64,000 nucleotides of DNA from Sediminispirochaeta smaragdinae DSM 11293 (lineage in GTDB: Bacteria; Spirochaetota; Spirochaetia; DSM-16054; Sediminispirochaetaceae): assembly GCF_000143985.1 (NCBI RefSeq), contig NC_014364.1:1550001-1614000 (forward strand), written 5' to 3'. Every line of letters begins with the position of its first letter. Positions within the stretch are counted from its first letter, which is position 1. Both the position numbers and the translations under genes were made by a program. Below are positions 1 to 64,000 of the stretch, piece by piece. The notes beneath the pieces were generated by a model. It searched no databases. It was given only the letters and a program-made list of their open reading frames with translations, and was not told the origin of the DNA.

Positions 1-2019
1 ATAGTCGACACCAATCTGCTCAAGTTCCCGTAGTATCCCTTCGTTTCCGACGAATTCGGCGATGGTCTTAATCCTCATCACCTTGCCCATGCTGTTGATG
101 GCCTCTACCATGGCCCTGTTTACCGGATCGGTATCCATATCCTTCACGAACATCCCGTCGATCTTCAAATAGTCGACAGGCAGTAGCTTCAGGTAGTTGA
201 AGGATGAAAAGCCGCTTCCAAAATCATCCAGGGCAAAGGTCGAGCCGATCTTTTTCAGCTCATTGATAAAGTGACTTGCAGTCTTCATGTTGCTAATCGC
301 CTCTGTTTCCGTTACCTCGAAGCAGAAGGAGGAAGGGGGAACACCGTATTCCTGAAATTCGTAGACGAGAAAGTCGAGGCTGGTCTCATCCGCGAGAAAA
401 GCACCGGAGAGATTGATGGTAAAGAAAAAGGGATTCCGATCCTGGCCGAGTTCGTCGGAAAGCAATTTGTACGCTTTAAATGCGTTTTGCACTACCCATC
501 GGTCCACGGCAGGCATCAGGTTATAGCGTTCGGCAGCAGGAATAAAATCGGCAGGCATGATGGTGTTTCCTTCCTGGTCGATCATCCTGATCAAGAGTTC
601 ACATTTTTTCATTCCCGAGTTTGAACTGTTGATCGGCTCTATCGGTTGGAAAAAGAGTTGAAAACGGTCCTCCTCAAGGGCCTTTGTCAGCCTGCTGATC
701 CACTGCATCTCGCCGCGTCGCTTTGTAAAGAGGTTCTCCTCAACGTTGTAGACCTTAATTTTGTTGCCCCCGGCATCTTTTGCAATGTAACATGCGTCGT
801 CCGCCGCGGCAAAAACATCATGTATGTCCTGATCGTTGCCGTTTATCATGACGATACCGATGCTTGTGGTGATATTAAAGACGTGTTTGTCCCATATCAG
901 CTTGGTCTCCCTCAGCCGGGATTGAAGCCTCTGGGCGATCTCCGTGGCCTGACTGATGCTTGCTCCCGTAAGCAGGATACCGAACTCGTCACCCCCAAGA
1001 CGGGCCGAGAGATCGCTGGAACGAACCACGCTTTTAATGACCGTGGTGGTTTTTAAAAGCAGTTCATCTCCGGCGGTATGGCCGCACAGGTCGTTCACTA
1101 CCTTGAATTGGTCGATGTCGAGAAAAATAAAGGCATTTTCACCGTCACTTTCCTTTGCAAGACCGATGGTACGGCGTAGCTGTTCGGAAAATTCGTCTCT
1201 ATTGATCAATCCTGTTAGGGTATCATGACTTGCCTGATAGCTGATGGTTTCGCTCATTCTCCGCATTTCCGTCGTATCGCGGAAGGCGAGAACCTGGCCG
1301 TCGAGTTTACCATCACGGTCCCGAATGGCTGCAAGGCTGCCTTCTGTATGAATCGTTGCTCCTGCCCGATTCTTGAGAAGGCAGTTTTTAAAGACAAAGG
1401 GGCTTTCTTCTCCATCGGTAAGCAGGTTCGGAAAGGAAACCGCGGTTTCGTCCGGACCATAGTAGAGCTGAAATACCATACCGAGGGTTCTCTCTGTTGC
1501 CTCGTTTTCTTTCCAGCCCGTGATATTTTCCGCGACGGGATTCATAAACTGGATTTTCCCGTCCTTCCCGGTTGCAATGATTCCGTCTTCAATGCTGTGG
1601 AGGATGGCGGAGAGCCAATGCTCCTGCCTTTTGAGGGCCTGATCGACATTAAACTTGTACAGCGCAATATCGATGGTTGTATATAATTCTTTTTCTTTAA
1701 AGGGCTTAAGAATATATCCGAAGGGCTCTGCTTCCTTTGCCCTGGAAAGGGTTTTTTCATCGGAGTAGGCGGTAAGAAAGATGACCGGGATTCCAAAACG
1801 TTCCTTGACGACCTTTGCCGCATCGACTCCGTCGATTCCCCCGGAAAGCATGATATCCATCAAGATGATGTCGGGATGGTGCTCTTCTACTCTCCTCAGA
1901 GCCTCATCCCCGGTTGCCGCAAGAATAGGTTCTGGATAACCAAATCGTTCCAGACGACGCTGGAGATCAAGGGCGATGATCCTCTCATCTTCTACAATCA
2001 GTATTTTTTCATTTCGCAT
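1..2019 (-). CDS. Response regulator with PAS, GGDEF and EAL domains (cyclic-di-GMP turnover), 3' end cut by window
   Basis: Translated from the reverse strand, the first 673 codons are open and run off the left edge, so the C-terminus is missing. The start is the ATG at 2019 (MRNEKILIVEDE). Domains in order: a receiver domain with the acidic pocket (VEDE) and phosphoacceptor Asp in ILMDIM, near residue 55; a PAS domain after a short helix (ILHSIEDGIIATG); a GGDEF domain with an intact RLGGDEF motif, read near bases 971-990; and an EAL domain with NLSG, the metal-site run DDFGSG and KIDG. The signature Glu is in the variant CELLIR. Both synthase and phosphodiesterase sites look usable. It is probably a phosphorylation-controlled c-di-GMP enzyme. 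No histidine kinase is adjacent. Function is inferred from motifs; domain identity is confident. Confidence 0.9.
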   Translation of the reverse strand, partial: MRNEKILIVEDERIIALDLQRRLERFGYPEPILAATGDEALRRVEEHHPDIILMDIMLSGGIDGVDAAKVVKERFGIPVIFLTAYSDEKTLSRAKEAEPFGYILKPFKEKELYTTIDIALYKFNVDQALKRQEHWLSAILHSIEDGIIATGKDGKIQFMNPVAENITGWKENEATERTLGMVFQLYYGPDETAVSFPNLLTDGEESPFVFKNCLLKNRAGATIHTEGSLAAIRDRDGKLDGQVLAFRDTTEMRRMSETISYQASHDTLTGLINRDEFSEQLRRTIGLAKESDGENAFIFLDIDQFKVVNDLCGHTAGDELLLKTTTVIKSVVRSSDLSARLGGDEFGILLTGASISQATEIAQRLQSRLRETKLIWDKHVFNITTSIGIVMINGNDQDIHDVFAAADDACYIAKDAGGNKIKVYNVEENLFTKRRGEMQWISRLTKALEEDRFQLFFQPIEPINSSNSGMKKCELLIRMIDQEGNTIMPADFIPAAERYNLMPAVDRWVVQNAFKAYKLLSDELGQDRNPFFFTINLSGAFLADETSLDFLVYEFQEYGVPPSSFCFEVTETEAISNMKTASHFINELKKIGSTFALDDFGSGFSSFNYLKLLPVDYLKIDGMFVKDMDTDPVNRAMVEAINSMGKVMRIKTIAEFVGNEGILRELEQIGVDY

Positions 2020-2139
2020 GGTGCCGATAACTCCGGTTACACAATTTCAATATCTCCAATACTTCACTCATCATAAATACTTTTCATCGAAAGATCAAAC
2101 AAATTGACGAATCAAGCCGGGGAAAGCTATAGTGAAGAT

Positions 2140-3390
2140 ATGTTTAGTTCCAAATCTTTTTTTCATTATATAAAAAAATCTCCTACTTCTCTGCACGCCG
2201 CCGCAGCCTCTACCGACATTGTTGCCGGGAAGGGAGCCGTTGCTTTACGGCCGGAAGAGCCCTGGAGCCTTGAGGCAGGAAAGATTTATCATCTCCAGAA
2301 ACGGGGGCTTTTTGCGGCGTTTCGTCCGGGCAAGCTTCCTCCCTGGGAAACGGGCATCGCCCTCTGTGCCGCCCATACCGATAGTCCTTCCCTGAAGCTT
2401 AAATTTGAATCGGGCACGAGAACCAGCCCTTTTCTCAGAGTTCCCGTGGAGCTCTACGGAGGCGCCATCGTCTCTTCCTGGCTTGATCGGGAGCTTTCCT
2501 GCTCCGGACTTGTTGTCTCTGCCGATTCCAATCGTCTTTTCACGACCGACGAACCGGTTGCAATTATCCCGAATCTTGCCATTCATCTGAACCCGAAGGT
2601 AAATGATGGTTATGCGTATCAAGTTCAGGATGAGCTTCAAGCTCTTTTTCCCGGGATCGCTTCTCTCCGGGAACTGGTGAGCAAGCACTCCGGTCTTCCG
2701 GGGGATGATATTCTTGCGGCGGATCTTTTCCTTCACGACCATATTGCTCCTTCGGAACTTGGAGGGGTAATGGTTTCGGAGAGAATCGATAACCTTGCTT
2801 CCTGCTATGCCGCCCTCTCCGCCTTCCTTGATGCTTCGGCCTTGGGAGCCGGTTGGACAATGGTTCTCTTTTCCGATGCCGAAGAGGTGGGAAGTACCAT
2901 AGATTCCGGAGCGGATTCGGCCTTACCTATCAATCTGCTTAGACGGATCGTTGCCGTCTCCGGCGGGGGGGAGGAGGAGTTCCAGCGAACCCTTGCCCGT
3001 TCCTTTCTTGTTTCTGCCGACGGAGCGCATGCCGTTCATCCCAATTTTTCCTCGAAACATGATCCTGACTTTGCTCCGAGAATCGGAGGCGGTCCTGTGG
3101 TAAAAATGAATGCCCTGTACCGTTATGCCACAAACGCCGAGAGTGCCGGAATCTTCATATCGCTTTGCAATGAAGCAGGGATTTCTTATCAGCGGCTTAT
3201 CGGTCGTTCGGATATGAAATCGGGAAGTACAGTCGGTTCTATCTTGTCGGCAGCACTTTCCATCAATACCGTGGATGTGGGGATTCCCATGTTGGCGATG
3301 CATTCGATCAGAGAGTGCGCATCCTTCGAGGATCTTGAGGCTCTCTATCGAGTCCTACTCCTTTTTTTCCGAAAGGCGGAGGAACAATAG
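2140..3390 (+). CDS. apeB: M18 family zinc aminopeptidase
   Basis: A cytosolic metallo-aminopeptidase of the M18 (aspartyl aminopeptidase) family, about 416 residues, the usual length. Metal ligands and catalytic residues are visible: HTDSP (near residue 79), the DAEEVGS run (near 247), DGAHAVHP, and the C-terminal MKSGSTVGS and MHSIRE motifs. I prefer the ATG at 2140 because the protein then opens with the family's FxxYIKKSPTSLHA helix. A TTG at 2104 in the same frame would add 12 residues, and a purine-rich GGGGAAAG lies between the two. The stop is 2 bases from the next gene, so the two are likely cotranscribed. Role: trimming N-terminal residues from peptides. Confidence 0.9.
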   Translation: MFSSKSFFHYIKKSPTSLHAAAASTDIVAGKGAVALRPEEPWSLEAGKIYHLQKRGLFAAFRPGKLPPWETGIALCAAHTDSPSLKLKFESGTRTSPFLRVPVELYGGAIVSSWLDRELSCSGLVVSADSNRLFTTDEPVAIIPNLAIHLNPKVNDGYAYQVQDELQALFPGIASLRELVSKHSGLPGDDILAADLFLHDHIAPSELGGVMVSERIDNLASCYAALSAFLDASALGAGWTMVLFSDAEEVGSTIDSGADSALPINLLRRIVAVSGGGEEEFQRTLARSFLVSADGAHAVHPNFSSKHDPDFAPRIGGGPVVKMNALYRYATNAESAGIFISLCNEAGISYQRLIGRSDMKSGSTVGSILSAALSINTVDVGIPMLAMHSIRECASFEDLEALYRVLLLFFRKAEEQ

Positions 3391-3392
3391 AG

Positions 3393-4535
3393 ATGGAACC
3401 TACCCCTTATCGTTTTGAGAACAGCTTACCTGATGAGTTACTCCAGCAACGGCAACAACCCCGAATCGAGGATATCCGCGGCCGTTATTTTCGTGACACC
3501 ACGGCTATTATTCACTGCAACCCCTTTCGTCGCTTGAAGCACAAGACACAGGTCTTTTTCAGTCCGAAAAACGACCATATCTGTACCCGCATCGAGCATG
3601 TCATGCATGTCGCATCCATAGCTGCTGCGGTATGCAGGGGGCTCGACCTTGATGCCGATCTCGCCTGGGCCATCGGTCTCGGCCATGATCTTGGTCATAC
3701 TCCCTTTGGTCATGTGGGTGAACACATCATGGCCGATATTAGGAAAGATTCAGGGGGCTTTGTGCACGAGCTCTACAGCCTGCGGGTTGTCGATCATCTT
3801 ATCGGCTACGGGAAGGGGCTCAACCTCACCTATGCGGTACGGGACGGTATCGTAAGCCACTGCGGGGAAAAGTTCGAGCAGTCCATCATCCCTGTCCAGG
3901 AGATTAAGGACCTTGGTTCCCTGACCGGTCGCAACCACCTTCCCTCGACCTGGGAGGGAGCAGTCGTTCGCATGGCAGATAAGATTGCCTATTTGGGACG
4001 GGACCTGGAAGATGCCCTTCAGCTGAAGATCGTGAAGCGCGGGGACGTTCCCGAAGAAATCGTCACAAGCCTCGGAGCGGAAAATGGCGTTATCATCAAT
4101 ACCCTGGTCAACGATCTGATCGATACCAGCCGCAAGAATGGTGCCATTGCTTTTTCCGATGAAAAATACCATGCGATGAAGGTGCTTACGGAGTTTAACT
4201 ATCGGAACATCTACCGAAATCCCCTGCTTTCCGATTATCACCGCTATTTCGACCGTATCCTTCGTTCGCTCTTCGATTATCTGGAGGACCTTTTCGATCG
4301 TTACCGTTTCGATGAGACGCAATACCGAAGGGAGAAAAATCTGCTTGCGGTACGGTTCGGGGATTATGTGTGTAAAATGCGTTCTTTCTACGAAGGGGAG
4401 GATGGCGGATTTCGAAATTTGGCCGTCGACTATGTTGCAGGCATGACCGACGACTACGCCTTAGAGTGTATCCAGGAGATTATGCTGCCGCAAAAGATGG
4501 AAACTCAATTCGACCAATTCCTTCTCGGCAATTGA
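3393..4535 (+). CDS. dgt: Deoxyguanosinetriphosphate triphosphohydrolase-like HD protein
   Basis: An HD-superfamily phosphohydrolase of the dGTPase-like group, 380 residues. The N-terminus has the family's RGRYFRDTTAIIHCNPFRRLKHKTQVF block. The metal-binding His and Asp residues appear in RIEHVMHVASIA (near residue 69) and GHDLGHTPFGHVGE (near 96-105), and the later Asp in VVRMADKIAYLGRD. Family members hydrolyse dNTPs to the nucleoside and tripolyphosphate. The ATG at 3393 sits 2 bases after the aminopeptidase stop and has a GGAGGA ribosome site inside that gene's last codons. Proximity to the nrd genes is suggestive for dNTP pool control, but they lie on the opposite strand. Substrate preference cannot be read from sequence. 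Confidence 0.9.
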   Translation: MEPTPYRFENSLPDELLQQRQQPRIEDIRGRYFRDTTAIIHCNPFRRLKHKTQVFFSPKNDHICTRIEHVMHVASIAAAVCRGLDLDADLAWAIGLGHDLGHTPFGHVGEHIMADIRKDSGGFVHELYSLRVVDHLIGYGKGLNLTYAVRDGIVSHCGEKFEQSIIPVQEIKDLGSLTGRNHLPSTWEGAVVRMADKIAYLGRDLEDALQLKIVKRGDVPEEIVTSLGAENGVIINTLVNDLIDTSRKNGAIAFSDEKYHAMKVLTEFNYRNIYRNPLLSDYHRYFDRILRSLFDYLEDLFDRYRFDETQYRREKNLLAVRFGDYVCKMRSFYEGEDGGFRNLAVDYVAGMTDDYALECIQEIMLPQKMETQFDQFLLGN

Positions 4536-4548
4536 TCGCTTTTTCGTT

Positions 4549-5109
4549 TTAGATGCGAAAACGTTCCGCCAGTTCCTTCAACTGCGCTAATGTTTCGGGG
4601 CTGTCGCTCACCCTTTCTCTGTCGCTGTTTGCAAAGGTAACATATCCGAGATTTTGGGTGGAATAGTCTTTAAAGAGGCCGCCTATCACCAGTTCTGCGC
4701 CGAGAAATTGATGCTCGAAGGCCGGGGCTCCCCCGACAAAAAGGGCGGCTCCCCGTTTTGTGGAGTGTAAAGGTTTGTCCTTGCGTACCTCACTGGCCCA
4801 GAATACCTGGAAACGGTCTATCAAAACCTTCATTTTACCGGGGATGGAGTGAAAATAGACGGGGGAAGCAACAATGATATTGTCAGCCGCATCCATCTTC
4901 GGATATATCTCCTGCATCTCGTCCTTAATCGAGCAGCCACGTTTTTTCCAGCAATAGCGGCAATCGATACAGGGAGCCACATCGGTCCTATAGCAATCGA
5001 TCTCCTCAACCGTTCCCGCCGAGTCCCCCATCTCCGCGAGAAGAATATCCAGCATTGATCGCGTTATTCCCTTTTTACGCGCAGAACCATACAATACCAA
5101 TGTTTTCAT
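4549..5109 (-). CDS. NAD(P)H-dependent FMN reductase / iron-sulfur flavoprotein-like
   Basis: A flavodoxin-fold protein of 186 residues. It opens with the FMN phosphate loop (VLYGSARKKGITRSM) and contains ASPVYFHSIPGKMKVLIDRF, typical of the NADPH-dependent FMN reductase family. Residues 47-60 hold a compact Cys series, C-x2-C-x2-C-x5-C (CIDCRYCWKKRGC), like that which binds a 4Fe-4S cluster in archaeal Isf proteins. It lies 45 bases downstream of nrdG on the same strand and may share its transcript. Since NrdG needs a low-potential electron donor, a role in that supply is a reasonable guess. Presence of a cluster is inferred, since many relatives carry the cysteines without proof of one. Confidence 0.8.
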   Translation of the reverse strand: MKTLVLYGSARKKGITRSMLDILLAEMGDSAGTVEEIDCYRTDVAPCIDCRYCWKKRGCSIKDEMQEIYPKMDAADNIIVASPVYFHSIPGKMKVLIDRFQVFWASEVRKDKPLHSTKRGAALFVGGAPAFEHQFLGAELVIGGLFKDYSTQNLGYVTFANSDRERVSDSPETLAQLKELAERFRI

Positions 5110-5154
5110 CCTGTGTACTCCGTGAGGAACTCTATCACAGGATAGCTTGTCTAG

Positions 5155-5916
5155 TCATCCCCGTATGATGATTTCCGTCGGGAGCTCCGCCGCCTTCAAG
5201 GCGTCGGCGTATGACTGCATCTCCTCTTTCCCTGTGGCCGGCCTCTTGTTCCAGTCGGGATCAAGGCAGCTGCCCGGTCTGAAAGCCTGGAGCGACCATC
5301 TGGTCGGTGTCTCGAGCCTTCCCGCTCCAACTTCCTGAGCAAGCGACCTTGCAAGGGTCGCGAGCTCCTGAGGGGTGATGACGGCCGGATCGACGGTGGT
5401 TCTGGCCTCCCAGGGGACGGCGTGCCGGGCAAGCTCGCCTATGCTTGCGAAAATCGCTTTTTTTACCGCTTCTGCAGCCGACCCGTCCTTTGTTTTGTAT
5501 CCAAGCAGTCGTGGATAAGCTTCGAAGGAGCTTTTCAAATCTACGGCGACAAGAGACGGGGAATGGTCGGGAAATTGGTCCAGGAGCTTGCCCAGCCGTT
5601 TGGGAAGGGTGCCGTTTGTATCCAGCTTCCAGGGCATCTCCATTGCCACGAGAAGGGCGACAAGGTCAAAGAGCCCGGGAGATAACAGGGGCTCTCCTCC
5701 GCTGATGCAGACCCCCCCGAGGAGGGGGGCCCTTTTTCGAAGAAAGGCCTCGATCTCCGGAATACTTTTTCCCTCCTCCTGGCTTATCTGCCCCATGACA
5801 AGATCGGCATTATGGCAATAGGGACAGCGGAGGTTGCAGCCGGCGGTAAAAATCACCGCCGCAACCCTGCCCGGAAAATCGATCAGGCTGGTCTTCAAAA
5901 GAGCGTAGCGCTCCAT
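5155..5916 (-). CDS. nrdG: Anaerobic ribonucleoside-triphosphate reductase activating protein (radical SAM)
   Basis: A radical-SAM glycyl-radical activase of 253 residues. The cluster motif C-x3-C-x2-C appears as CNLRCPYCHN near residue 27, just after the typical opening MERYALLKTSLIDFPGR. A GGEPLL run, the usual SAM-contact motif, lies near residue 77. The start is 3 bases after the nrdD stop, so nrdD and nrdG are translated from one message. Its expected job is to cleave S-adenosylmethionine and place the glycyl radical on NrdD. The family is sure; the NrdG assignment rests on the adjacent nrdD. Confidence 0.93.
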   Translation of the reverse strand: MERYALLKTSLIDFPGRVAAVIFTAGCNLRCPYCHNADLVMGQISQEEGKSIPEIEAFLRKRAPLLGGVCISGGEPLLSPGLFDLVALLVAMEMPWKLDTNGTLPKRLGKLLDQFPDHSPSLVAVDLKSSFEAYPRLLGYKTKDGSAAEAVKKAIFASIGELARHAVPWEARTTVDPAVITPQELATLARSLAQEVGAGRLETPTRWSLQAFRPGSCLDPDWNKRPATGKEEMQSYADALKAAELPTEIIIRG

Positions 5917-5919
5917 AGC

Positions 5920-8403
5920 CTACATTACCGCTTCCAGTTCGTCTCGGCTCCCTGCTCGTGCCACCACCTCTCCCTTATCATCGAAAAGGATGACCGTGGG
6001 GGTACTGTAGACCTGATGATCGGCGGCGAGGGCAAGCCCCTCTTCCTTATCCACATCCACGGCCTCTCCCGGGAAGGGGAGGGTCGCCGCAGCTTCCTTT
6101 ACCGGCGGGCAGGAGGGACACGCCTTTCTGAAAAAGCCGAGCCACCTGACCGCAGCTTTTCCGCTTCCTTCTTTCACCTGCTCCGTGGCTGCCGCCCTTT
6201 TTTCGACCTCTCCAGCCGAGGTTTTTTTCTCGTTTTTCGTGTCAAGGCTTTCCTTCACTTCGAAAAGCTTGCGCTTCCCGTATTCCTCCCGTTTGCCCTT
6301 GTTCCAGTTCGCAACGGAACGGTAGTAGCCGACGATCCTGGTGTAGACCTCGGCCACCTTCCCGCAGCGGGGACAGGTAAAATGCTCCCCAGAGAGATAG
6401 CCGTGATCGGGGCAGACCGAATAGGTCGGGCTGATGGTATAGTAGGGAATGCGGTATCCTTCCGCCATGGCGCGGACCAGGGCCCTGCAGCTTTTCCAGT
6501 CGTCGATCGCCTCTCCCACGAATCCGTGGAATACGGTTCCTCCGGTGTAGAGGCTCTGGAGTGCTTCCTGGTGATCGAGTGCATCGAAGATATCGTTGGT
6601 GAAGTTGACTGGAAGCTGACTCGAATTGGTATAGAAAGGCTCGTCCTCCCCCGAAGTGATGATATCCGGATAGTGGTTGCGGTCATGGAGAGCCAGGCGA
6701 TAGCTGGTGCTCTCGGCCGGTGTCGCCTCCAGGTTGAAGAGATCACCGGTCCGTTCCTGAAAATCGGCAAGCTTTTCCCGCATATGGGAGAGTATTTCCA
6801 GGGCAAAAGAGCGTCCCTCTTGGCCGGTGATATCCTCGCCGAGAAAGTTGAGAAGCGCCTCGTTCATGCCGCAGATACCGATAGTGGAAAAATGGTTCGA
6901 GAGACCGGAGAGATACTCTCTTGTATAGGGGAAAAGCCCTGTATCGTAGAGCTGTGCGATTACCTTCCGCTTAATGATCAGACTCTCGGCTGCCAATTCC
7001 ATGAGATGATCGAGGCGTCGAAAGAACTCCTGCTTTCCCGCCGAGAGATATCCGATCCTCGGGAGATTGATGGTCACGACCCCGATGGAACCTGTCAGCT
7101 CGTCGGATCCGAAGAGTCCGCCGCCGCGTTTCCTTAGCTCCCGCTTGTCGAGCTGCAGACGGCAGCACATCGACCTGACGTCGCCCGGATCAAGATCGCT
7201 TGAGATAAAATTCTGGAAATAGGGTGTTCCGTATTTGCCCGTCATCTCAAAAAGCAGGCGGGCATTTTCTCCGTCCCACTGGAACTCCTCGGTGATATTG
7301 TAGGTTGGAATGGGGTACTGAAATCCCCGCCCCTCGGCATCCCCCTTCAGCATCAGCTCGATAAAAACCTTATTGATAAGATCCATCTCTTTCTGACAAT
7401 CGCCGTAGGTGAACTCCTGTTCTTCTCCTCCCACGATCGCTTTCCGCTCTGCGAGATCACGGGGGACGGTCCAGTCGAGGGTGATATTGGTAAAGGGTGC
7501 CTGGCTTCCCCATCTGCTGGGGGTGTTGACGCCGAAGAGGAAACTCTGAATCGACTGGCGGACCTGCTCCTCTTCCAGCTTTTCGATTTTCACAAAGGGG
7601 GCGAGGTAGGTATCGAAGCTCGAGAAAGCCTGGGCCCCTGCCCATTCGTTCTGCATGACCCCGAGAAAGTTGACCATCTGCTGCACCAGGGTCGAAAGAT
7701 GGCGGGCCGGTTTGCTGGATATTTTTCCTGCAACGCCGCCGAGTCCCTTGATGATCAATTCCCGGAGCGACCATCCTGCACAGTAACCGCTGAACATCGA
7801 GAGGTCGTGGATGTGGAAGTCTGCATTACGATGGGCCTCGGCAATCTCGGCCGGATAGACATTTTTAAGCCAGTAGTTTGCCGTGATGGTACCCGAATTA
7901 TGGAGAATCAGGCCCCCAAGGGAGTAATTGACATTTGCGTTTTCATTTACCCGCCAGTCGCTCTGAGAGAGGTACCCATCCATGGTAAGATCGATGTCGA
8001 GAAGCAGTTTCTTTGCATCGCGTATTGCCTCGTGGCGGGCCCGGTAAAGTATATAGGCCTTGGCCACGGCTGCTTCTCCCGCCTCGATGAGGGTTGTTTC
8101 CACGATGTCCTGGATCTCTTCAACCGCCGGGGCGGAGTTCGGGTGGCGGGCGGCGAAACCGCTGCGAAGCTTCTCTTCCACCGCGAGGGTGAGACCTTCG
8201 GCAAGCGATCCCTCTTCGCCCCTTCCTGTGGCCTCTATTGCCCGTGCAACGGCCGATAGAATCCGTTCCCTGTCGTACGGAACAAGGCCCCCGTCTCTTC
8301 TGACGATCCACCTGACCGGTGCTTTTTGCCCACCTGCGTGTCCCCCGTCGTGAATTTCGCTGCTGCTTCGTATTTTTGCCCATTCACTCTGCAAACTTGT
8401 CAC
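5920..8403 (-). CDS. nrdD: Class III ribonucleotide reductase with C-terminal thioredoxin-like domain
   Basis: Anaerobic ribonucleoside-triphosphate reductase, 827 residues; most NrdD proteins are nearer 700. The GTG start at 8403 has a strong GGGAGGG site 5 bases upstream. An ATP-cone begins near residue 30 (VRRDGGLVPYDRERI). The catalytic core has the NYSLGGLILHNSGTI block, a HDLSMFSGYCAGW run with the first active-site Cys, and GICGMNE with the probable thiyl Cys. The zinc-site CPDH...CPRC is followed by the glycyl-radical loop RIVGYY with Gly near 692. After a charged linker of about 40 residues comes an extra domain (about 752-827) with a CPSC redox pair (Cys 762 and 765), the cis-Pro run STPTVILF and a short C-terminus, as in thioredoxin/glutaredoxin folds. 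This suggests a built-in reductant. The gene overlaps nrdR by 20 bases. Confidence 0.95.
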   Translation of the reverse strand: MTSLQSEWAKIRSSSEIHDGGHAGGQKAPVRWIVRRDGGLVPYDRERILSAVARAIEATGRGEEGSLAEGLTLAVEEKLRSGFAARHPNSAPAVEEIQDIVETTLIEAGEAAVAKAYILYRARHEAIRDAKKLLLDIDLTMDGYLSQSDWRVNENANVNYSLGGLILHNSGTITANYWLKNVYPAEIAEAHRNADFHIHDLSMFSGYCAGWSLRELIIKGLGGVAGKISSKPARHLSTLVQQMVNFLGVMQNEWAGAQAFSSFDTYLAPFVKIEKLEEEQVRQSIQSFLFGVNTPSRWGSQAPFTNITLDWTVPRDLAERKAIVGGEEQEFTYGDCQKEMDLINKVFIELMLKGDAEGRGFQYPIPTYNITEEFQWDGENARLLFEMTGKYGTPYFQNFISSDLDPGDVRSMCCRLQLDKRELRKRGGGLFGSDELTGSIGVVTINLPRIGYLSAGKQEFFRRLDHLMELAAESLIIKRKVIAQLYDTGLFPYTREYLSGLSNHFSTIGICGMNEALLNFLGEDITGQEGRSFALEILSHMREKLADFQERTGDLFNLEATPAESTSYRLALHDRNHYPDIITSGEDEPFYTNSSQLPVNFTNDIFDALDHQEALQSLYTGGTVFHGFVGEAIDDWKSCRALVRAMAEGYRIPYYTISPTYSVCPDHGYLSGEHFTCPRCGKVAEVYTRIVGYYRSVANWNKGKREEYGKRKLFEVKESLDTKNEKKTSAGEVEKRAAATEQVKEGSGKAAVRWLGFFRKACPSCPPVKEAAATLPFPGEAVDVDKEEGLALAADHQVYSTPTVILFDDKGEVVARAGSRDELEAVM

Positions 8404-8872
8404 TTTTCCCTCCCGTTTCTGTTAGTTGTTCGATTTCCCGGAGAAACTCTTCCACATTGTCAAACATGCGGTAAACCGATGCGAATCTGACATAGGCGAC
8501 CTTATCCACCTTGTACAGCCGCCTGAGAACAATCTCTCCAAGCTCTTTTGTTGCTATTTCGTGACTATTTCTGGCACCGTAGGCTACCTCGTCCTCTATT
8601 GCCTGAAAGAGGCTTTCTCTGGTAGCCTGTCCAATAGGACGCTTTTCCATGGCGATGTTGATCCCACGCTCCAGCTTTGCCGGTTCATAGGGCTCTAATC
8701 TACCGTCACGTTTGACCACCATGATCGGTTTTTCTTCGATCCGTTCGTAGCTTGTAAAACGATAACCGCAGGAAAGACACTCCCGTCGCCTCCTAATGGC
8801 ACTGCCTCCGGCATTCTGCCTAGATTCCAGAACCCTGTCCTCCAGGGCCCCACAATGAGGACATCGCACCAT
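8384..8872 (-). CDS. nrdR: Transcriptional repressor of ribonucleotide reductase genes
   Basis: NrdR, 162 residues. A zinc ribbon at the N-terminus (CPHCG...CLSCGYRF) is followed by an ATP-cone (VKRDGRLEPYEPAKL). It starts at the ATG at 8872 because MVRCPHCG is the family's invariant N-terminus and a GGAGG site sits 4 bases upstream. A longer reading from 8938 would translate through the operator region and is not credible. The family senses dATP/ATP and binds NrdR boxes; two such boxes precede this gene, so it probably represses itself and the overlapping nrdDG. It is transcribed first in the operon. Confidence 0.95.
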   Translation of the reverse strand: MVRCPHCGALEDRVLESRQNAGGSAIRRRRECLSCGYRFTSYERIEEKPIMVVKRDGRLEPYEPAKLERGINIAMEKRPIGQATRESLFQAIEDEVAYGARNSHEIATKELGEIVLRRLYKVDKVAYVRFASVYRMFDNVEEFLREIEQLTETGGKSDKFAE

Positions 8873-8894
8873 AAACCTCCATACATCAAAAGTG

Positions 8895-8910
8895 CTACTA
8901 AATGTAGTGT
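8895..8910. promoter_or_regulatory. NrdR box 2 (proximal)
   Basis: The 16-mer CTACTAAATGTAGTGT matches the NrdR box pattern acaCwAtATaTwGtgt at most key positions, notably CTA...TAGTGT. It lies between the predicted transcription start and the nrdR ATG. Its centre is 42 bases, four helical turns, from the other box, which fits cooperative binding on one face of the DNA. Confidence 0.75.
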
Positions 8911-8928
8911 TATTAGTGCCTGTTTGTA

Positions 8929-8957
8929 ATGTTAGCACACTATATATTGTGCCTCAA
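8929..8957 (-). promoter_or_regulatory. Predicted nrdRDG promoter
   Basis: On the reverse strand TTGAGG (8957-8952) and TAACAT (8934-8929) are 17 bases apart. This is a moderate match to the housekeeping promoter (4 of 6 at each hexamer). The NrdR box occupies the spacer, which supports the assignment. No start site has been measured. Confidence 0.5.
8937..8952. promoter_or_regulatory. NrdR box 1 (distal)
   Basis: ACACTATATATTGTGC is a near-perfect NrdR box. It falls inside the 17-base spacer between the proposed -35 (TTGAGG) and -10 (TAACAT) of nrdR on the reverse strand, where bound repressor would block RNA polymerase. It also lies upstream of the divergent LiaF-like gene and could affect it. 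Confidence 0.85.
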
Positions 8958-9018
8958 TAGGTGTTCTGGTTTTTTATTGCCAAATATCTCCATCCTGATG
9001 CTGTTTAAGGGAATCCGC

Positions 9019-9717
9019 GTGCTGTTCTTGACCGCAGCAGCAAATCAACGTATGCTCATGGTTGTTATGGATGAAGATATCTCCTATGAACATCCGCCTA
9101 TGCTTCCCCTCCCGAAGTTCAGAGAGCGAGTCGTAGAGCAGCTCAAGCTCAATTTCGCTCATAATAATATAGAGGTAGATGAATTCGAGCGAAGGGTCTC
9201 CCTCGCTCACGAAAGTGACGACCGGCAGGTGCTTGGAAACCTGATTCGGGATCTGCCCGTACTTCGGGATGAGGAAAACCAAGAGTATTCTTCATCCGTT
9301 GCCTGGAATAACGGGAGGGTGAAACGGGACGATACCATGCTGGCCTTACTCAGCGGCGTGGAACGTCGAGGTCCATGGTCTCCTGCACGAAACACAAGGG
9401 TTCTGGCCCTCATGGGTGGTGTCGATCTCGATTTTACCGATGCAAAATTTCCGCCTGGAACGACAGAGATCGAGATCGTATGCCTCTTGGGAGGTGTGGA
9501 AATGGTGGTTCCCGAGGGGGTTAATGTCGATATTTCCGGAATTCCCCTCATAGGCGGTTTTGAAAACAAGATGGAATATGACTACTATCCAGATGGGCCC
9601 ACTTTAAAGATTCGTGGATTTGCCTTGTTGGGTGGTGTGGAAGTACGACCTCCAAGGAAACGGAAGAAGTCGGATCGGCATCGCAAGCGACGCCGGGGAC
9701 ATGGCCGCATAGAGTAA
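9019..9717 (+). CDS. DUF1707 / LiaF-C-like soluble protein
   Basis: A protein of about 230 residues. An N-terminal DUF1707-like helix pair (FRERVVEQLKLNFAHNNIE) is followed by the glycine-rich beta repeats of the LiaF C-terminal family (LALMGGVDLDF, VCLLGGVEMVVPEG, FALLGGVEVRPP). It ends in a strongly basic tail (RKRKKSDRHRKRRRGHGR). I see no transmembrane helix, unlike true LiaF. Such proteins are linked to envelope-stress signalling in Firmicutes. The next gene is an envelope lipoprotein, but there is no LiaRS pair here. Start choice is uncertain: GTG 9019 has AAGGGA 6 bases upstream, whereas ATGs at 9052, 9058 and 9067 lack a ribosome site. The function is not established. Confidence 0.75.
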   Translation: MLFLTAAANQRMLMVVMDEDISYEHPPMLPLPKFRERVVEQLKLNFAHNNIEVDEFERRVSLAHESDDRQVLGNLIRDLPVLRDEENQEYSSSVAWNNGRVKRDDTMLALLSGVERRGPWSPARNTRVLALMGGVDLDFTDAKFPPGTTEIEIVCLLGGVEMVVPEGVNVDISGIPLIGGFENKMEYDYYPDGPTLKIRGFALLGGVEVRPPRKRKKSDRHRKRRRGHGRIE

Positions 9718-9751
9718 TATATTCCAGTTGAAAGACAGAGGAAAAGAAGCT

Positions 9752-12700
9752 ATGGCAGAGCGAAGGGTAAGATATGTAAAGATGGGAAAGGGCCTTGTAG
9801 CCCTTTTTGTTTTTATTACGGCGATGGTGCTTCCGTTTTCCTGTAAGAAAAACGATAGTACCCCTGTTGAGAATTCACGTGAGGCTGTCGGCGAAGCGGA
9901 ACAAACTTCCAGCCTTGAGGTCGACCGGTCGGTCTCTTCCTGGAAGAGCCGTCTCGATACCCTTTCCATCGCTTATTATCAGGAAGCAGCCTGGGGGCTT
10001 TCCGAAGGGAGTTTCGGTACTGCGACAGATACATCTTTCCAGACAGCCCCTTCTCCTCTTAAGCTTTCGGCTTACGGCCCCGAAGGTGAACTTCCCTCTG
10101 AGATAAAAGAGCCTCTGGTCTGGATACTCTTTTCCGATCCTGTCATTCCGCTGTCCAAGATAGGTGAAAGCCGGGATGCCTCTTCCGTTTTCTCCATCTC
10201 GCCGGAGATTGAGGGCAGCTTCCGCTGGTATAGTACCCGGATGATTGTCTTTCAGGCCAAGGCGAAGGTCCTCCCTCAACGGGAGTACCGAGTGACGGTG
10301 AATGAATCGGTTCAGTCGGTTCACGGTGCAGCCCTTGTCGGCAAAACCGGCTTTTCCTTTCGGAGTGAAGAGCTTGCAATGCGTAGCGCCTTGCCCGGTG
10401 CCGGAGCCCTTGAGGATTCCTATCTTTGGAAAAGGGGTGGAGTTCCCCTTGATGCCGCCGGTAAGATCCTTGTCAGATTCAATTACCCGGTCGAAATCGA
10501 AACGGTTGCGGACTACCTGAAGCTTCGAAGCGAGGGATACGACTATCAGGTCACCTTTTCCAGGCCGGATAATAGCTCGGGACGCTATTCACAAGAGGAG
10601 CTGAAAAGCCTCGTTGTGCTTTCGGCAATCGAGACGCTTCCCGAAGATAGCGATATCATCGTTGCTCTTGGCCCGGGTGCCCGAAGTCGTCCCGATTATA
10701 TAGGGAGAAAAGCGGAACAGGAGATCGTCTTTCATACGATAACCCCCTTCAAGTTGCTGCGTCATTCCACCCATTCCTATTCCTTTTCCGGAGACGCAGG
10801 GGCCACGAATCCTCTTTTTCTCGAATTTTCCCATCCCGTGGACAAGGCGAGCCTTTTGGGAGCATGTTCTTTTCAGCCTGAAGTACGGGTTGCTGAGGAT
10901 AATATTACCGTTTGGCAGAACACCGTCAGACTTTCGGGGCTCGGTTATGCTTATAATTCGGAATATCTGCTTACCATCGCCGCTTCGGTGAAAGATGTTT
11001 ATGGGAGAAGTCTCGGCAGCCAGCAGCTTGTGAAGGTGAAGATACCCGAGGCCGCAAGCTTTGCCAACTTCCCCAACACCGGCACGCGGATGCTTGAGTC
11101 TCAGTTTTCACCCAAAATCGTTTTCGATTACCAGAACATGGAGAACGGGATATGGAAGGCCGGTGCAATAGACGATCCTTATAGCTTTTGGCCCGCCACG
11201 GCACTGGAACCCTATCCCTTTCCCGAGGTTGGAAAGAACGTTCACCATTTTGAAGAGATCGATCTTTCACCTTGGTTGGGAAGCGACGGCAAGGGCTGGG
11301 TCGGCTTCTCATGGAATTTTTCCCCTATAGACAAAAAAAGCGGGCAGCGGCCTCGATGGGGCCAGCGCAATCTCACCCTTCAGGTAACGGATCTCGGCCT
11401 GACCGTTCGTTATGCCTACAACAAGGTTGTCGCATGGGTGACGAGCCTTTCCTCCGGTAAGGCCGTTTCGGGTGCCCGTGTCACCCTCATGAGCCAGCAA
11501 AATCGCATTTTCGAGGGGACGAGCGACGATTCCGGTCTCGTGGTCTTTTCCCTTGAGGATGGAGAGTTTACCCGTTACTTTCAGGACCCGAAGAGTGACT
11601 GGAGCGATTTCCTCCGTCTGCAGGTGGAATACCAGGGGGATCGCATCGAGTTTAAACCCAACGGGAGCCATAATCTCTGGAGAAGCTCGCCCCTTGCCGT
11701 TTCAACGCCGGCCCGTATCCAGAGGGCTTCTGCACAGGTTTTTCTCTTTACCGACCGTGGGCTATACCGCCCCGGAGAGGTCGTCACCTTCCGCGGCATC
11801 GACAGGACGCTGCAGGATGGCAGTTACGTTATCTACGAGGGCGATTATACCCTCAAGGTGAAAGAGAACCGCTGGAGGGGAAAAGAGATCTTTGAGAGCT
11901 CCGGTACCACCACGGCCAGCGGTGGTTTTTACGGTGAGGTTCCCATCCCCCCCGATCTGGAACCAGGCAGTTATGTGATCGAATATTCCAGGCCCGGAGG
12001 TGAAACTCGTCTTCCTTTTCAGGTTTCACAGTTCGAACGGCTCAAGTTTCAGGTGGGGCTTTCAATACCTGACCGGGACTATTTTGAGGGTGATACCGTA
12101 AGTGCCGAGCTTTCTGCCGATTATCTCGCCGGCGGGGCCCTCAACGAGGCTCACTACAGCGCTTCCTGGACAAAAGAACCGGCGTGGTTTGCTCCCGAGG
12201 GAGAGGAGTGGAAAGATTACCGCTTCGGTCCTTCCGGATATGATCGGCGCTACTTCCTTTCGGAATCCGAAGGGGTGCTGGGCAGCGACGGAAAGGCAAT
12301 GCTTCGCCAGGCAACAAGCCCCGAGGGGATTGCCGGGCAGCCCCAGCGATACCGGGGAGAGGCTCGGGTGGATGATGCCGGTGGTCAGATGATCGCCGCC
12401 CGGACATCGGTGATCGTTCATCCTGCTGCCTTTTACATCGGCGGCCGTATGAATCACAAGGGATGGTCGGGTTTCGTCCGAAAGGGCGAGGATGTCGACT
12501 TCGACTGGGCCTTGGTGCGTCCCGACGGGCGATCCTACCGGGACGACGTAAAAAACCTGAACGTTGAACTTTTTAAGAGAAGCTGGAAGCGTGCCCAGCA
12601 ACAGGGTGTGGCTGGGCGAATCAATACCCATTACGAAATGGTCCTAGAACCGGTAGAGCGTCAGACTCCTGCAATCGGCGGGGAAAACAAGGGATCGGTC

Positions 12701-15586
12701 ACCTTCACACCGGCAAGTAGCGGTTCTTTCTTGGTCCGTTTCAGTGCATCGGATGCGGCCGACCGTCTCGCTGTTACCGAACTTTCTTTTTATGCAACCG
12801 GCTCTGATATTGTCAGTTGGGGCTTCGATAGCCCCGAGATGATCGGCCTTGAAACCGACCGCCCCTCCTATGCTCCGGGGGATACCGCAACCATACTGGT
12901 AAAAAGTCCCCTTGCCGCTGGTGATTATCTGATTACCGTGGAGCGGGAAGGCATTTTCGACGAACGTATTGTCCATCTCGACGGTTCGGCAAACGTCATC
13001 GGTGTTCCCATTAGTGAAGAGTTTGTACCGGTAGTCTATGTCGCCGTGAGCAGTTATTCCATAAGAACGAAGAAGCCGGATCATTCCTATCTGGAACCGG
13101 ATCTTGATAAGCCGAAGGGCTATTTCGGTGTCGTTCCCATCATGGTAGATACCGATTCCAAACGGTTTGATATCGATATCCGGTCGGAGAAGGGCTCCTA
13201 CCGCCCGGGGGAAGAGGCCGTGGTGCACTTGAAGGCGACGAACAAGGCGGGAGATGCCGTGCCCAATGCCGAGATCACCTTTCTTGCCGTGGACCGAGGG
13301 GTTCTCGATCTGATTGATTATCATGTTCCCGATCCCCTTGATTTCTTTTATGATCCGCGCAAATTTCCCATTGCGGTTTCCGGCGGCGATAGTCGATCGC
13401 TTTTGATCGATCCTGTTACCTATGAAGTGAAGGATTTGCAGGGAGGCGGAGGCGAAAATGAGAAGATGGAACGGCGTGAGGATTTTCGTCCCCTTGCGGT
13501 CTTTGAACCGTATGTGACTACCGATGAGAAGGGGGAGGCGGTGGTTCGCTTTACCCTTCCCGATACCCTTACTACCTACCGCTGCACCGCCGTCGGGGTC
13601 AAAGAAAACCAGTTCGGCCGCAATGAGCAGGAACTGGTGGCTCAGAATCCCGTCAATGTGCAATCCGTTCTCCCCGAATTGCTCCGTCACCGGGATACGA
13701 TGGAGGGAGGGGTGATCGTTTCCAATCTGGGCTCCGAGGCGGTGGATATGGATGTGACCGTGTCGAGTACGATCCTCGGTATCGAGGGAGAGACGAGCAG
13801 GCATGTACATGTCGAGGGAGGGAAGACGAACCTCGTGAATTTTCTCTTTTCCGCTCCGGTTTCAGGCAAGGGGAAGATAAGCTTTACCGTTTCTTCCCCG
13901 GTGCTTAACGAAGAACTTGTCCGAGAGGTAGAGGTTCAGAAGCCGGCGGTTTTCGAGAGCGTTGCTACGGGAAACCGGATTGTTCCCGAAAACGGAAAAG
14001 CCAAGATCGACACCGAGATGATCCGTCTTCCCGGGGGAGATGATCAGATGCCTGATCCCGAGGGCTCTCTTGCCGTTTCCCTCTCGGCTTCGAAGCTGGC
14101 CCTTTTCGAGGGAGCCGTTTCCTATCTGCTTGACTATCCCTATGACTGTTTCGAACAGCGAACCTCCAAGTTGATTCCCTATCTGCTTTTTGGAGAAACC
14201 GGTGCATTTCCTTCCTTCGAGGAGCTTGCGCTTCCACGTTCCCACATAGCAGAGCAACTAAGGGAGATCGGAAAGGTACAGACCTCCGAGGGGGGCATTC
14301 CCTACTGGGGCGGCAGTCGATGGGCCAATTACTACGTTTCCGCACGGACTGCTCAAATCATCGCCCTTGCAAAAAACGCAGGCTATCCGATTCCCGATGA
14401 GCTTGATGAGGACGCACTATTGTCCTATCTGCGCAAACCCCGGGATACCATAAAGAAACAGCCCTATCTCTACGTCTTGGGCCTTTATGCCAGGGCGCTT
14501 CTCGGCGACGACGTGAGAGGGGAGAGCGAAACCTTTCGTAGGCGAGGCGATGAGATCGGCATTGCCGGTTATGCACTTTCCGGCCTTGCCTCTTTTGCCT
14601 CGGGGGACCAGGATGGCGCACGATCGGCCCTTACCAGAATTTCTTCTTTCATCCGTCCCTCTGCAAGAAGCCTGGATATTACCGAAACCTGGGAAAGCGG
14701 TTCTTCCTGGTACGGCTCGGAGATCGAACGGCTTTCGCTGCTGCTGATGCTGATTCAACGGGTCGATCCCTCGAATAGCTTTCGGGAACTTGCCCTCGAG
14801 TCTCTTATCCAGCGTCGGCGCAGTGCCAGATGGACGAATACCGTTGATAATGGTTGGGCGCTTATTGCGGCTTCCGGGGAACTTGGCCTTGATAAGGCAC
14901 CAGATATCGATGTAACTGTACGTATCGCCGATAACGATCTGCTTTCGGGCCGATTTGATTCGATAGCAAATCCTCCTGTAGAAAGGATCTTTTCCTTTGA
15001 TACAGAGCCCCTTTCCGGTATCGAACGCGGCAAGAGTCTTCCTTTATCGGTGGAGGCATCGGGAGAAGGCACCCTTGCCTACCGTTTTGCCATGCGCTAC
15101 AGCATCCCGGCAGAGAGTGCTCCTCCCATGGATATGGGAATCGGTGTTTTGCGGGAGTTTTTCGATATGGAGGGAAGACCCGTTTCCGGAGATTGTCTTA
15201 CTGCCGGGGAGACCTATAGAGTCGTAGTTCACCTCTCTTCGCCGCTGCGGCACGATTTTCTTGCGGTACGGGTGCCGGTTCCGTCCGGCGCGGTCATTCT
15301 CGATACCGGCTTTGTCACCACCGCCAGGTATGAGGGCTACGACGAGCCTTCGTCCGGGGAAGATACGGTACGCAATGTAAGCCCCGATCGTTCGGTATAC
15401 TATCTCAATGAAGGGCGCTTCTTTTTCGACCGTTTTCCTCAAGGAACATGCGATGTAAGTTTCATGATCAGGGCGGTCCGTCCCGGGGTATATCCGACGC
15501 CTCCGGCCCAGGCAGAGTGTATGTACGAACCCGAGGTCTTCGGCCGGGATGGTGGAACACTTATTTTCATTGATGAGCGTTCATAA
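9752..15586 (+). CDS. Alpha-2-macroglobulin family lipoprotein with thioester
   Basis: A very large exported protein (about 1944 residues) of the bacterial alpha-2-macroglobulin family. The N-terminus has a hydrophobic stretch ending in a lipobox (LPFSC), so it should be lipid-anchored. Repeated macroglobulin beta domains follow, including YRPGEVVTFRG and the bait-side ATNKAGDAVPNAEITF. The thioester motif CFEQ is intact with Cys near residue 1466, in the usual YDCFEQRTSKLIPY context before an alpha/alpha toroid (complement-like) domain. Family role: periplasmic trap for attacking proteases, often paired with PBP1C. Here pbpC follows with a 14-base overlap. ATG 9752 has a GAGGAAA site; a TTG at 9728 is less likely. 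Confidence 0.93.
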   Translation: MAERRVRYVKMGKGLVALFVFITAMVLPFSCKKNDSTPVENSREAVGEAEQTSSLEVDRSVSSWKSRLDTLSIAYYQEAAWGLSEGSFGTATDTSFQTAPSPLKLSAYGPEGELPSEIKEPLVWILFSDPVIPLSKIGESRDASSVFSISPEIEGSFRWYSTRMIVFQAKAKVLPQREYRVTVNESVQSVHGAALVGKTGFSFRSEELAMRSALPGAGALEDSYLWKRGGVPLDAAGKILVRFNYPVEIETVADYLKLRSEGYDYQVTFSRPDNSSGRYSQEELKSLVVLSAIETLPEDSDIIVALGPGARSRPDYIGRKAEQEIVFHTITPFKLLRHSTHSYSFSGDAGATNPLFLEFSHPVDKASLLGACSFQPEVRVAEDNITVWQNTVRLSGLGYAYNSEYLLTIAASVKDVYGRSLGSQQLVKVKIPEAASFANFPNTGTRMLESQFSPKIVFDYQNMENGIWKAGAIDDPYSFWPATALEPYPFPEVGKNVHHFEEIDLSPWLGSDGKGWVGFSWNFSPIDKKSGQRPRWGQRNLTLQVTDLGLTVRYAYNKVVAWVTSLSSGKAVSGARVTLMSQQNRIFEGTSDDSGLVVFSLEDGEFTRYFQDPKSDWSDFLRLQVEYQGDRIEFKPNGSHNLWRSSPLAVSTPARIQRASAQVFLFTDRGLYRPGEVVTFRGIDRTLQDGSYVIYEGDYTLKVKENRWRGKEIFESSGTTTASGGFYGEVPIPPDLEPGSYVIEYSRPGGETRLPFQVSQFERLKFQVGLSIPDRDYFEGDTVSAELSADYLAGGALNEAHYSASWTKEPAWFAPEGEEWKDYRFGPSGYDRRYFLSESEGVLGSDGKAMLRQATSPEGIAGQPQRYRGEARVDDAGGQMIAARTSVIVHPAAFYIGGRMNHKGWSGFVRKGEDVDFDWALVRPDGRSYRDDVKNLNVELFKRSWKRAQQQGVAGRINTHYEMVLEPVERQTPAIGGENKGSVTFTPASSGSFLVRFSASDAADRLAVTELSFYATGSDIVSWGFDSPEMIGLETDRPSYAPGDTATILVKSPLAAGDYLITVEREGIFDERIVHLDGSANVIGVPISEEFVPVVYVAVSSYSIRTKKPDHSYLEPDLDKPKGYFGVVPIMVDTDSKRFDIDIRSEKGSYRPGEEAVVHLKATNKAGDAVPNAEITFLAVDRGVLDLIDYHVPDPLDFFYDPRKFPIAVSGGDSRSLLIDPVTYEVKDLQGGGGENEKMERREDFRPLAVFEPYVTTDEKGEAVVRFTLPDTLTTYRCTAVGVKENQFGRNEQELVAQNPVNVQSVLPELLRHRDTMEGGVIVSNLGSEAVDMDVTVSSTILGIEGETSRHVHVEGGKTNLVNFLFSAPVSGKGKISFTVSSPVLNEELVREVEVQKPAVFESVATGNRIVPENGKAKIDTEMIRLPGGDDQMPDPEGSLAVSLSASKLALFEGAVSYLLDYPYDCFEQRTSKLIPYLLFGETGAFPSFEELALPRSHIAEQLREIGKVQTSEGGIPYWGGSRWANYYVSARTAQIIALAKNAGYPIPDELDEDALLSYLRKPRDTIKKQPYLYVLGLYARALLGDDVRGESETFRRRGDEIGIAGYALSGLASFASGDQDGARSALTRISSFIRPSARSLDITETWESGSSWYGSEIERLSLLLMLIQRVDPSNSFRELALESLIQRRRSARWTNTVDNGWALIAASGELGLDKAPDIDVTVRIADNDLLSGRFDSIANPPVERIFSFDTEPLSGIERGKSLPLSVEASGEGTLAYRFAMRYSIPAESAPPMDMGIGVLREFFDMEGRPVSGDCLTAGETYRVVVHLSSPLRHDFLAVRVPVPSGAVILDTGFVTTARYEGYDEPSSGEDTVRNVSPDRSVYYLNEGRFFFDRFPQGTCDVSFMIRAVRPGVYPTPPAQAECMYEPEVFGRDGGTLIFIDERS

Positions 15587-17870
15587 GATCCGAAGGCGGC
15601 CCGGCCGCCTTCGAATGCTTCTTGTACTGCCTCCCATAGGTGGATTACTCTTTTTTCTCCTTCTTTTTTTTGTTTTGCGGTTCACGCCCTATCCGGAGCT
15701 GGACCATTTTCGTGCGCGGGAATGGAGCCGGGAGTATCTTGATCGCTATGGGACTCTACTGTACGTCCGGCCCCTGGCCAATGGTATGCGGAGAATTTTC
15801 CGCGATCTGGATGAGATGCCTGATTCTCTCGTATCGACCTTCCTCGACGCAGAAGATCGCCGCTTTTACCTCCATCCCGGTATCGATCCCCTTGCCGTGC
15901 TCAGAAGTGCCGTGCTTAACCTCCATGAGGGGCGAATTGTTTCGGGGGCTTCCACCATAACGATGCAGCTGGCCAGGATTATTGAAACAGAGAGCGGAGG
16001 CGGCTGGAGCGGCTTCGAAGGTAAGCTTAGGGAGACGTGGAATAGTTTCAGACTCGAAAGTCGGCTCTCGAAAGGGGAGCTTCTCGAGCTCTGGATCAAT
16101 GCCATCCCCTTCGGCTTCCGTTGTGAAGGGGTACCTGCCGCCGGCATGACCTTTTTCAACCGACCCGTGGAAGAGCTTTCCCCTGCGCAGTTTGCCCTTC
16201 TGTCAGTTATTCCCAGAAGCCCCTCCCTCTATGATCCTGTGGAACACCCCGAGACAGCCGCCCGTGCCGCGGCCAAGGAGGCCGGCATAAAAAACCGCTT
16301 TTCCTACCGCGAACTCCTGCTCGCGGCCGGGGAAGCCCGACGCGGGGTTTGGACGAATCAGGCCCCGCACTTCATCAACTATTTCAATAGCCTTCCTTCC
16401 GAGCGAAGCGAAAGCCTTCGGGTGAGAACCTCCATCGATGCTGAGCTCAATATGCGGCTGAGGGAACGTATTGACCAGACCCTTGATAAGCATAGCCGCA
16501 ACCGGCTTGGGAATGGGGCAGGGCTGATTGTTCGTAACGACACTGGCGAGATCATTTCTTGGGTCGGCAGCAGGGAATTCTGGGATGATGAGCACCTGGG
16601 GCAGATCGACGGGGTCCTTGTGTGTAATCAGCCTGGCTCTACCCTCAAACCCTTTCTCTATACCCTTGCCATTCGGTCGGGTTTTCTTCCCAACTCGATC
16701 CTTCCCGATATTCCCTTGGAACTTGGGGGGGCGGCGGTCTATCAGCCCTTCAATTTCGATCGCAGGTTCCACGGCCCTGTGCGGCTTCGGGTGGCCCTTG
16801 CCTCGAGCCTCAATGTCCCGGCGGTCTATCTGATAGAACGGCTCGGGGTCGATGCCTTTGCCCAATTTTTGGTGGATCTTGGTTTCTCCTCTATTAAAGA
16901 GCAGCGTGGAAGTCTCGGTACCGGCCTTGCTCTGGGAAACGCCGAGATATCACTTTTCGAACTGGTCCGCGCGTATACCCTGTTCAGTCGAACAGACGGC
17001 CCTGTTCCCTTGCGTCCCCGGCCGGTGGAACTAGGATCTGTGGAATCTGCGGAAATCAACCTTTCATCATCCCGTGATCGCTATGCTGTGGCCGTTGTCA
17101 GGGATATCCTTGGGGACAACCGGAGCAGGGTACTCGGCTTCGGCAGCGATTCGGTTATGAATCTTCCCTTTCCCTCCCTTTTTAAAACAGGGACGGCAAA
17201 CCAGTTTCAGAATATCTGGGCGATAGGGGCGATTCCCGAGTATACCGTTGGGGTATGGATCGGAAATTTTACCGGAGAAACAGTTATCGGGAAGACCGGA
17301 AGCAGTATTCCGGCATCCATCGTTGCGGAACTCCTTGATGTGCTGCACACGCCGGATAGCGGCTATCCGCCCATTCCCGGTGCCGTGCGGGTGAAGATTT
17401 GTGCCGTCTCCGGTATGGCGGCAAGCGCCGATGACCCTTCGACACTCTACGAATATCTTCCGCCCGACCGATTACCTGATCCCTGCACCTGGCACCATCG
17501 TGACGAGAGTGGAAAGATCCACGTCTCTTATCCCGATGTTTTCAGGGTATGGGCGCAGACAAAACTCTCCAGCGCTTTTGTAGAGGCAGGTGAAGGGGAA
17601 GCTGGAGGAGAGATTGTCTTTCCACCCGACGGTTCACGCTTTTTCGCCGACCCCTCACTTTCTCAAGAGGCCCAAGCCGTCAGGATAGAGGGGAGGGGCC
17701 TGGGCTCTCCTCCTTATGCATTGACCCTCTACCGCCACGGCATGGTGGTCTTGCAACGCTCCTCAAACCTGCCGCTTTTTCTGCTTCCCTTTCCTGAAAA
17801 GGGGGAGTATCGTATCGTGGTTACGGGCTCCGGTGGCTGCAGCGCCGAGAGCGGTTTCGAGGTGAGGTGA
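15573..17870 (+). CDS. pbpC: Penicillin-binding protein 1C
   Basis: A bifunctional peptidoglycan synthase, about 765 residues. An N-terminal signal anchor (LLVLPPIGGLLFFLLLFFVLRF) precedes a family-51 glycosyltransferase (EDRRFYLHPGID, SGASTITMQLAR). The transpeptidase has SxxK in GSTLKP (near 356), an SLN motif (ASSLNVPA) and KTGTAN (near 539). A C-terminal PBP1C-specific beta domain follows (VFPPDGSRFFADP). I prefer the ATG at 15573 (MSVHKIRRRPGR), 14 bases inside the macroglobulin gene; an ATG at 15549 in frame would add 8 residues. The coupling with the macroglobulin suggests cell-wall repair combined with protease trapping. Its stop abuts that of the convergent methyltransferase with no gap. 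Confidence 0.93.
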   Translation: MSVHKIRRRPGRLRMLLVLPPIGGLLFFLLLFFVLRFTPYPELDHFRAREWSREYLDRYGTLLYVRPLANGMRRIFRDLDEMPDSLVSTFLDAEDRRFYLHPGIDPLAVLRSAVLNLHEGRIVSGASTITMQLARIIETESGGGWSGFEGKLRETWNSFRLESRLSKGELLELWINAIPFGFRCEGVPAAGMTFFNRPVEELSPAQFALLSVIPRSPSLYDPVEHPETAARAAAKEAGIKNRFSYRELLLAAGEARRGVWTNQAPHFINYFNSLPSERSESLRVRTSIDAELNMRLRERIDQTLDKHSRNRLGNGAGLIVRNDTGEIISWVGSREFWDDEHLGQIDGVLVCNQPGSTLKPFLYTLAIRSGFLPNSILPDIPLELGGAAVYQPFNFDRRFHGPVRLRVALASSLNVPAVYLIERLGVDAFAQFLVDLGFSSIKEQRGSLGTGLALGNAEISLFELVRAYTLFSRTDGPVPLRPRPVELGSVESAEINLSSSRDRYAVAVVRDILGDNRSRVLGFGSDSVMNLPFPSLFKTGTANQFQNIWAIGAIPEYTVGVWIGNFTGETVIGKTGSSIPASIVAELLDVLHTPDSGYPPIPGAVRVKICAVSGMAASADDPSTLYEYLPPDRLPDPCTWHHRDESGKIHVSYPDVFRVWAQTKLSSAFVEAGEGEAGGEIVFPPDGSRFFADPSLSQEAQAVRIEGRGLGSPPYALTLYRHGMVVLQRSSNLPLFLLPFPEKGEYRIVVTGSGGCSAESGFEVR

Positions 17871-18815
17871 TTACATGATCTCGGGAAAGGGGCTTTTCCA
17901 CTGCCAGCCCGTCTTACCCTTTTGCCGAAAGCGTTCCAGTCTTCTGATAGTCAGCTCGGCGAAAACGGGATCGATGTCGCAGGTGAAGCAGCGCCTTTCC
18001 AGGATTTCGGCGGCAAGAAGGGTTGTACCGGAATGGGCGAAAAAGTCGGCCACCACCTCGCCGCTCCGGCTTCCCGATGAGATGATCCTTCGGAGGGCTG
18101 CCAGAGGCTTCTGGGCATAAGCACCCGGAACGTTTTCTTCCATACGATAGAAAACCTGTTGAATGTCGGTCCAGACATTTCCGGCTCTCAGGGTATGTGA
18201 CCTGCCGCGTGCAAGATTTTCTTTCCGCACGCCCCCTACCTTTTTATAATAGCCGGCAACCTTCTTGGGCTGATTTGTGTACTGCACCGTAAAGCCGGGC
18301 TTACCCTTGACGTAACAGAGCAGCTCCTGCCTGACGCTCATCCAGTTCGAGAGGGTACCGTATCCCCGCTGGTTTCTCAGGGTGATGAAACTCTTTGCCG
18401 CAAGCTCGGGAAACCCTCTCATGAGCATCATCACTTCGGGAAGGGGCTGGAAAGAGCGTTTCTGATCGGCCCCGATCCAGATGTAGAAATAGGCATCCTT
18501 TGCAAGAGCGGGAAGGGCGGCCTCGATCCAGCGGCGGGAAAAATCGATGTAGCTGGTGATCTCGAGGCGGGAGAGGGCATCACTCTGCATTCCCCCGACC
18601 TCGACATTGTAGGGGGGATCCTGAACCATGAGTACGGCCCGTTCCCCCGCGAAAAGGTTTTCTACGGCATGGGCGTCGGTGGCGTCGATGACGGCAACCC
18701 TGTGCCTGCCTTCTGGATCTTCCCACACCTCTCCAGGCTTTACCCTGCAGTAGGGAAGAATCTTGCGGTGCAGTTCCTGATTGCCGTCTATGCGCTGAAG
18801 CTCCTCGGCCGCCAT
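17871..18815 (-). CDS. Orphan DNA methyltransferase, beta-class order, probable N6-adenine
   Basis: A DNA-modification methylase of 314 residues. The catalytic motif DPPYNV lies near residue 65 and the SAM-binding motif FFAHSGTTLLAA near 265, followed by an acidic CDID strand end. This order (IV before I) is that of the beta class, and DPPY usually means adenine N6 methylation. A target-recognition region probably lies between (roughly 110-220). No endonuclease or specificity gene adjoins it, so it may act in regulation or be a solitary remnant of a restriction system. It is tail to tail with pbpC and 20 bases downstream of lysA on the same strand. Recognition sequence unknown. Confidence 0.88.
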   Translation of the reverse strand: MAAEELQRIDGNQELHRKILPYCRVKPGEVWEDPEGRHRVAVIDATDAHAVENLFAGERAVLMVQDPPYNVEVGGMQSDALSRLEITSYIDFSRRWIEAALPALAKDAYFYIWIGADQKRSFQPLPEVMMLMRGFPELAAKSFITLRNQRGYGTLSNWMSVRQELLCYVKGKPGFTVQYTNQPKKVAGYYKKVGGVRKENLARGRSHTLRAGNVWTDIQQVFYRMEENVPGAYAQKPLAALRRIISSGSRSGEVVADFFAHSGTTLLAAEILERRCFTCDIDPVFAELTIRRLERFRQKGKTGWQWKSPFPEIM

Positions 18816-18835
18816 GCTCTGTGGCTTTTTCTCCT

Positions 18836-20098
18836 TTACATCTTTACCGGTGCACCGGGAAAACGCAGGGTGGCGAAAAGGTCATCCATGGTTTCTGCCC
18901 GTCGTATGAGCTCCACGGTTTCGGGATCTTTGATAAGCACCTCGGCGCTTCGCAGTTTTCCGTTGTAGTTGAAGCCCATGGCATAGCCGTGCGCTCCTGC
19001 GTCGTGGATGGCAATAAGATCGCCGACTTCGATCTCGGGCAGGTTCCTGTCGATGGCGAATTTATCGTTATTCTCACAAAGCGATCCGGTAACATCGCAA
19101 ACCATGGCAGGCGGCTCGTTTTCTTTTCCCAAAACGGTTATGTGGTGGTAGGCTCCATAGATGGCCGGCCGCATCAGGTTTGCCATGGAAGCATCCAGCC
19201 CGACGTAGGTTTTGTATTTCTTCGCAATGTGGCGGACCCTAGTGATGAGGTAGCCGTAAGGTCCTGTGACCACTCTGCCGCACTCCATAACGATTTTCAG
19301 GGGGTCGAGGCCTGCGGGAACGATCATCTTATCGTACCATCCCTTGATGCCCTCGGAGACCCGCACCAGATCCACCGGTTCCTGGTCGAGGCGATAGGGG
19401 ATGCCTATACCGCCGCCGAGATTGACGAACTCCAGCTTGATGCCGAGCTCCTCTTTGATCTTTACGGCGAGTTCGAAAAGCATCCTTCCCGTCTCGATGA
19501 AGTATTCGGGATTAAGCTCATTACTGGCCACCATGGTGTGCAGTCCAAAACGCTTGGCCCCTTTCTCCTTTGCCATGCGATAAGCGTCCAGAATCTGGTC
19601 GCGGGTAATACCGTATTTTGCTTCTTTGGGCTCACCGATAATTACGTTGCCGCTCCGTGCGTCGCCGGGATTGTAGCGAAAGCAGATCAGCTCAGGTATC
19701 CCCGCCGCCTTTTCGAGAAAATCGATATGGGAGATATCGTCGAGGTTGATGATTGCTCCCAGCCGTTTTGCCTCTTTAAACTCCTCGGCTGGGGTATCGT
19801 TACTGGTAAACATCACCTCTTCGCCTGCGATGCCGCTTTTTTCACTCAAAATGAGCTCGGGCAGGCTGCTGCAATCGGTGCCGAAGCCTTCCTTATGGAG
19901 CAGGTCGAGGATCGTCGGATTGGGACATGCCTTAACGGCGAAATAGTTTTTGAAACCGGGTGCCCAGGCAAAGGCCTTTTTTATGTAGCGGGCATTTTCG
20001 AGTATTGCCGCCTCATCGTAAAGATGGAAAGGGGTCGGCAGGGTATCGGCAAGCCGTTCTATCACTTCTTTGGAAAAGGGAAAGCGTTTTTCGCTCAT
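18836..20098 (-). CDS. lysA: Diaminopimelate decarboxylase (fold III PLP enzyme)
   Basis: A PLP-dependent decarboxylase of 420 residues. The Schiff-base lysine is in YFAVKACPNP (near residue 51), with the phosphate-binding loop GGGIGIPY (near 230). The C-terminal substrate/cofactor loop has GSLCENND where many LysA have CESGD. It follows dapA and dapL in the same direction, giving the last step from meso-DAP to lysine. The divergent CENND leaves room for another amino-acid or carboxynorspermidine substrate, but the neighbours argue for lysine. The start ATG at 20098 is 35 bases from the dapL stop. Confidence 0.85.
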   Translation of the reverse strand: MSEKRFPFSKEVIERLADTLPTPFHLYDEAAILENARYIKKAFAWAPGFKNYFAVKACPNPTILDLLHKEGFGTDCSSLPELILSEKSGIAGEEVMFTSNDTPAEEFKEAKRLGAIINLDDISHIDFLEKAAGIPELICFRYNPGDARSGNVIIGEPKEAKYGITRDQILDAYRMAKEKGAKRFGLHTMVASNELNPEYFIETGRMLFELAVKIKEELGIKLEFVNLGGGIGIPYRLDQEPVDLVRVSEGIKGWYDKMIVPAGLDPLKIVMECGRVVTGPYGYLITRVRHIAKKYKTYVGLDASMANLMRPAIYGAYHHITVLGKENEPPAMVCDVTGSLCENNDKFAIDRNLPEIEVGDLIAIHDAGAHGYAMGFNYNGKLRSAEVLIKDPETVELIRRAETMDDLFATLRFPGAPVKM

Positions 20099-20133
20099 CT
20101 ATCGTACCTCGTTTCTTTGATCTGTTTGCTTTC

Positions 20134-21363
20134 TTAGAGCTTCAAATTCGACTTGATGCTTTCTACCGCACGGATAATATCGTCACGGTGGCCAAAGGCG
20201 CTCAGCCTGAAATAGCCCTCACCGGCCGGTCCAAAACCGCTTCCGGGGGTTCCGACAACATTGGTTTCTTCGATAAGCTTATCGAAGAAGTCCCAGCTGC
20301 TCATGCCTCCCGGGGTTTGGAGCCACAGATAGGGAGCGTTGTCTCCCCCGAAAACGGTAAGGCCGAGAGACTGGAGTCCTTCCCGTATGATTCGGGCGTT
20401 TTCCATGTAGTAGGCCACCAGCTTATTGCTTTCCTCAATCCCCTTGGGGGAGAAAACGGCAAGGGCCCCTTCCTGGACGATATTACTGGCACCGTTAAAG
20501 AAGGTGCACTGTCTGCGGTTCCAAAGCGAGTTCAATTCTCCGGCTTCGCTACCCTCGACCGTCAACTCCTTCGGCACGATCGACCAGCCGAGACGGACGC
20601 CGGTAAAGCCGGAGAACTTTGAAAGACTGTTGATCTCTATGGCGCATTTCTTTGCTCCCTCGATCTCGAAGATCGACTTCGGAAGAGCCGCCTCGGAGAT
20701 GTACTCGGCATAGCTTGCATCGTAGATGATGATCGCCTTGTTTTTAATTGCATAGTCGATAAAGGCTGCGAGCTGCTCTCTGGTGGCAACGGCTCCGGTT
20801 GGATTGTTGGGGCTGCAGAGGTAGATGAGATCCACTTTTGCATCGGGGACCTCCGGAAAAAAGCCGTTTTCACTGTTGCAAGGCATGTAGTAGATGCCCT
20901 CATAGCGCCCCGAAGCCTTATCGTAGGCGCCGGTCCGTCCGCTGATGACGTTGGAGTCGACATAGACGGGGTAGGCCGGGTCCTGGACCGCCACGATGTT
21001 GTCGAGGCCGAAGATCGACTGAATATTCCCCGAGTCCGGCTTTGCCCCGTCGCTGATGAAGAACTCATCAATTGCCAGCTTCACCCCCCGGGCGGCATAA
21101 AAATCGCACAAGGCCTTCCGCAATTCTTCCTGGCCCTGTTCGTCACCGTAACCCGTATAGGTCGCCGGGGAGGCAAGCTTTTCTACCCCCCGATGCAACC
21201 CTTCGATGACCGAAGGGGTGATCGGCTCCGTAGTGTTCCCGATCCCGAGCTTCAACAGCTTGCGATCGGGGTGACTTTTCAAAAACGCCTGACTTCGTCG
21301 TGCAATCTCAGGAAAGAGATAACCGGCCGAAAGCTTGCGATAATGCTCGTTGATGTGTGCCAT
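20134..21363 (-). CDS. dapL: LL-diaminopimelate aminotransferase
   Basis: A class I/II aminotransferase, 409 residues, the DapL length. It has the diagnostic N-terminus INEHYRKLSAGYLFPEIARR, GIGNTTEPITP, and the glycine-rich FISDGAKPDSGNIQ. The PLP lysine is in SLSKFSGFTGVRLGW (near residue 250). DapL converts tetrahydrodipicolinate directly to LL-DAP with glutamate, bypassing succinylated or acetylated intermediates. The adjacent dapA and lysA complete the neighbouring steps, while dapB and dapF are not in the window. The product feeds both peptidoglycan and lysine synthesis. Confidence 0.93.
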   Translation of the reverse strand: MAHINEHYRKLSAGYLFPEIARRSQAFLKSHPDRKLLKLGIGNTTEPITPSVIEGLHRGVEKLASPATYTGYGDEQGQEELRKALCDFYAARGVKLAIDEFFISDGAKPDSGNIQSIFGLDNIVAVQDPAYPVYVDSNVISGRTGAYDKASGRYEGIYYMPCNSENGFFPEVPDAKVDLIYLCSPNNPTGAVATREQLAAFIDYAIKNKAIIIYDASYAEYISEAALPKSIFEIEGAKKCAIEINSLSKFSGFTGVRLGWSIVPKELTVEGSEAGELNSLWNRRQCTFFNGASNIVQEGALAVFSPKGIEESNKLVAYYMENARIIREGLQSLGLTVFGGDNAPYLWLQTPGGMSSWDFFDKLIEETNVVGTPGSGFGPAGEGYFRLSAFGHRDDIIRAVESIKSNLKL

Positions 21364-21391
21364 AATGCTATGTACTCCTTGCTGTACTGTT

Positions 21392-22297
21392 TTACCCTCT
21401 GGGAACTTCGAGTCTTTCGAGCAGCTGCTTCAATGTCTCTCGATGGGTGTCGTCGGAGAGGCTGCACATGGGAAGTCGAAACTCCTCCTCGCACCAACCC
21501 TGCATGGCCATGGCTGTTTTGACGGGGATGGGGTTGGTTTCAAGAAACATCGCACGGAAGAAAGGCATGAGAGCCGCTTCTTCGTTGCGTGCCTTTTCCA
21601 TATCGCCGTCAAGGGCCGCATGAACAAATTCCACCATTCTTTTCGGGATCAGATTGCTTGCCACCGAAACTACGCCGTCTCCGCCCGCCTCGACGAGCTG
21701 CAAGGTCATATTGTCGTCCCCGGAAAGGACGCTGAAATCCTTCCGCTTACTGTTTCTCTCGGCGATGACATCCTTCATTTGATCGAGATTTCCCGATGCT
21801 TCCTTTACACCGGCAATCATGCTGCTTGCTTCCATAAGCTTCGACATGGTTTGCGTCTCGACATTGACACCGCTGCGTCCCTTGATATTGTACACAATGC
21901 AGGGAATATTGACCACCTCGGCCACGGCCTTGAAGTGGAGGTAGAGCCCCTTCTGGGTCGGCTTGTTGTAGTAGGGGTTAACAAGGAGGAGCCCTGAGGC
22001 ACCGGCCTCTTCGGCATGGCGTGAGAGGCGTATCGCTTCACTTGTTGCATTGCTTCCCGTTCCCGCAATAACCGGAACCCTTCCATTTGCGAACTTGATG
22101 CTAAGCTCTATCACGCGGTCGTGTTCGATGTGGCTGAGGGTTGGACTTTCGCCCGTTGTTCCACAGGGCACCAATCCGTCGATGCCGGATGCAATCTGAT
22201 CTTCTATGATTTTTTCAAAGGCCTCTTCATCGATAGTTCCCTTTTTGGTAAAAGGGGTAATCAGGGCCGTATACACACCACGAAATTGTCGTTCCAT
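21392..22297 (-). CDS. dapA: 4-hydroxy-tetrahydrodipicolinate synthase
   Basis: A class I aldolase-fold DapA, 301 residues. Visible motifs: GTTGESPTL (pyruvate/ASA site), NPYYNKPTQKGLYLHF, the catalytic Tyr in VYNIKGRSG, and the Schiff-base Lys in AGVKEASGNLDQ (near residue 165). A strong GGAGG site precedes the ATG at 22297. It heads the dapA-dapL-lysA run on the reverse strand, with 28 bases to dapL, and condenses pyruvate with aspartate semialdehyde. An inverted repeat just upstream may be its operator. No lysine riboswitch is recognisable in the short leader. Confidence 0.93.
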   Translation of the reverse strand: MERQFRGVYTALITPFTKKGTIDEEAFEKIIEDQIASGIDGLVPCGTTGESPTLSHIEHDRVIELSIKFANGRVPVIAGTGSNATSEAIRLSRHAEEAGASGLLLVNPYYNKPTQKGLYLHFKAVAEVVNIPCIVYNIKGRSGVNVETQTMSKLMEASSMIAGVKEASGNLDQMKDVIAERNSKRKDFSVLSGDDNMTLQLVEAGGDGVVSVASNLIPKRMVEFVHAALDGDMEKARNEEAALMPFFRAMFLETNPIPVKTAMAMQGWCEEEFRLPMCSLSDDTHRETLKQLLERLEVPRG

Positions 22298-22322
22298 AAG
22301 GAACCTCCTTACCGGTTTCTAT

Positions 22323-22350
22323 ACATTCTACAGAAAATGTGATAGAATGT
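22323..22350. promoter_or_regulatory. Inverted repeat between dapA and the divergent ACT gene
   Basis: ACATTCTA and TAGAATGT form perfect 8-base arms around a 12-base centre. It lies in the 117-base divergent region, downstream of likely dapA promoter elements and upstream of a perfect TATAAT (22373-22378) serving the ACT gene. The position suits a repressor or a short RNA hairpin in the dapA leader. No regulator is known. Confidence 0.45.
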
Positions 22351-22372
22351 CTATATATAAACATATTGTATT

Positions 22373-22378
22373 TATAAT
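22373..22378 (+). promoter_or_regulatory. -10 element of the ACT-domain gene
   Basis: A perfect TATAAT stands 37 bases before the ATG at 22415. This gives a predicted leader of about 30 bases containing the GAGGCGAGG ribosome site. No good -35 is visible at 16-18 bases, so it may depend on an activator or an A/T-rich upstream element. Confidence 0.4.
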
Positions 22379-22414
22379 AACAGATTGTTATTTTTGTTGC
22401 AAGAGGCGAGGTAT

Positions 22415-23074
22415 ATGGAAACCATCAGCAGTGTTGTAAAGGGATTGATCGAGCGCAACCCGTTTTTACTCGAAGCAATGGCGCGGGGGATCTTGAGTTA
22501 CGGGAATTTGGCATCCGAGCTTGCGCCTCAAGTCGCAAGCCGCTTGGAGAAGCCGGTCAAGGAGTCTGCCGTGGTCATGGCACTTCGTCGCTACGGAGAA
22601 GAGGTCGCCCGCCTGGCAAAGCTTGGAACAGAGAGCGGTATCTCCTGCCAGATCGTAATGAAAACGAATATCTGCGACTTCAATGTCGTAAAGCGATCGG
22701 AACTTTTGGATAGGCTCCAGGATCTTTATTCGATCGTTCATCTCGGAAGAGGTGATTTTCTCAATATTTCCATTGGCAATGATGAAATCAGTATCGTCAT
22801 CAGCGATAAATATGCCGATCAGGTCGCTCAATTTTTAGCTGATGAGACACTCCTCGGCCATAAGACCGGTTTGGTTTCCCTTACGCTTTTGTTTGAAGAC
22901 GGATTTATCGAGACGCCGGGTATGGTCTATCAGGCGGTCAGGCGCCTTGCCTGGGAGCGTATTAATGTCTACGAGATCGTTTCGACCATGACCGAGCTGA
23001 CGGTGGTGGTGGATTGTAACGATTCCCTGAAAGGCTATGAAGTGCTTCAGTCTTTCATAAGCGGCAGGGAATGA
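22415..23074 (+). CDS. ACT-domain protein, possible amino-acid sensor
   Basis: About 219 residues. An N-terminal helical part (ISSVVKGLIERNPFLLEAMARGILSYG, where I quote only the start: ISSVVKGLIERNP) resembles a small helix-turn-helix. Two ACT-like regions follow: one around DFLNISIGNDEISIVIS, and a clearer aspartokinase-like one, TPGMVYQAVRRLAWERINVY followed by EIVSTMTELTVVVD. ACT domains bind amino acids and control enzymes or transcription. Divergence from dapA makes lysine, DAP or aspartate-pathway sensing plausible. The ATG at 22415 is chosen for its GAGGCGAGG site, and the gene ends in an ATGA overlap with the next. I do not recognise a characterised homologue. Confidence 0.75.
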   Translation: METISSVVKGLIERNPFLLEAMARGILSYGNLASELAPQVASRLEKPVKESAVVMALRRYGEEVARLAKLGTESGISCQIVMKTNICDFNVVKRSELLDRLQDLYSIVHLGRGDFLNISIGNDEISIVISDKYADQVAQFLADETLLGHKTGLVSLTLLFEDGFIETPGMVYQAVRRLAWERINVYEIVSTMTELTVVVDCNDSLKGYEVLQSFISGRE

Positions 23075-23607
23075 GCACGCTTCCTCTGCCGCTGGTACGA
23101 GTGATTACCGGACCGGTCAACGGAGGGAAGAGCACCCTGCTGCGGCATCATCTTGATCGTGCCGAGCGTCTGGGATGCAGCTTCGGCGGCTTTCTTACCC
23201 TTCCGCTGTGGGAAAAAGAGGGGAGCAGAAAGTCGGGCTTTCTGCTTGAGACACTTCCCGGCAGGAGCCTGGTTCCTATTGCCGGGCTTACACCCGCGCC
23301 GGGTGCCTGCCGAGTAGGTCGCTTTTTTCTCTACCGTGAGGGAGTCGAAGCGGGACTTTCTTCTGTGCTTGCGAGCTTAGCCCTCGACATCGTCGTTCTT
23401 GACGAAATTGGTCCTGCGGAGCTATCCGGCGATGGGCACAGACAGGCCCTCGATGCCGCACTCGATGGGGCAAAAGGAGAGGTCTGGCTCTCCCTTCGCA
23501 GTTCCTTGCTTGAAACCTTTTTGGGTCTGTGTGCTTCCCACGGCCGGGATATCGTGGTGGAACAGCCCCTTTTCCGTTCGCAGCCACGGAAGCCTCGGAA
23601 TGGGTAG
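23071..23607 (+). CDS. P-loop NTPase of the nucleoside-triphosphatase (THEP1-like) family
   Basis: A compact P-loop protein of 178 residues. Walker A is GPVNGGKST near residue 14; Walker B is the hydrophobic strand DIVVLDEIGPAEL near 109, the LDEIGP form typical of THEP1-like nucleotide phosphatases. Members hydrolyse NTPs in vitro; the physiological role is unclear. Translation is coupled to the ACT-domain gene by an ATGA overlap, so both proteins probably work together or share control. Confidence 0.75.
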   Translation: MSTLPLPLVRVITGPVNGGKSTLLRHHLDRAERLGCSFGGFLTLPLWEKEGSRKSGFLLETLPGRSLVPIAGLTPAPGACRVGRFFLYREGVEAGLSSVLASLALDIVVLDEIGPAELSGDGHRQALDAALDGAKGEVWLSLRSSLLETFLGLCASHGRDIVVEQPLFRSQPRKPRNG

Positions 23608-23632
23608 TCAGGACTGGAACAGTATGAAGGGG

Positions 23633-23866
23633 TCAGGCGAGCTGACCTCGTCCCAGCTTGAGACGAAATACGCAGCCCGCCACTTCGCAGGCAATCTTTA
23701 CCTGCGTCTCGGGATCCTTGGTCGCTATAAGTTGTATCGTCCCCTGGGAAGGGCGGATGGAAATACTCTTGATCTCCGGAATGGCCCGCAATGCACGCTT
23801 TATCATCTCCGCTCGTTCGGAATTCAGGCCGTCGAGCAGATAGCCGTATTCTTTTCCTCTTGCCAT
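23633..23866 (-). CDS. Small ferredoxin-fold (HMA-like) protein without metal cysteines
   Basis: A 77-residue protein with the beta-alpha-beta pattern of heavy-metal-associated domains: YGYLLDGLNSERAEMIKRAL, then IPEIKSISIRPSQGTIQLIA. It lacks the CxxC metal pair; a single Cys pair is spread over CEVAGC near the C-terminus. No ribosome site is obvious before the ATG at 23866. Convergent with the NTPase gene, 25 bases apart. The opposite strand has competing open frames, but this one has the better protein-like pattern. Role unknown. Confidence 0.55.
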   Translation of the reverse strand: MARGKEYGYLLDGLNSERAEMIKRALRAIPEIKSISIRPSQGTIQLIATKDPETQVKIACEVAGCVFRLKLGRGQLA

Positions 23867-23994
23867 AGCGACTACTATATTGAATTTGAGGCCTGCATGT
23901 CAAAAAAAAAGCGTTATCTATTGAAAAATAAGCTGCCAAGAGTTACCTTTTCTAACGTTCTGTATCACTATTATTGTAAAGAGGAGTAGAACAA
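23867..23994. promoter_or_regulatory. A/T-rich divergent intergenic region
   Basis: This 128-base region separates the small HMA-like gene from the LPP20-like gene. It is rich in A/T and contains several -10-like hexamers (for example TATTAT near 23972) and the GAGGAG ribosome site of the lipoprotein gene. It must carry promoters in both directions, but no clear -35/-10 pair stands out. Confidence 0.35.
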
Positions 23995-24576
23995 ATGAAA
24001 AAATTTGGTATTGTCGTTGCGGTGGTTCTTGTCGCCGCCTCTCTGATCGGTTGTGCCGGTGACGCCGAAGTAGCCGATGCAAAACCGGCGGATTCGAATC
24101 TTCCTGACTATGTGCTCAACCCCCCGACGGCTACCGATGCGATCTATGGTGTTGGTTATGCAAAACAGTCAAGCCTTCCCCTTGCCATTAAAGTTGCCGA
24201 AGCCAATGCCAGGGCCGATATAGCTGCTCAGCTTGAAGCAACCATCCAGGCCGCCGTTATTTCCTATGCTCAGGAAGCTGGGGTTGACGACAACACTCAG
24301 GTCATCAATTTTGCGGAAAGTATTACCCGTCAGATTACCGATACCACATTAAGCGGTGCTGTTACACAAAACAGAACACCCATGGATGATGGTGGTGTAT
24401 GGGTTCTCATGATCTATAGCAAAGACAGTCTCGTTAACTCATTCGAAGAGGTATCAAAAGAGTTCGAGCGAAACGAAGATGCGGCTTTTGCAGAGTTCAA
24501 GGCCGATCAGGCATTGCAGAAGCTTGACTATCAGCTTGCAAACAATCCCACGACTTCCAATCCTGTTACAGAATAA
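23995..24576 (+). CDS. LPP20-family lipoprotein
   Basis: An exported lipoprotein of 193 residues. The signal peptide (MKKFGIVVAVVLVAASLIGC) ends in the lipobox LIGC at residue 20. The mature part has the LPP20-like pattern: PDYVLNPPTATDAIYGVGYA, then AIKVAEANARADIAAQLEAT and a beta strand near MDDGGVWVLMIYSKDSL. LPP20 domains occur in outer-membrane lipoproteins of Helicobacter and many other bacteria; their function is unsettled. A GAGGAG site 8 bases upstream supports the ATG at 23995. It stands alone, with a likely hairpin terminator after it. Confidence 0.85.
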   Translation: MKKFGIVVAVVLVAASLIGCAGDAEVADAKPADSNLPDYVLNPPTATDAIYGVGYAKQSSLPLAIKVAEANARADIAAQLEATIQAAVISYAQEAGVDDNTQVINFAESITRQITDTTLSGAVTQNRTPMDDGGVWVLMIYSKDSLVNSFEEVSKEFERNEDAAFAEFKADQALQKLDYQLANNPTTSNPVTE

Positions 24577-24597
24577 CAAACTCCGACAATGATATCG

Positions 24598-24623
24598 GGC
24601 CGGCCCCTATAAAAGGGTCGGCC
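24598..24623 (+). terminator. Hairpin after the LPP20-like gene
   Basis: GGCCGGCCC and GGGTCGGCC can form a 9-base-pair stem (one G-T pair) around an 8-base loop. It begins 22 bases after the lipoprotein stop. Only two Ts follow directly, so it is a weak intrinsic terminator or mainly an RNA-stabilising 3' end. Confidence 0.5.
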
Positions 24624-24646
24624 TTACTGTATGTGGTTGAAATAGT

Positions 24647-25951
24647 ATGCATCGTACAAAGCGCTTTCGTTCTCGTATTGTATCTTTTTGGCTGTTTTTT
24701 TTGCTTTCTGCCGGGATATGCGTATCCGAACCCCTCTCCGTGTCGGTTCGCCTCACTGAACGTCTTTTACCCGGAGAATTTGATTCCGGATTGTATCGAG
24801 GACCATCCGATTTGCCGTTTGCGGAAATGGACGCAGGTCCCGTACCCGAACTCTCCTGCAGGTCCGCAGTACTGATCGATGATGAGACCGGTACCCTTCT
24901 CTTTGTGAAGCATGGTGATGAGGTGATTCCTCCCGCTTCAATGACGAAACTGGTTTCCCTCCATCTCATCTATCGAGAGATTGAGGAGGGGCGTCTTTCC
25001 ATCGATCAAGAGATCATTGTTCCCGATTTTGCCGATTTTCGTTCGGCGCCTCCAAGATCCTCGCTCATGTTTCTTCAAGCGGGGCAGAGCGTCCGGCTGA
25101 TCGATCTTATGCGGGGCCTTGCCTTGCCAAGTGGAAATGATGCCGCTGTGCTTGTAGCAGATTTGATTGCCGGTTCCACTCCGGCATATGTCGCCATGAT
25201 GAACGACGAGATGAGACGCCTCGGCTTTTCTTCCATCTTTTTTGAAGACAGCTCCGGTTATAGCGAGCATAATCGTGCCACGGCTCTGGACTTCGCCCGC
25301 TTCGCCCGCTTTTATGTGGATACACATCCTGAAAGTTTGAAGGAGCTGCATAGTCTGACAAGCTTCAGCTATCCGAAAACCGAGAACGAGAACGGCGTGA
25401 AAGCGGTATATGGCAGCGTCACCCAGCCGAATCATAACAGCCTTGTGGGTCGTCATCCCTGGGTCGACGGCCTTAAGACCGGCTATATCGATGAGTCGGG
25501 CTACAATGTTGCTCTGACTGCCGAGACCAGGGGACGACGCCTCATTGCTGTGTTGATGGGTGGTCCCGGAGAGAATAGCCGCGACGGCGACCTCTATCGG
25601 GTCATAGACGGCACAAATCTTCTTTCATATGGATTTTATCGTTTTACCGTAATCATCCCCGACTTACCCAAGTTACCTCCCTTCTCCGTTATCGGAGGAA
25701 AGGAGCGCTCCGTCGAGGTGGCCGTGCCTCTGCCCGATGCTCAACTGCTTTTCACCGAGGAGCTGGGAGAGCTTCACTGCTTTTTTGAGGCCGAGGCTGC
25801 GGTTGCTGCACCCGTGAGAAAGGGAGAAGAACTAGGACATCTCTATCTCACGGCAGGCGATCGGCTTCTCGCTTCTTATCCCGTTCGTGCCGCAGCGTCG
25901 GTTGAGAAGGCCGGCTTTTTCGAGCAGATCTTCCGTGCGCTCTTTCGGTGA
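24647..25951 (+). CDS. dacA: D-alanyl-D-alanine carboxypeptidase (PBP5/DacA type)
   Basis: An exported serine D,D-carboxypeptidase of 434 residues. After a signal peptide (VSFWLFFLLSAGICVSEP) come the three penicillin-binding motifs: SMTK in PPASMTKLV (near residue 103), SGN in LPSGNDAAV (near 164), and KTG in VDGLKTGYIDESGYN (near 278). A C-terminal PBP5-type beta domain and an amphipathic end (FFEQIFRALFR) that could bind membrane follow. It trims the terminal D-Ala from peptidoglycan stems. No ribosome site is obvious before the ATG. The linker between signal peptide and catalytic domain is longer than usual. Confidence 0.9.
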   Translation: MHRTKRFRSRIVSFWLFFLLSAGICVSEPLSVSVRLTERLLPGEFDSGLYRGPSDLPFAEMDAGPVPELSCRSAVLIDDETGTLLFVKHGDEVIPPASMTKLVSLHLIYREIEEGRLSIDQEIIVPDFADFRSAPPRSSLMFLQAGQSVRLIDLMRGLALPSGNDAAVLVADLIAGSTPAYVAMMNDEMRRLGFSSIFFEDSSGYSEHNRATALDFARFARFYVDTHPESLKELHSLTSFSYPKTENENGVKAVYGSVTQPNHNSLVGRHPWVDGLKTGYIDESGYNVALTAETRGRRLIAVLMGGPGENSRDGDLYRVIDGTNLLSYGFYRFTVIIPDLPKLPPFSVIGGKERSVEVAVPLPDAQLLFTEELGELHCFFEAEAAVAAPVRKGEELGHLYLTAGDRLLASYPVRAAASVEKAGFFEQIFRALFR

Positions 25952-25976
25952 TGCTCCGGCTGAGATGTGTGGCATC

Positions 25977-26309
25977 TTAGTATGGAAATTTATCATCGGG
26001 CCGGCGCTCCGGAATACCGATAGGTTCCTCTCCTGAATCGAAAAACTTCTGACTTTGAAAGAGTGCGCAATAGCAGTGACCGAATTCCGTTATATCCGCG
26101 GCCGCATAATTACAGGGACAGATGATGTCTCTGTCCTTCTCGCGTTCACCCCAGCTGTCTCTGCATGGACACTGCATATAGCCAAAGCGCTCATAATTGG
26201 CAAGCAGCCCGTCGGCAAGATCCGATAGAAGCTGCTTATCAGCGACCACCTTCCAGCCGTTATGTGCTGCGGCATTATCGATGAACCGAAGGACCCTCTC
26301 TTTGTTCAT
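25977..26309 (-). CDS. Ferredoxin-thioredoxin reductase catalytic (beta) subunit
   Basis: A 110-residue protein with the catalytic signature of the FTR beta chain: CPC (QCPCRDSWG), a second CPC (IICPCNYAA) and CYC (GHCYCALF). These six cysteines would supply a 4Fe-4S cluster and a redox-active disulfide. Spacing is x14 and x12, and the last motif is CYC rather than the plant CHC. The ATG at 26309 has a GGAGG site. A glutaredoxin gene ends 2 bases upstream, so the pair is probably cotranscribed and the glutaredoxin may be the substrate. No FTR alpha chain is in the window. It passes electrons from ferredoxin to a disulfide. Confidence 0.88.
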   Translation of the reverse strand: MNKERVLRFIDNAAAHNGWKVVADKQLLSDLADGLLANYERFGYMQCPCRDSWGEREKDRDIICPCNYAAADITEFGHCYCALFQSQKFFDSGEEPIGIPERRPDDKFPY

Positions 26310-26311
26310 CT

Positions 26312-26611
26312 TTATACCTCCAATCGTTTTTCCCATGCCGGACGAACAAATCCCATCTCATAATGTTCGTCGTCGATGATAATGGTAGGGTAATGGAGTC
26401 GGGTATCGAACTTGTCGCGGAACTCTTCGACAATCGCTTTTTTCGTTTTCGGATCGATCTTGTCGACATATATATATTCATATTCGAAACCGTTGTCGTT
26501 CAAAAATGCGATGCCGCGCTTACAGAAGCCGCAGGTCGAAAGCCCGAGAAAGGTAATGTGGTGCTTATTCTTTTTCCCTTCAACCCTCTGAAACGTAATC
26601 TGATCAAACAC
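26312..26611 (-). CDS. Glutaredoxin-family protein
   Basis: A 99-residue thioredoxin-fold protein with the redox motif CGFC in GLSTCGFCKRGIAFL and a cis-Pro region HYPTIIID, ending with GFVRPAWEKRL. The GTG start at 26611 has an AGGAGAG site 8 bases upstream. It directly precedes the FTR catalytic subunit, 2 bases apart, so it is the best candidate for that enzyme's partner. The CGFC differs from the CPYC of dithiol glutaredoxins. Confidence 0.88.
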   Translation of the reverse strand: MFDQITFQRVEGKKNKHHITFLGLSTCGFCKRGIAFLNDNGFEYEYIYVDKIDPKTKKAIVEEFRDKFDTRLHYPTIIIDDEHYEMGFVRPAWEKRLEV

Positions 26612-26678
26612 TGTTCGCTCTCCTTTTGAAGTTGATCTTTTTTAAAGATGCTACAAGGAGAGGAGGAAGTAAAGCATT

Positions 26679-27155
26679 TTATGTCATGGGTTTCCCGATT
26701 GTGCGAAGGATGATCAGAAAATCGACAAAGTTGTGATGCTCCTCATCGAGCAGCTCTTTCTTGTCGAAAAGGGGTTCGATCTCCTTGAAACGGTTTCCAA
26801 GTGCAATCGGGAGGTGCAGAAAGGCTTCCTTCAGCTCTGAGTGAAGGCGGCCGAGTAATTCCTGCATATGCTTGTCATCTCGCCACAGGAGTGGAGAGTA
26901 GGCAATTGAAGGAAATGCTTCCCCTTCCTTTTCCCCCGTATTCTGCCGGTTATGCCCCTGCCGGGCCCAACGTAATGCCGATTCGTTGAGGAGTGTGGTT
27001 GCTTCGGCCGATAAGCTGCCGAAAAGCTCAAGTTCCGCTTTCGTTGCCCCCCCATTTCTTGTGCCCCGCTTGGATGTGCGTAAGAAGGCAAAGAGAAGTG
27101 CTCCCGCGATGACGACGAATGCAAGGAGGGTGATCTTCGGTGAATCGGGGATCAT
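26679..27155 (-). CDS. Membrane-anchored protein of unknown function
   Basis: 158 residues from the ATG at 27155, which overlaps the preceding gene's stop as ATGA. One N-terminal transmembrane helix (ITLLAFVVIAGALLFAFL) is followed by a basic stop-transfer (RTSKRGTR) and a helical cytoplasmic domain with LELFGSLSAEATTLL and LHSELKEAFLHLPIALG. No catalytic motif is seen and I do not recognise the family. Translational coupling to the FMN dehydrogenase suggests a shared role. Confidence 0.7.
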   Translation of the reverse strand: MIPDSPKITLLAFVVIAGALLFAFLRTSKRGTRNGGATKAELELFGSLSAEATTLLNESALRWARQGHNRQNTGEKEGEAFPSIAYSPLLWRDDKHMQELLGRLHSELKEAFLHLPIALGNRFKEIEPLFDKKELLDEEHHNFVDFLIILRTIGKPMT

Positions 27156-28168
27156 GCGAGAGAGCTCCTGTCGATTTCGGAAAGCGAAGCGCAACCGGTC
27201 ATCACCATGGTACGATAGAGTTCCTGTTGCAGTGTTTCCATCAGTGTCCGGACAGCCGCTCTGCCGCCTCCCAGCGCCGCGACTGCAACGGGCCTTCCGA
27301 TCAGGGCAAAATCGGCGCCGAGGGCAAGCATTTTGAAGAGATCGATACCGCTTCTGATCCCTCCGTCCACAAGAAGAGGAATCCTTCCCTTTACAACCTC
27401 GGCTATCTTCGGCAGCACCTCTGCCGTACCGGGCGTTGCATCAAGGACCCTCCCGCCGTGGTTCGATACCACGATTGCACAAGCTCCGGCATCCACGGCA
27501 GCCTTAGCCTCATCTGCGGTCATGATCCCTTTAAGAATAACCGGCATATCTATCTCTTTGATGAGTGAGGCAAGCTCTTCCCTTTTGCGGGGAAAGACCG
27601 GCTTACCCATTAACTTGAGGGTTATCAGCCCCGAAGCATCGATATCGATACCGATCTGCCGGGCCCCTGCCTTTCTTGCTTCCTCGGCCTTTTTTACTAT
27701 CTCTTTCCCCTCCCAGGGCTTGATAAAGGGAATTCCGTATCCTCCGGCTCCTGCTATGGCACGGCACGCTTCGTGGTGAATAATCTCCTCCTCCCCGTCG
27801 CCCGTACCGGCAATTGTACCAGCGTCCCTGCATCCCGTGACAACGGCATTGATATAGCTTGCTTCGTTGCTCTTTTTACTCATGTTGAAAGCGACACCGC
27901 CGAGAGGGGCCGCCATTGCAGGAAACGCAAGGGAGTGGGAGAGGAAGGTACAGGCGGTATTGGGATCACGTACGCCGTGGATCGTCCGCATGTTCAAACG
28001 GACGGCTTCAAGGGCTTTGACATTGGCAAAGAAGGAAGAGCCTGTTCCTGTCCCTCCCATACCAGGGACCTCACCGGCACAGCTTCTGCCGTCACAGTAT
28101 CGGCAGACCCTGCAAAATCCCTCCATGACTCGTCTTGCCTCTGCTTCTGTTTTCTTGTCGTGTAACAT
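27152..28168 (-). CDS. FMN-dependent alpha-hydroxy-acid dehydrogenase-like enzyme with N-terminal Cys cluster
   Basis: A TIM-barrel flavoenzyme of 338 residues. The lactate-oxidase/glycolate-oxidase hallmark SNHGGRVLD with the catalytic His lies near residue 235, followed by the FMN phosphate site VDGGIRSG and ALIGRP. The N-terminus holds four closely spaced cysteines (GFCRVCRYCDGRSCAGEVPG, residues 18-31) absent from classical family members and able in principle to hold an Fe-S cluster or zinc. This variant is known among anaerobes under generic names. It overlaps the following membrane gene and lies 2 bases after a membrane-thioredoxin gene. Substrate unknown; a 2-hydroxy acid is expected. 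Confidence 0.85.
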   Translation of the reverse strand: MLHDKKTEAEARRVMEGFCRVCRYCDGRSCAGEVPGMGGTGTGSSFFANVKALEAVRLNMRTIHGVRDPNTACTFLSHSLAFPAMAAPLGGVAFNMSKKSNEASYINAVVTGCRDAGTIAGTGDGEEEIIHHEACRAIAGAGGYGIPFIKPWEGKEIVKKAEEARKAGARQIGIDIDASGLITLKLMGKPVFPRKREELASLIKEIDMPVILKGIMTADEAKAAVDAGACAIVVSNHGGRVLDATPGTAEVLPKIAEVVKGRIPLLVDGGIRSGIDLFKMLALGADFALIGRPVAVAALGGGRAAVRTLMETLQQELYRTMVMTGCASLSEIDRSSLA

Positions 28169-28170
28169 CG

Positions 28171-29055
28171 CTATTCCTCCACTTTGTTCAGGGCTGATCG
28201 GGCCTCTCTCTCGAGGGACGCCGCCGACTGAACTCCCTTCAGCTCTGTAATGATTCTACCGTCGGGGGCCATAATGATGGTGCTTGGGATAGATGATACT
28301 GCGAAGGCTGTCGAGAGCCTTCCGTCGATATCCTCGATCACGGGAAAGGGAAGTTGTTCCTTGACAATAAAGGAGGCAACCTGACTGTGACTTTTTTCGG
28401 TTGCGGTCAGGTTGACGGTCAAAAATCGAATTCGGCCGCCGGACTCTGCAGATAGCGTTTTTTCATAGAAGGAGATCATCTCCGGCAACTCCCCTTTACA
28501 GGGGCCACACCAACTTGCCCAGAAGTTGACAACCGTGACACTGTTTTCCTCAAAAAGGGGATACCTATTCCCGTCGAAGGCTTGGTATTCGGAAGCGGAG
28601 ATAACCGATGACCCGACATCGGTTTCCGCTGGTAAAAAGCCGTGGTGCGCAGCCGCTTGGTAGGCAAGGGCGGTAAGAGCCGCTGCAAGATACCAAACAA
28701 GAAGCAGAAATGCCACTTTTTTTCTCATCTCAAACGCAATGGCATGCTTTCCCCGGTAAACGAGCCTAAAGAGTGATACGAGTAATGCCGCACCCGATCC
28801 GGCCACTATGCCGATACCGCCCCCCGGGGCAAAAAGCAGGGCGCCGGGATGAAGGGCGAAATAGCGAGCATGAAGGAACAGAGGACTCAGCTTCCATACA
28901 ACCAGGCCAGCAAGAAGGGCATCCAGGAAGATGGAACCGGCTGCAGAGAATGACTCTTTCCCCTTTACCCTAAAAGCGGGGACAAAGCGGGCGACAAGGG
29001 CGGCACAAAGCGCGCCTGTCGCCATGGAAACAAAGAGGGGAAGAAGTTTCATCAT
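28171..29055 (-). CDS. Polytopic membrane protein fused to a TlpA-like thioredoxin domain
   Basis: 294 residues. About four hydrophobic helices in the first 140 residues (e.g. LFVSMATGALCAALVA, LLVWYLAAALTALAYQAA) are followed by an extracytoplasmic thioredoxin fold with the redox motif WCGPC near residue 185 (NFWASWCGPCKGELPEM) and cis-Pro IPSTIIM. The membrane part includes a glycine-rich segment (FAPGGGIGIVAGSGAA) of Lgt/DsbD-like flavour but is not a clear DsbD. It may reduce or oxidise exported disulfides or serve the adjacent flavoenzyme. Two bases separate it from the downstream gene. Confidence 0.82.
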   Translation of the reverse strand: MMKLLPLFVSMATGALCAALVARFVPAFRVKGKESFSAAGSIFLDALLAGLVVWKLSPLFLHARYFALHPGALLFAPGGGIGIVAGSGAALLVSLFRLVYRGKHAIAFEMRKKVAFLLLVWYLAAALTALAYQAAAHHGFLPAETDVGSSVISASEYQAFDGNRYPLFEENSVTVVNFWASWCGPCKGELPEMISFYEKTLSAESGGRIRFLTVNLTATEKSHSQVASFIVKEQLPFPVIEDIDGRLSTAFAVSSIPSTIIMAPDGRIITELKGVQSAASLEREARSALNKVEE

Positions 29056-29073
29056 CCCTTACGATTTACCGGC

Positions 29074-29442
29074 TCAATGATGAGAACACTCGTGGTCATG
29101 ACCGTGATCGCCACATCCCACATCGTGATCCGAAAGCCTTCCCGCAAGAAAAGCCTCTACAGCCTCTCGTGCATTCCCCTCTGCGCCTCGGTAGAGATCG
29201 ATGCCGTTATCGCCGATCAGCATCGCCGCCCCCGGACCCATGTTTCCCGCGATCATAATCGTCACTCCTGCATGTACAAGATCGGGAATGATGGTACTTT
29301 TGCATCCGCATCCCGGAGGTGGGATGACTCTCTCTTCCGAAGCAATGGCACCATTTTCGATGGTGAAGACAACAAAGCCGGAACAGTGTCCGAAGTGCGA
29401 CTCTATCTCTCCGCTTTCGGAGGCAGGGAGTGCTATTTTCAT
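29074..29442 (-). CDS. NifX/NafY-type dinitrogenase cofactor-family protein with His-rich tail
   Basis: 122 residues. The fold signature of the NifX/NifB C-terminal family is clear: ESHFGHCSGFVVFTIENG near residue 14, VIPPPGCGCKSTIIPDLV, and MIAGNMGPGAAMLIG. It ends in a metal-binding tail (DHDVGCGDHGHDHECSHH). Members bind iron-molybdenum cofactor precursors or Fe-S clusters, and many non-nitrogen-fixers keep them for unknown uses. No nif genes are near. It sits at the head of the redox operon, 18 bases before the TlpA fusion. Confidence 0.85.
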   Translation of the reverse strand: MKIALPASESGEIESHFGHCSGFVVFTIENGAIASEERVIPPPGCGCKSTIIPDLVHAGVTIMIAGNMGPGAAMLIGDNGIDLYRGAEGNAREAVEAFLAGRLSDHDVGCGDHGHDHECSHH

Positions 29443-29502
29443 GACTGGTTCTCCTTGATTTATTCTAAGCTGCCACGGTTATACACCGGAATGGAAAAAA
29501 GC

Positions 29503-29748
29503 TCAAGTTTGAGGGTGCTGGGCATCATAGCCGATGGTTCTGACGATTTTGATCACCCTGTCGGTGATTTCTGTCTGATCGTCATTTTCTTTTTCATCGA
29601 GGTCGATCACAATCTTGGAGCGCAGACTATCCACCTTGATATCTTTTACTCCCTTTAGCTTACGCCCCTCATGCTCTATGGCAAAGATACAACTGGCGCA
29701 GCTTGCACCTTGCAGATCCAATTCGATTGGTTTCGGCTTATCTTTCAT
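29503..29748 (-). CDS. Heavy-metal-associated domain protein
   Basis: An 81-residue HMA-fold protein with a CASC metal-binding pair (GASCASCIFAIEHEGRKL, near residue 17) and the pattern GVKDIKVDSLRSKIVIDLDE. The motif lacks the usual preceding Met (GMxCxxC becomes GASCASC). It could be a copper or other soft-metal chaperone. It lies 60 bases upstream of the NifX-like gene on the same strand, so a shared transcript is possible. No metal ATPase is in the window. Confidence 0.8.
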   Translation of the reverse strand: MKDKPKPIELDLQGASCASCIFAIEHEGRKLKGVKDIKVDSLRSKIVIDLDEKENDDQTEITDRVIKIVRTIGYDAQHPQT

Positions 29749-29794
29749 CCTTATAAGGTAATCACACGAGAGGGAAAAGTGAAATCTGCAGCTC

Positions 29795-30271
29795 TTAGTA
29801 ACCCGAGGCCTTCCCTGTCATGGATGTGATCTCCAGGCGGAAAACCCCGGTAGCTTCGAGTCTCTTATCGGGAAAGGCGAAATCGCTCCTGCCCGTGTAT
29901 TTGTGCATGATCCTATTGAGCCCTTCTCGTTTTTCGTCGGGATCCTCAAGAAGCACGGGAAGGGCGGTCCCCATTATCGAACGATAGCGCATCGAATAGC
30001 TGCAAGCCTCCTCGCCCTTTTTCAACGCTGCGTCGCACCAGGCAAGAAAGAAGATAGGTTTCGCCTGGTTCAAGAGGTCCCACTTTCTTCCCGCCCTGGC
30101 GCAGTGGATAAAGAGGGCGTCTTCGCCTGTCCCAAAGGATAGCGGAACCCCGTAGGGACTCCCCTCATCGTTGAAACAGAGGGTCAGAACCTCCGCTTTG
30201 TCAAGAACGGCCCACAGTTGGGCCCTCTCTGTTACTGCCTTGTCGCCCCTTCTCATTGCCCGTTTTTCCAT
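29795..30271 (-). CDS. Flavin-nucleotide-binding protein of the pyridoxamine-phosphate-oxidase-like (Nim) family
   Basis: 158 residues with the split-barrel signature of the Nim/PNPOx-like family: LTLCFNDEGSPYGVPLSFG near residue 30 and LFIHCARAGRKWDLL near 53, ending in a substrate-side strand VFRLEITSMTGKASGY. Such proteins bind FMN or related flavins; Nim members reduce nitroimidazoles. The start ATG at 30271 is 6 bases after the phosphohexomutase stop, so it belongs to that operon. Substrate not predictable. Confidence 0.82.
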   Translation of the reverse strand: MEKRAMRRGDKAVTERAQLWAVLDKAEVLTLCFNDEGSPYGVPLSFGTGEDALFIHCARAGRKWDLLNQAKPIFFLAWCDAALKKGEEACSYSMRYRSIMGTALPVLLEDPDEKREGLNRIMHKYTGRSDFAFPDKRLEATGVFRLEITSMTGKASGY

Positions 30272-30277
30272 GGTATG

Positions 30278-31612
30278 TCAGGTAAAGTCGGAAAGAAGCG
30301 ACGTGATCGATTCCAACTTTGCCGAAAGAAGCTCATCGGTTTTTGCTTCGACGACGAGCCGTAGATAGGGTTCGGTGTTGGAGGGGCGTACATTAAACCA
30401 CCAGTCGGCGAATTCGATCCGGTATCCGTCGAAATCAAAAAAGGCTGTCGGTTTTTCTTTCCCCTCAAAGTACTCTTTGAGGGCATCCATCGCCTCCTGC
30501 TTTTTTTCGATCCGGAAGTTTATCTCTCCGGAGTTGGCATAGCTGCGAATATCATCGATCAACTGGGAAAAGGTGCGCCCCCGCTTTTTTGCCTCGGCGA
30601 GGACATCGAGGACAATCAGGCTGGCAAGCATACCGCTGTCGCAGTTATAGAAGTCCCGAATGTAGTAGTGCCCGGCCAGCTCACCCCCGTAGATGGCTTT
30701 TAGCTCCCGCATCTTCAGCTTGGCAAAGGCGTGGCCTACCTTCCACATGTGGGCCTTGCCTCCGAGTTTTTCGATATACTCGTAGACGGATTTGCTGGTG
30801 CGGATATCCATGAGCACATTGCCCTTTTCTGTTTTGAGAAAATGGTGACCCATGAGGGCGATAATGAGGTCGGGAGGGACAAACTGCCCCTTTTCGTCTA
30901 CGAACATCACCCTGTCGGCATCACCGTCGTAGATGATCCCCACGTCGCTGCTGTTTGCTCTAACGGCCTGTTTCAATGCCTCTACATTCTTTTCTTCGAG
31001 GGGATTGGGCTCGTGGTTGGGAAAGGAGCCATCCAGGGTATCGAAAAGGTAGCGGGGGCTCTCTCCCAGCAATTCGTGTACCAGGATGGATGCCATGCCG
31101 TTCGAGCAATCCACCGATAGTTTGATCCCTGAAAGGTCTGGGACCGACGCCTTCATATAGGCTATGTAGGGGCTGCGTATATCCACGCTCTCTACCGAAC
31201 CCCGTTTTTTTACCGGGGTGATGGGATCATCGAGCATCTTTTCAAGTTCCGAGAGGCCGGTATCGTAACCTACCGGAAGCGCTCCGCTTTTGGAGACCTT
31301 AAGCCCGTTATATCGTGCCGGATTGTGGCTTGCAGTGATCTGAACGGAGGCATTGTAACCGAAACGGGCTGTTCCCCAATAGACCATTGGTGTGGTTGCA
31401 AGACCCGCATCACAAACATCCGCTCCTGCGTCGTTTATGCCGCGACAGAGGGCCTCGAAGATTGTTTCGCTGGATACGCGAACATCTCGACCGACCAGGA
31501 TCTTGTCGGCACCCAGAAGGCCGGGCAGGTGAAAACCTATCTTATAGACATCCTCGGCATTAAAATCTTCGTTCCAAACCCCTCTTATGTCGTAGGCTTT
31601 AAACGCTTTCAT
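30278..31612 (-). CDS. manB: Phosphomannomutase/phosphoglucomutase
   Basis: A four-domain phosphohexomutase of 444 residues. The catalytic phosphoserine loop is TASHNPARYNG (near residue 94), the metal loop is YDGDADRVMF (near 230), the sugar loop is YGGELAGHYY (near 315) and the C-terminal phosphate loop RPSNTEPYLR (near 415). It interconverts 1- and 6-phosphates of mannose or glucose for envelope polysaccharides. It begins as an ATGA overlap with the hypothetical gene upstream. PMM versus PGM preference cannot be set from sequence. Confidence 0.92.
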   Translation of the reverse strand: MKAFKAYDIRGVWNEDFNAEDVYKIGFHLPGLLGADKILVGRDVRVSSETIFEALCRGINDAGADVCDAGLATTPMVYWGTARFGYNASVQITASHNPARYNGLKVSKSGALPVGYDTGLSELEKMLDDPITPVKKRGSVESVDIRSPYIAYMKASVPDLSGIKLSVDCSNGMASILVHELLGESPRYLFDTLDGSFPNHEPNPLEEKNVEALKQAVRANSSDVGIIYDGDADRVMFVDEKGQFVPPDLIIALMGHHFLKTEKGNVLMDIRTSKSVYEYIEKLGGKAHMWKVGHAFAKLKMRELKAIYGGELAGHYYIRDFYNCDSGMLASLIVLDVLAEAKKRGRTFSQLIDDIRSYANSGEINFRIEKKQEAMDALKEYFEGKEKPTAFFDFDGYRIEFADWWFNVRPSNTEPYLRLVVEAKTDELLSAKLESITSLLSDFT

Positions 31613-32067
31613 ACAAGCTCCTTCATATGCTGGGTAAATCCCTTGATATCGAAAAGCTCAAAATAGAAGGCCCTACCGTCCTCTAGGCAAATTTCAACGG
31701 CACTTCGTCCTAACATCTTGCGCAGACCTGTCGATTCCGCCACACGTTCAGGTGAAATCCGCCCATTGACGACGGCCTTCACCTGTCCCAGCACAACGGC
31801 CCTGAATCCCGTGATATCCGAAGAGGAAAATTCCACCTTATATTTTGTATATTCCTCTTTCTTGGAATTAAACAATGCCAGAAGCATGTTCGGCTGCCGT
31901 TCAAAATCTTCAAAAATCAGACGGTCTTCGATTCCATAGAGCAGGCCGCCTAAGTCCCGTTCTCCTCCCCCGTTTTTGCCAAGAAACAGGGCATAGGTTT
32001 TATAGCGAATTTTACCACCGTTCTGCTCTTCAAGTTCTCTGAGCACTTTGTCTGTGTCGTCGTTCAT
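31609..32067 (-). CDS. Conserved hypothetical protein
   Basis: 152 residues from the ATG at 32067 (MNDDTDKVLRELEEQNGGK). A TTG at 32103 would add 12 residues that look unlike a normal N-terminus. The protein is a mixed alpha/beta chain without signal peptide or membrane helix; the run YALFLGKNGGGERDLGGLLYG and a C-terminal FYFELFDIKGFTQHM suggest a PH-like or similar beta fold. Its stop overlaps the phosphomutase start as ATGA, so it is translationally coupled. I do not recognise the family. Confidence 0.7.
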   Translation of the reverse strand: MNDDTDKVLRELEEQNGGKIRYKTYALFLGKNGGGERDLGGLLYGIEDRLIFEDFERQPNMLLALFNSKKEEYTKYKVEFSSSDITGFRAVVLGQVKAVVNGRISPERVAESTGLRKMLGRSAVEICLEDGRAFYFELFDIKGFTQHMKELV

Positions 32068-32113
32068 GAGAAACAGTTTCCCATAGCATGCTGAAAAAGA
32101 CAAGAGGAAAGCG

Positions 32114-32533
32114 TTATTCCAGGTATTCTATTCGCCAGTTTACCTGTGCTCCCTTGGAAAGCTGGGCACTTACCCCGCAATACCGCTCCTGGCTCAGACG
32201 GACCGCTTTTTCTACCTTCGCCTCATCAAGTCCGTCACCCTTCTTAAACTGATAGACGATTGTTACCTCTGTGTAGTAGCGAGGATGTTCTTCTGCCGCC
32301 TGGCCTTCGATTTCCATATTGAACCATGTAAGAGGTTCCTGCATTTTTTTCAGGATCGATACGACATCCATTCCCGAACAACCTCCGAGGGCTGCAAGGA
32401 GGAGAGGCTTCGGCCTCGATCCCGTGTCATTTCCGCCTGAAGAAGCGTCTGCGTCCATAACGATTGTGTGTCCGGTTACATCTGCCTCAAAAGCCATTCC
32501 CCCCTTCCATTCACAAGAGACCTTATTGCTCAT
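32114..32533 (-). CDS. OsmC-family peroxiredoxin-like protein
   Basis: A 139-residue OsmC/Ohr-type protein. Both catalytic cysteines are present: GGCSGMDVV near residue 52 and RYCGVSAQL near 117, with the core PKPLLLAALGGCS. Family members reduce organic hydroperoxides with thiol help. In an anaerobe this fits oxidative-stress defence beside the thiol redox cluster. It is 46 bases upstream of the hypothetical gene on the same strand. A GGAGG site precedes the ATG at 32533. Confidence 0.9.
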   Translation of the reverse strand: MSNKVSCEWKGGMAFEADVTGHTIVMDADASSGGNDTGSRPKPLLLAALGGCSGMDVVSILKKMQEPLTWFNMEIEGQAAEEHPRYYTEVTIVYQFKKGDGLDEAKVEKAVRLSQERYCGVSAQLSKGAQVNWRIEYLE

Positions 32534-32633
32534 AGTATCCTCCTTCGTTGATAGTGTTTTTTTAATATACTACAAGAATAGCCGATCGTGGAGCTTCTTG
32601 CATATCGGCGGCATCATGGGTAGAGTGGGGGGA

Positions 32634-33617
32634 ATGAAATCTTTTTCCACCATATTGAAGGAGCGGCACCAGCGCTTCCGCAGGCTTTTTGCCGGCGACA
32701 GAACCAACTGCTTCCGGGTCTACGACAGGAACGATGCCCTCTATCCCTATACCATCGACTTGTATGACAGGCGTATTTTGATTACCGAATATGAGGGTAC
32801 TGCAAAACACGTTCCTGCGGGACTGAAAAGAAACGAACTGGAGGCTATGGTTGCCTCTTCGCTTTACGTCGATCCTCATGACGTGTTTTACAAATTTCGC
32901 CCGAGGCTCCACGGACGCACGCAATACGAGAAGCTGGACAATACGGGTGAACTCTTCCCGGTGACGGAAAACGGACTGACCTTTCTGGTAAACCTCACCG
33001 ACTACGTAGATACCGGGCTCTTCATGGACCATCGCCTAACACGGAAGATGGTGGCCGAGGAGAGCTTTGGGCTTCGGGTTCTCAACCTTTTTGGGTACAC
33101 CGGAGCCTTCAGTGTAGCCGCAGCGGCAGGAGGGGCTCTCGAAACGGTTACCGTCGATCTTTCCTCTTCCTATCTTGCTTGGGCGGAAAAGAATCTGCGG
33201 GTGAACGGTTTTATTGGTGACCAGCACCGTTTTATAGCCGAAGATGTGCGAAAATATCTCATGGAGGCCGATAAAGAGCGTTCCGGATTCGACCTGGTTA
33301 TTCTCGATCCCCCGCTTTTCAGCAACAGCAGAAAAACCGATGGGACCTTCGACCTTCAGCGTGATTATGTTTGGTTTGTAGCGGCTGCCATGAAACTGTT
33401 GAACGATGGGGGCAGACTACTCTTTTGTACGACCAAGAAAGAGTTCCACTTTGATCCAGGCAGGATTATGGGATCGGAAAGTTTGGAGATTACCCGGGAG
33501 ACCCTGCCGCCCGATTTCGACGCGAGAAAACCACACCGCTGCTGGCTTTTGAAACGGAAAACCGTTACCGTTGTCCGAAAAAATTCTTCACACGATCCAG
33601 GGGCCCATCCTCGGTAA
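32634..33617 (+). CDS. Class I SAM-dependent methyltransferase, RlmI-like
   Basis: 327 residues with the Rossmann methyltransferase motifs of the rRNA C5-cytosine (RlmI/RlmK) group: LNLFGYTGAFSVAAAAGGA (motif I, near residue 140), acidic VTVDLSSSYLAWAEKNL, and the catalytic-site LDPPLFSNSRKTDGTFDLQR. No N-terminal PUA domain is obvious. The start ATG at 32634 has a run of six Gs ending 2 bases upstream; an ATG at 32616 is possible. Its last 53 bases overlap, tail to tail, the amidohydrolase on the other strand. The target RNA is inferred only from family. Confidence 0.82.
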   Translation: MKSFSTILKERHQRFRRLFAGDRTNCFRVYDRNDALYPYTIDLYDRRILITEYEGTAKHVPAGLKRNELEAMVASSLYVDPHDVFYKFRPRLHGRTQYEKLDNTGELFPVTENGLTFLVNLTDYVDTGLFMDHRLTRKMVAEESFGLRVLNLFGYTGAFSVAAAAGGALETVTVDLSSSYLAWAEKNLRVNGFIGDQHRFIAEDVRKYLMEADKERSGFDLVILDPPLFSNSRKTDGTFDLQRDYVWFVAAAMKLLNDGGRLLFCTTKKEFHFDPGRIMGSESLEITRETLPPDFDARKPHRCWLLKRKTVTVVRKNSSHDPGAHPR

Positions 33618-34875
33618 AGAGAAACTGCCTCGGATTCGTCGAAGAAAAGAGATGAACCTCCTCGTCTGAGAAGGACGAGGCCTCGAAGGTAAGATAGTAA
33701 TCGAGATAGCTTCTCACCTTGGAAAGGTTTACCATGAAATCTGTTCCGAACATTGTTCGTGCAAGTGCCTTTGTCCTCAAACGGGGGGGCAGCGCAAGAA
33801 GGTGCTGCTGAAGAAAGGGGTAATACTCCGCCCTCGTGCCGTCGAAACTGAAGTCGGCATAAACGTGATCGTAACGATCCATAAGAGCGAAGATCTCTTT
33901 TAACCAGTCGAGCTTTCTGATGGTTCCCCACTTCTTATTGTACTGGTAGCCGTAGTGGCCGAAGTTGATTTTGAGCTCCGGGAAGGCCTCCAACGCCGAT
34001 GCCCAGCGCCGGGGGGAGCTGTTGCGCCACGCCACCTTTACCGGGATGGTGCGATATCCCTGATCATCGCAGTGGGTCGTGATTGGAATCTTTCGCTTTT
34101 GACAAAATCTGAAAAGAAGTTTTACCTTTTCCAGTTCTTCGGGCTCCTCCGTGGGCCACGGATCAAAGCCGAGGGGAGGGTAGACCTTGATGCCTGAGAA
34201 TACATTGCTGCCAACCCCCTCCATGAGGCCCATAAAACTACTTATGAGCCTCGTCGTTTCTGTTCGGAAGGTGAATGAGGAACTGTACACCGAAAAGTAC
34301 TTTTTCAAGAGTTCTTCGAGCTCCCGAAGCGAATAGTTTCTGGTATTGATACCGAGGAAGGGATAAATCCTCAGTATGCCGTCGGGGCGCTCCTTGTGGT
34401 AGCGTTTGATTCCTTCCAGGGTATCCCTGACGTATTGCCACAAGGGACGCTCGGGGGGACGCGAATAGTAAAGGTCGCCTTCCACTCTTCGCTTGTTTGA
34501 AAAGTCCATAACCAGGGGAGTGAGTACCAGCTGACGATATTCCCGTTTTCGGAACTTCAGTACCCCGTGTTCGATGAGAGGTCGTCTTCCTTCCTCATCT
34601 GTTTTATCTCTCTCTTTAAGAAAGTGACCGGAAAGGTCGTCCTCCATGAGCTTAAAAATGCCTGCAATATCATGCTCCATCACCGCAAGCATGTTCTGAG
34701 CATTGTGAACAGGGTGGCGAACCTGTGAATCGATGAGGTAATTCGGCGAAAAAATATCGTTGATTACCTCATCGGTGAAATTCTTCCTGAACTCCTGAAT
34801 AAACATCAGGAGGTTTGGATGGGCAAGGTTCATTGCGTGACAATGAGGATCGTAGAATATCTCCTCCCTGTTCAC
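33565..34875 (-). CDS. Amidohydrolase-superfamily metal hydrolase
   Basis: A TIM-barrel amidohydrolase of about 436 residues. The N-terminal metal motif is DPHCHAMNLAHPN (HxH variant), with later ligands in PITTHCDDQGYRT (near residue 275), LKINFGHYGYQY and the Asp of MFGTDFMVNL. I prefer the GTG at 34875, because an AGGAGG ends directly against the ATG at 34881, too close for use but 6 bases from this GTG. Substrate is unknown; relatives hydrolyse or decarboxylate many cyclic and carboxylic compounds. It lies 11 bases from glnS on the same strand. Confidence 0.82.
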   Translation of the reverse strand: MNREEIFYDPHCHAMNLAHPNLLMFIQEFRKNFTDEVINDIFSPNYLIDSQVRHPVHNAQNMLAVMEHDIAGIFKLMEDDLSGHFLKERDKTDEEGRRPLIEHGVLKFRKREYRQLVLTPLVMDFSNKRRVEGDLYYSRPPERPLWQYVRDTLEGIKRYHKERPDGILRIYPFLGINTRNYSLRELEELLKKYFSVYSSSFTFRTETTRLISSFMGLMEGVGSNVFSGIKVYPPLGFDPWPTEEPEELEKVKLLFRFCQKRKIPITTHCDDQGYRTIPVKVAWRNSSPRRWASALEAFPELKINFGHYGYQYNKKWGTIRKLDWLKEIFALMDRYDHVYADFSFDGTRAEYYPFLQQHLLALPPRLRTKALARTMFGTDFMVNLSKVRSYLDYYLTFEASSFSDEEVHLFSSTNPRQFLFTEDGPLDRVKNFFGQR

Positions 34876-34886
34876 CGGCATCCTCC

Positions 34887-36569
34887 TTAAGCCTCTATCT
34901 TTTTCTGAAGCTTTGCCCAACTATCCCTGAGAGTGACCGTTCGGTTGAAAACCGGAGCTCCCTTTTTACTCTCCTTTGGGTCCACGGTGAAGTAGCCCTT
35001 CCTCAAAAACTGATAGTGCGCTTCCGGTTCGGCATCGATTAGAGAGGGTTCCGCCATCGCCTTGATGGTGGAAAGGGAGTCGGGATTCAGATCGTCGAGA
35101 AAGTTACCGGTGCGGGAACCAGGCTCCGGCGAAGTAAAAAGGTTGTCGTAAAGACGAACCTCAAGCTCCTTTGCATGGGAAACGCTGACCCAATGGCTTG
35201 TCCCCTTGACCCTCCGTCCGTCGGGAGTACCTCCCCCCCTGCTTTCGGGATCGTAGCTGCAGTGGATGGTCGTAATCTCTCCCGCTTCGTTTTTCTCAAC
35301 CGAAACACAGGTAATGTAGTAGGCGTGCTTAAGCCGTATCTCCCTGCCGGGAGCAAGGCGGAAAAACTTCTTCGGAGGATCTTCCATGAAGTCTTCCCTT
35401 TCGATGTAAACCTCTCTGGAAAAGGGAACCATGCGCATTCCTCCGTCGGGGTCCTCGGGATTGTTTTCCGCTTCGAGCAGCTCCTCTTTTCCTTCGGGAT
35501 AGTTGTCTATGACAACCTTGACCGGATCAAGAACCACCATCACCCTCAGCGCTCGCAGATTCAGATCCTCACGCAGGCAGTGTTCGAGAAGGGCCATATC
35601 AACGGTGCTGTTTACCTTGGCAACCCCGATGATATCGGCAAATTGACGGATTGCCTCAGGCGTGTAGCCTCGTCGTCGAAGCCCGCTAATGGTCGGCATC
35701 CTGGGATCGTCCCAGCCCGATACATGCCCTTCTGTTACCAACTGAAGGAGAATTCGCTTACTCATTACCGTATACGTGAGGTTCAGGCGAGCAAATTCTA
35801 TCTGCCGGGGATGGCATTCCATCTCCGTCTCTTCAACGGACCAATCGTAGAGAGGGCGGTGATCTTCAAACTCCAGGGTACAGATCGAATGGGTGATGCC
35901 CTCGATAGCGTCGGAAAGGGGATGGGTGAAGTCGTACATAGGGTAGATACACCACGCATCACCTGTCCGGTGATGGTTGATCCTTCGGATTCTGTACAGT
36001 GCCGGATCACGCATATTCATATTGCCGCTTGCCATGTCGATCTTTGCCCGCAGCAGCATACTTCCGTCGGGGAATTCTCCCTTTCGCATCCGCTCGAAAA
36101 GATCGAGGTTCTCTTCGATGCTGCGTGTTCTGTTCGGACTCTCTTTTCCCGGTTTCGTTAGGGTACCCCGATATTCACGCATCTGTTCGGGGCTGAGATC
36201 GTCCACGTAGGCTTTCCCCGCCTTGATAAGCCGTACCGCGCGTTTATACAGCTCTTCAAAATAGTCCGAGGCATAATACTCATGTGCTCCCCAGGAAAAT
36301 CCCAACCACTGTACATCGCGCTTGATCGACTCGATATATTCCAGAGATTCTTTTTCCGGATTGGTATCGTCAAAACGAAGATGGCAACGTCCGCCATATT
36401 TCTTGGCAAGCCCAAAATTGAGACAAATGGACTTTGCATGTCCGATATGTAAGTAGCCGTTCGGCTCCGGCGGAAAACGGGTTACGACTTGAGAATGCTT
36501 CCCTCTGGCAAAATCATCTTCGATGATTCGTTCAATGAAATTGAGGGACGATTTTTCCGCATCAGCCAT
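34887..36569 (-). CDS. glnS: Glutaminyl-tRNA synthetase
   Basis: Class I aminoacyl-tRNA synthetase of 560 residues. HIGH motif: [16 protein letters not shown] near residue 34-46. The second signature is VMSKRILL near residue 268 (KMSKS region). The substrate-discriminating [12 protein letters not shown] block is typical of GlnRS rather than GluRS. Its presence shows direct charging of tRNA-Gln, as in gamma-proteobacteria, some spirochaetes and a few other groups, most of which lack the amidotransferase route for this tRNA. A GGAG site precedes the ATG at 36569. Confidence 0.95.
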
Positions 36570-36646
36570 TGCATGTTCTCCTTCATAGTTCTATCAAGTA
36601 TTTCCGGCTATTCTAGCAAAAAGAAAGCATTTGCGCCAGTATCCGC

Positions 36647-37765
36647 TTAGGACTTCAAATGCTGGGCCTTATAAAGAAAGCCGGGATTATAGATTGTTAT
36701 TTGGTTACGGCCGTTGTTTTTCGAGGTATAGAGGGCCTTATCCGCCTGCGCGATGAGTTCGTTTTCGCTTGCAAGGCGGCCGGCGTTGACATGGTTGACC
36801 CCAATGCTGATTGTCAGCTTCAGGATGAAATCTTCGTACTCGACCCTCATCTTCTCCACCTCCGATCGTATTCTTTCGGAAACCTGGATTGCCCGCGTGA
36901 GGCTGTTGTCGGTCAGAAGGACGAAAAACTCTTCTCCCCCGAAACGGGAGAGGACATCCTCTTCTCTCAAGGTGCGCTCCAGCGTTCTTGCAAGGGCAAA
37001 AAGTGCTTTATCGCCTGCCAAATGACCATGCTTATCATTGATCACCTTGAAATGATCGACATCGATGGCAAGTATGGAAAAGGCGCTGGCGTAACGCTTC
37101 ACCTTGGCAATCTCCTCCTGCAGACGCCGCATGAAATAGGCATGGTTGAAAAGCCGTGTTTTATAATCGGTTACCGAACTGGTATAATAGATTTTATTCT
37201 GGAGACTGATGGAGGCAAACTTCATCAGCTTGTCCAAAAGGATCATCTCTTCGGGACTATACTCTTCTCCCAAAACTTTTCTGCCAATGACGATTAAACC
37301 GAAAAGTCCATCCATGCCAATGAGGGGCACGATAATTGCCGGGTCGAGGATCTTTAAGCGATTTGCTATCGCTTTCTGTTCCACGGTGTATTCAAAAAGA
37401 TGGAAATCAATAGGGTTGGGATAGCGTGAGAAAAAGTGGCGATAGTCGTCCAGCGTTTTGAGAACAACCTTCGGTTTTACAGGCCGTAACTGCTCGAAAC
37501 AAAGGGTTGTGATCGGATCATCATTTTTATGATTCTTGAAAAAAAAGACGAGATGGGAAGGAATAAATTTATCAACGATGCAGGAGATAAGGAAATGAAC
37601 CAATTCGTCCGGGCTTCGCTGATTGAAAATCTCGACCGCATTCGACAGAAGCTCCTCCAATTCGTGGATACGATGCTGCTGGGCGTTGAGTTGTTGGAGT
37701 ATCCCCGTTTCCTGGAGAATGTCGTAATGCTTAAGAAATAATTCGTTTGCAGGGATTTCTTTCAC
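36647..37765 (-). CDS. Diguanylate cyclase with N-terminal sensory region
   Basis: 372 residues. The C-terminal GGDEF domain (about 205-365) has the active motif RFGGEEFFVLL near residue 285 and VDHFKVINDKHGHLAGD. The N-terminal 190 residues look GAF-like (PIDFHLFEYTVEQKAIANRL, then VPLIGMDGLFGLIVIGRKVL), preceded by a short coiled coil (QQHRIHELEELLSNAVEIF). No membrane helix, so it is probably a soluble sensor. It starts at GTG 37765. I-site RxxD is not obvious upstream of the GGEEF, so feedback inhibition may be weak. Confidence 0.9.
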   Translation of the reverse strand: MKEIPANELFLKHYDILQETGILQQLNAQQHRIHELEELLSNAVEIFNQRSPDELVHFLISCIVDKFIPSHLVFFFKNHKNDDPITTLCFEQLRPVKPKVVLKTLDDYRHFFSRYPNPIDFHLFEYTVEQKAIANRLKILDPAIIVPLIGMDGLFGLIVIGRKVLGEEYSPEEMILLDKLMKFASISLQNKIYYTSSVTDYKTRLFNHAYFMRRLQEEIAKVKRYASAFSILAIDVDHFKVINDKHGHLAGDKALFALARTLERTLREEDVLSRFGGEEFFVLLTDNSLTRAIQVSERIRSEVEKMRVEYEDFILKLTISIGVNHVNAGRLASENELIAQADKALYTSKNNGRNQITIYNPGFLYKAQHLKS

Positions 37766-37788
37766 CTTTTTGGCTCCGGCATCTTATA

Positions 37789-39402
37789 CTATGTGGCTCT
37801 TCTTTCCTGGTCAAGCATAAAAGCCGTTTCAAGTAATCTTCTGGTGTACTCCTGTTGTGGTTCTTTCATGACCTGTTCGGCATCTCCCTGCTCGACAAGG
37901 ACTCCCTGCTTCATGACGCCGAGAGAACGACAAAGGGCCCGTACCACCTTGAGGTCGTGGCTGATGAAGAGATAGGTAAGTCCATGTTCGGCCTGGATAT
38001 TCAAAAGCAATTCAATAACCTGAAACTGAATGGACCTGTCGAGGCTTGATGTTGGTTCATCAAGCACCAAGAGATCGGGCTTGAGAACAAGGGCTCTGGC
38101 AAGGGCGATGCGCTGCCGTTGTCCTCCGGAAAATTCGTGGGGATATCGCTCCCCGATTCCTGGATCGAGCCCCACCTCTTCCAGGGCGGAGGCAACTCGT
38201 TCTTGTCGTTCCGGGATGCTCAGCTTTTCATGGACACGTAAACCCTCTCCGACAATATCGGTTACGCACATTCTGGGAGAGAGGGTTCCGAAGGGGTCCT
38301 GAAAGACCGGCTGCATCCATCTGCGAAGGGGGCGAAGTTCATCGCCTTTGAGGTCGTGGAGCGGCTCTCCCTTCAGGAATATCTCTCCGCTGCTGGGAAT
38401 AAGGCGCAAAAGGGCTCTTCCCAGGCTGGTCTTTCCCGAGCCGCTTTCTCCCACCAGCCCGAAGCTGCCGCCTCGGGGAATCGAAAGAGAGACGCCGTCC
38501 ACCGCCTTGATATAATCGACGGTTCTTTTGAGGATTCCCCGCTTCACGGGAAAGTGGACCTTAAGATTCCTGATTTCCAAAAGCCTCTCGTCGGGGGCCG
38601 TGTTCCGTTTTGGAGGGGCTGCCGCTGGTTCTGATTCGATGAGGAGTCTGGTATAGGGATGGGTGGGGGAGGCGAAAAGCTTCTTGGTTTCCGCCTCTTC
38701 GACGATCTTTCCCTCTTTCATAACCACGACCCTGTCGGCAATCCTTCCGACGATGGAGAGGTCGTGTGTGATGAAAATCATTGCCATTCCAAGCTCCCGC
38801 TTCAGATCAAGGAGCAGGTCGAGGATCTGGGCCTGGATCGTCACATCCAGGGCTGTTGTCGGCTCATCGGCAATCAAAAGCCTGGGCCTGTTGACAATGG
38901 CCATGGCGATCATCACTCGCTGCCGCTCTCCCCCCGAAAGCTGATGGGGAAAGGCCCCAAGTCGCGTTTCCGCATTCCTGAGGCCGACACGGCGGAGCAT
39001 TTCAACAACCCTTATGCGGTTTTGCTTGCTGTCGGTCCCCCCGTGGAGGAAGAGGCTTTCGGCAACCTGCCTACCGATATTCTGGAGGGGATTGAGGCTC
39101 GACATCGGTTCCTGGAAAATCATGCCGATCTCTTTTCCCCTGACTCCCAGCAGTGTCCGTTCCGGTGCGCGGAGCAGCTCCTGCTCCCTGAAATAGATCT
39201 TTCCGGAAGGGTATTCGGCCGAAGGCCCCAAAAGACGAAGGATGGATGCTGCCGTAACCGTTTTTCCCGATCCGCTTTCTCCGACGATAGCGAGGCTCTC
39301 ATGTTCTCCGAGCCGAAGATCGATGCCATGGACCACCTGCCTAAGCCGCTCTTTCCGGCGAAAGCCGATCCGTACGTTTTCTATGCGTAGCAGCGAAGTC
39401 AC
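37789..39402 (-). CDS. yejF: Peptide ABC transporter, fused double ATPase (YejF type)
   Basis: 537 residues with two complete ABC ATPase domains. First: Walker A GESGSGKT (near 41), signature LSGGERQRVM, Walker B LLIADEPTT. Second: GESGSGKTSLG (near 315), FSGGQRQRIAL and LLVLDEPTSS. This tandem form (YejF) serves an oligopeptide importer, and the upstream genes supply the matching permeases and binding protein. The start overlaps the YejE stop as ATGA. The two halves probably form one heterodimer-like ATP unit. Confidence 0.92.
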   Translation of the reverse strand: MTSLLRIENVRIGFRRKERLRQVVHGIDLRLGEHESLAIVGESGSGKTVTAASILRLLGPSAEYPSGKIYFREQELLRAPERTLLGVRGKEIGMIFQEPMSSLNPLQNIGRQVAESLFLHGGTDSKQNRIRVVEMLRRVGLRNAETRLGAFPHQLSGGERQRVMIAMAIVNRPRLLIADEPTTALDVTIQAQILDLLLDLKRELGMAMIFITHDLSIVGRIADRVVVMKEGKIVEEAETKKLFASPTHPYTRLLIESEPAAAPPKRNTAPDERLLEIRNLKVHFPVKRGILKRTVDYIKAVDGVSLSIPRGGSFGLVGESGSGKTSLGRALLRLIPSSGEIFLKGEPLHDLKGDELRPLRRWMQPVFQDPFGTLSPRMCVTDIVGEGLRVHEKLSIPERQERVASALEEVGLDPGIGERYPHEFSGGQRQRIALARALVLKPDLLVLDEPTSSLDRSIQFQVIELLLNIQAEHGLTYLFISHDLKVVRALCRSLGVMKQGVLVEQGDAEQVMKEPQQEYTRRLLETAFMLDQERRAT

Positions 39403-40421
39403 AGGTTCCTCCTCGGATCAAAGGCGTCGCGTACCGCTTCGCCAACGAAGACCAGCAGCGCCAGAATCAGAGCGAGAACAACAAAGGCGGAGATGCCGAG
39501 CCAAGGTGCCTGAAGGTTTGCCTTTCCTTGAGCCAGAAGCTCACCGAGGGAGGGGCTTCCCACAGGCAGCCCGAAGCCGAGAAAGTCGAGGCTGGTGAGG
39601 GTGGTGATCGCTCCACTGAGAATGAAGGGGAGAAAGGTGAGGGTTGCCACCATCGCATTGGGAAGGATATGGCGGAACATGATGTGCCGGTCCTTTACCC
39701 CCAAGGCCCGGGCCGCCTCGACGTATTCGAGGTTCCTGCCCCGTAAGAATTCCGCGCGGACCACTCCCACGAGGTTCATCCAGCCGAAAAGGAGGGTGAT
39801 CAAAAGAAGCCACCAGAAGTTCGGCTCCACCACGCTTGAAAGAATGATGAGGAGAAAGAGGGTCGGCATCCCGGACCACACCTCGATGAATCGCTGGCCG
39901 AGGATGTCGAGTTTTCCGCCGTGATAACCCATGAGAGCCCCGACCGTAATCCCGATGATAGATGAGGTGATGGTGAGGGCTAGGCCGAACAGGACCGATA
40001 TCCGAAAGCCGTAGATGAGCCTGGCCAGCACATCCCGTCCCTTATCGTCGGTGCCGAGGATATTCTCCCGGGTCGGAGGGCTCGGCGCCGGACTGGGAAG
40101 GGCATAGTTGATGGTATCGTAGCTGTACCTGACCGGCGGCCAGAGCATCCAGCCCGCTTCCTCGATCAGGTCGGCGACGAAAGGGTCCTTGTAATCGGCT
40201 TCCAGTTCGAACTCGCCGCCGAAGGCCGTTTCCGGATATTCGTGGGTCAAGGGGAAAAAGAGCCGTCCGTCGTACCAGATCAGAAGGGGCTTATCGTTGG
40301 CAATAAACTCTGCAAAGAGCGAGAGAACAAAGAGTATGAGAAAGATACGCAGGGACCAGAGTCCCCGCTTGTTTGCCTTGAAGCTGTGAATTCGCTGTAC
40401 CTGCATCTCGCTCATCATCAC
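39399..40421 (-). CDS. yejE: Peptide ABC transporter permease (YejE type)
   Basis: An OppC-like permease, 340 residues. A first membrane helix ([18 protein letters not shown]) is followed by a large extracytoplasmic segment beginning [17 protein letters not shown], characteristic of YejE. The binding-protein-dependent transport domain has the EAA-like loop [20 protein letters not shown] near residue 235. It is overlapped at both ends (ATGA) by its neighbours, giving tight cotranslation in the operon. Imports peptides; the exact substrate is inferred. Confidence 0.92.
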
Positions 40422-41518
40422 TGCTTCCTCGATTCGAAGTCGATTCTGGGATCGACAATGGTGTACGTGATATCGCTGATCAGATTAAGCACCAGTCCCA
40501 AGAGGGTGAACATGTAAAGGGTCCCGAACATCACGGGATAGTCCCGCTGCATGGTGGCCTCGAAACCGAGGAGTCCCAATCCATTGAGACTGAAAATCAC
40601 CTCGATCAGGAGGCTCCCGGTAAAAAACATTCCGATGAATGCCGAGGGAAAGCTTGCGATGATCAACAGCATGGCATTTCGGAAGACGTGACGAAAAAGT
40701 ACTCGTTTCTCGGTACAGCCTTTTGCCCTGGCGGTTACCACGTACTGCTTGCCAATCTCGTCGAGAAAACTGTTTTTCGTCAGAAGGGTAAGGGTGGCAA
40801 AACCGCCTATCACCATGGCGAGGATGGGCAGGGTAATGTGATGGAAATAATCGAAGATCTTTCCCGCTGCCGAGAGCTGATCGAAGTTGTCGGACACCAG
40901 CCCCCTCAGGGGAAACCATTTGAGATAGCTTCCCCCTGCAAAAAAGATGATGAGTACGATGGCAAAGAGAAACGTGGGAATGGCGTTGCCGAGAACGATC
41001 GCCGTGCTGGTCCAACTGTCGAAGCGACTGCCGTTTCTCACGGCCTTGGCAATCCCCAGGGGGATGGATACCAGATAGATGATGAGGGTGCTCCAGAGCC
41101 CGAGGCTCAGGGAAACCGGCATGCGTTCGATGATCAGTTCTACGACTCCCTTGCCCTTGAAGAGGCTTTCTCCGAAGTCGAAGACCAGATAGCGGCGAAG
41201 CATGGAGAAGTAGCGCACATGCAGGGGCTTATCGAAGCCGAATCGCTTTTCGATCTCCGCCACCACCTCCGGGTCAAGGCCCCTTGCTCCGCGGTAGCTT
41301 TCTTCCCGGCTGCCGCCTTGGCCCTGCGCCTGGTCCCCTCCGCTGCTTCCCGCGATACGCTCCATTGCCATGTTGGTATCTCCTATCCCGTGCATGGAGG
41401 CAAGGGCCTGATCCACTGGCCCGCCCGGGGCGATCTGGACAATAAAAAAATTGAGCGTGATGATGGCGATGAGGGTGGGGATGATTAAAAGCACCCGCCG
41501 AAGGATGTAGGAGCCCAT
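40418..41518 (-). CDS. yejB: Peptide ABC transporter permease (YejB type)
   Basis: An OppB-like permease, 366 residues, beginning [20 protein letters not shown]. Five to six membrane helices, and the EAA loop is [20 protein letters not shown] near residue 270. A soluble stretch containing [18 protein letters not shown] lies before the second helix, a YejB-like trait. It begins 3 bases after the binding-protein stop. Forms the channel with YejE. Confidence 0.92.
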
Positions 41519-41521
41519 TGC

Positions 41522-43330
41522 TTATCGATGTTCCTCCGGCAACATAGCGGCCTTCTGTTCGTCGTACCACCAACAGTCGACACCCGTACTATATTTGGGC
41601 AGCATGGGCGGTCGGGAAAATTTATTCCAGTAGGAAATCCAATATGCCGAGTTATGCCATTCCGGGACCAGATAGAAGTTCCAGCTTAGAACCCGATCCA
41701 GAGCCCTGCCCCAATAGATCAGCTGTTGGCCGTTTTCCTGATTTCGGATGATCCCCTCGATCAGGTAGTCCACGGCGGGGTCGCTTACACCTGCGGTGTT
41801 ATAGGTGGAGTCGAGATATGCGCTGTGCCACGGAAACAGTAAGCTGCTGTCGGGATATCGCCTTGCCCGGTACACGCTGCTTATCATATCGAAATCCCGT
41901 TCCCTCAGACGGTTGGTAAACTGGCTGACGTCGACTACCCTGATATTCATGGTGATGCCCACCCGCTCGAGGTTTTTCTGGAATGCAAGGGCGACTCGTT
42001 CTAATGATGCATCCGCCAAAAGGAGTTCAAACTCCATGGCTTTTCCCGTTGCGGCATTGACCAGCTTCCTGTTTCGTACCTCCCAGCCCGCCTCTTTAAA
42101 AAGGGCGAGGGCGGAACGCATCTGACCCCTGATGTTGCCCGATCCGTCGGTTTTTGGAGGATCGTAGGGTTGGGTAAAGAGTTCCGGAGGAATCTGATCC
42201 CTGATCGGCTCGAGGATCTTCTTTTCCTCGGGAGAGGGCAGCCCCTTTGCCTCGTATTCGGTGTGCTGGAAAAAACTGCGGGTACGGGCGTACTGGCCGT
42301 AGAAGAGGTTCTTGTTCATCCATTCGAAATCGAAGAGATAACCGATGGCCCGCCGTACCTTCGGGTCGGAAAAGATCGGCCGCTGGATATTAAAAACAAG
42401 GGCCTGCATGTTGGCAGGCAGCTGGTGTTCGATGGTCTCCTTTTTAATGTAGCCCCTGTCGAAGGCTGAACCGGTATAGAGGGTCGCCCAAGTTTTACTG
42501 GTATTTTCGAATCGCAGGTCGTACTCTCCCGCCTTGAAGGCCTCGAAGGCAACATTACTGTCCCGATAGTAGTCGTAGCGGATGTAGTCGAAGTTGTCTC
42601 TTCCCCGGTTTACCGGCAGATCCCTCGCCCAGTAATCCTCCAGCCGCTTGTAGACGATATACTGGCCGATCTTGTAATCCGAGATGGTATAGGCCCCAGA
42701 GCCTAAGGGAACCTCTGTCTGCGGCTCCGAGAAATCGTGGTCCTTCCACCACTGTCTCGGGATAATGGTCAGGCTTGCAAGGGAAAGGACCATCTCCCGG
42801 TCCCCCTTTTCAAGGGTGAACTTTATCCGCAGGCGGTCGAGTACCTCCACCTCCCTGACCGGTTTAAAGTATGAACGAAACTGGGGAACCCCCTTTTCCA
42901 TGAAGGTGGTAAAACTATAGCGAATATCCTCGGCGGTAATGGGCTCGCCATCCTGGAATCGTGCCCTGGGATCGATATGGAAGATCACCCAACTGAAGTC
43001 GTCGGGGTATTCGAGCTTTTCAGCAATCAGAGGATAGACGCTCTCGACCTCATCATCGCTATAGGTCATGAGGGTATCGTAGAGTGCTGTACTAGCAGGG
43101 TCGGGCACGCCGCGAAGGGCGTAACGGTGAAAGTTATCGTAGGTTCCGATGTTATACCGTCGTAAGGTCCCCCCCTGAGGAGCATCGGGCCGTACATAGT
43201 CGAAATATTGGAAATCGGGGCCGTATTTCGGGGTACCTCGAATGGAAAGGGCGTGACGTATCGTTACCTCGCTCCAGGCCGTTAGGGTCAAAAGAAGCAT
43301 AATACACGATAGTATGACTCTACGCATCAT
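41522..43330 (-). CDS. yejA: Extracellular peptide-binding protein, family 5 (YejA type)
   Basis: An exported solute-binding protein of 602 residues, the first gene of the operon. A signal peptide (VILSCIMLLLTLTAWS) precedes a family-5 binding domain with FDYVRPDAPQGGTLRRYNIG and YGPDFQYFDY, both YejA-like. No lipobox is seen, so it is probably free in the periplasm. GGAGG lies 3 bases from the first ATG and 6 from the second (43327), which is the better-spaced. YejABEF imports oligopeptides, and microcin C in enterobacteria; what this homologue takes up is unknown. Confidence 0.92.
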   Translation of the reverse strand: MMRRVILSCIMLLLTLTAWSEVTIRHALSIRGTPKYGPDFQYFDYVRPDAPQGGTLRRYNIGTYDNFHRYALRGVPDPASTALYDTLMTYSDDEVESVYPLIAEKLEYPDDFSWVIFHIDPRARFQDGEPITAEDIRYSFTTFMEKGVPQFRSYFKPVREVEVLDRLRIKFTLEKGDREMVLSLASLTIIPRQWWKDHDFSEPQTEVPLGSGAYTISDYKIGQYIVYKRLEDYWARDLPVNRGRDNFDYIRYDYYRDSNVAFEAFKAGEYDLRFENTSKTWATLYTGSAFDRGYIKKETIEHQLPANMQALVFNIQRPIFSDPKVRRAIGYLFDFEWMNKNLFYGQYARTRSFFQHTEYEAKGLPSPEEKKILEPIRDQIPPELFTQPYDPPKTDGSGNIRGQMRSALALFKEAGWEVRNRKLVNAATGKAMEFELLLADASLERVALAFQKNLERVGITMNIRVVDVSQFTNRLRERDFDMISSVYRARRYPDSSLLFPWHSAYLDSTYNTAGVSDPAVDYLIEGIIRNQENGQQLIYWGRALDRVLSWNFYLVPEWHNSAYWISYWNKFSRPPMLPKYSTGVDCWWYDEQKAAMLPEEHR

Positions 43331-43368
43331 GAACCTCCGGTGTTTCTCTTTCCAGTTACGTTACCGTT

Positions 43369-43397
43369 ACAGTAAGGCAAGAGCCCCTCATCGTCAA
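43369..43397 (-). promoter_or_regulatory. Predicted yejABEF promoter
   Basis: On the reverse strand TTGACG (43397-43392) and TACTGT (43374-43369) are 17 bases apart, with a near-consensus -35 and a poor -10. An inverted repeat (43386-43405, CCTCATC/GATGAGG, 7-base arms) covers the -35. Three direct copies of GTTAC (43355, 43360 and 43366) sit at the predicted start of transcription. This layout suggests regulation by one or two DNA-binding proteins. Confidence 0.45.
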
Positions 43398-43405
43398 TGA
43401 TGAGG
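43386..43405. repeat. Inverted repeat over the yej -35 region
   Basis: CCTCATC, a 6-base centre, GATGAGG: a perfect 7-base inverted repeat. It lies between the divergent yejA and histidine-kinase genes and overlaps the proposed yej -35 hexamer. It could be an operator; the lack of a following T run argues against a terminator. Confidence 0.5.
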
Positions 43406-43494
43406 CTATCTATTAGTATGTGTTTAGCAAGATTTTACTCTACTATGGGCGAGTAAAGCCGCTTCTTCTCTGGTGGAGAATCGACTTTATCGTT

Positions 43495-43500
43495 TATACT
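43495..43500 (+). promoter_or_regulatory. -10 element of the histidine-kinase gene, abutting its GTG
   Basis: TATACT is followed by six bases and then the GTG at 43507, so transcription would begin at or next to the start codon. No ribosome-binding site is present. No good -35 can be seen at 16-18 bases, so the element is tentative. Confidence 0.35.
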
Positions 43501-43506
43501 TAATAC

Positions 43507-45138
43507 GTGGAAAACAAGGTTTTTAATGAACGTTACAACGTATTATTTCACAATTCCGCCATTGCTATTCTGGAAGAGGATTTCGGTGAGGTTATCGAAG
43601 CACTTCAGTTCCTGCCTGTTCACAGTGATACACAGCTATCGGCCTATCTGAATGAGCATCCGAAAATGGCACGGGAGCTCATGTCCAAGGTCCGAATCGT
43701 GGATGTAAATCCTGCGGCCCTCAAGCTTTTCGAGGCGGAAAGTAAAGATCAATTTCTCGGTTCCCTTGGACGGATTTTAAGCAAAGAAACCTCCCGATTC
43801 CTGCAGGAAGAGCTTATAGCCGTCTATCGAAAAAAAGAGACCGTCGAAGGAGAAACGATCAATCTGACGTTTGGAGGCAAGCCTGTTCATTTGCTTATCT
43901 CCGTATCGTTCTTCTGTGCGGAAGCATCTACCAGCCGTGCCCTTGTCTCCATGGTTGATATTACGGATCGAAAACAGAGGGAACGAGCGGCGGAAAAGCG
44001 TCGTTTTCTCTCCGAAACGATCCAGGAGATCACCATGGTCGTTACCGGGGAGGTTGATCGGGATAGGCTTTTGGACCTTGTTCTTGAACAGGTTCGACGG
44101 ATTGTCGATTTTACCAGCGGAAGTGTAAAACTATTTCACGATCATATTCTCAAGGCCGAACGATCCCTCGGTCACAAGGAGCGTGGCGCCTTTGAGTTTG
44201 TCATGAACCATGAAATAGACCCCCTGTACTATCCTGTCATACAACAAACCATCGAAACCGGCGAGCCCGTCGTGATCGGCGATGCTCATACCTATTCCGG
44301 CTGGACCGTCTTTCCCGCCACGGCCTACATCAGATCGGTCATCTATCTTCCGCTTTTGGATGGTGAAAAGGTGGTCGGGGAGATTGCACTCGAACATGAG
44401 CTTCCCAATATGTATACGACTGAGGACGCCGAGCATCTGAAGCCCTTTGCGGCGGCGGTTTCTCTCGCACTAAAGAACAGCACGCTTTACCGACAATTGT
44501 ACGATGCCCTTCAGCAACGTGAGGTATTGCTTCGAGAGCTTCATCATCGAGTGAAAAATAATCTTGCCCTGGTCAATAGCCTTGTGAATCTGCAATATGC
44601 AAAAACAAAGGATCGGGAAACCGAAGAGATCCTTGCAAAAATTCAACGGAAGATTTCCTCCATTCTGCTTGTCCACGAGAAACTCTACATGGGAGGCGAC
44701 CTTAAGTACATCAAGCTATGTGATTACCTCCATGCACTTCTGCAGGAGCTTGCCGCTTCCGAAAGCGGTCACAGACGCATTGCGGTCAACGAGGAGATCG
44801 AAAGCTCCCTTTTCTATTCGATTGAACGGTTGATCCCTTTAGGTCTTATCATTGCGGAGCTCTTTACCAACAGCCTGAAATATGCCGAAATTCCCGTTGA
44901 ACAATTGCTCGAATTCACGGTTACCGTCACCATCTCGGCAGGACGTGCTCTCTGCTTTGTTGCCGATAATGGAAAGGGTTTTTCTCCGGATGTCAGATTT
45001 GGAAATCCTCTCAACGACAGCGAAGGAATAGGACTCTCGCTGGTGGAGAGCCTGGCCCGACAGATAGACGGAGATGCGGAGATCCTTCCGGGGCCTGGCG
45101 GCGGAGTCCGGTTTTCCTTTCCTCTTGAAAGGGTCTGA
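43507..45138 (+). CDS. Sensor histidine kinase with PAS, GAF and HisKA_2 domains
   Basis: 543 residues, cytosolic. A PAS-like region (VDVNPAALKLFEAESKDQFLG, near residue 65) is followed by a GAF domain (about 170-325, e.g. VIYLPLLDGEKVVGEIALEH) and the HisKA_2/HWE-type phosphoacceptor helix LLRELHHRVKNNLALVNSL with His near 348. The ATPase has FTNSLKYAEI (N box), ADNGKGFSP and GIGLSLVESLA. The GTG at 43507 has no ribosome site and may head a leaderless message. No response regulator gene is adjacent; kinases of this subfamily often pair with PhyR-like or diguanylate-type regulators. An orphan sensor of unknown stimulus. Confidence 0.9.
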   Translation: MENKVFNERYNVLFHNSAIAILEEDFGEVIEALQFLPVHSDTQLSAYLNEHPKMARELMSKVRIVDVNPAALKLFEAESKDQFLGSLGRILSKETSRFLQEELIAVYRKKETVEGETINLTFGGKPVHLLISVSFFCAEASTSRALVSMVDITDRKQRERAAEKRRFLSETIQEITMVVTGEVDRDRLLDLVLEQVRRIVDFTSGSVKLFHDHILKAERSLGHKERGAFEFVMNHEIDPLYYPVIQQTIETGEPVVIGDAHTYSGWTVFPATAYIRSVIYLPLLDGEKVVGEIALEHELPNMYTTEDAEHLKPFAAAVSLALKNSTLYRQLYDALQQREVLLRELHHRVKNNLALVNSLVNLQYAKTKDRETEEILAKIQRKISSILLVHEKLYMGGDLKYIKLCDYLHALLQELAASESGHRRIAVNEEIESSLFYSIERLIPLGLIIAELFTNSLKYAEIPVEQLLEFTVTVTISAGRALCFVADNGKGFSPDVRFGNPLNDSEGIGLSLVESLARQIDGDAEILPGPGGGVRFSFPLERV

Positions 45139-45180
45139 GAACGGATTGCAGTTTTTTCTTTGAATGTATAGCTTAAACCA

Positions 45181-46059
45181 ATGAAAAATGATCTTCTTTT
45201 GTTGACCACAGCGGCCATCTGGGGCTTTGCCTTTGTTGCTCAGCGGAGCGGAATGGCCTTTATCGGTCCCCATACGTACAACGCCCTCCGCTTTCTTCTC
45301 GGTGCACTTTCTCTTTTCCCGCTTTTCCTATGTTCCGCCCATGGAAACCGGATACATCGTCAGCTTCGGCAGGGGAAATGGGTTGATGTTCTCCTCGCGG
45401 GCCTTTTCCTTTTTGGCGGATCGGCCCTCCAGCAAATGGGAATTGTGTATACCTCGGCGGGGAAAGCAGGTTTTATTACCGGTTTTTATGTTGTTCTGGT
45501 TCCCTTGCTGGGAGGGCTCTTCGGCCTTCATAGCGGGAAACGAGGATGGACGGGGGCGATTCTGGCTCTATCCGGTCTCTATTTTTTAAGCGTACATGGA
45601 AGGTTTTCGATCGCTTTCGGGGATCTGCTGGTGATGATCTCCGCCTTCTTTTTCGCATCCCATGTGCTTTATCTTTCACGGATCTCTGTCCGCTTTGATC
45701 CTCTTTTTCTTTCGATTGGCCAATATCTCGTCTGTGCCCTGCTCAGCCTTGTGGCGGCTCTGTTCTCCGGGGAACGCATCGATTCCGCATCCTTTGCAGG
45801 AGCTCTTCCTTCCATTGCTTACGGTGGCATTATGTCTGTCGGCGTTGCCTATTCGCTCCAGATTGTTGCCCAGAGAAAGGCCCATCCCACCCATGCCGCC
45901 ATCATTCTCTGTATGGAGAGTCTTTTTGCGGCCTTGGGGGGCGCCCTGCTTCTTTCCGAGCGCCTCAGTTCCCGGGAACTTTTCGGTGCGACATTAATGC
46001 TCGCCGGGATGCTCGTAAGCCAGGTCCGCAAGAGGGTGAGGGAGCGTGTAGAACGATGA
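45181..46059 (+). CDS. EamA (DMT) family transporter 1
   Basis: An inner-membrane carrier of 292 residues with about ten hydrophobic helices and two EamA repeats, beginning LLLTTAAIWGFAFVAQRSGM and, in the second half, AIAFGDLLVMISAFFFASHV. Family members export amino acids, nucleosides or other metabolites. No ribosome site is evident before the ATG. It overlaps the next EamA gene by ATGA, so the pair may act as a heteromeric or functionally linked exporter. Substrate unknown. Confidence 0.85.
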   Translation: MKNDLLLLTTAAIWGFAFVAQRSGMAFIGPHTYNALRFLLGALSLFPLFLCSAHGNRIHRQLRQGKWVDVLLAGLFLFGGSALQQMGIVYTSAGKAGFITGFYVVLVPLLGGLFGLHSGKRGWTGAILALSGLYFLSVHGRFSIAFGDLLVMISAFFFASHVLYLSRISVRFDPLFLSIGQYLVCALLSLVAALFSGERIDSASFAGALPSIAYGGIMSVGVAYSLQIVAQRKAHPTHAAIILCMESLFAALGGALLLSERLSSRELFGATLMLAGMLVSQVRKRVRERVER

Positions 46060-46925
46060 GTTCCGACAAGAGAGAAAATCGTCCTCTTTTGGGGGCTGCT
46101 TTGATGACAGCCTCGGCAGCCTCCTTCGCCCTGATGGGGGCGGCCGTTAAATATGCCCAAGGTGTTCCTGTCTTTGAGAAGGTACTGTTTCGTAATCTCA
46201 TTATTCTCTTCATAGCCGTTGTATCCCTTGCCTCCAGGCGCATATCCCCCTGGGGAGAGGCAGAGGATCGAACGAAGTTGTTTTTACGTGCCCTTTTAGG
46301 TTATATCGGCGTGGTCTGTACCTTCTATGCCCTTGGCAAGCTGCCTCTCGCCGATGCCAACCTATTAAATAAGACCTCACCCTTTTTTGTTACTTTTTTT
46401 GCAGCCATTTTCTTACATGAGCGATTACGTCGTATCCATATTCCCGCCCTGATCGCGGCTATGATCGGGGCTGTTCTCATCATTAAACCTGGTTTCGATG
46501 TAAACGCATTTCCCGCTTTTATCGGTTTCCTTTCCGCTATTTTTGCAGGCGCCGCCTATACCCTCGTGCGTTCCCTCAACGCCAGAGAAGATCCCATGGT
46601 GATCATCTTCTATTTTTCGCTTCTTTCGGTCCTCGTCAGCCTGCCTCTGGCCATGCGCGGCTTTGTGGTACCCAATCCACCGCTCCTGGTTGCCCTGGTC
46701 GCAACCGGACTTTTCGGGGCTGGGGGACAGTTTTTCATTACCTTAAGTTATCGCTACGGCAAGGCCGCCGATATCTCGATTTTCAACTATTCAAGCGTGA
46801 TCTTCTCTCTTCTCATCGGTTATATAGGCTGGAGAGAGCTTCCCGATTGGTTTTCATTGACCGGGGCTCTTCTTATTTTGGGAGCCGCCGGCCTTGTCTA
46901 CTTTACCGCTCGAAGGGATCGATGA
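46056..46925 (+). CDS. EamA (DMT) family transporter 2
   Basis: 289 residues with ten predicted helices. First repeat: LLGAALMTASAASFALMGAA followed by VPVFEKVLFRNLIILFIA; second repeat around FLSAIFAGAAYTLVRSLNA. It starts inside the stop of the first transporter (ATGA) and ends with a 23-base tail-to-tail overlap with the PHP phosphatase. It differs clearly from its neighbour, so this is not a recent tandem duplication. Substrate unknown. Confidence 0.85.
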   Translation: MSSDKRENRPLLGAALMTASAASFALMGAAVKYAQGVPVFEKVLFRNLIILFIAVVSLASRRISPWGEAEDRTKLFLRALLGYIGVVCTFYALGKLPLADANLLNKTSPFFVTFFAAIFLHERLRRIHIPALIAAMIGAVLIIKPGFDVNAFPAFIGFLSAIFAGAAYTLVRSLNAREDPMVIIFYFSLLSVLVSLPLAMRGFVVPNPPLLVALVATGLFGAGGQFFITLSYRYGKAADISIFNYSSVIFSLLIGYIGWRELPDWFSLTGALLILGAAGLVYFTARRDR

Positions 46926-47679
46926 CCGGCACCGAAAATTCTTCGGCAAGGGCCCGTGCCTGATCGACTGAAGAGAAAAGATCGGAGGGTTTGTGGGCAT
47001 CCGAGTTACAAACCGCCTGAATCTTTGTTCCTGAGGCAAGTTGCCAGAACTCGTCGAGAGGGTAGGGGCGGCGTAACGCTCCCGTTGGGCTTGTGACTTT
47101 TTTCTTTCGAAGACCATAGCCATTAATTTCAAGAGGAAGCGCACAGGCCTCGGCGGAAGCGATAATATCGAGACTGCAGGCCCTTGCATTTTCGTCCCAC
47201 TGATTGTAGCCCAGTCCAAAACCGTCGGGGTGGGCTATAAAGGTGAAAAGACCGCTTTCTATGGTTTTCGCCATGTGGCGCGCATAGGAAACAAGTCGTG
47301 GCGGAGTGTCTGCATCCCCGATATACAGCCACTCTCCGTGGTGTGGAAACCAGTGGACGGCACCGATCAGATAGTCAAAAGAGTGTTTACCTAGAAGTTC
47401 TTCCTGGTAAAAGCCTATGTACTCCGGGGACCATTCGCATTCCACTCCTTTAAGGATCCTCAATTCTGGCAGGGCTTCTGCGGCCGCTTCTATTTCCGCG
47501 ATATACTCTTCAAGCTCGCTAAGGGCCATACGCATGTGTGGCCAGCGCCCATCGGGGAGAGGCGTGTGGTCCGACATGCCGAGCACCGAACTCTTTTCTT
47601 TTTTTGCCTGGAGGGCGTAATCCATGACCGAACCCTCTGCGTGTTGACAGCGTTTTGTGTGCGTATGATAGTTGTTCAT
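46903..47679 (-). CDS. hisK: PHP-domain phosphatase, histidinol-phosphatase-like
   Basis: 258 residues from the ATG at 47679 (MNNYHTHTKRCQHAEG). The PHP metal motif HTHT is at residue 5, with MSDHTPLP near 36, VECEWSPEY near 80, FIAHPDG near 150 and the C-terminal CNSDAHKPSDL. This fits the HisK-type histidinol phosphatase that removes phosphate from histidinol-P. No other his genes are present, so another sugar or nucleotide phosphate remains possible. No strong ribosome site precedes the ATG; longer readings would run into the TrpR promoter region. Confidence 0.82.
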   Translation of the reverse strand: MNNYHTHTKRCQHAEGSVMDYALQAKKEKSSVLGMSDHTPLPDGRWPHMRMALSELEEYIAEIEAAAEALPELRILKGVECEWSPEYIGFYQEELLGKHSFDYLIGAVHWFPHHGEWLYIGDADTPPRLVSYARHMAKTIESGLFTFIAHPDGFGLGYNQWDENARACSLDIIASAEACALPLEINGYGLRKKKVTSPTGALRRPYPLDEFWQLASGTKIQAVCNSDAHKPSDLFSSVDQARALAEEFSVPVIDPFER

Positions 47680-47712
47680 CGGTAGGCCAGGGTACTCCGG
47701 AACCCTCCTCTC

Positions 47713-47726
47713 TTGCAAGTATGCAA
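47713..47726. repeat. Short palindrome upstream of the TrpR-like promoter
   Basis: TTGCAAGTATGCAA: 5-base arms (TTGCA/TGCAA) around AGTA. It lies 9 bases upstream of the TrpR-like -35 and upstream of the divergent PHP phosphatase. It is a possible second operator. Confidence 0.4.
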
Positions 47727-47734
47727 GGCGATGG

Positions 47735-47762
47735 TTGACAGGAAGCCCAAGGATGGTACTAT
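47735..47762 (+). promoter_or_regulatory. Consensus promoter of the TrpR-like gene, leaderless
   Basis: TTGACA (47735-47740), 16 bases, TACTAT (47757-47762). This is the best housekeeping promoter in the window. The usual 6-7 bases from the -10 put transcription start at 47768-47770, on the ATG (47769), so the message would have no leader. There is no ribosome site upstream of the ATG, which agrees. Confidence 0.7.
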
Positions 47763-47767
47763 GTACC
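47755..47767. promoter_or_regulatory. Palindromic operator candidate over the TrpR-like -10
   Basis: GGTACTATGTACC is a perfect 13-base palindrome (GGTAC-TAT-GTACC) that covers the -10 and ends one base before the ATG. It shares the GTAC halves of the enterobacterial trp operator, with a shorter centre. The obvious candidate repressor is the gene product itself. Confidence 0.6.
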
Positions 47768-47768
47768 A

Positions 47769-48071
47769 ATGGAAAACGACGAACGTGTCTCCGAAGGTGC
47801 TCTGGCGGAACTTGCCCGTGTCCTTGCAACATGTGAGGATCCAACGCTTATTCGCGATTTTCTTCTGAGCATATTCACGCCGGCGGAAGCCGATGATATT
47901 GGGAAGCGCTGGGCGCTTGTTCGGCTCCTCGACGAGGGAAAAACACAACGCACCATTGCCGCCGAATTAGGCCTGAGCCTTTGCAAGATTACCCGAGGCT
48001 CCAGGGAGCTGAAAAAGTCCCATTCGGCGTTTAGGGCCATGATTAATCTTGCCGATCAAGCCAGTCGATAA
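47769..48071 (+). CDS. TrpR/YerC-family transcriptional repressor
   Basis: A 100-residue helical repressor of the Trp-repressor superfamily. The DNA-reading helix-turn-helix is GKTQRTIAAELGLSLCKITR and the following GSRELKKS matches TrpR's ITRGSNSLK. The upstream helices (LLSIFTPAEADDIGKRWALV) also match the family. TrpR proteins bind tryptophan; YerC-type relatives need not. There are no trp genes here, but a histidine-type phosphatase is divergent. It probably represses its own leaderless promoter through the palindrome at 47755-47767. The 3' end overlaps the hydrolase gene by 29 bases. Confidence 0.85.
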   Translation: MENDERVSEGALAELARVLATCEDPTLIRDFLLSIFTPAEADDIGKRWALVRLLDEGKTQRTIAAELGLSLCKITRGSRELKKSHSAFRAMINLADQASR

Positions 48072-48852
48072 TCGCATCGGCAACCCGTTCTTTTTCGCAG
48101 TCGTTTACCACAACATGGGGGCTCTCCGTAAGCACCAGCTCTTCCTTAACCTGCGAGGCTACGGATGAAGAGACAAAGGAGGCAACCTTCGCGGGAACTG
48201 CCCTGTCTTTTTTGCTGGAGATGGTAAAAACGGGAACGGTAATCTTCTTAAGTGTCTTTCGTCCGAATTTTTGCAGTTTGTAAAGCTCCGCCGCCGTGGC
48301 GGGGGTGTAGAATCGTCCGTATTCATCGGCGAGGGGGGTGAGTTCCGGATCTTTATAAGGCTTCTTTCTCTTCCGCTCCCATTTCCTGATGAACAGCTTG
48401 AGAAAAGGTGTTAAGGGAAGGATCGGATTGCTTGTCAAAAGGGCCGGTGCAGCCAGAATGGCACTTTTCGGGGAAAGATAGGCTGCCAGAATTGCGGTGA
48501 GAACCCCACCCATCGAGAGACCCGCAATATGCACGGGAAGCCCCTCACTCTTAAGATCGAGAAAAGCATCAAGAGAGGCCCTGAGCCAATCGTGAGCATC
48601 GCTTTGCAGAAAGTCCTCAAGAGATGTGCCGTGCCCCGGAAGACGGGGAACAGATACCAGATACCCTGCCTCTTGCAATCGCTGGGCAAGATACCCCATA
48701 TCGTGAGGGCCGCCTGTATATCCATGGATCAAAAGAACGGCCTGCCCCTTTGCTGCAGACGACTCCGGCATAAGCAGTCGTGGCCTTGCGATCTGCGCCA
48801 CCGAGCTATGCTGCACCGCTGCCGCCATTTTTTGAAGATTGCTTGCTGACAT
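48043..48852 (-). CDS. Alpha/beta hydrolase (carboxylesterase/lysophospholipase-like)
   Basis: 269 residues from the ATG at 48852. Motifs: oxyanion HGYTGGP near residue 42, nucleophile elbow GLSMGG with Ser near 115, an acid in SSKKDRAVPA near 215 and the catalytic His in ESPHVVVND near 247. This is the esterase/monoglyceride-lipase pattern. No signal peptide, so cytosolic. The gene ends with a 29-base tail-to-tail overlap with the TrpR-like gene. A longer reading from 48915 lacks a good ribosome site. Substrate unknown; acyl esters are likely. Confidence 0.87.
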   Translation of the reverse strand: MSASNLQKMAAAVQHSSVAQIARPRLLMPESSAAKGQAVLLIHGYTGGPHDMGYLAQRLQEAGYLVSVPRLPGHGTSLEDFLQSDAHDWLRASLDAFLDLKSEGLPVHIAGLSMGGVLTAILAAYLSPKSAILAAPALLTSNPILPLTPFLKLFIRKWERKRKKPYKDPELTPLADEYGRFYTPATAAELYKLQKFGRKTLKKITVPVFTISSKKDRAVPAKVASFVSSSVASQVKEELVLTESPHVVVNDCEKERVADAIIDWLDRQD

Positions 48853-48968
48853 GGTCCCATCATAGCAATCACCGTGGTCGGTGAACAGTAGGAGAGGCCG
48901 TAATGTTCTCCCCATTATCTGCCGAAAAATAAGATAGATACTGGTATATCCGGAATCGGGAGGTATGT

Positions 48969-49859
48969 TTGAAGCTGCTGCTGCTCCATCTTAGGGAAGA
49001 TAAAGCCGTAGCAGAGGATTTTTGCCGGCAATTGAAGGCCATCGGTGTGGATGCGGAACTTCACGAGTATCGTAGTGACTGGGATTTTACTCTCCTTGGA
49101 GTGCTCGGAGAAACCACTCACCTTTTGATGCTTCTACGGCAGGAGAACCTCGAACGGAAAAGCTTCGCCTTTGTCCTTGGTTTTTCTCTTGGTCGGGAGA
49201 TCCCTCTCTTTTTCTATTTCTTGGAGCCCGTGGGCCTTCCCACTCTTCCCTCCCAGGTGTTTAAGGCTGATAATCCTCAGGACGTACTTGCCTATTTCTC
49301 CGGTGAAAGGCGGATATGGGCACAGAGGCAGAAGAAGGAGCATGCAAAGGGTCAACTCATTGCCATGGGCCTCGGGGTGGGTGAGGAAACCCTTGTCAAG
49401 GTCACCGCCGAAGGCGAGATTGTTCCGTTGAAGCTTTTTCTCGAGGCCGGTTTCTCTCCCGATGTTCGGGATAAGAAGGGGGTCCCGCTCCTTTCTCTTG
49501 CCGTCAGGAGCGGGCACCGGAATGTTGTTGAACTGCTGCTTGATGCCGGTGCGGATATCGATGCGGTGAGCCTTGATAGAGGAAATACCGCTCTCATGGA
49601 TGCGGCTGCGGATCAGCAGCTTGAAATTCTTCGCCTGCTGCTTGATGTCGGGGCTTCTCACCATTTTCAGAGCAAGAACGGGCAAACGGCTCTTGTTCTT
49701 GCGGTTGGGCAAAAGCACATAGAGGCGGCAAGTATCTTAATAGGTGCAGGTGCCGATGTCGAGGTTAAGGATGCCCTTGGGATGTCGGCAAGGAAATATG
49801 CCCAACTTTTTGGTTTAACGGATATTATAAAGATGATGGATGAACGTGATGGAAGATAA
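48969..49859 (+). CDS. Possible TIR-like domain fused to ankyrin repeats
   Basis: 296 residues from a TTG with a GGGAGGT site 4 bases upstream. Residues 1-110 have a flavodoxin-like alternation resembling TIR/SEFIR domains: KLLLLHLREDKAVAEDFCRQ, GVDAELHEYRSDWDF, then LLMLLRQENLERKSFAFVLG and REIPLFFYF. The position that holds the catalytic Glu of NAD-cleaving TIRs appears to be filled by SFAFVLGFS, so activity is doubtful. From about 145 come four ankyrin repeats (e.g. GVPLLSLAVRSGHRNVVELL, GNTALMDAAADQQLEILRLL). It overlaps the following membrane gene by about 20 bases. Function unknown; a protein-interaction or immunity role is a guess. Confidence 0.7.
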   Translation: MKLLLLHLREDKAVAEDFCRQLKAIGVDAELHEYRSDWDFTLLGVLGETTHLLMLLRQENLERKSFAFVLGFSLGREIPLFFYFLEPVGLPTLPSQVFKADNPQDVLAYFSGERRIWAQRQKKEHAKGQLIAMGLGVGEETLVKVTAEGEIVPLKLFLEAGFSPDVRDKKGVPLLSLAVRSGHRNVVELLLDAGADIDAVSLDRGNTALMDAAADQQLEILRLLLDVGASHHFQSKNGQTALVLAVGQKHIEAASILIGAGADVEVKDALGMSARKYAQLFGLTDIIKMMDERDGR

Positions 49860-50382
49860 AGATTCGTTTCGAAAAGCAGTGATTGTGGTGGTTTTTTCCG
49901 CGCTCATCGCCGTTGTCGGGTTTCTGACGGAAATTCCGGCGGTTACCGCCGGAGGTCTGTTTATGACGTACATATGTTGTTCCCGACTCCTTTTTCGGGA
50001 ACATCGATTTTTGAAGGGGGCCTGTGCCCTCGTTATATTGGTTCTTTCCTCGGCCGAGACCCTCTCAGGAATCGGTACCTTGCTTCTTTTTATCCACGGA
50101 AAGGCTGTTTCCTCTCCCGGCTCTTGGACCGTTGCTCTCTTTCTCTTGTGTATGGTGGTCGGTGAAATCGTTCGAAAATCGGAAGAACAGCGAGCCGGCA
50201 TAGCGGTCATTATTGCCTCCTGCTTTTTACTTCTCGGCGCTTGTGCATCGGTCATGCTCAAGGGGCCTTATATCATAGCCTCCGACGCTAGCGCCCTTGT
50301 CGTAGGACTTTTCCTTGTCGTCCGTTCCGGCCTTTTTGCCTACCGCTTTATCCTCGACTATGTCGAAAAGATAACATCTTGA
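49840..50382 (+). CDS. Polytopic membrane protein of unknown function
   Basis: About 180 residues with six hydrophobic segments (VIVVVFSALIAVVGFL, VTAGGLFMTYICCS, ACALVILVLSSAETLSGIG, WTVALFLLCMVVGEIV, AGIAVIIASCFLLLGACA, ASALVVGLFLVVRSGLF). The start is ATG 49840 or 49849, both inside the ankyrin gene, so translation is coupled. No motif recognised. It forms a small operon with the ankyrin and following genes. Confidence 0.75.
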   Translation: MNVMEDKDSFRKAVIVVVFSALIAVVGFLTEIPAVTAGGLFMTYICCSRLLFREHRFLKGACALVILVLSSAETLSGIGTLLLFIHGKAVSSPGSWTVALFLLCMVVGEIVRKSEEQRAGIAVIIASCFLLLGACASVMLKGPYIIASDASALVVGLFLVVRSGLFAYRFILDYVEKITS

Positions 50383-50422
50383 CGTGGAGGCGCTCGCCTA
50401 CTATCTTTTCCTCGGAGGGGTT

Positions 50423-51148
50423 ATGAAAACAGAGATTAACATCTTCCATTTGCAAAGGTTGGGGGGAGTTCCTCTCTTTCTCCATCCCTTTGATGATCCT
50501 GACACATTGCTCAAGCTTGATGCCAATACTGTTATTGCGGGTCGTTATGGAAGAGAACCGCGTCCGGAAAGCGTAACAATGCTGAGAAATGAGCTTTATC
50601 GCTTAATTGAACTTGCGGTGAAAAATTGGATTTCGGAAAAGCGTTTTATCCCCCGGTTTCTGATTTCAAGTTTGCTCTTTCTTGTTGTCTACTTTTTCCT
50701 CTCCCTGGTTATCCGGGATCCCATTCCCATGATTGATGAGTTGGGAGGTTCCCTTGCGGCCTCTTTTTTGGTTTACTATCTGCTTTCCCGACGCGATACC
50801 GGTTCCAAGGCTGCAACTGCCAAACGAATCGCCCTTCGTGAACGAGTCGACGAAATCTACTTCGAGCATGATTCTTTAGTCGAGGAAGCCGAGGAACTCC
50901 TCCTTCGCCTTGAGGCGGAAGATACCCGTCAACTTGCCGAATCCCTGGCCGATGCCGTGGAGTTTTCCGTTACGGGAGAGAAAGAGCGGCTCGATCAGCT
51001 GGTTTCCTATCTCCGCCGCCGTTTTGCCAGCCGGGCTTATCGGAAGCAGGAAAAGGCGTTGCGAAGACGCAAACAACGGCAATCGGTCAAATTAAACAAT
51101 AAGTTGGATCTTCCTCTCTTCGGTGTGTATCGGGCCTTGAAGCGCTAA
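50423..51148 (+). CDS. Membrane protein with long cytoplasmic helical tail
   Basis: 241 residues from the ATG at 50423, chosen for its GGAGGGGTT site. Two neighbouring hydrophobic helices (FLISSLLFLVVYFFLSLVI, then LGGSLAASFLVYYLLS) are followed by a charged helical tail (VEEAEELLLRLEAEDTRQL and a very basic YRKQEKALRRRKQRQS). No known motif. Its stop directly abuts the convergent barrel gene with zero bases between, so no terminator fits there. Probably cotranscribed with the two genes before it. Confidence 0.75.
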   Translation: MKTEINIFHLQRLGGVPLFLHPFDDPDTLLKLDANTVIAGRYGREPRPESVTMLRNELYRLIELAVKNWISEKRFIPRFLISSLLFLVVYFFLSLVIRDPIPMIDELGGSLAASFLVYYLLSRRDTGSKAATAKRIALRERVDEIYFEHDSLVEEAEELLLRLEAEDTRQLAESLADAVEFSVTGEKERLDQLVSYLRRRFASRAYRKQEKALRRRKQRQSVKLNNKLDLPLFGVYRALKR

Positions 51149-52393
51149 TTACTCTACGGTATTGAGCCTTCGCATATCGAGCAGCAGATCGAGGCTCCTT
51201 TGTGCCAAATCAAGGTTTTCACGAGCGGGTCTGTAGGTGGGATCGAGGTCGAGAACAGCTTCCCAATATTGGATTGCCCGCTCAAAATCGCCCTGGGCAT
51301 AGGCTTCGAGACCGGCGATGTAGTACTCGTCGATACGTTGGGCTGTCATCTGTCGCCCATCATCCCCTAATGCCATTGTCGCCTGAAGACTGAAACGGTC
51401 GAGAGAGCTGAGCTGGGTGGTAAGATCGAGGGTGTAGTTTGCAATAATGGTCAAATCATTCAGGTCCACCGATCCCCCGAGGGTGAATCGCGGGTTTGAA
51501 CCCCTGTGAGTAAAGCCTGTTTGCATGGCAAAATTGTCGGTGACAGCGACTTTCGCTCCGGTCGCAAAGTAGGGATGTTCCCACTGTTCGGCCGGAAGGG
51601 TCAGAGAAAAAGGAACGGTGTAATCAAAGCTTACGAGAAGCGGCCTGAGGGGGGAATAGGCAAAGCCGAGGCTGGCGTTAGACGGAAGATTATCGTCGAG
51701 GCTGGCAAAACCGATGTTTCGTACTGCAAGGCCGAGGGAGAAATTTTTGTCCCGCGATGGATACGGCTTCAAAAAGTTAAATCTGGTGAGGGCTCCAAGG
51801 TCGATCATCCCCGCGAAGGCCGATTGGCCGGAGGCTATCGATTCCGGTACATTTCTGTATGCTCCCTTGAGCGTGGCTCCCACAGAAAGACCCGAGAAGT
51901 CATAGGAGCGGAAGGCATTGTAGGAAGCGTTTGCGTAGAGTACCGTTTCCGAATAGTAGCCGCTTCCGGCTCGGTCTCCCCAGTCGTTGTAGGCGGTGAA
52001 GGGAACGTAGAGAAATTTCCCTCCGAAGCCGAACCCGAAGTTATCCTTTCTGGAGGTAAAGGCGGCTGATTCGATATTGGTATCCGCGATCCAGTCGTTG
52101 TGCATAAGGGATAGCTGTGTAACATCGATACGGCTGCTGCCTGCAGGATTTGCCTCCAGGAAACCGACATCGCTGGCAACGGCGGTAAAGGCCGTTCCCA
52201 TCCCCTCATAGAGTCCTCCGAAAGGGATAAGAAGGGTGGTGAAGGCACTTTGGCCGGTATTGGGATCGGTGATGAAACCCGAATCGGCAAAGGAGGAATA
52301 GCCGCTGTAGAATTCCGAAAGATCGGCGAAAAGGATCGCCGGTACAAACAGAATGAGGAGGAAAAATAACGGTCTATTCCGAATATTCATCAT
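51149..52393 (-). CDS. UPF0164-family outer-membrane barrel with C-terminal TPR
   Basis: 414 residues. Signal peptide FFLLILFVPAILFADL, then a barrel typical of the UPF0164/PorV-like family known from treponemes: GYSSFADSGFITDPNTGQSA, IPFGGLYEGMGTAFTAVASD, VGFLEANPAGSSR, and many alternating beta strands. The last 60 residues form a TPR-like pair (YAQGDFERAIQYWEAVLDLD). Expected place: outer membrane. It is divergent from the large exported TPR protein, sharing a 90-base control region. A run of overlapping -10-like hexamers ends at the ATG, with no ribosome site nearby. Confidence 0.87.
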   Translation of the reverse strand: MMNIRNRPLFFLLILFVPAILFADLSEFYSGYSSFADSGFITDPNTGQSAFTTLLIPFGGLYEGMGTAFTAVASDVGFLEANPAGSSRIDVTQLSLMHNDWIADTNIESAAFTSRKDNFGFGFGGKFLYVPFTAYNDWGDRAGSGYYSETVLYANASYNAFRSYDFSGLSVGATLKGAYRNVPESIASGQSAFAGMIDLGALTRFNFLKPYPSRDKNFSLGLAVRNIGFASLDDNLPSNASLGFAYSPLRPLLVSFDYTVPFSLTLPAEQWEHPYFATGAKVAVTDNFAMQTGFTHRGSNPRFTLGGSVDLNDLTIIANYTLDLTTQLSSLDRFSLQATMALGDDGRQMTAQRIDEYYIAGLEAYAQGDFERAIQYWEAVLDLDPTYRPARENLDLAQRSLDLLLDMRRLNTVE

Positions 52394-52483
52394 CTTATAC
52401 TATACTATCTTCCTTCTGGTTTATCCAGTAATTATCCTGCCGATAATGTGATACAGTGGGATAGAAACAGAGTAGCGGAGCAA
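52394..52483. promoter_or_regulatory. Divergent control region of the envelope locus
   Basis: 90 bases between the barrel gene and the TPR gene. Next to the barrel's ATG are overlapping -10 hexamers on the reverse strand (TAGTAT, TATAGT, TATAAG). The forward gene has a GGAG ribosome site at 52477-52480. No strong -35 is seen in either direction, so activator control is possible. Confidence 0.35.
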
Positions 52484-55477
52484 ATGGAGCCAGTACGTAC
52501 GCGGCCTTTGAAAACATATATTTTTCTCATCTTTTTCGTTTTGTTGCCGGTTTGGCTCTTTGCCGGAGGGCAGCAGGAGGACCCTGTCGATACGGCTCGT
52601 CAGCTTATGGCCGAGCGGCGGTACAACGATGCCATCCTGGTTCTTACCCAGATGATGAAGGAGGATCCTGATCGCTTTGATCAGGCTGAAGAACTCCTTC
52701 AGCAGGTTCGGGCCATTCGGGACCAGTACAATCGCTATTATGCCGAATTGATAGAGGTTCTGGATCCTCCGGACGGCGGGGAGATCGATGAAGATCATGC
52801 GTATGATCTGATTACAAAGATGGAGGCTCTCGACAGTGATCCTAACCCGGCGGCCGTCCAGGCCTTTGCTCAAATGCGTGCTTCGATTGTGTTTGCCGTC
52901 AACGATAGAAAATTCCGTCGGATTATCGAGGAGGCATGGCAGCTCCTGGAAAAAAAGGAGTACGATCAGGCCGTTGCACTCTACCGATCGGGTTTCGATC
53001 TTCATCAAAAACTTTTTTTGGAGAAGGATTACGGTGACGATGTTTTCGAACAGGTTCGCACGCTTCGTCAGAGTCTGGAGAATCTTTCCGATGCCTTCCT
53101 TCTTGATCGTCCCGAGGCATCATCTTTTTACGATCACGTTGTGGAAGCTCTTCGGCAGGAAAATAAAGTGGATCTTACCAATACCATCGACACCTTCGGA
53201 AGGGCTATGCTGGCTGTAGACGAGCAGCGAGGGGGGATCCTCTACGATGCTGAGGAGCTCGAAAAACTCAAAGTCTCGGTGCAGAGCGAAGATGAAAACG
53301 ATGTTCCTTATCTTTCCACATTGAGGGTTCTCGCAAGAGGGAGGGCGGATGCCGAAGCCCCCGAAGGAATTGCCGGAACCATTCTGCGCTTTTCCAACGG
53401 TTCCTACACCTCTCTCTTCGAGGGGATTGGTGACCTCGCCGAAAAGGAATACCAGTCGGGGGTCGCTTCATACCATGAAGGAAGAGAGGACGTGGCTGCC
53501 CGCTTTTTTCGATCTGCAGGTGAATATACACAGATGGTGGAGCAGCTGATTGCTTTTGAAAACGGAGGAACCGCTCCTACCATGGAGAATCTGGCGGAGA
53601 GCGGTAGTGAGATCACGGAGCAATTTCTTTTTTCTCGGGTTCTGGAAAGCGCCAGTGGTCAGTTTACGGAACTTGCTGCTCTGAAGGCTGAGCTGGGAGG
53701 AGAAAACGAAGCGTGGGAAAGCCTGGATACCGAAGCCCTGGCCCTGCGCAGAGACCGCATCCTCGATCTTCAGGCAAGGATCGAGGCCGTTGCCGATCCC
53801 GTGAAAAGCCTCTCTTCCTCTCTTGATGAGTACGAAGCCCCCATCGCCGTTGACCGCCCCAAGGCCCTTGCCGGGCAGTTATTGAGCGCCGTGGACGAGG
53901 CATCCGACCAGAGTTCTGCCATGGAGCTTGAGGCGGTTTCGCGTCGCGCTTCGATTATCATTGCTCAACTGAGCAGCCGTCTTTCGGAGAGGCAAAACAG
54001 CATTGAAAAAGCACAGGCTCTTATCGAGGGCAGCCAAGAGACAATTGTCGAGGGGGCCGATCCCATCGTAGTGCGGCGCCCTGATCAGGGGATCAGTATC
54101 GTTGAAGAGACCCTGCCGACCCTGGATGCCCTTGATCAGGATATCGCCTCCATCTCCGCCTCTCTTTCCGCCGAAAGCGATGCGATTATCGCTTCTCCTG
54201 CGATGAAAGAATCGCTCTCTTCGACAGATACGATGCGTGCCGATATCATTTCGCTTCGCAACACCGGAACAACACTCCTTGCACGGGGGGAAGCATTAAA
54301 CCGACAGGCCGATCTTGCCCTTGCCGAGGGGGAGCTTCGTTTCAGTGAAGCGGAGAGCCGTCTCGACGACGAGAGTTTTGAGCAGGCAAGGGACAAGTTG
54401 GAGCAGGCAGGCACGGCATTGGCCCAAAGTCTTACCTATCGTGAAGATCAGCAGGTCAGGAGTCGTATCGATAACGATATACCGGATCTTGCAGACCGGA
54501 TCATTGCGGCACAAAATCGGCAGATTGTTCGGCAGGTACGTGCGTTAATCAACCAGGGCCGTGATCTTTTCTTTCAGGAAAAATTTATCGAGGCCCAGCA
54601 GACCCTTCAAAGGGCCCAGGCACGCTGGCTGCAAACCAATACCGAAGAGGAACCCGAAGTCAACAGCTGGCTCGAACGGGTCAAGCGAGCCCTGGATACC
54701 ACAAGTGGTGTGGAACTTGCGATTGCCGATCCCCTTTATCCCGAAATGACTCAGATGCTCAATCTCGCCCGCAAAGATTTTCTCGATGGCAAACGACTTT
54801 TCACCTCCGGCGACCGAGATAAAGCGCTTGCGCAATTTTCCGAGGCCGAACGTAAGATCGAATACGTGAAGGAGCCCTTCCCAAATAACAAAGATGCCAG
54901 TATCCTCTATCTTCAGATCTTGCAGTATACCGAGCCCGACGACTTCGATGCTATTTTTTCCAGTCGGTTCAACAATGCAAGGCGCCAATTGAATTCGACG
55001 CCGGAAGAGGCGTATCGGGAGCTCAAGGTTCTTGAAGCGATTCGACCCGATTTCGCCGGAATGGAAAAGGCCCTATACGATGCGGAAATTGCAACGGGTA
55101 TCAGGCAGCCGCCTCCCGATCGGGCGAAGCTTGCCAGGGCCAGGGACCTTTACGGCGATGCCGAAAAGATTGTGGAAAACGACGTGCGGGCGCAATTTCC
55201 GGTGGCTATTGCCTATTTGAACGAGGCGATCAAGCTTAACCCCGATTATAATGATGCCATTGTGCTCAAGGACAGGATACAAGCCGGAAGCGGCGGAGCA
55301 GTTACCGTTGTTCTTTCCAGTGTCGCGCAGCAACAGCTTAAGCAGGCAGAGGACCTCTTCATAGAAGGGCGCTATTTCGAGGCAAGCGTTATTGTGGAGC
55401 AGCTGATGAACAACACGAAGAACAGGAATAATCCGAAACTCCTCGATCTCCAGAAGCGAATAGAGGCACGCCTGTGA
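52484..55477 (+). CDS. Large exported TPR/coiled-coil protein
   Basis: 997 residues. The signal peptide is IFLIFFVLLPVWLFAGGQQE (no lipobox Cys, so probably cleaved after LFA). N-terminal TPR-like repeats (ARQLMAERRYNDAILVLTQM) are followed by a long acidic, heptad-rich central region (e.g. LEQAGTALAQSLTYRED), and C-terminal TPRs (FPVAIAYLNEAIKLNPDYND, EDLFIEGRYFEASVIVEQLM). Likely a periplasmic scaffold. It is divergent from the barrel gene and overlaps the receptor gene by one base (TGATG), so it is probably that receptor's partner. I do not recognise a characterised homologue. Confidence 0.82.
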   Translation: MEPVRTRPLKTYIFLIFFVLLPVWLFAGGQQEDPVDTARQLMAERRYNDAILVLTQMMKEDPDRFDQAEELLQQVRAIRDQYNRYYAELIEVLDPPDGGEIDEDHAYDLITKMEALDSDPNPAAVQAFAQMRASIVFAVNDRKFRRIIEEAWQLLEKKEYDQAVALYRSGFDLHQKLFLEKDYGDDVFEQVRTLRQSLENLSDAFLLDRPEASSFYDHVVEALRQENKVDLTNTIDTFGRAMLAVDEQRGGILYDAEELEKLKVSVQSEDENDVPYLSTLRVLARGRADAEAPEGIAGTILRFSNGSYTSLFEGIGDLAEKEYQSGVASYHEGREDVAARFFRSAGEYTQMVEQLIAFENGGTAPTMENLAESGSEITEQFLFSRVLESASGQFTELAALKAELGGENEAWESLDTEALALRRDRILDLQARIEAVADPVKSLSSSLDEYEAPIAVDRPKALAGQLLSAVDEASDQSSAMELEAVSRRASIIIAQLSSRLSERQNSIEKAQALIEGSQETIVEGADPIVVRRPDQGISIVEETLPTLDALDQDIASISASLSAESDAIIASPAMKESLSSTDTMRADIISLRNTGTTLLARGEALNRQADLALAEGELRFSEAESRLDDESFEQARDKLEQAGTALAQSLTYREDQQVRSRIDNDIPDLADRIIAAQNRQIVRQVRALINQGRDLFFQEKFIEAQQTLQRAQARWLQTNTEEEPEVNSWLERVKRALDTTSGVELAIADPLYPEMTQMLNLARKDFLDGKRLFTSGDRDKALAQFSEAERKIEYVKEPFPNNKDASILYLQILQYTEPDDFDAIFSSRFNNARRQLNSTPEEAYRELKVLEAIRPDFAGMEKALYDAEIATGIRQPPPDRAKLARARDLYGDAEKIVENDVRAQFPVAIAYLNEAIKLNPDYNDAIVLKDRIQAGSGGAVTVVLSSVAQQQLKQAEDLFIEGRYFEASVIVEQLMNNTKNRNNPKLLDLQKRIEARL

Positions 55478-58400
55478 TGTACCGCCGAGCCCCTTTGCTC
55501 TTTTGCCTGGCGTTTGTGCTGTTCGCTGCCTTTCAGGCGGAGGCTCAGCAGTTCTACTGGGAACGTCCCGAGATTTTGGTTGATGCGAACGCCTCCTTTG
55601 TCCGAAGTAGCTCAAATGGCGAACGTTCTGCCTTTCTCTGGCATGAATATGGTGAGCCCTCCGATGGTTATCGTGATCTCTATATTTCACTGATGAGCTA
55701 CAGGAATACATGGGAACGCCACGAGCGGGTGCTCGGACCCTTCCGCTATGTAGGAGAAAAGGTTCCCGTTGCTTCGATGGTGATCGATAAAGCCGGACAT
55801 ATCTTTATCGCTCTTGCCACCTCAGGCAATACCATCGCGATCTACCGTTCCGATGACGACGGAGCAAGCTTTGTAAAGGTTGCCGAGCCCGGAATCGGAT
55901 CGGAAGAGAGGACTGTTGTTGCTCCCCGCCTCTTTTTGTCTTCTACAGGTTCCCTCGTGTTATTCGTTACCAGCCCTCTCATCTCAGAGGGGCTCCAAGC
56001 CCTTACCAGTGAGGTGAGTCTTGGGGCCGCTTTTTCCGTGAGCCGGGATGGACGGGAGTGGAGTGAGTTCACTTCCCTTGCAAAAGGAAGCAATCTTGCA
56101 TACGTCTATTTGCCCTCGCTTGCCCACTACGGAGGAAAGGATTATGTGGCCTTTCAGGCCTCTCCTCAGGAAAGCCGTTTTTATCAGCTCTATCTCGTAT
56201 CAAGCAGCGACGGAGGAGCGAGCTGGAGTTCGCCTCGGCTGATAAGCGATTTTGAGGATCGATCCATTTCCGATGATGGCGATCCCAACCTCTACGATAA
56301 TCAACGCCCCTACCTGTACGGCAATGGAAAGGGGCTTGCTGTGGCATGGGAGCGCAGATACTCGGGAAGCTCCCCTCCCCAGATCTTCTACGCCGAATTG
56401 AGTCCCGAAGGGGCGGTTGTCGGGGTACCCGAGCGAATTTCCCAGGGCAGCAACGTCTGTAGGAATCCGGTCATTACCGAGACGGCGGGGGAAAGGGTCC
56501 TCTTCTGGTTCGACGATAGCAAGGGGGATAATCGTATCTTTTTCGCCCTCAGACGAGGCGTTTCCTGGGATGCGGAAGATGTGAGCGTCATGAACGGTGT
56601 CAGCGCCTTTCCCGTTCCCATGTTCCGCTCCGGAGAGCTCTCCCTGCTCTGGGAGAACAGCTTTGCGAACAGATCGCGTATCGCCTTCCTTGCCCCGGAT
56701 AAGAGCGCTTCACCTCCCCAAGTCCGTCCCCTCAATTTCCGGCAGGGGCGTCCCGCCAAACAGGATAGTTTCATCGTATCCTGGAACCTTCCGGACGACT
56801 CTTCGGGTATCAGCGGTTTCAGCTATTCCGTCGATCGTGATCCGGAGGGCGATCCTCCTCAACGGTTGATGTTGTTGCGCAGGGAAGAGCGCCGTTTTTC
56901 CGCCTCCTTAAAGGAGGACGGCCCCTGGTTCTTTCATGTTGCGGCACAAGATTACGCTGGCAACTGGTCGAAAAGCGTGACCATTGAGGCTCTTCGTGAT
57001 ACCACACCTCCCTCTCCCGTTCTCTTTATTGATCCCGAGCTCGACGGCGACGGTTTTCTTCCTTCCAATACCGGAAACATCGCTTGGGAGCCTCCTTCAG
57101 AAACGGATGTTGCGGGTTACACATACCGACTTCAGTATCTTACGTCTGCCGATTATACAGGGGATCCCGAGGCCCTGCCCGTTCGTCCCCCTTCAGATAG
57201 TATCCGGCTGCAGGTTCCTTCCCTAAGCTTTCGAAATATCGATAACGGTTTGTGGGCCGTTACCGTGGCGCCTGTGGATCAGGTAGGAAATGTCGGCGAG
57301 GCCGTTTCCTTTCGGATGAGATTGAATAAGTATATTCCGGTCACCTATGTTACGGATATCTCCCTTCGGGAGGATGACCTGGGCCGCTATCTCATATCGA
57401 TTGTAGGTCGTGGCTTTTCGGTAGGGGGCAAGATCGGGACGGTCCTGCTCGATAGGGATGGAAAACCGCCCTACGATTACAGCTTTGATGCGGAAAGCGC
57501 CGTGTATCGAGTGGTCTCCGACCGTCGAATCGAGGGACCGGTGATCGAAGACATCGACGGCGGCGACTATCACCTCGGGGTCATCCACCCGACCAGGGGC
57601 TTGTACCTTACCCGAAGAACGCTAAGCTTCTCCGACACCGGTACCGTAAAGTTCGGAGATTTTACGATTCTCCAGCGTCCAGCCCTGCATCTTATCCGGC
57701 TTCCCTTTTCCACCCTATCGGGAGGAACCGTCGCCTTTGTCCTTGTGATGGTTCTTTTAGGAGCAAGTTTTCTCTTCGTGTCCTGGCGTATCCTTCGCCT
57801 GGTTCAGGAGGGTAACCTGCTCCGGAACGAAGCCGTCGCCTTGCTGGAGCAGCGCCGCCTGCCGCATGAAGAACGAAAAGAGAGGATTATCACCATGGCT
57901 AAAGAACGAAAGGGGCTAAGAAGAAAATTTGCCCTGCTTGTTACATCTCTGGTCTTGATTGTTGTTCTGCTTGTCGCCCTGCCGATGGGCCGTTTTATGA
58001 TTAATACACAGCAGAGGAGTCTTGCAGACGGCCTTTTGCAAAGTACCAGGGTTTTGGTGGAGAGCCTTGCATCGGGTGCGGGAAAATATCTTCCCGAAGA
58101 GAATACCATAGAGCTTGGTCGACTTCCGGCACAGAGTCGGGCGGCCGAGGATGCACTTTATGCTACCATTACAGGGGTACGCAGTACGCAGGTTCCCGAT
58201 ACCGATAATGATTATTTTGATTACCTCTGGGCGACGAACGACCCCTCTATCGCCGAAAAATTGACCGGCGAAGATGCCGGAGGAGGGCAGAACTCCTTTC
58301 GGCGCGGGGCTGCCCGGATCAAAGATGATGTTTCTCCCTTTATCGACGAACTTAGGGAGCGTATCGATGACAGGGCGGAGGCCGAGGTCGGGGCCCTTAG

Positions 58401-60150
58401 CCAGGAATTGGCAGAGTTGCAGGAAAAAGCCAGAGATGCAGCCACCAGATTGGTCACGCGGCGAGATGAGGATACGGCCCAGCTGCTCCAGGAGCTGCAG
58501 GATTCCATAGCTTCGGTCAGTGAGGAGATAGAGGCAACGTTGCAAGGTATCGGGAGCGAGGTCTCTTCCGTGCCCGCTTTCGATCCCGAAACCATCCTTA
58601 CCGGGCCCAGCGAATATAGCTTTTACCGGCCCATTGTCTATCAGGATTCGAATCGTCCGGGAGTATATTACCACGGCCTGGTCCGGCTCGGTATCACAAC
58701 AGAACGTATTCGCGGTGAAATCATTGCCAGCCGCGACAGGTTGATTCGGCAGACTGCCGTTATTGCCCTCGGTGCCGTTCTTCTCGGAATTTTGGGTTCC
58801 CTGCTTCTTGCGGCCATCATCATCATCCCGATTCGAACCCTGGTCCGGGGCGTTGAGGTCATCAGCGAAACCGACGATAAGGAAAAGCTCAAGGACCACG
58901 TCATCGTTGTAAAAACCCGGGACGAGCTTTCCCAACTTGCGGAGACCATCAACGAGATGACCCGCGGACTGGTAAAGGCGGAGAGTGCGAAAAAGGACCT
59001 TACCATTGGAAAAGAGGTTCAGAAGATGTTTATTCCCCTGGAGCAGGACTCCAGGGGCAACAAAAAAACCACAGCCTCGGACAACTATCCTGGACTCAAC
59101 TTTTTTGGCTACTATGAGGGGGCAAAGGGTGTTTCCGGCGATTACTTCGACTATATGCAGCTGCCCGGAAATCTTTACGCCGTCATCAAGTGTGATATCG
59201 CGGGAAAGGGCGTTCCCGCTTCTTTGATCATGGTCGAGGTTGCGACGATTTTCAGGAATTTTCTCAACGAGTGGAAACGGGAGCAGGAGAGAATTCTATC
59301 TGTCGCCTCCTCGAAGGGAATTGCCCCCCGCAAGCAGGAACCGGCCATCGATCAGCTGGTGGCCAGTATCAACAGTCTTGTGCAGGAACGGGGCTTTCAG
59401 GGACGGTTTGCGGCCTTGATCGTCGTGCTTATCGACGGGGCAACGGGAAAAACCGTTTTCTGCAATGCCGGAGATAATCAGGTTCACCTTTATCAGGGAA
59501 AAGAGGAGTCCATGGAGATGATGACCCTCCCTGCCGCGCCTGCGGCAGGGGTTTTTCCGAATGATCTGATCGATATGAAAGGCGGTTTTTCCAAGGTTCC
59601 CCATGTTCTAAGATCCGGAGACAAGCTTTTTCTCTTTACCGACGGTCTTGAAGAGGCTCAGAGAAAGTTTCGTAATGAACGATTCGAAGTTGTCACCTGC
59701 GAAGAACCAGGCCTGGAGCAGGGGCAGCTGCATGATACCCACCCGGTCGGCAACGACAACGAGGAGTTGGGGATCCCCCGGATCCATGAAATCATCAATA
59801 CCTTCTACAGGAAGGGACGTTACCGACTGGAGAAGTATCACAACCCAATTCCCGGCGAGGTCCTCGAATTTGATTTTGCCTCCTGCGGTTCCGGCATAGA
59901 GGATGCCGTGCTCGCCCTGGTCGCGGTTGAAAAAATCTTCAGGCTCAACCCGGATCCAAAGGCAGGCGAGAGTGATGTTGTCAATGTCGATATCAGAATC
60001 GATGATTTCCTGCAATGTTGTTTCGTGCAGTTCGAACACTATTTCGGTGGGAAGGAAATCGGCCGAAACGATACCTATATCACCTACGGCTCTTTGAAAG
60101 AGGATGAGCAGTACGACGACCTGACCGTCCTCGGTATTGAAAAGGTGTGA
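55477..60150 (+). CDS. Giant receptor: beta-propeller, FnIII, three membrane helices, HAMP, PP2C (SpoIIE-type) phosphatase
   Basis: 1558 residues. Signal peptide LLFCLAFVLFAAFQAEA. Residues 30-420: sialidase-like beta-propeller with Asp-box repeats (YRSDDDGASF, SRDGREW, SSSDGGASW). About 425-625: two FnIII domains. TM1 near 744, a short cytosolic linker with EERKERI, TM2 near 816 (FALLVTSLVLIVVLLVALPM), a 250-residue periplasmic sensor with a coiled coil (SQELAELQEKARDAA), TM3 near 1093, HAMP, then PP2C from about 1174. Catalytic acids are present: GVSGDYFDY, DIAGKGVPASL, FTDGLEEAQ and the final DDLTVLGI; about 110 extra residues lie between the last two. SpoIIE/RsbU-type enzymes dephosphorylate anti-anti-sigma factors; none is present here, so the target is unknown. 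It starts as TGATG with the previous gene. Confidence 0.9.
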   Translation: MYRRAPLLFCLAFVLFAAFQAEAQQFYWERPEILVDANASFVRSSSNGERSAFLWHEYGEPSDGYRDLYISLMSYRNTWERHERVLGPFRYVGEKVPVASMVIDKAGHIFIALATSGNTIAIYRSDDDGASFVKVAEPGIGSEERTVVAPRLFLSSTGSLVLFVTSPLISEGLQALTSEVSLGAAFSVSRDGREWSEFTSLAKGSNLAYVYLPSLAHYGGKDYVAFQASPQESRFYQLYLVSSSDGGASWSSPRLISDFEDRSISDDGDPNLYDNQRPYLYGNGKGLAVAWERRYSGSSPPQIFYAELSPEGAVVGVPERISQGSNVCRNPVITETAGERVLFWFDDSKGDNRIFFALRRGVSWDAEDVSVMNGVSAFPVPMFRSGELSLLWENSFANRSRIAFLAPDKSASPPQVRPLNFRQGRPAKQDSFIVSWNLPDDSSGISGFSYSVDRDPEGDPPQRLMLLRREERRFSASLKEDGPWFFHVAAQDYAGNWSKSVTIEALRDTTPPSPVLFIDPELDGDGFLPSNTGNIAWEPPSETDVAGYTYRLQYLTSADYTGDPEALPVRPPSDSIRLQVPSLSFRNIDNGLWAVTVAPVDQVGNVGEAVSFRMRLNKYIPVTYVTDISLREDDLGRYLISIVGRGFSVGGKIGTVLLDRDGKPPYDYSFDAESAVYRVVSDRRIEGPVIEDIDGGDYHLGVIHPTRGLYLTRRTLSFSDTGTVKFGDFTILQRPALHLIRLPFSTLSGGTVAFVLVMVLLGASFLFVSWRILRLVQEGNLLRNEAVALLEQRRLPHEERKERIITMAKERKGLRRKFALLVTSLVLIVVLLVALPMGRFMINTQQRSLADGLLQSTRVLVESLASGAGKYLPEENTIELGRLPAQSRAAEDALYATITGVRSTQVPDTDNDYFDYLWATNDPSIAEKLTGEDAGGGQNSFRRGAARIKDDVSPFIDELRERIDDRAEAEVGALSQELAELQEKARDAATRLVTRRDEDTAQLLQELQDSIASVSEEIEATLQGIGSEVSSVPAFDPETILTGPSEYSFYRPIVYQDSNRPGVYYHGLVRLGITTERIRGEIIASRDRLIRQTAVIALGAVLLGILGSLLLAAIIIIPIRTLVRGVEVISETDDKEKLKDHVIVVKTRDELSQLAETINEMTRGLVKAESAKKDLTIGKEVQKMFIPLEQDSRGNKKTTASDNYPGLNFFGYYEGAKGVSGDYFDYMQLPGNLYAVIKCDIAGKGVPASLIMVEVATIFRNFLNEWKREQERILSVASSKGIAPRKQEPAIDQLVASINSLVQERGFQGRFAALIVVLIDGATGKTVFCNAGDNQVHLYQGKEESMEMMTLPAAPAAGVFPNDLIDMKGGFSKVPHVLRSGDKLFLFTDGLEEAQRKFRNERFEVVTCEEPGLEQGQLHDTHPVGNDNEELGIPRIHEIINTFYRKGRYRLEKYHNPIPGEVLEFDFASCGSGIEDAVLALVAVEKIFRLNPDPKAGESDVVNVDIRIDDFLQCCFVQFEHYFGGKEIGRNDTYITYGSLKEDEQYDDLTVLGIEKV

Positions 60151-60154
60151 AGCG

Positions 60155-60475
60155 ATGGCAAAAAAGGCGAAGTTCTACTGTGAAAGTTGTGGAGCCGAGG
60201 TGGATGCGGGAACTATCCGCTGCCCTTCCTGCGGCAGTCGTTTCTATGGGGTCCAGTGTCCCCGCTGCGGCTATGCAGGGCCCTCCTCTCTTTTTGTAAA
60301 GGGTTGCCCGTCCTGCGGCTATCTTGCCCCGTCCCAAAGGGGTAGGGAACCTGCGCTTGAGCAGGTTGCGCAGGACTCATCTCCCCGTTCGCTTCCTACC
60401 TGGTTTTATCTTCTGATTATCATCATACTTTTGGGTGCCTTGGGCTTATTGACCTTTCTCTATTACAGACTGTGA
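60155..60475 (+). CDS. Tail-anchored double zinc-ribbon protein
   Basis: 106 residues from the ATG at 60155, 4 bases after the receptor stop. Two tandem zinc ribbons: CESCGAEVDAGTIRCPSCGS and CPRCGYAGPSSLFVKGCPSC. A linker leads to one C-terminal membrane helix (TWFYLLIIIILLGALGLLTFLYY). Probably a small adaptor held at the membrane beside the receptor. Its last 13 bases overlap sfsA tail to tail. No function is known to me for such a protein. Confidence 0.78.
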   Translation: MAKKAKFYCESCGAEVDAGTIRCPSCGSRFYGVQCPRCGYAGPSSLFVKGCPSCGYLAPSQRGREPALEQVAQDSSPRSLPTWFYLLIIIILLGALGLLTFLYYRL

Positions 60476-61236
60476 TTCGGGGCAAGGACAAATGGAATGG
60501 TTTCCCGTACCACTCTGACCAGCCCCTCCTCATCGGTCTCAAAGAGCGGTATTCTTATATCGATCAGATTCCTGGCGCGGCAGAGGACTTTGGCGAAATC
60601 GGGATCGGTTTCTGCATTTGGAGAGAATGTTTCGGCATCGGCATGGAAGACTGCGATAATCACCTTAGGCCGATATTCCTTCCCCGTCCCATCCCTGCAA
60701 GCGGCGAGAGCCGTCAACTCTTCCACATGCCGCCTTCCCCGCTGCGTCGGCGCATCGGGAAAGCTTGCCTGTTTGAAGGGTTTTAAGAGGGTGCAGGCCT
60801 TGACCTCGATAGGATAGAGGGCCTGGTCCGTTTCCACGAGAAAGTCAAAACGGCTGCCCGGCTGCTGAGGAAGGGTTTTTTCCGCTTCAATGGAAAGGGC
60901 GTTGGGAAAGAGTCGAGGAAGGCAGAGGCTCCGTACCGCCAGGTTTGCCCTGGCGCTGATTAAGGGAATGATTTTTCCCTGGAACCGGACGGCGGCCAGA
61001 CTCCAGTTGGTCTTTCTTTTTGTCCCCCCCTTTGCCCTTTCGAGGATGAGTTCGGCACCGGGATAAAGAAGCTCCTTGAGCCTGCCGGGGTTTGCGCAGT
61101 GAACCGCTACCTTGTTGCCCGCACCCTTCTTCCGCAGCTCCGCCTCAACCGTAAAGCGATTGGGGCGGGCTAAAAAGCGTGCATCGGCATCTGCCGAAAA
61201 GAGACGAACGCTATCTGAAGAGGGAATCGATTTCAT
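60463..61236 (-). CDS. sfsA: SfsA-family protein
   Basis: 257 residues, standard for SfsA (sugar fermentation stimulation protein). Motifs: FTVEAELRKKGAGNKVAVHC, ANPGRLKELLYPGAELIL, and nuclease-like PIEVKACTLLKP and FPDAPTQRGRRHVEEL. The fold resembles a restriction-like endonuclease/OB pair; biochemical function is still debated. The start lies inside the last 26 bases of the acyl-CoA synthetase gene, so translation may be coupled. No ribosome site is strong. Confidence 0.9.
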   Translation of the reverse strand: MKSIPSSDSVRLFSADADARFLARPNRFTVEAELRKKGAGNKVAVHCANPGRLKELLYPGAELILERAKGGTKRKTNWSLAAVRFQGKIIPLISARANLAVRSLCLPRLFPNALSIEAEKTLPQQPGSRFDFLVETDQALYPIEVKACTLLKPFKQASFPDAPTQRGRRHVEELTALAACRDGTGKEYRPKVIIAVFHADAETFSPNAETDPDFAKVLCRARNLIDIRIPLFETDEEGLVRVVRETIPFVLAPNHSL

Positions 61237-63115
61237 GTCGGTACAACTTGTAGACCACGCTTCTCCTGATCTTCAGGGTATGGGTCAGCTCCTTTCCTAC
61301 CTCGAAGGGTTTCGGCAGGAGGGTGAATCGGTAGATGCGTTCGAAGTGTTTAAAACCGTTTTTGGGGTTCACCTGTTCCTGTATTCGATCGTGGACATAC
61401 TCCTGAATTTCGGGGTTCATCAGTAATTCTTCCGCCTGAATATAGCTGATTCCCTTTTCCTGGGCATATTGTTGTAGCTTTTCCATCTCCGGAACAATAA
61501 GCGCGGCGAGAAATTTCTTATCCTGGCCGACAACCATGGCTTGTGCGATTGCGTCGCTGGCACAGAGGTGCTCCTCGATCGGAACCGGTTCGATGTTTTC
61601 ACCACCAAGCAGGACGATGGTCTCTTTTGCCCGTCCAAGAATCTTGAACTCACCCTGACGGGTAAAGAGCGTAATGTCGCCAGTGTTGAGCCAACCGTCG
61701 TGAAGCACCGCTTCGGTGGCCTCCTCCCGCTTGTAGTAGCCGTCCATCACCTGGGGGCTTTTCACATAGAGGACCCCCTTTCTGCCCGGAGGAAGCACCA
61801 CACCTTCCCTGTCCACCACACGATGTTCGATATCGGCTAAAAGTGGCCCTACTGTTCCATGTACCGGATGCTTCTGTTTGCGTACCGCAAGTACAGGCCC
61901 TGTCTCCGTCAGTCCGTAGCCCTCAAGTAACAGGATCCCAGCGGCCTGAAAGAAGCGATCCACGTAGGGGGGAAGGGCGCCTCCCCCTGAAATACCGGCA
62001 ATAAACTTTCCTCCCAAACGAGCCTTCAGCTTTCCAAATACCAGGAGACTGCCAAGAAGCTGAAAGGGCGTGAGGAGAATCAGGGGAATAATCGCAAGAA
62101 GGATGTCGAGCCAGCGATGTCGGCCGACAAAGTCCGGTTTTCTGTCGGTTACCATGTTAAACATGGCGCTGTGCAGTTCTCCTACAGTAACAAAGAAGGA
62201 AAACAGAAGCTGTTTTACCTTTCCCTCTTTTGAGATGTTTTTAAAGATTGCAGCCCTTACTCCCTCCCAAATCCTCGGCACCGAGGCAAGCCACTGAGGT
62301 TTAACCTTCTGCATGTCCGGAAGCATCACCGCACCAATCGGTTTTGAATAGGCGATGGCGGCGCCGCGGGCAAGCATGATATACTCCACCGCCCGCTCAA
62401 AGCTATGCCAAACCGGAAGAACACTTAAAAGAATGTGACCGGGCACGATCTGAATGTGGTCGTACACACGATCGAGTTGAAAGATAAAACTGCGATGGGG
62501 GAGCATCACCCCTTTGGGCTCTCCTGTGGTACCCGATGTATAGATGATGGTTGCAAGATCGTTAAGCGAGCCCTTATCGATCTCTTTGTCGAAGAAATCC
62601 TGTTTCTGCGGAAGCAGTTCGCTTCCCCGTTTCATCATTTCATCGAAAGATGACAACTCGAGGGAGGACGGCAGCTTTTTCGAGGGACTCCGGCTGGCAT
62701 CGAAGAGGATGATTCGCTTTAAGAGGGGAAGATCGTGGGCGTTTGCAATAATCTTATCCGCCTGGGCTCCATTTTCCGCAAAAGCAATCTCACACTCGGC
62801 ATGGCCAAGGATATAGGCAATCTCGTCGGCGGTGGAGTCCGAGCCTCTGGGCACATCAACCACACCGAGGCCGAGCATGGCGAGGTCTGCAAGAATCCAC
62901 TCTTTTCGATTATCGCTGATGATACCGACATGCGCACCTCGCTCCACGCCGATATCGTTCAGGGCACAGGAGAAAGCTGAGCACGATTCCATCATCTCCC
63001 GGAAGCTTGTCGCTTCGAATTCTCCTTCCTTCCCCTTTGCCAGTAAGGCTGTCATATCGGGGTGTTTCTGTGCAATCTCTCTGATTCGTTTCGGTACGGT
63101 GTCAAGGGGGGCCAT
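61211..63115 (-). CDS. fadD: Long-chain acyl-CoA synthetase (AMP-binding)
   Basis: An AMP-forming synthetase of 634 residues. The P-loop motif is TIIYTSGTTGEPKGVMLPH near residue 190; GYGLTETGP lies near 400, and NTGDITLFTRQGEFKILGRA near 480, the hinge region. It activates fatty acids to CoA thioesters for lipid remodelling or uptake. Residues around 310-350 include hydrophobic stretches (LLAIIPLILLTPFQLLGSLL), as in membrane-associated bacterial and eukaryotic long-chain enzymes. A strong AGGAGGT site precedes the ATG at 63115. It overlaps sfsA. Confidence 0.92.
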   Translation of the reverse strand: MAPLDTVPKRIREIAQKHPDMTALLAKGKEGEFEATSFREMMESCSAFSCALNDIGVERGAHVGIISDNRKEWILADLAMLGLGVVDVPRGSDSTADEIAYILGHAECEIAFAENGAQADKIIANAHDLPLLKRIILFDASRSPSKKLPSSLELSSFDEMMKRGSELLPQKQDFFDKEIDKGSLNDLATIIYTSGTTGEPKGVMLPHRSFIFQLDRVYDHIQIVPGHILLSVLPVWHSFERAVEYIMLARGAAIAYSKPIGAVMLPDMQKVKPQWLASVPRIWEGVRAAIFKNISKEGKVKQLLFSFFVTVGELHSAMFNMVTDRKPDFVGRHRWLDILLAIIPLILLTPFQLLGSLLVFGKLKARLGGKFIAGISGGGALPPYVDRFFQAAGILLLEGYGLTETGPVLAVRKQKHPVHGTVGPLLADIEHRVVDREGVVLPPGRKGVLYVKSPQVMDGYYKREEATEAVLHDGWLNTGDITLFTRQGEFKILGRAKETIVLLGGENIEPVPIEEHLCASDAIAQAMVVGQDKKFLAALIVPEMEKLQQYAQEKGISYIQAEELLMNPEIQEYVHDRIQEQVNPKNGFKHFERIYRFTLLPKPFEVGKELTHTLKIRRSVVYKLYRHEIDSLFR

Positions 63116-63151
63116 CTCTACCTCCTTTTGGCATATGGTGCCGTCGGAAGA

Positions 63152-64000
63152 TTAGAAAAAAAGGGCATCTCCCAGCGGCTGAGCGGCCGGAGTTTCTCCG
63201 GTTTCCGCCTCATGGTCTGCCTTCGAGAAAAGTTCCTCGAGTTTCTCGAAGGTCAGTAGTTCCGGCAGCAGAATAGGCTTATCGGCCGCCGGCCGATAAA
63301 AAGCATACACCGGAACGCCGGCTCTGCCAAGGGTTTTTATCGCTTCGCCTATCACAGGATCGGCATTGGTGTAATCTCCGTAGACCATCTGGATGCCGTA
63401 ACGTTGAAAAAGCTCTTTTCCCCGTTCGGTGGCAAAAATCCGACGGTCGTTTAGCTTGCAGACGCTGCACCACTGGGCGGAAAAGACAAGGAGAAAGGGC
63501 TGCTGGGAACGAATCATCGTTTCCACCCTTTCGGGCGAATAGACAATCCGTTCGACCCCTTCGTCACCCTTTTCAGCCATGGCTGTTTCACTCGCGCTTC
63601 CTTCCTGGGGCTTCCAGGAGGATGGATCGATGAAAATCATAGCGGCCGCAGAGGAAAGTATAACGAACAAAAGAAGCGAAAGCCAACGTTGCCGTTTCGA
63701 TGAGGTCGGTTTTGCAAGTTTTCCGTAGAGCCAGGCTGCCGATGCAAGGGAAAGGAGAAAGGCAAGGGCCCCGATCATTGCCTGCGCCCCTGTCTGACGC
63801 CCGAAAATAGCAAAGAAGTAGAGGGCGGTGGCAATCAGTACCAGACCCATCGCTTCTTTGAAGAGCTCCATCCATGGTCCCGGTTTCGGTATCCGATGGA
63901 TGATCCGGGGAATAAAGCCGAGCAAAACAAAAGGGAGGGCAAAGCCTATCCCAATGGTGAGAAAAAAGAAGATGATTAAAAGCGGCGGCTGACTAAAGGC
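63152..64000 (-). CDS. dsbD: DsbD-type thiol:disulfide interchange protein, 5' end cut by window
   Basis: The reading frame is open to the right edge, so the N-terminus is missing. The visible part begins in a membrane domain with IGFALPFVLLGFIP and PKPGPWMELFKEAMGLVLIA, the DsbD/CcdA pattern, and more hydrophobic helices. It ends in a thioredoxin-like domain with the motif CSVC (SAQWCSVCKLNDRR) and cis-Pro GVPVYAF. DsbD passes electrons from cytosolic thioredoxin to periplasmic disulfides. A TTG at 63925 is internal, not a start. It is 36 bases upstream of the acyl-CoA synthetase on the same strand. Confidence 0.9.
   Translation of the reverse strand, partial: AFSQPPLLIIFFFLTIGIGFALPFVLLGFIPRIIHRIPKPGPWMELFKEAMGLVLIATALYFFAIFGRQTGAQAMIGALAFLLSLASAAWLYGKLAKPTSSKRQRWLSLLLFVILSSAAAMIFIDPSSWKPQEGSASETAMAEKGDEGVERIVYSPERVETMIRSQQPFLLVFSAQWCSVCKLNDRRIFATERGKELFQRYGIQMVYGDYTNADPVIGEAIKTLGRAGVPVYAFYRPAADKPILLPELLTFEKLEELFSKADHEAETGETPAAQPLGDALFF

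Follow-up and report, generated by a model that had tools for sequence, protein, structure and literature searches.

A dual-sensor transmembrane SpoIIE/PP2C phosphatase of spirochaetes with candidate envelope partners and a candidate STAS-domain substrate

Does a chain in which two seemingly complete membrane units follow each other represent one receptor or two proteins joined by accident, and what might such a receptor perceive and act upon? The question is raised by a single open reading frame (55477-60150, + strand) in a stretch of 64,000 nucleotides from Sediminispirochaeta smaragdinae DSM 11293, in the following called the window. It encodes 1,557 amino acids plus stop, and we refer to the product as SPP, a dual-sensor transmembrane SpoIIE/PP2C phosphatase. 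To the initial annotation it looked like two membrane proteins fused into one chain, and homologues with always separate halves, together with a sequencing error around 57,870 joining them here, were named as a case that would speak against this reading.

From the N-terminus, SPP is composed of a signal peptide, a beta-propeller, two FnIII domains, a third beta domain and a first membrane helix (TM1), followed by a basic hairpin, TM2, a periplasmic sensor of about 260 residues, TM3, a HAMP domain and a PP2C domain of the SpoIIE type. Hydropathy places the signal peptide at residues 5-23 and membrane helices at approximately 750-770, 818-838, and 1098-1118; a further peak at residues 1311-1329 belongs to the PP2C core and is not seen in the family average. 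With the signal peptide cleaved, the first 725 residues or so would be periplasmic, the hairpin (771-817) cytosolic, the domain between TM2 and TM3 again periplasmic, and HAMP and PP2C cytosolic. We infer this topology across the inner membrane from the sequence.

Structures were predicted with AlphaFold2 for two halves, residues 25-820 and 738-1557, on about 80 relatives, and both were modelled confidently (mean pLDDT 89.7 and 89.2, respectively). Foldseek searches retrieved propellers with the first half and PP2C domains with the second. The Pfam scan of SPP revealed SpoIIE and HAMP matches, only weak BNR_2 and fn3 matches, and no kinase family; the output is a PP2C phosphatase and not a histidine kinase. 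While a PDB search with the single sequence returned nothing useful, profile searches gave matches limited to Asp-box, FnIII, and PP2C regions. Pfam, hydropathy, AlphaFold2, and Foldseek together agree with the domain order proposed by the initial annotation and add one domain to it. Sequence and models likewise uphold its proposal of two extracytoplasmic modules in one chain, and SPP is a clear example of two such sensors stacked in one phosphatase.

The ectodomain begins with a type I-like signal peptide (residues 1-24; 55477-55548) with AEA/QQ cleavage and without a lipobox cysteine, as judged by sequence and hydropathy. The propeller (residues 28-412, approximately; 55558-56712), recognised by AlphaFold2, Foldseek, profile, and motif, carries two strict Asp boxes, SDDDGASF at residue 125 and SSDGGASW at residue 243. 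FnIII domain 1 (residues 413-510, approximately; 56713-57006) rests on a weak Pfam fn3 match, the model, and profiles, and FnIII domain 2 (residues 511-617, approximately; 57007-57327) on the model and profiles. A third beta-sandwich (residues 618-720, approximately; 57328-57636) with the motif GRGF..GG...LDRDG is seen in the AlphaFold2 model and has no Pfam match. This domain between the FnIII pair and TM1 had been missed by the initial annotation, as had the coupling to the upstream gene described below.

The propeller may, as the initial annotation supposed, read a glycan or protein. Given its fold, it could also have glycoside hydrolase or sialidase activity, in line with the modelling of the Treponema pallidum protein TP0854 (PMC5956850), such that the phosphatase would report on the product. 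Its best match among solved structures is the GH145 enzyme BT3686 (5muk; TM-score 0.68 on the target), followed by rhamnose-glucuronate lyase and sialidases, and W291-E292-R293, Q227, and P331 are invariant in the family, which speaks for this reading. However, a motif scan of the propeller found neither the RIP motif of the sialidase arginine triad nor its RLP form, and profile searches showed sequence similarity to sialidases only locally, around one Asp box. BT3686 and the sialidases share the propeller fold but are free enzymes. We thus consider an enzymatic propeller very unlikely. Among the fold matches are also the Bacteroides hybrid two-component sensors BT4663 and BT4673, in which a periplasmic propeller and an Ig-like domain stand on a membrane helix as in SPP. 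These sensors carry two propellers, signal through a histidine kinase, and differ from SPP in having no PP2C domain.

TM1 (residues 749-770, approximately; 57721-57786), supported by hydropathy and the models, leads into the presumably cytosolic basic hairpin (residues 771-817; 57787-57927), which contains 14 K/R and 7 D/E and is unbroken in all relatives. The suspected junction near 57,870 falls in this hairpin. Beyond TM2 (residues 818-838, approximately; 57928-57990; hydropathy and model) lies the second periplasmic sensor (residues 839-1097, approximately; 57991-58767), described here by model, Pfam, and PDB search. AlphaFold2 predicts four strands and a helical hairpin (residues 950-1026, approximately), and a weak sCache_3_2 Pfam match was obtained for three of 41 members (best E 5.8e-4). 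The best PDB matches of this sensor, coiled-coil, apolipoprotein-like proteins aligned on the helical hairpin, were attributed to composition and set aside. TM3 (residues 1098-1118, approximately; 58768-58830; hydropathy and model) is followed, in the expected place, by the HAMP domain (residues 1115-1165; 58819-58971; Pfam, profile, and model) and by a helical linker reaching to about residue 1205. HAMP scores 24.4 bits (E 3.8e-5) against a Pfam cut-off of 25 bits, and the region also aligns with the HAMP regions of BaeS and WalK.

The C-terminal PP2C/SpoIIE phosphatase (residues 1206-1557, approximately; 59092-60147) is supported by Pfam, Foldseek, profile, and its metal-site aspartates. The PF07228 match covers residues 1232-1402 (E 1.9e-21; 77.3 bits against a cut-off of 25 bits). 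D1222, D1240, D1389, D1547, and D1548 of the metal site are identical in 80 of 80 sequences checked, so that the intact acidic residues noted initially hold throughout and a catalytically competent phosphatase appears likely. In structure, the second half matches the RssB, SiaA, RsbX, and SpoIIE phosphatases; the best Foldseek and profile matches of the PP2C domain are the C-terminal phosphatase domain of RssB, SpoIIE, RsbX, and Rv1364c, which share the fold with SPP but are soluble or have different sensors. SiaA of Pseudomonas aeruginosa (6k4e; E 1e-8) is a membrane HAMP-PP2C protein acting on a STAS protein; it differs from SPP in having a single sensory module and different partners.

An unusual insertion of about 110 residues within the phosphatase had also been pointed out, and it proved to be a family-wide feature of about 107 residues (residues 1430-1540, approximately; 59764-60096, edges approximate; model, spacing, and alignment). 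The spacing from the TDG to the DDLT motif amounts to 159 residues in SPP and to 147-171 in all relatives. Three SpoIIE paralogues, from the window genome and the T. pallidum group, have 51-53 residues there, and thus the insert is real. It is modelled at a pLDDT of about 95 and is about as conserved as the PP2C core (mean majority fraction 0.62 versus 0.65). Its position is just before the last metal-site aspartates. With no relative in Pfam or PDB, it constitutes a small domain for which these two resources offer no occurrence outside this PP2C; we know of no such insert in RssB, SpoIIE, RsbX, or Rv1364c. It may provide substrate specificity.

With the architecture at hand, the question of a fusion can be addressed by the distribution of the chain. 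In the search for relatives a single SPP sequence matched nothing, while an alignment query found loci. Of 60 relatives, 37 have an orthologue, in most cases as a full-length single chain; among 297 Spirochaetia genomes, 174 are positive at a strict cut-off and 176 after follow-up. The domain order of SPP is shared by other spirochaetes, where the initial annotation had suggested looking for it. A detailed comparison was made for 80 of 312 matching loci, and in all 80 SPP is a single chain that is open through the region of 57,870. Most of the 176 positive genomes carry the full-length chain, complete chromosomes included; some genes are broken by contig ends in draft genomes. A genome of the T. 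pallidum group (G077) holds a full-length orthologue of 1,533 amino acids.

Short homologues were sought as a sign of separate halves, and no genome with one gene for each half was found. The two short forms examined have 873 and 900 residues and come from G246 (a complete chromosome; L230:7771-10392) and G291 (L231:5661-8363), respectively, both away from the usual neighbours. They consist of a signal peptide, a stub, and then the chain from TM1 through the PP2C domain with its insert. The stub ends in GT.K.GnF, compared to GTVKFGDF in the long form. As they keep TM1 and a remnant of the ectodomain end, the short forms look like deletions of the ectodomain from the long form. From them it follows that the second unit can exist without the first, but not that the halves were once separate.

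A recent fusion, or a joining by sequencing error near 57,870, would fit the resemblance of each half to a complete membrane unit and the presence of an ectodomain-less form in two genomes. It is opposed by the one open frame in 80 relatives and in most of the 176 genomes, complete chromosomes included, and by the features of the short forms that point to deletion. A frameshift or sequencing error at this position is ruled out, since the orthologues are mostly full-length single chains, and we regard this explanation as a whole as exceedingly improbable. Consequently, the idea of homologues with always separate halves does not hold, and the description as two fused membrane proteins finds no support. 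An ancient fusion predating the last common ancestor of the SPP family is possible.

We turn to the genes around SPP. The gene upstream (52448-55477, + strand) encodes a large protein with a signal peptide and weak TPR matches below the Pfam cut-offs, which is presumably periplasmic. Its TGA shares one base with the ATG of SPP. It adjoins SPP in 78 of the 80 loci, with a stop/start overlap of 1 or 4 nucleotides in 63 of these 78; in none of the 78 are the two genes more than 54 nucleotides apart. Due to this overlap, SPP is probably translationally coupled to the upstream gene of the secreted helical-repeat protein. Of the two loci without the adjacent gene, L058 reaches the record end, and L074, which carries a full SPP, is a true exception.

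Divergently oriented further upstream lies a UPF0164/PorV-like gene (51149-52393, - strand), whose product would be an outer-membrane beta-barrel; its similarity to the PorV/PorQ family amounts to 66 bits against a cut-off of 90 bits, and it has a C-terminal TPR-like stretch. It is found near SPP in 54 of the loci compared, 80 in number; many of these 80 end too early to include it. In the set of 60 relatives, the genomes with SPP, those with the coupled gene, and those with the UPF0164 gene are an identical group of 37, and G077 has this trio too. Members of the UPF0164-type family stand in tandem as well in the T. pallidum group (L226:14726-18000). Downstream, a gene for a double zinc ribbon protein with one hydrophobic helix (60137-60475, + strand) overlaps the end of SPP with its start; 30 of the 80 loci have a homologue of it in the vicinity of SPP.

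What could the phosphatase act upon? A scan for STAS domains revealed a protein of about 185 residues that has a four-cysteine ribbon at its C-terminus and closely follows SPP in its distribution. In the window genome it is encoded at 143,866-144,420 (L101:5867-6424), with a CesT_Tir/YbjN-like and a PspA/IM30 gene as neighbours, and it is not linked to SPP. In the T. pallidum group the gene, which we take to be TP0233, is located just upstream of nusG and ribosomal-protein genes. Between the first 60 relatives, distant families included, identity of the protein (P0002) is mostly 72-92%, and it is far more conserved than SPP. It occurs in 36 of the 37 SPP genomes of this set. Among the 297 genomes both proteins are found together in 159, a number that rose to 161 when two sub-threshold SPP genes were added. 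The STAS-zinc-ribbon protein is thus present in 161 of 176 SPP genomes, and the 15 exceptions are all fragmented drafts, 60-94% complete.

The reverse does not apply. Eleven genomes have the STAS-zinc-ribbon protein but no SPP, six of them drafts (63-85% complete). The others, G119, G173, G179, G258, and G266, belong to the Treponema family and are at least 97% complete; a dedicated search found no SPP in them. Their STAS-zinc-ribbon proteins are 51-68% identical to that of the window genome, compared to 69% for the G077 copy, and four of the five are clearly more diverged. The YVSSTGIG motif and the four cysteines are invariant, the SPP-less genomes included. As these five near-complete genomes keep the protein, it must have another use or another phosphatase there. 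The relation thus holds in one direction: the STAS protein can be expected wherever SPP is present, but its presence does not predict SPP. On an RpoB tree, co-loss of both amounts to two independent contrasts on supported branches and six on the best tree, which is not significant. The two genomes with short forms add a different kind of evidence. In G246 and G291 the ectodomain is gone and neither the coupled nor the UPF0164 gene lies beside SPP, while TM1 to PP2C with the insert and the STAS protein are retained. This pattern suggests that the envelope partners are associated with the ectodomain, and the STAS protein, which we propose from these comparisons as the best candidate substrate of SPP, with the phosphatase half.

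Two other targets have to be weighed. SPP could be an ordinary HAMP-PP2C receptor acting on a canonical short STAS protein, with the zinc-ribbon link reflecting shared ancestry. The window genome does hold, at 1.40 Mb, a canonical cluster of a STAS protein (116 aa), an RsbW-type HATPase (184 aa), and a SpoIIE phosphatase, and there are few independent contrasts in favour of the zinc-ribbon partner. Yet this cluster already has its own adjacent phosphatase, and in the T. pallidum group the short STAS gene adjoins two other SpoIIE phosphatases (L227:3354-7329 in G077), which leaves the zinc-ribbon STAS protein as the one without a linked phosphatase; we judge this alternative unlikely. Near the canonical cluster, the window genome also encodes a protein with two CBS domains and an RsbW-like HATPase domain (L102:2645-4003).

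Alternatively, the phosphatase may be active with a main target that is not a STAS protein at all. The unique insert ahead of the last metal-site aspartates and the five genomes with the STAS protein but without SPP would be compatible with this. On the other hand, fold and sequence group the domain with RssB, SiaA, RsbX, and SpoIIE, several of which work in STAS systems, and the metal site is intact, so that a non-STAS target appears quite unlikely.

On balance, we lean towards SPP being a two-input receptor-phosphatase of the inner membrane, with its inputs in series, envelope partners, and the STAS-zinc-ribbon protein as substrate, a reading built on sequence comparison and models. One input, facing the envelope, would be made up of the propeller ectodomain together with the periplasmic repeat protein and the outer-membrane protein; the Cache-like domain would provide a second, small-molecule or mechanical one. 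According to published work, a crossing helical linker and a dimer are probably the means by which HAMP and other sensors regulate PP2C domains (PMC12143880). By analogy with other SpoIIE-type phosphatases, we infer a similar control for SPP, in which both inputs would alter the packing of the TM-HAMP-linker dimer and so switch the phosphatase. The PP2C domain would then strip phosphate from a Ser/Thr of the YVSSTGIG motif, and the dephosphorylated STAS-zinc-ribbon protein might bind another partner and thereby change gene expression or envelope homeostasis.

RsbU of Chlamydia trachomatis is a membrane-spanning HAMP-PP2C protein that dephosphorylates RsbV1 (PMC4552016). It resembles SPP in its membrane span, HAMP, and PP2C domain, and is unlike SPP in that its RsbW kinase has been identified. 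To our knowledge, neither a propeller-FnIII ectodomain, nor an extra membrane helix, nor an insert has been described for RsbU. The partner-switching cascade supposed by the initial annotation would now have a candidate substrate; for SPP no cognate kinase was found, and the T. pallidum-group genome has no HATPase_c_2 match above the Pfam cut-off. Along this line, we tentatively suggest, as a more far-reaching and rather doubtful extension, a spirochaete-specific trans-envelope line leading from the UPF0164/PorV-type protein through the periplasmic repeat protein and SPP with its new insert domain to the STAS-zinc-ribbon protein, kept even in the reduced genome of the syphilis group; the STAS partner in this line might do without a classical RsbW kinase.

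Parts of this system have been described before. TP0854 of T. pallidum (TPANIC_0854, TPASS_0854), which by its annotation is taken to be the orthologue of SPP and the 1,533-residue copy of G077 with its coupled and UPF0164 genes, has been published as a SpoIIE family phosphatase, a sialidase-like model, or a HAMP protein (PMC10600179, PMC5956850, PMC5951579). These studies addressed the sialidase-like or the HAMP part alone and did not join the two inputs, the insert, and the partner set. Its annotation as a SpoIIE phosphatase and its modelling on sialidases were thus already known, while the coupled secreted helical-repeat gene, the divergent UPF0164/PorV-type gene, and the STAS-zinc-ribbon candidate substrate are new here.

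Few envelope-sensing systems have been recognised in spirochaetes, T. pallidum above all. By sequence, SPP is conserved through much of this group, the syphilis group included, and supplies a conserved receptor for which a cytoplasmic target and partners in the envelope can be named as candidates.
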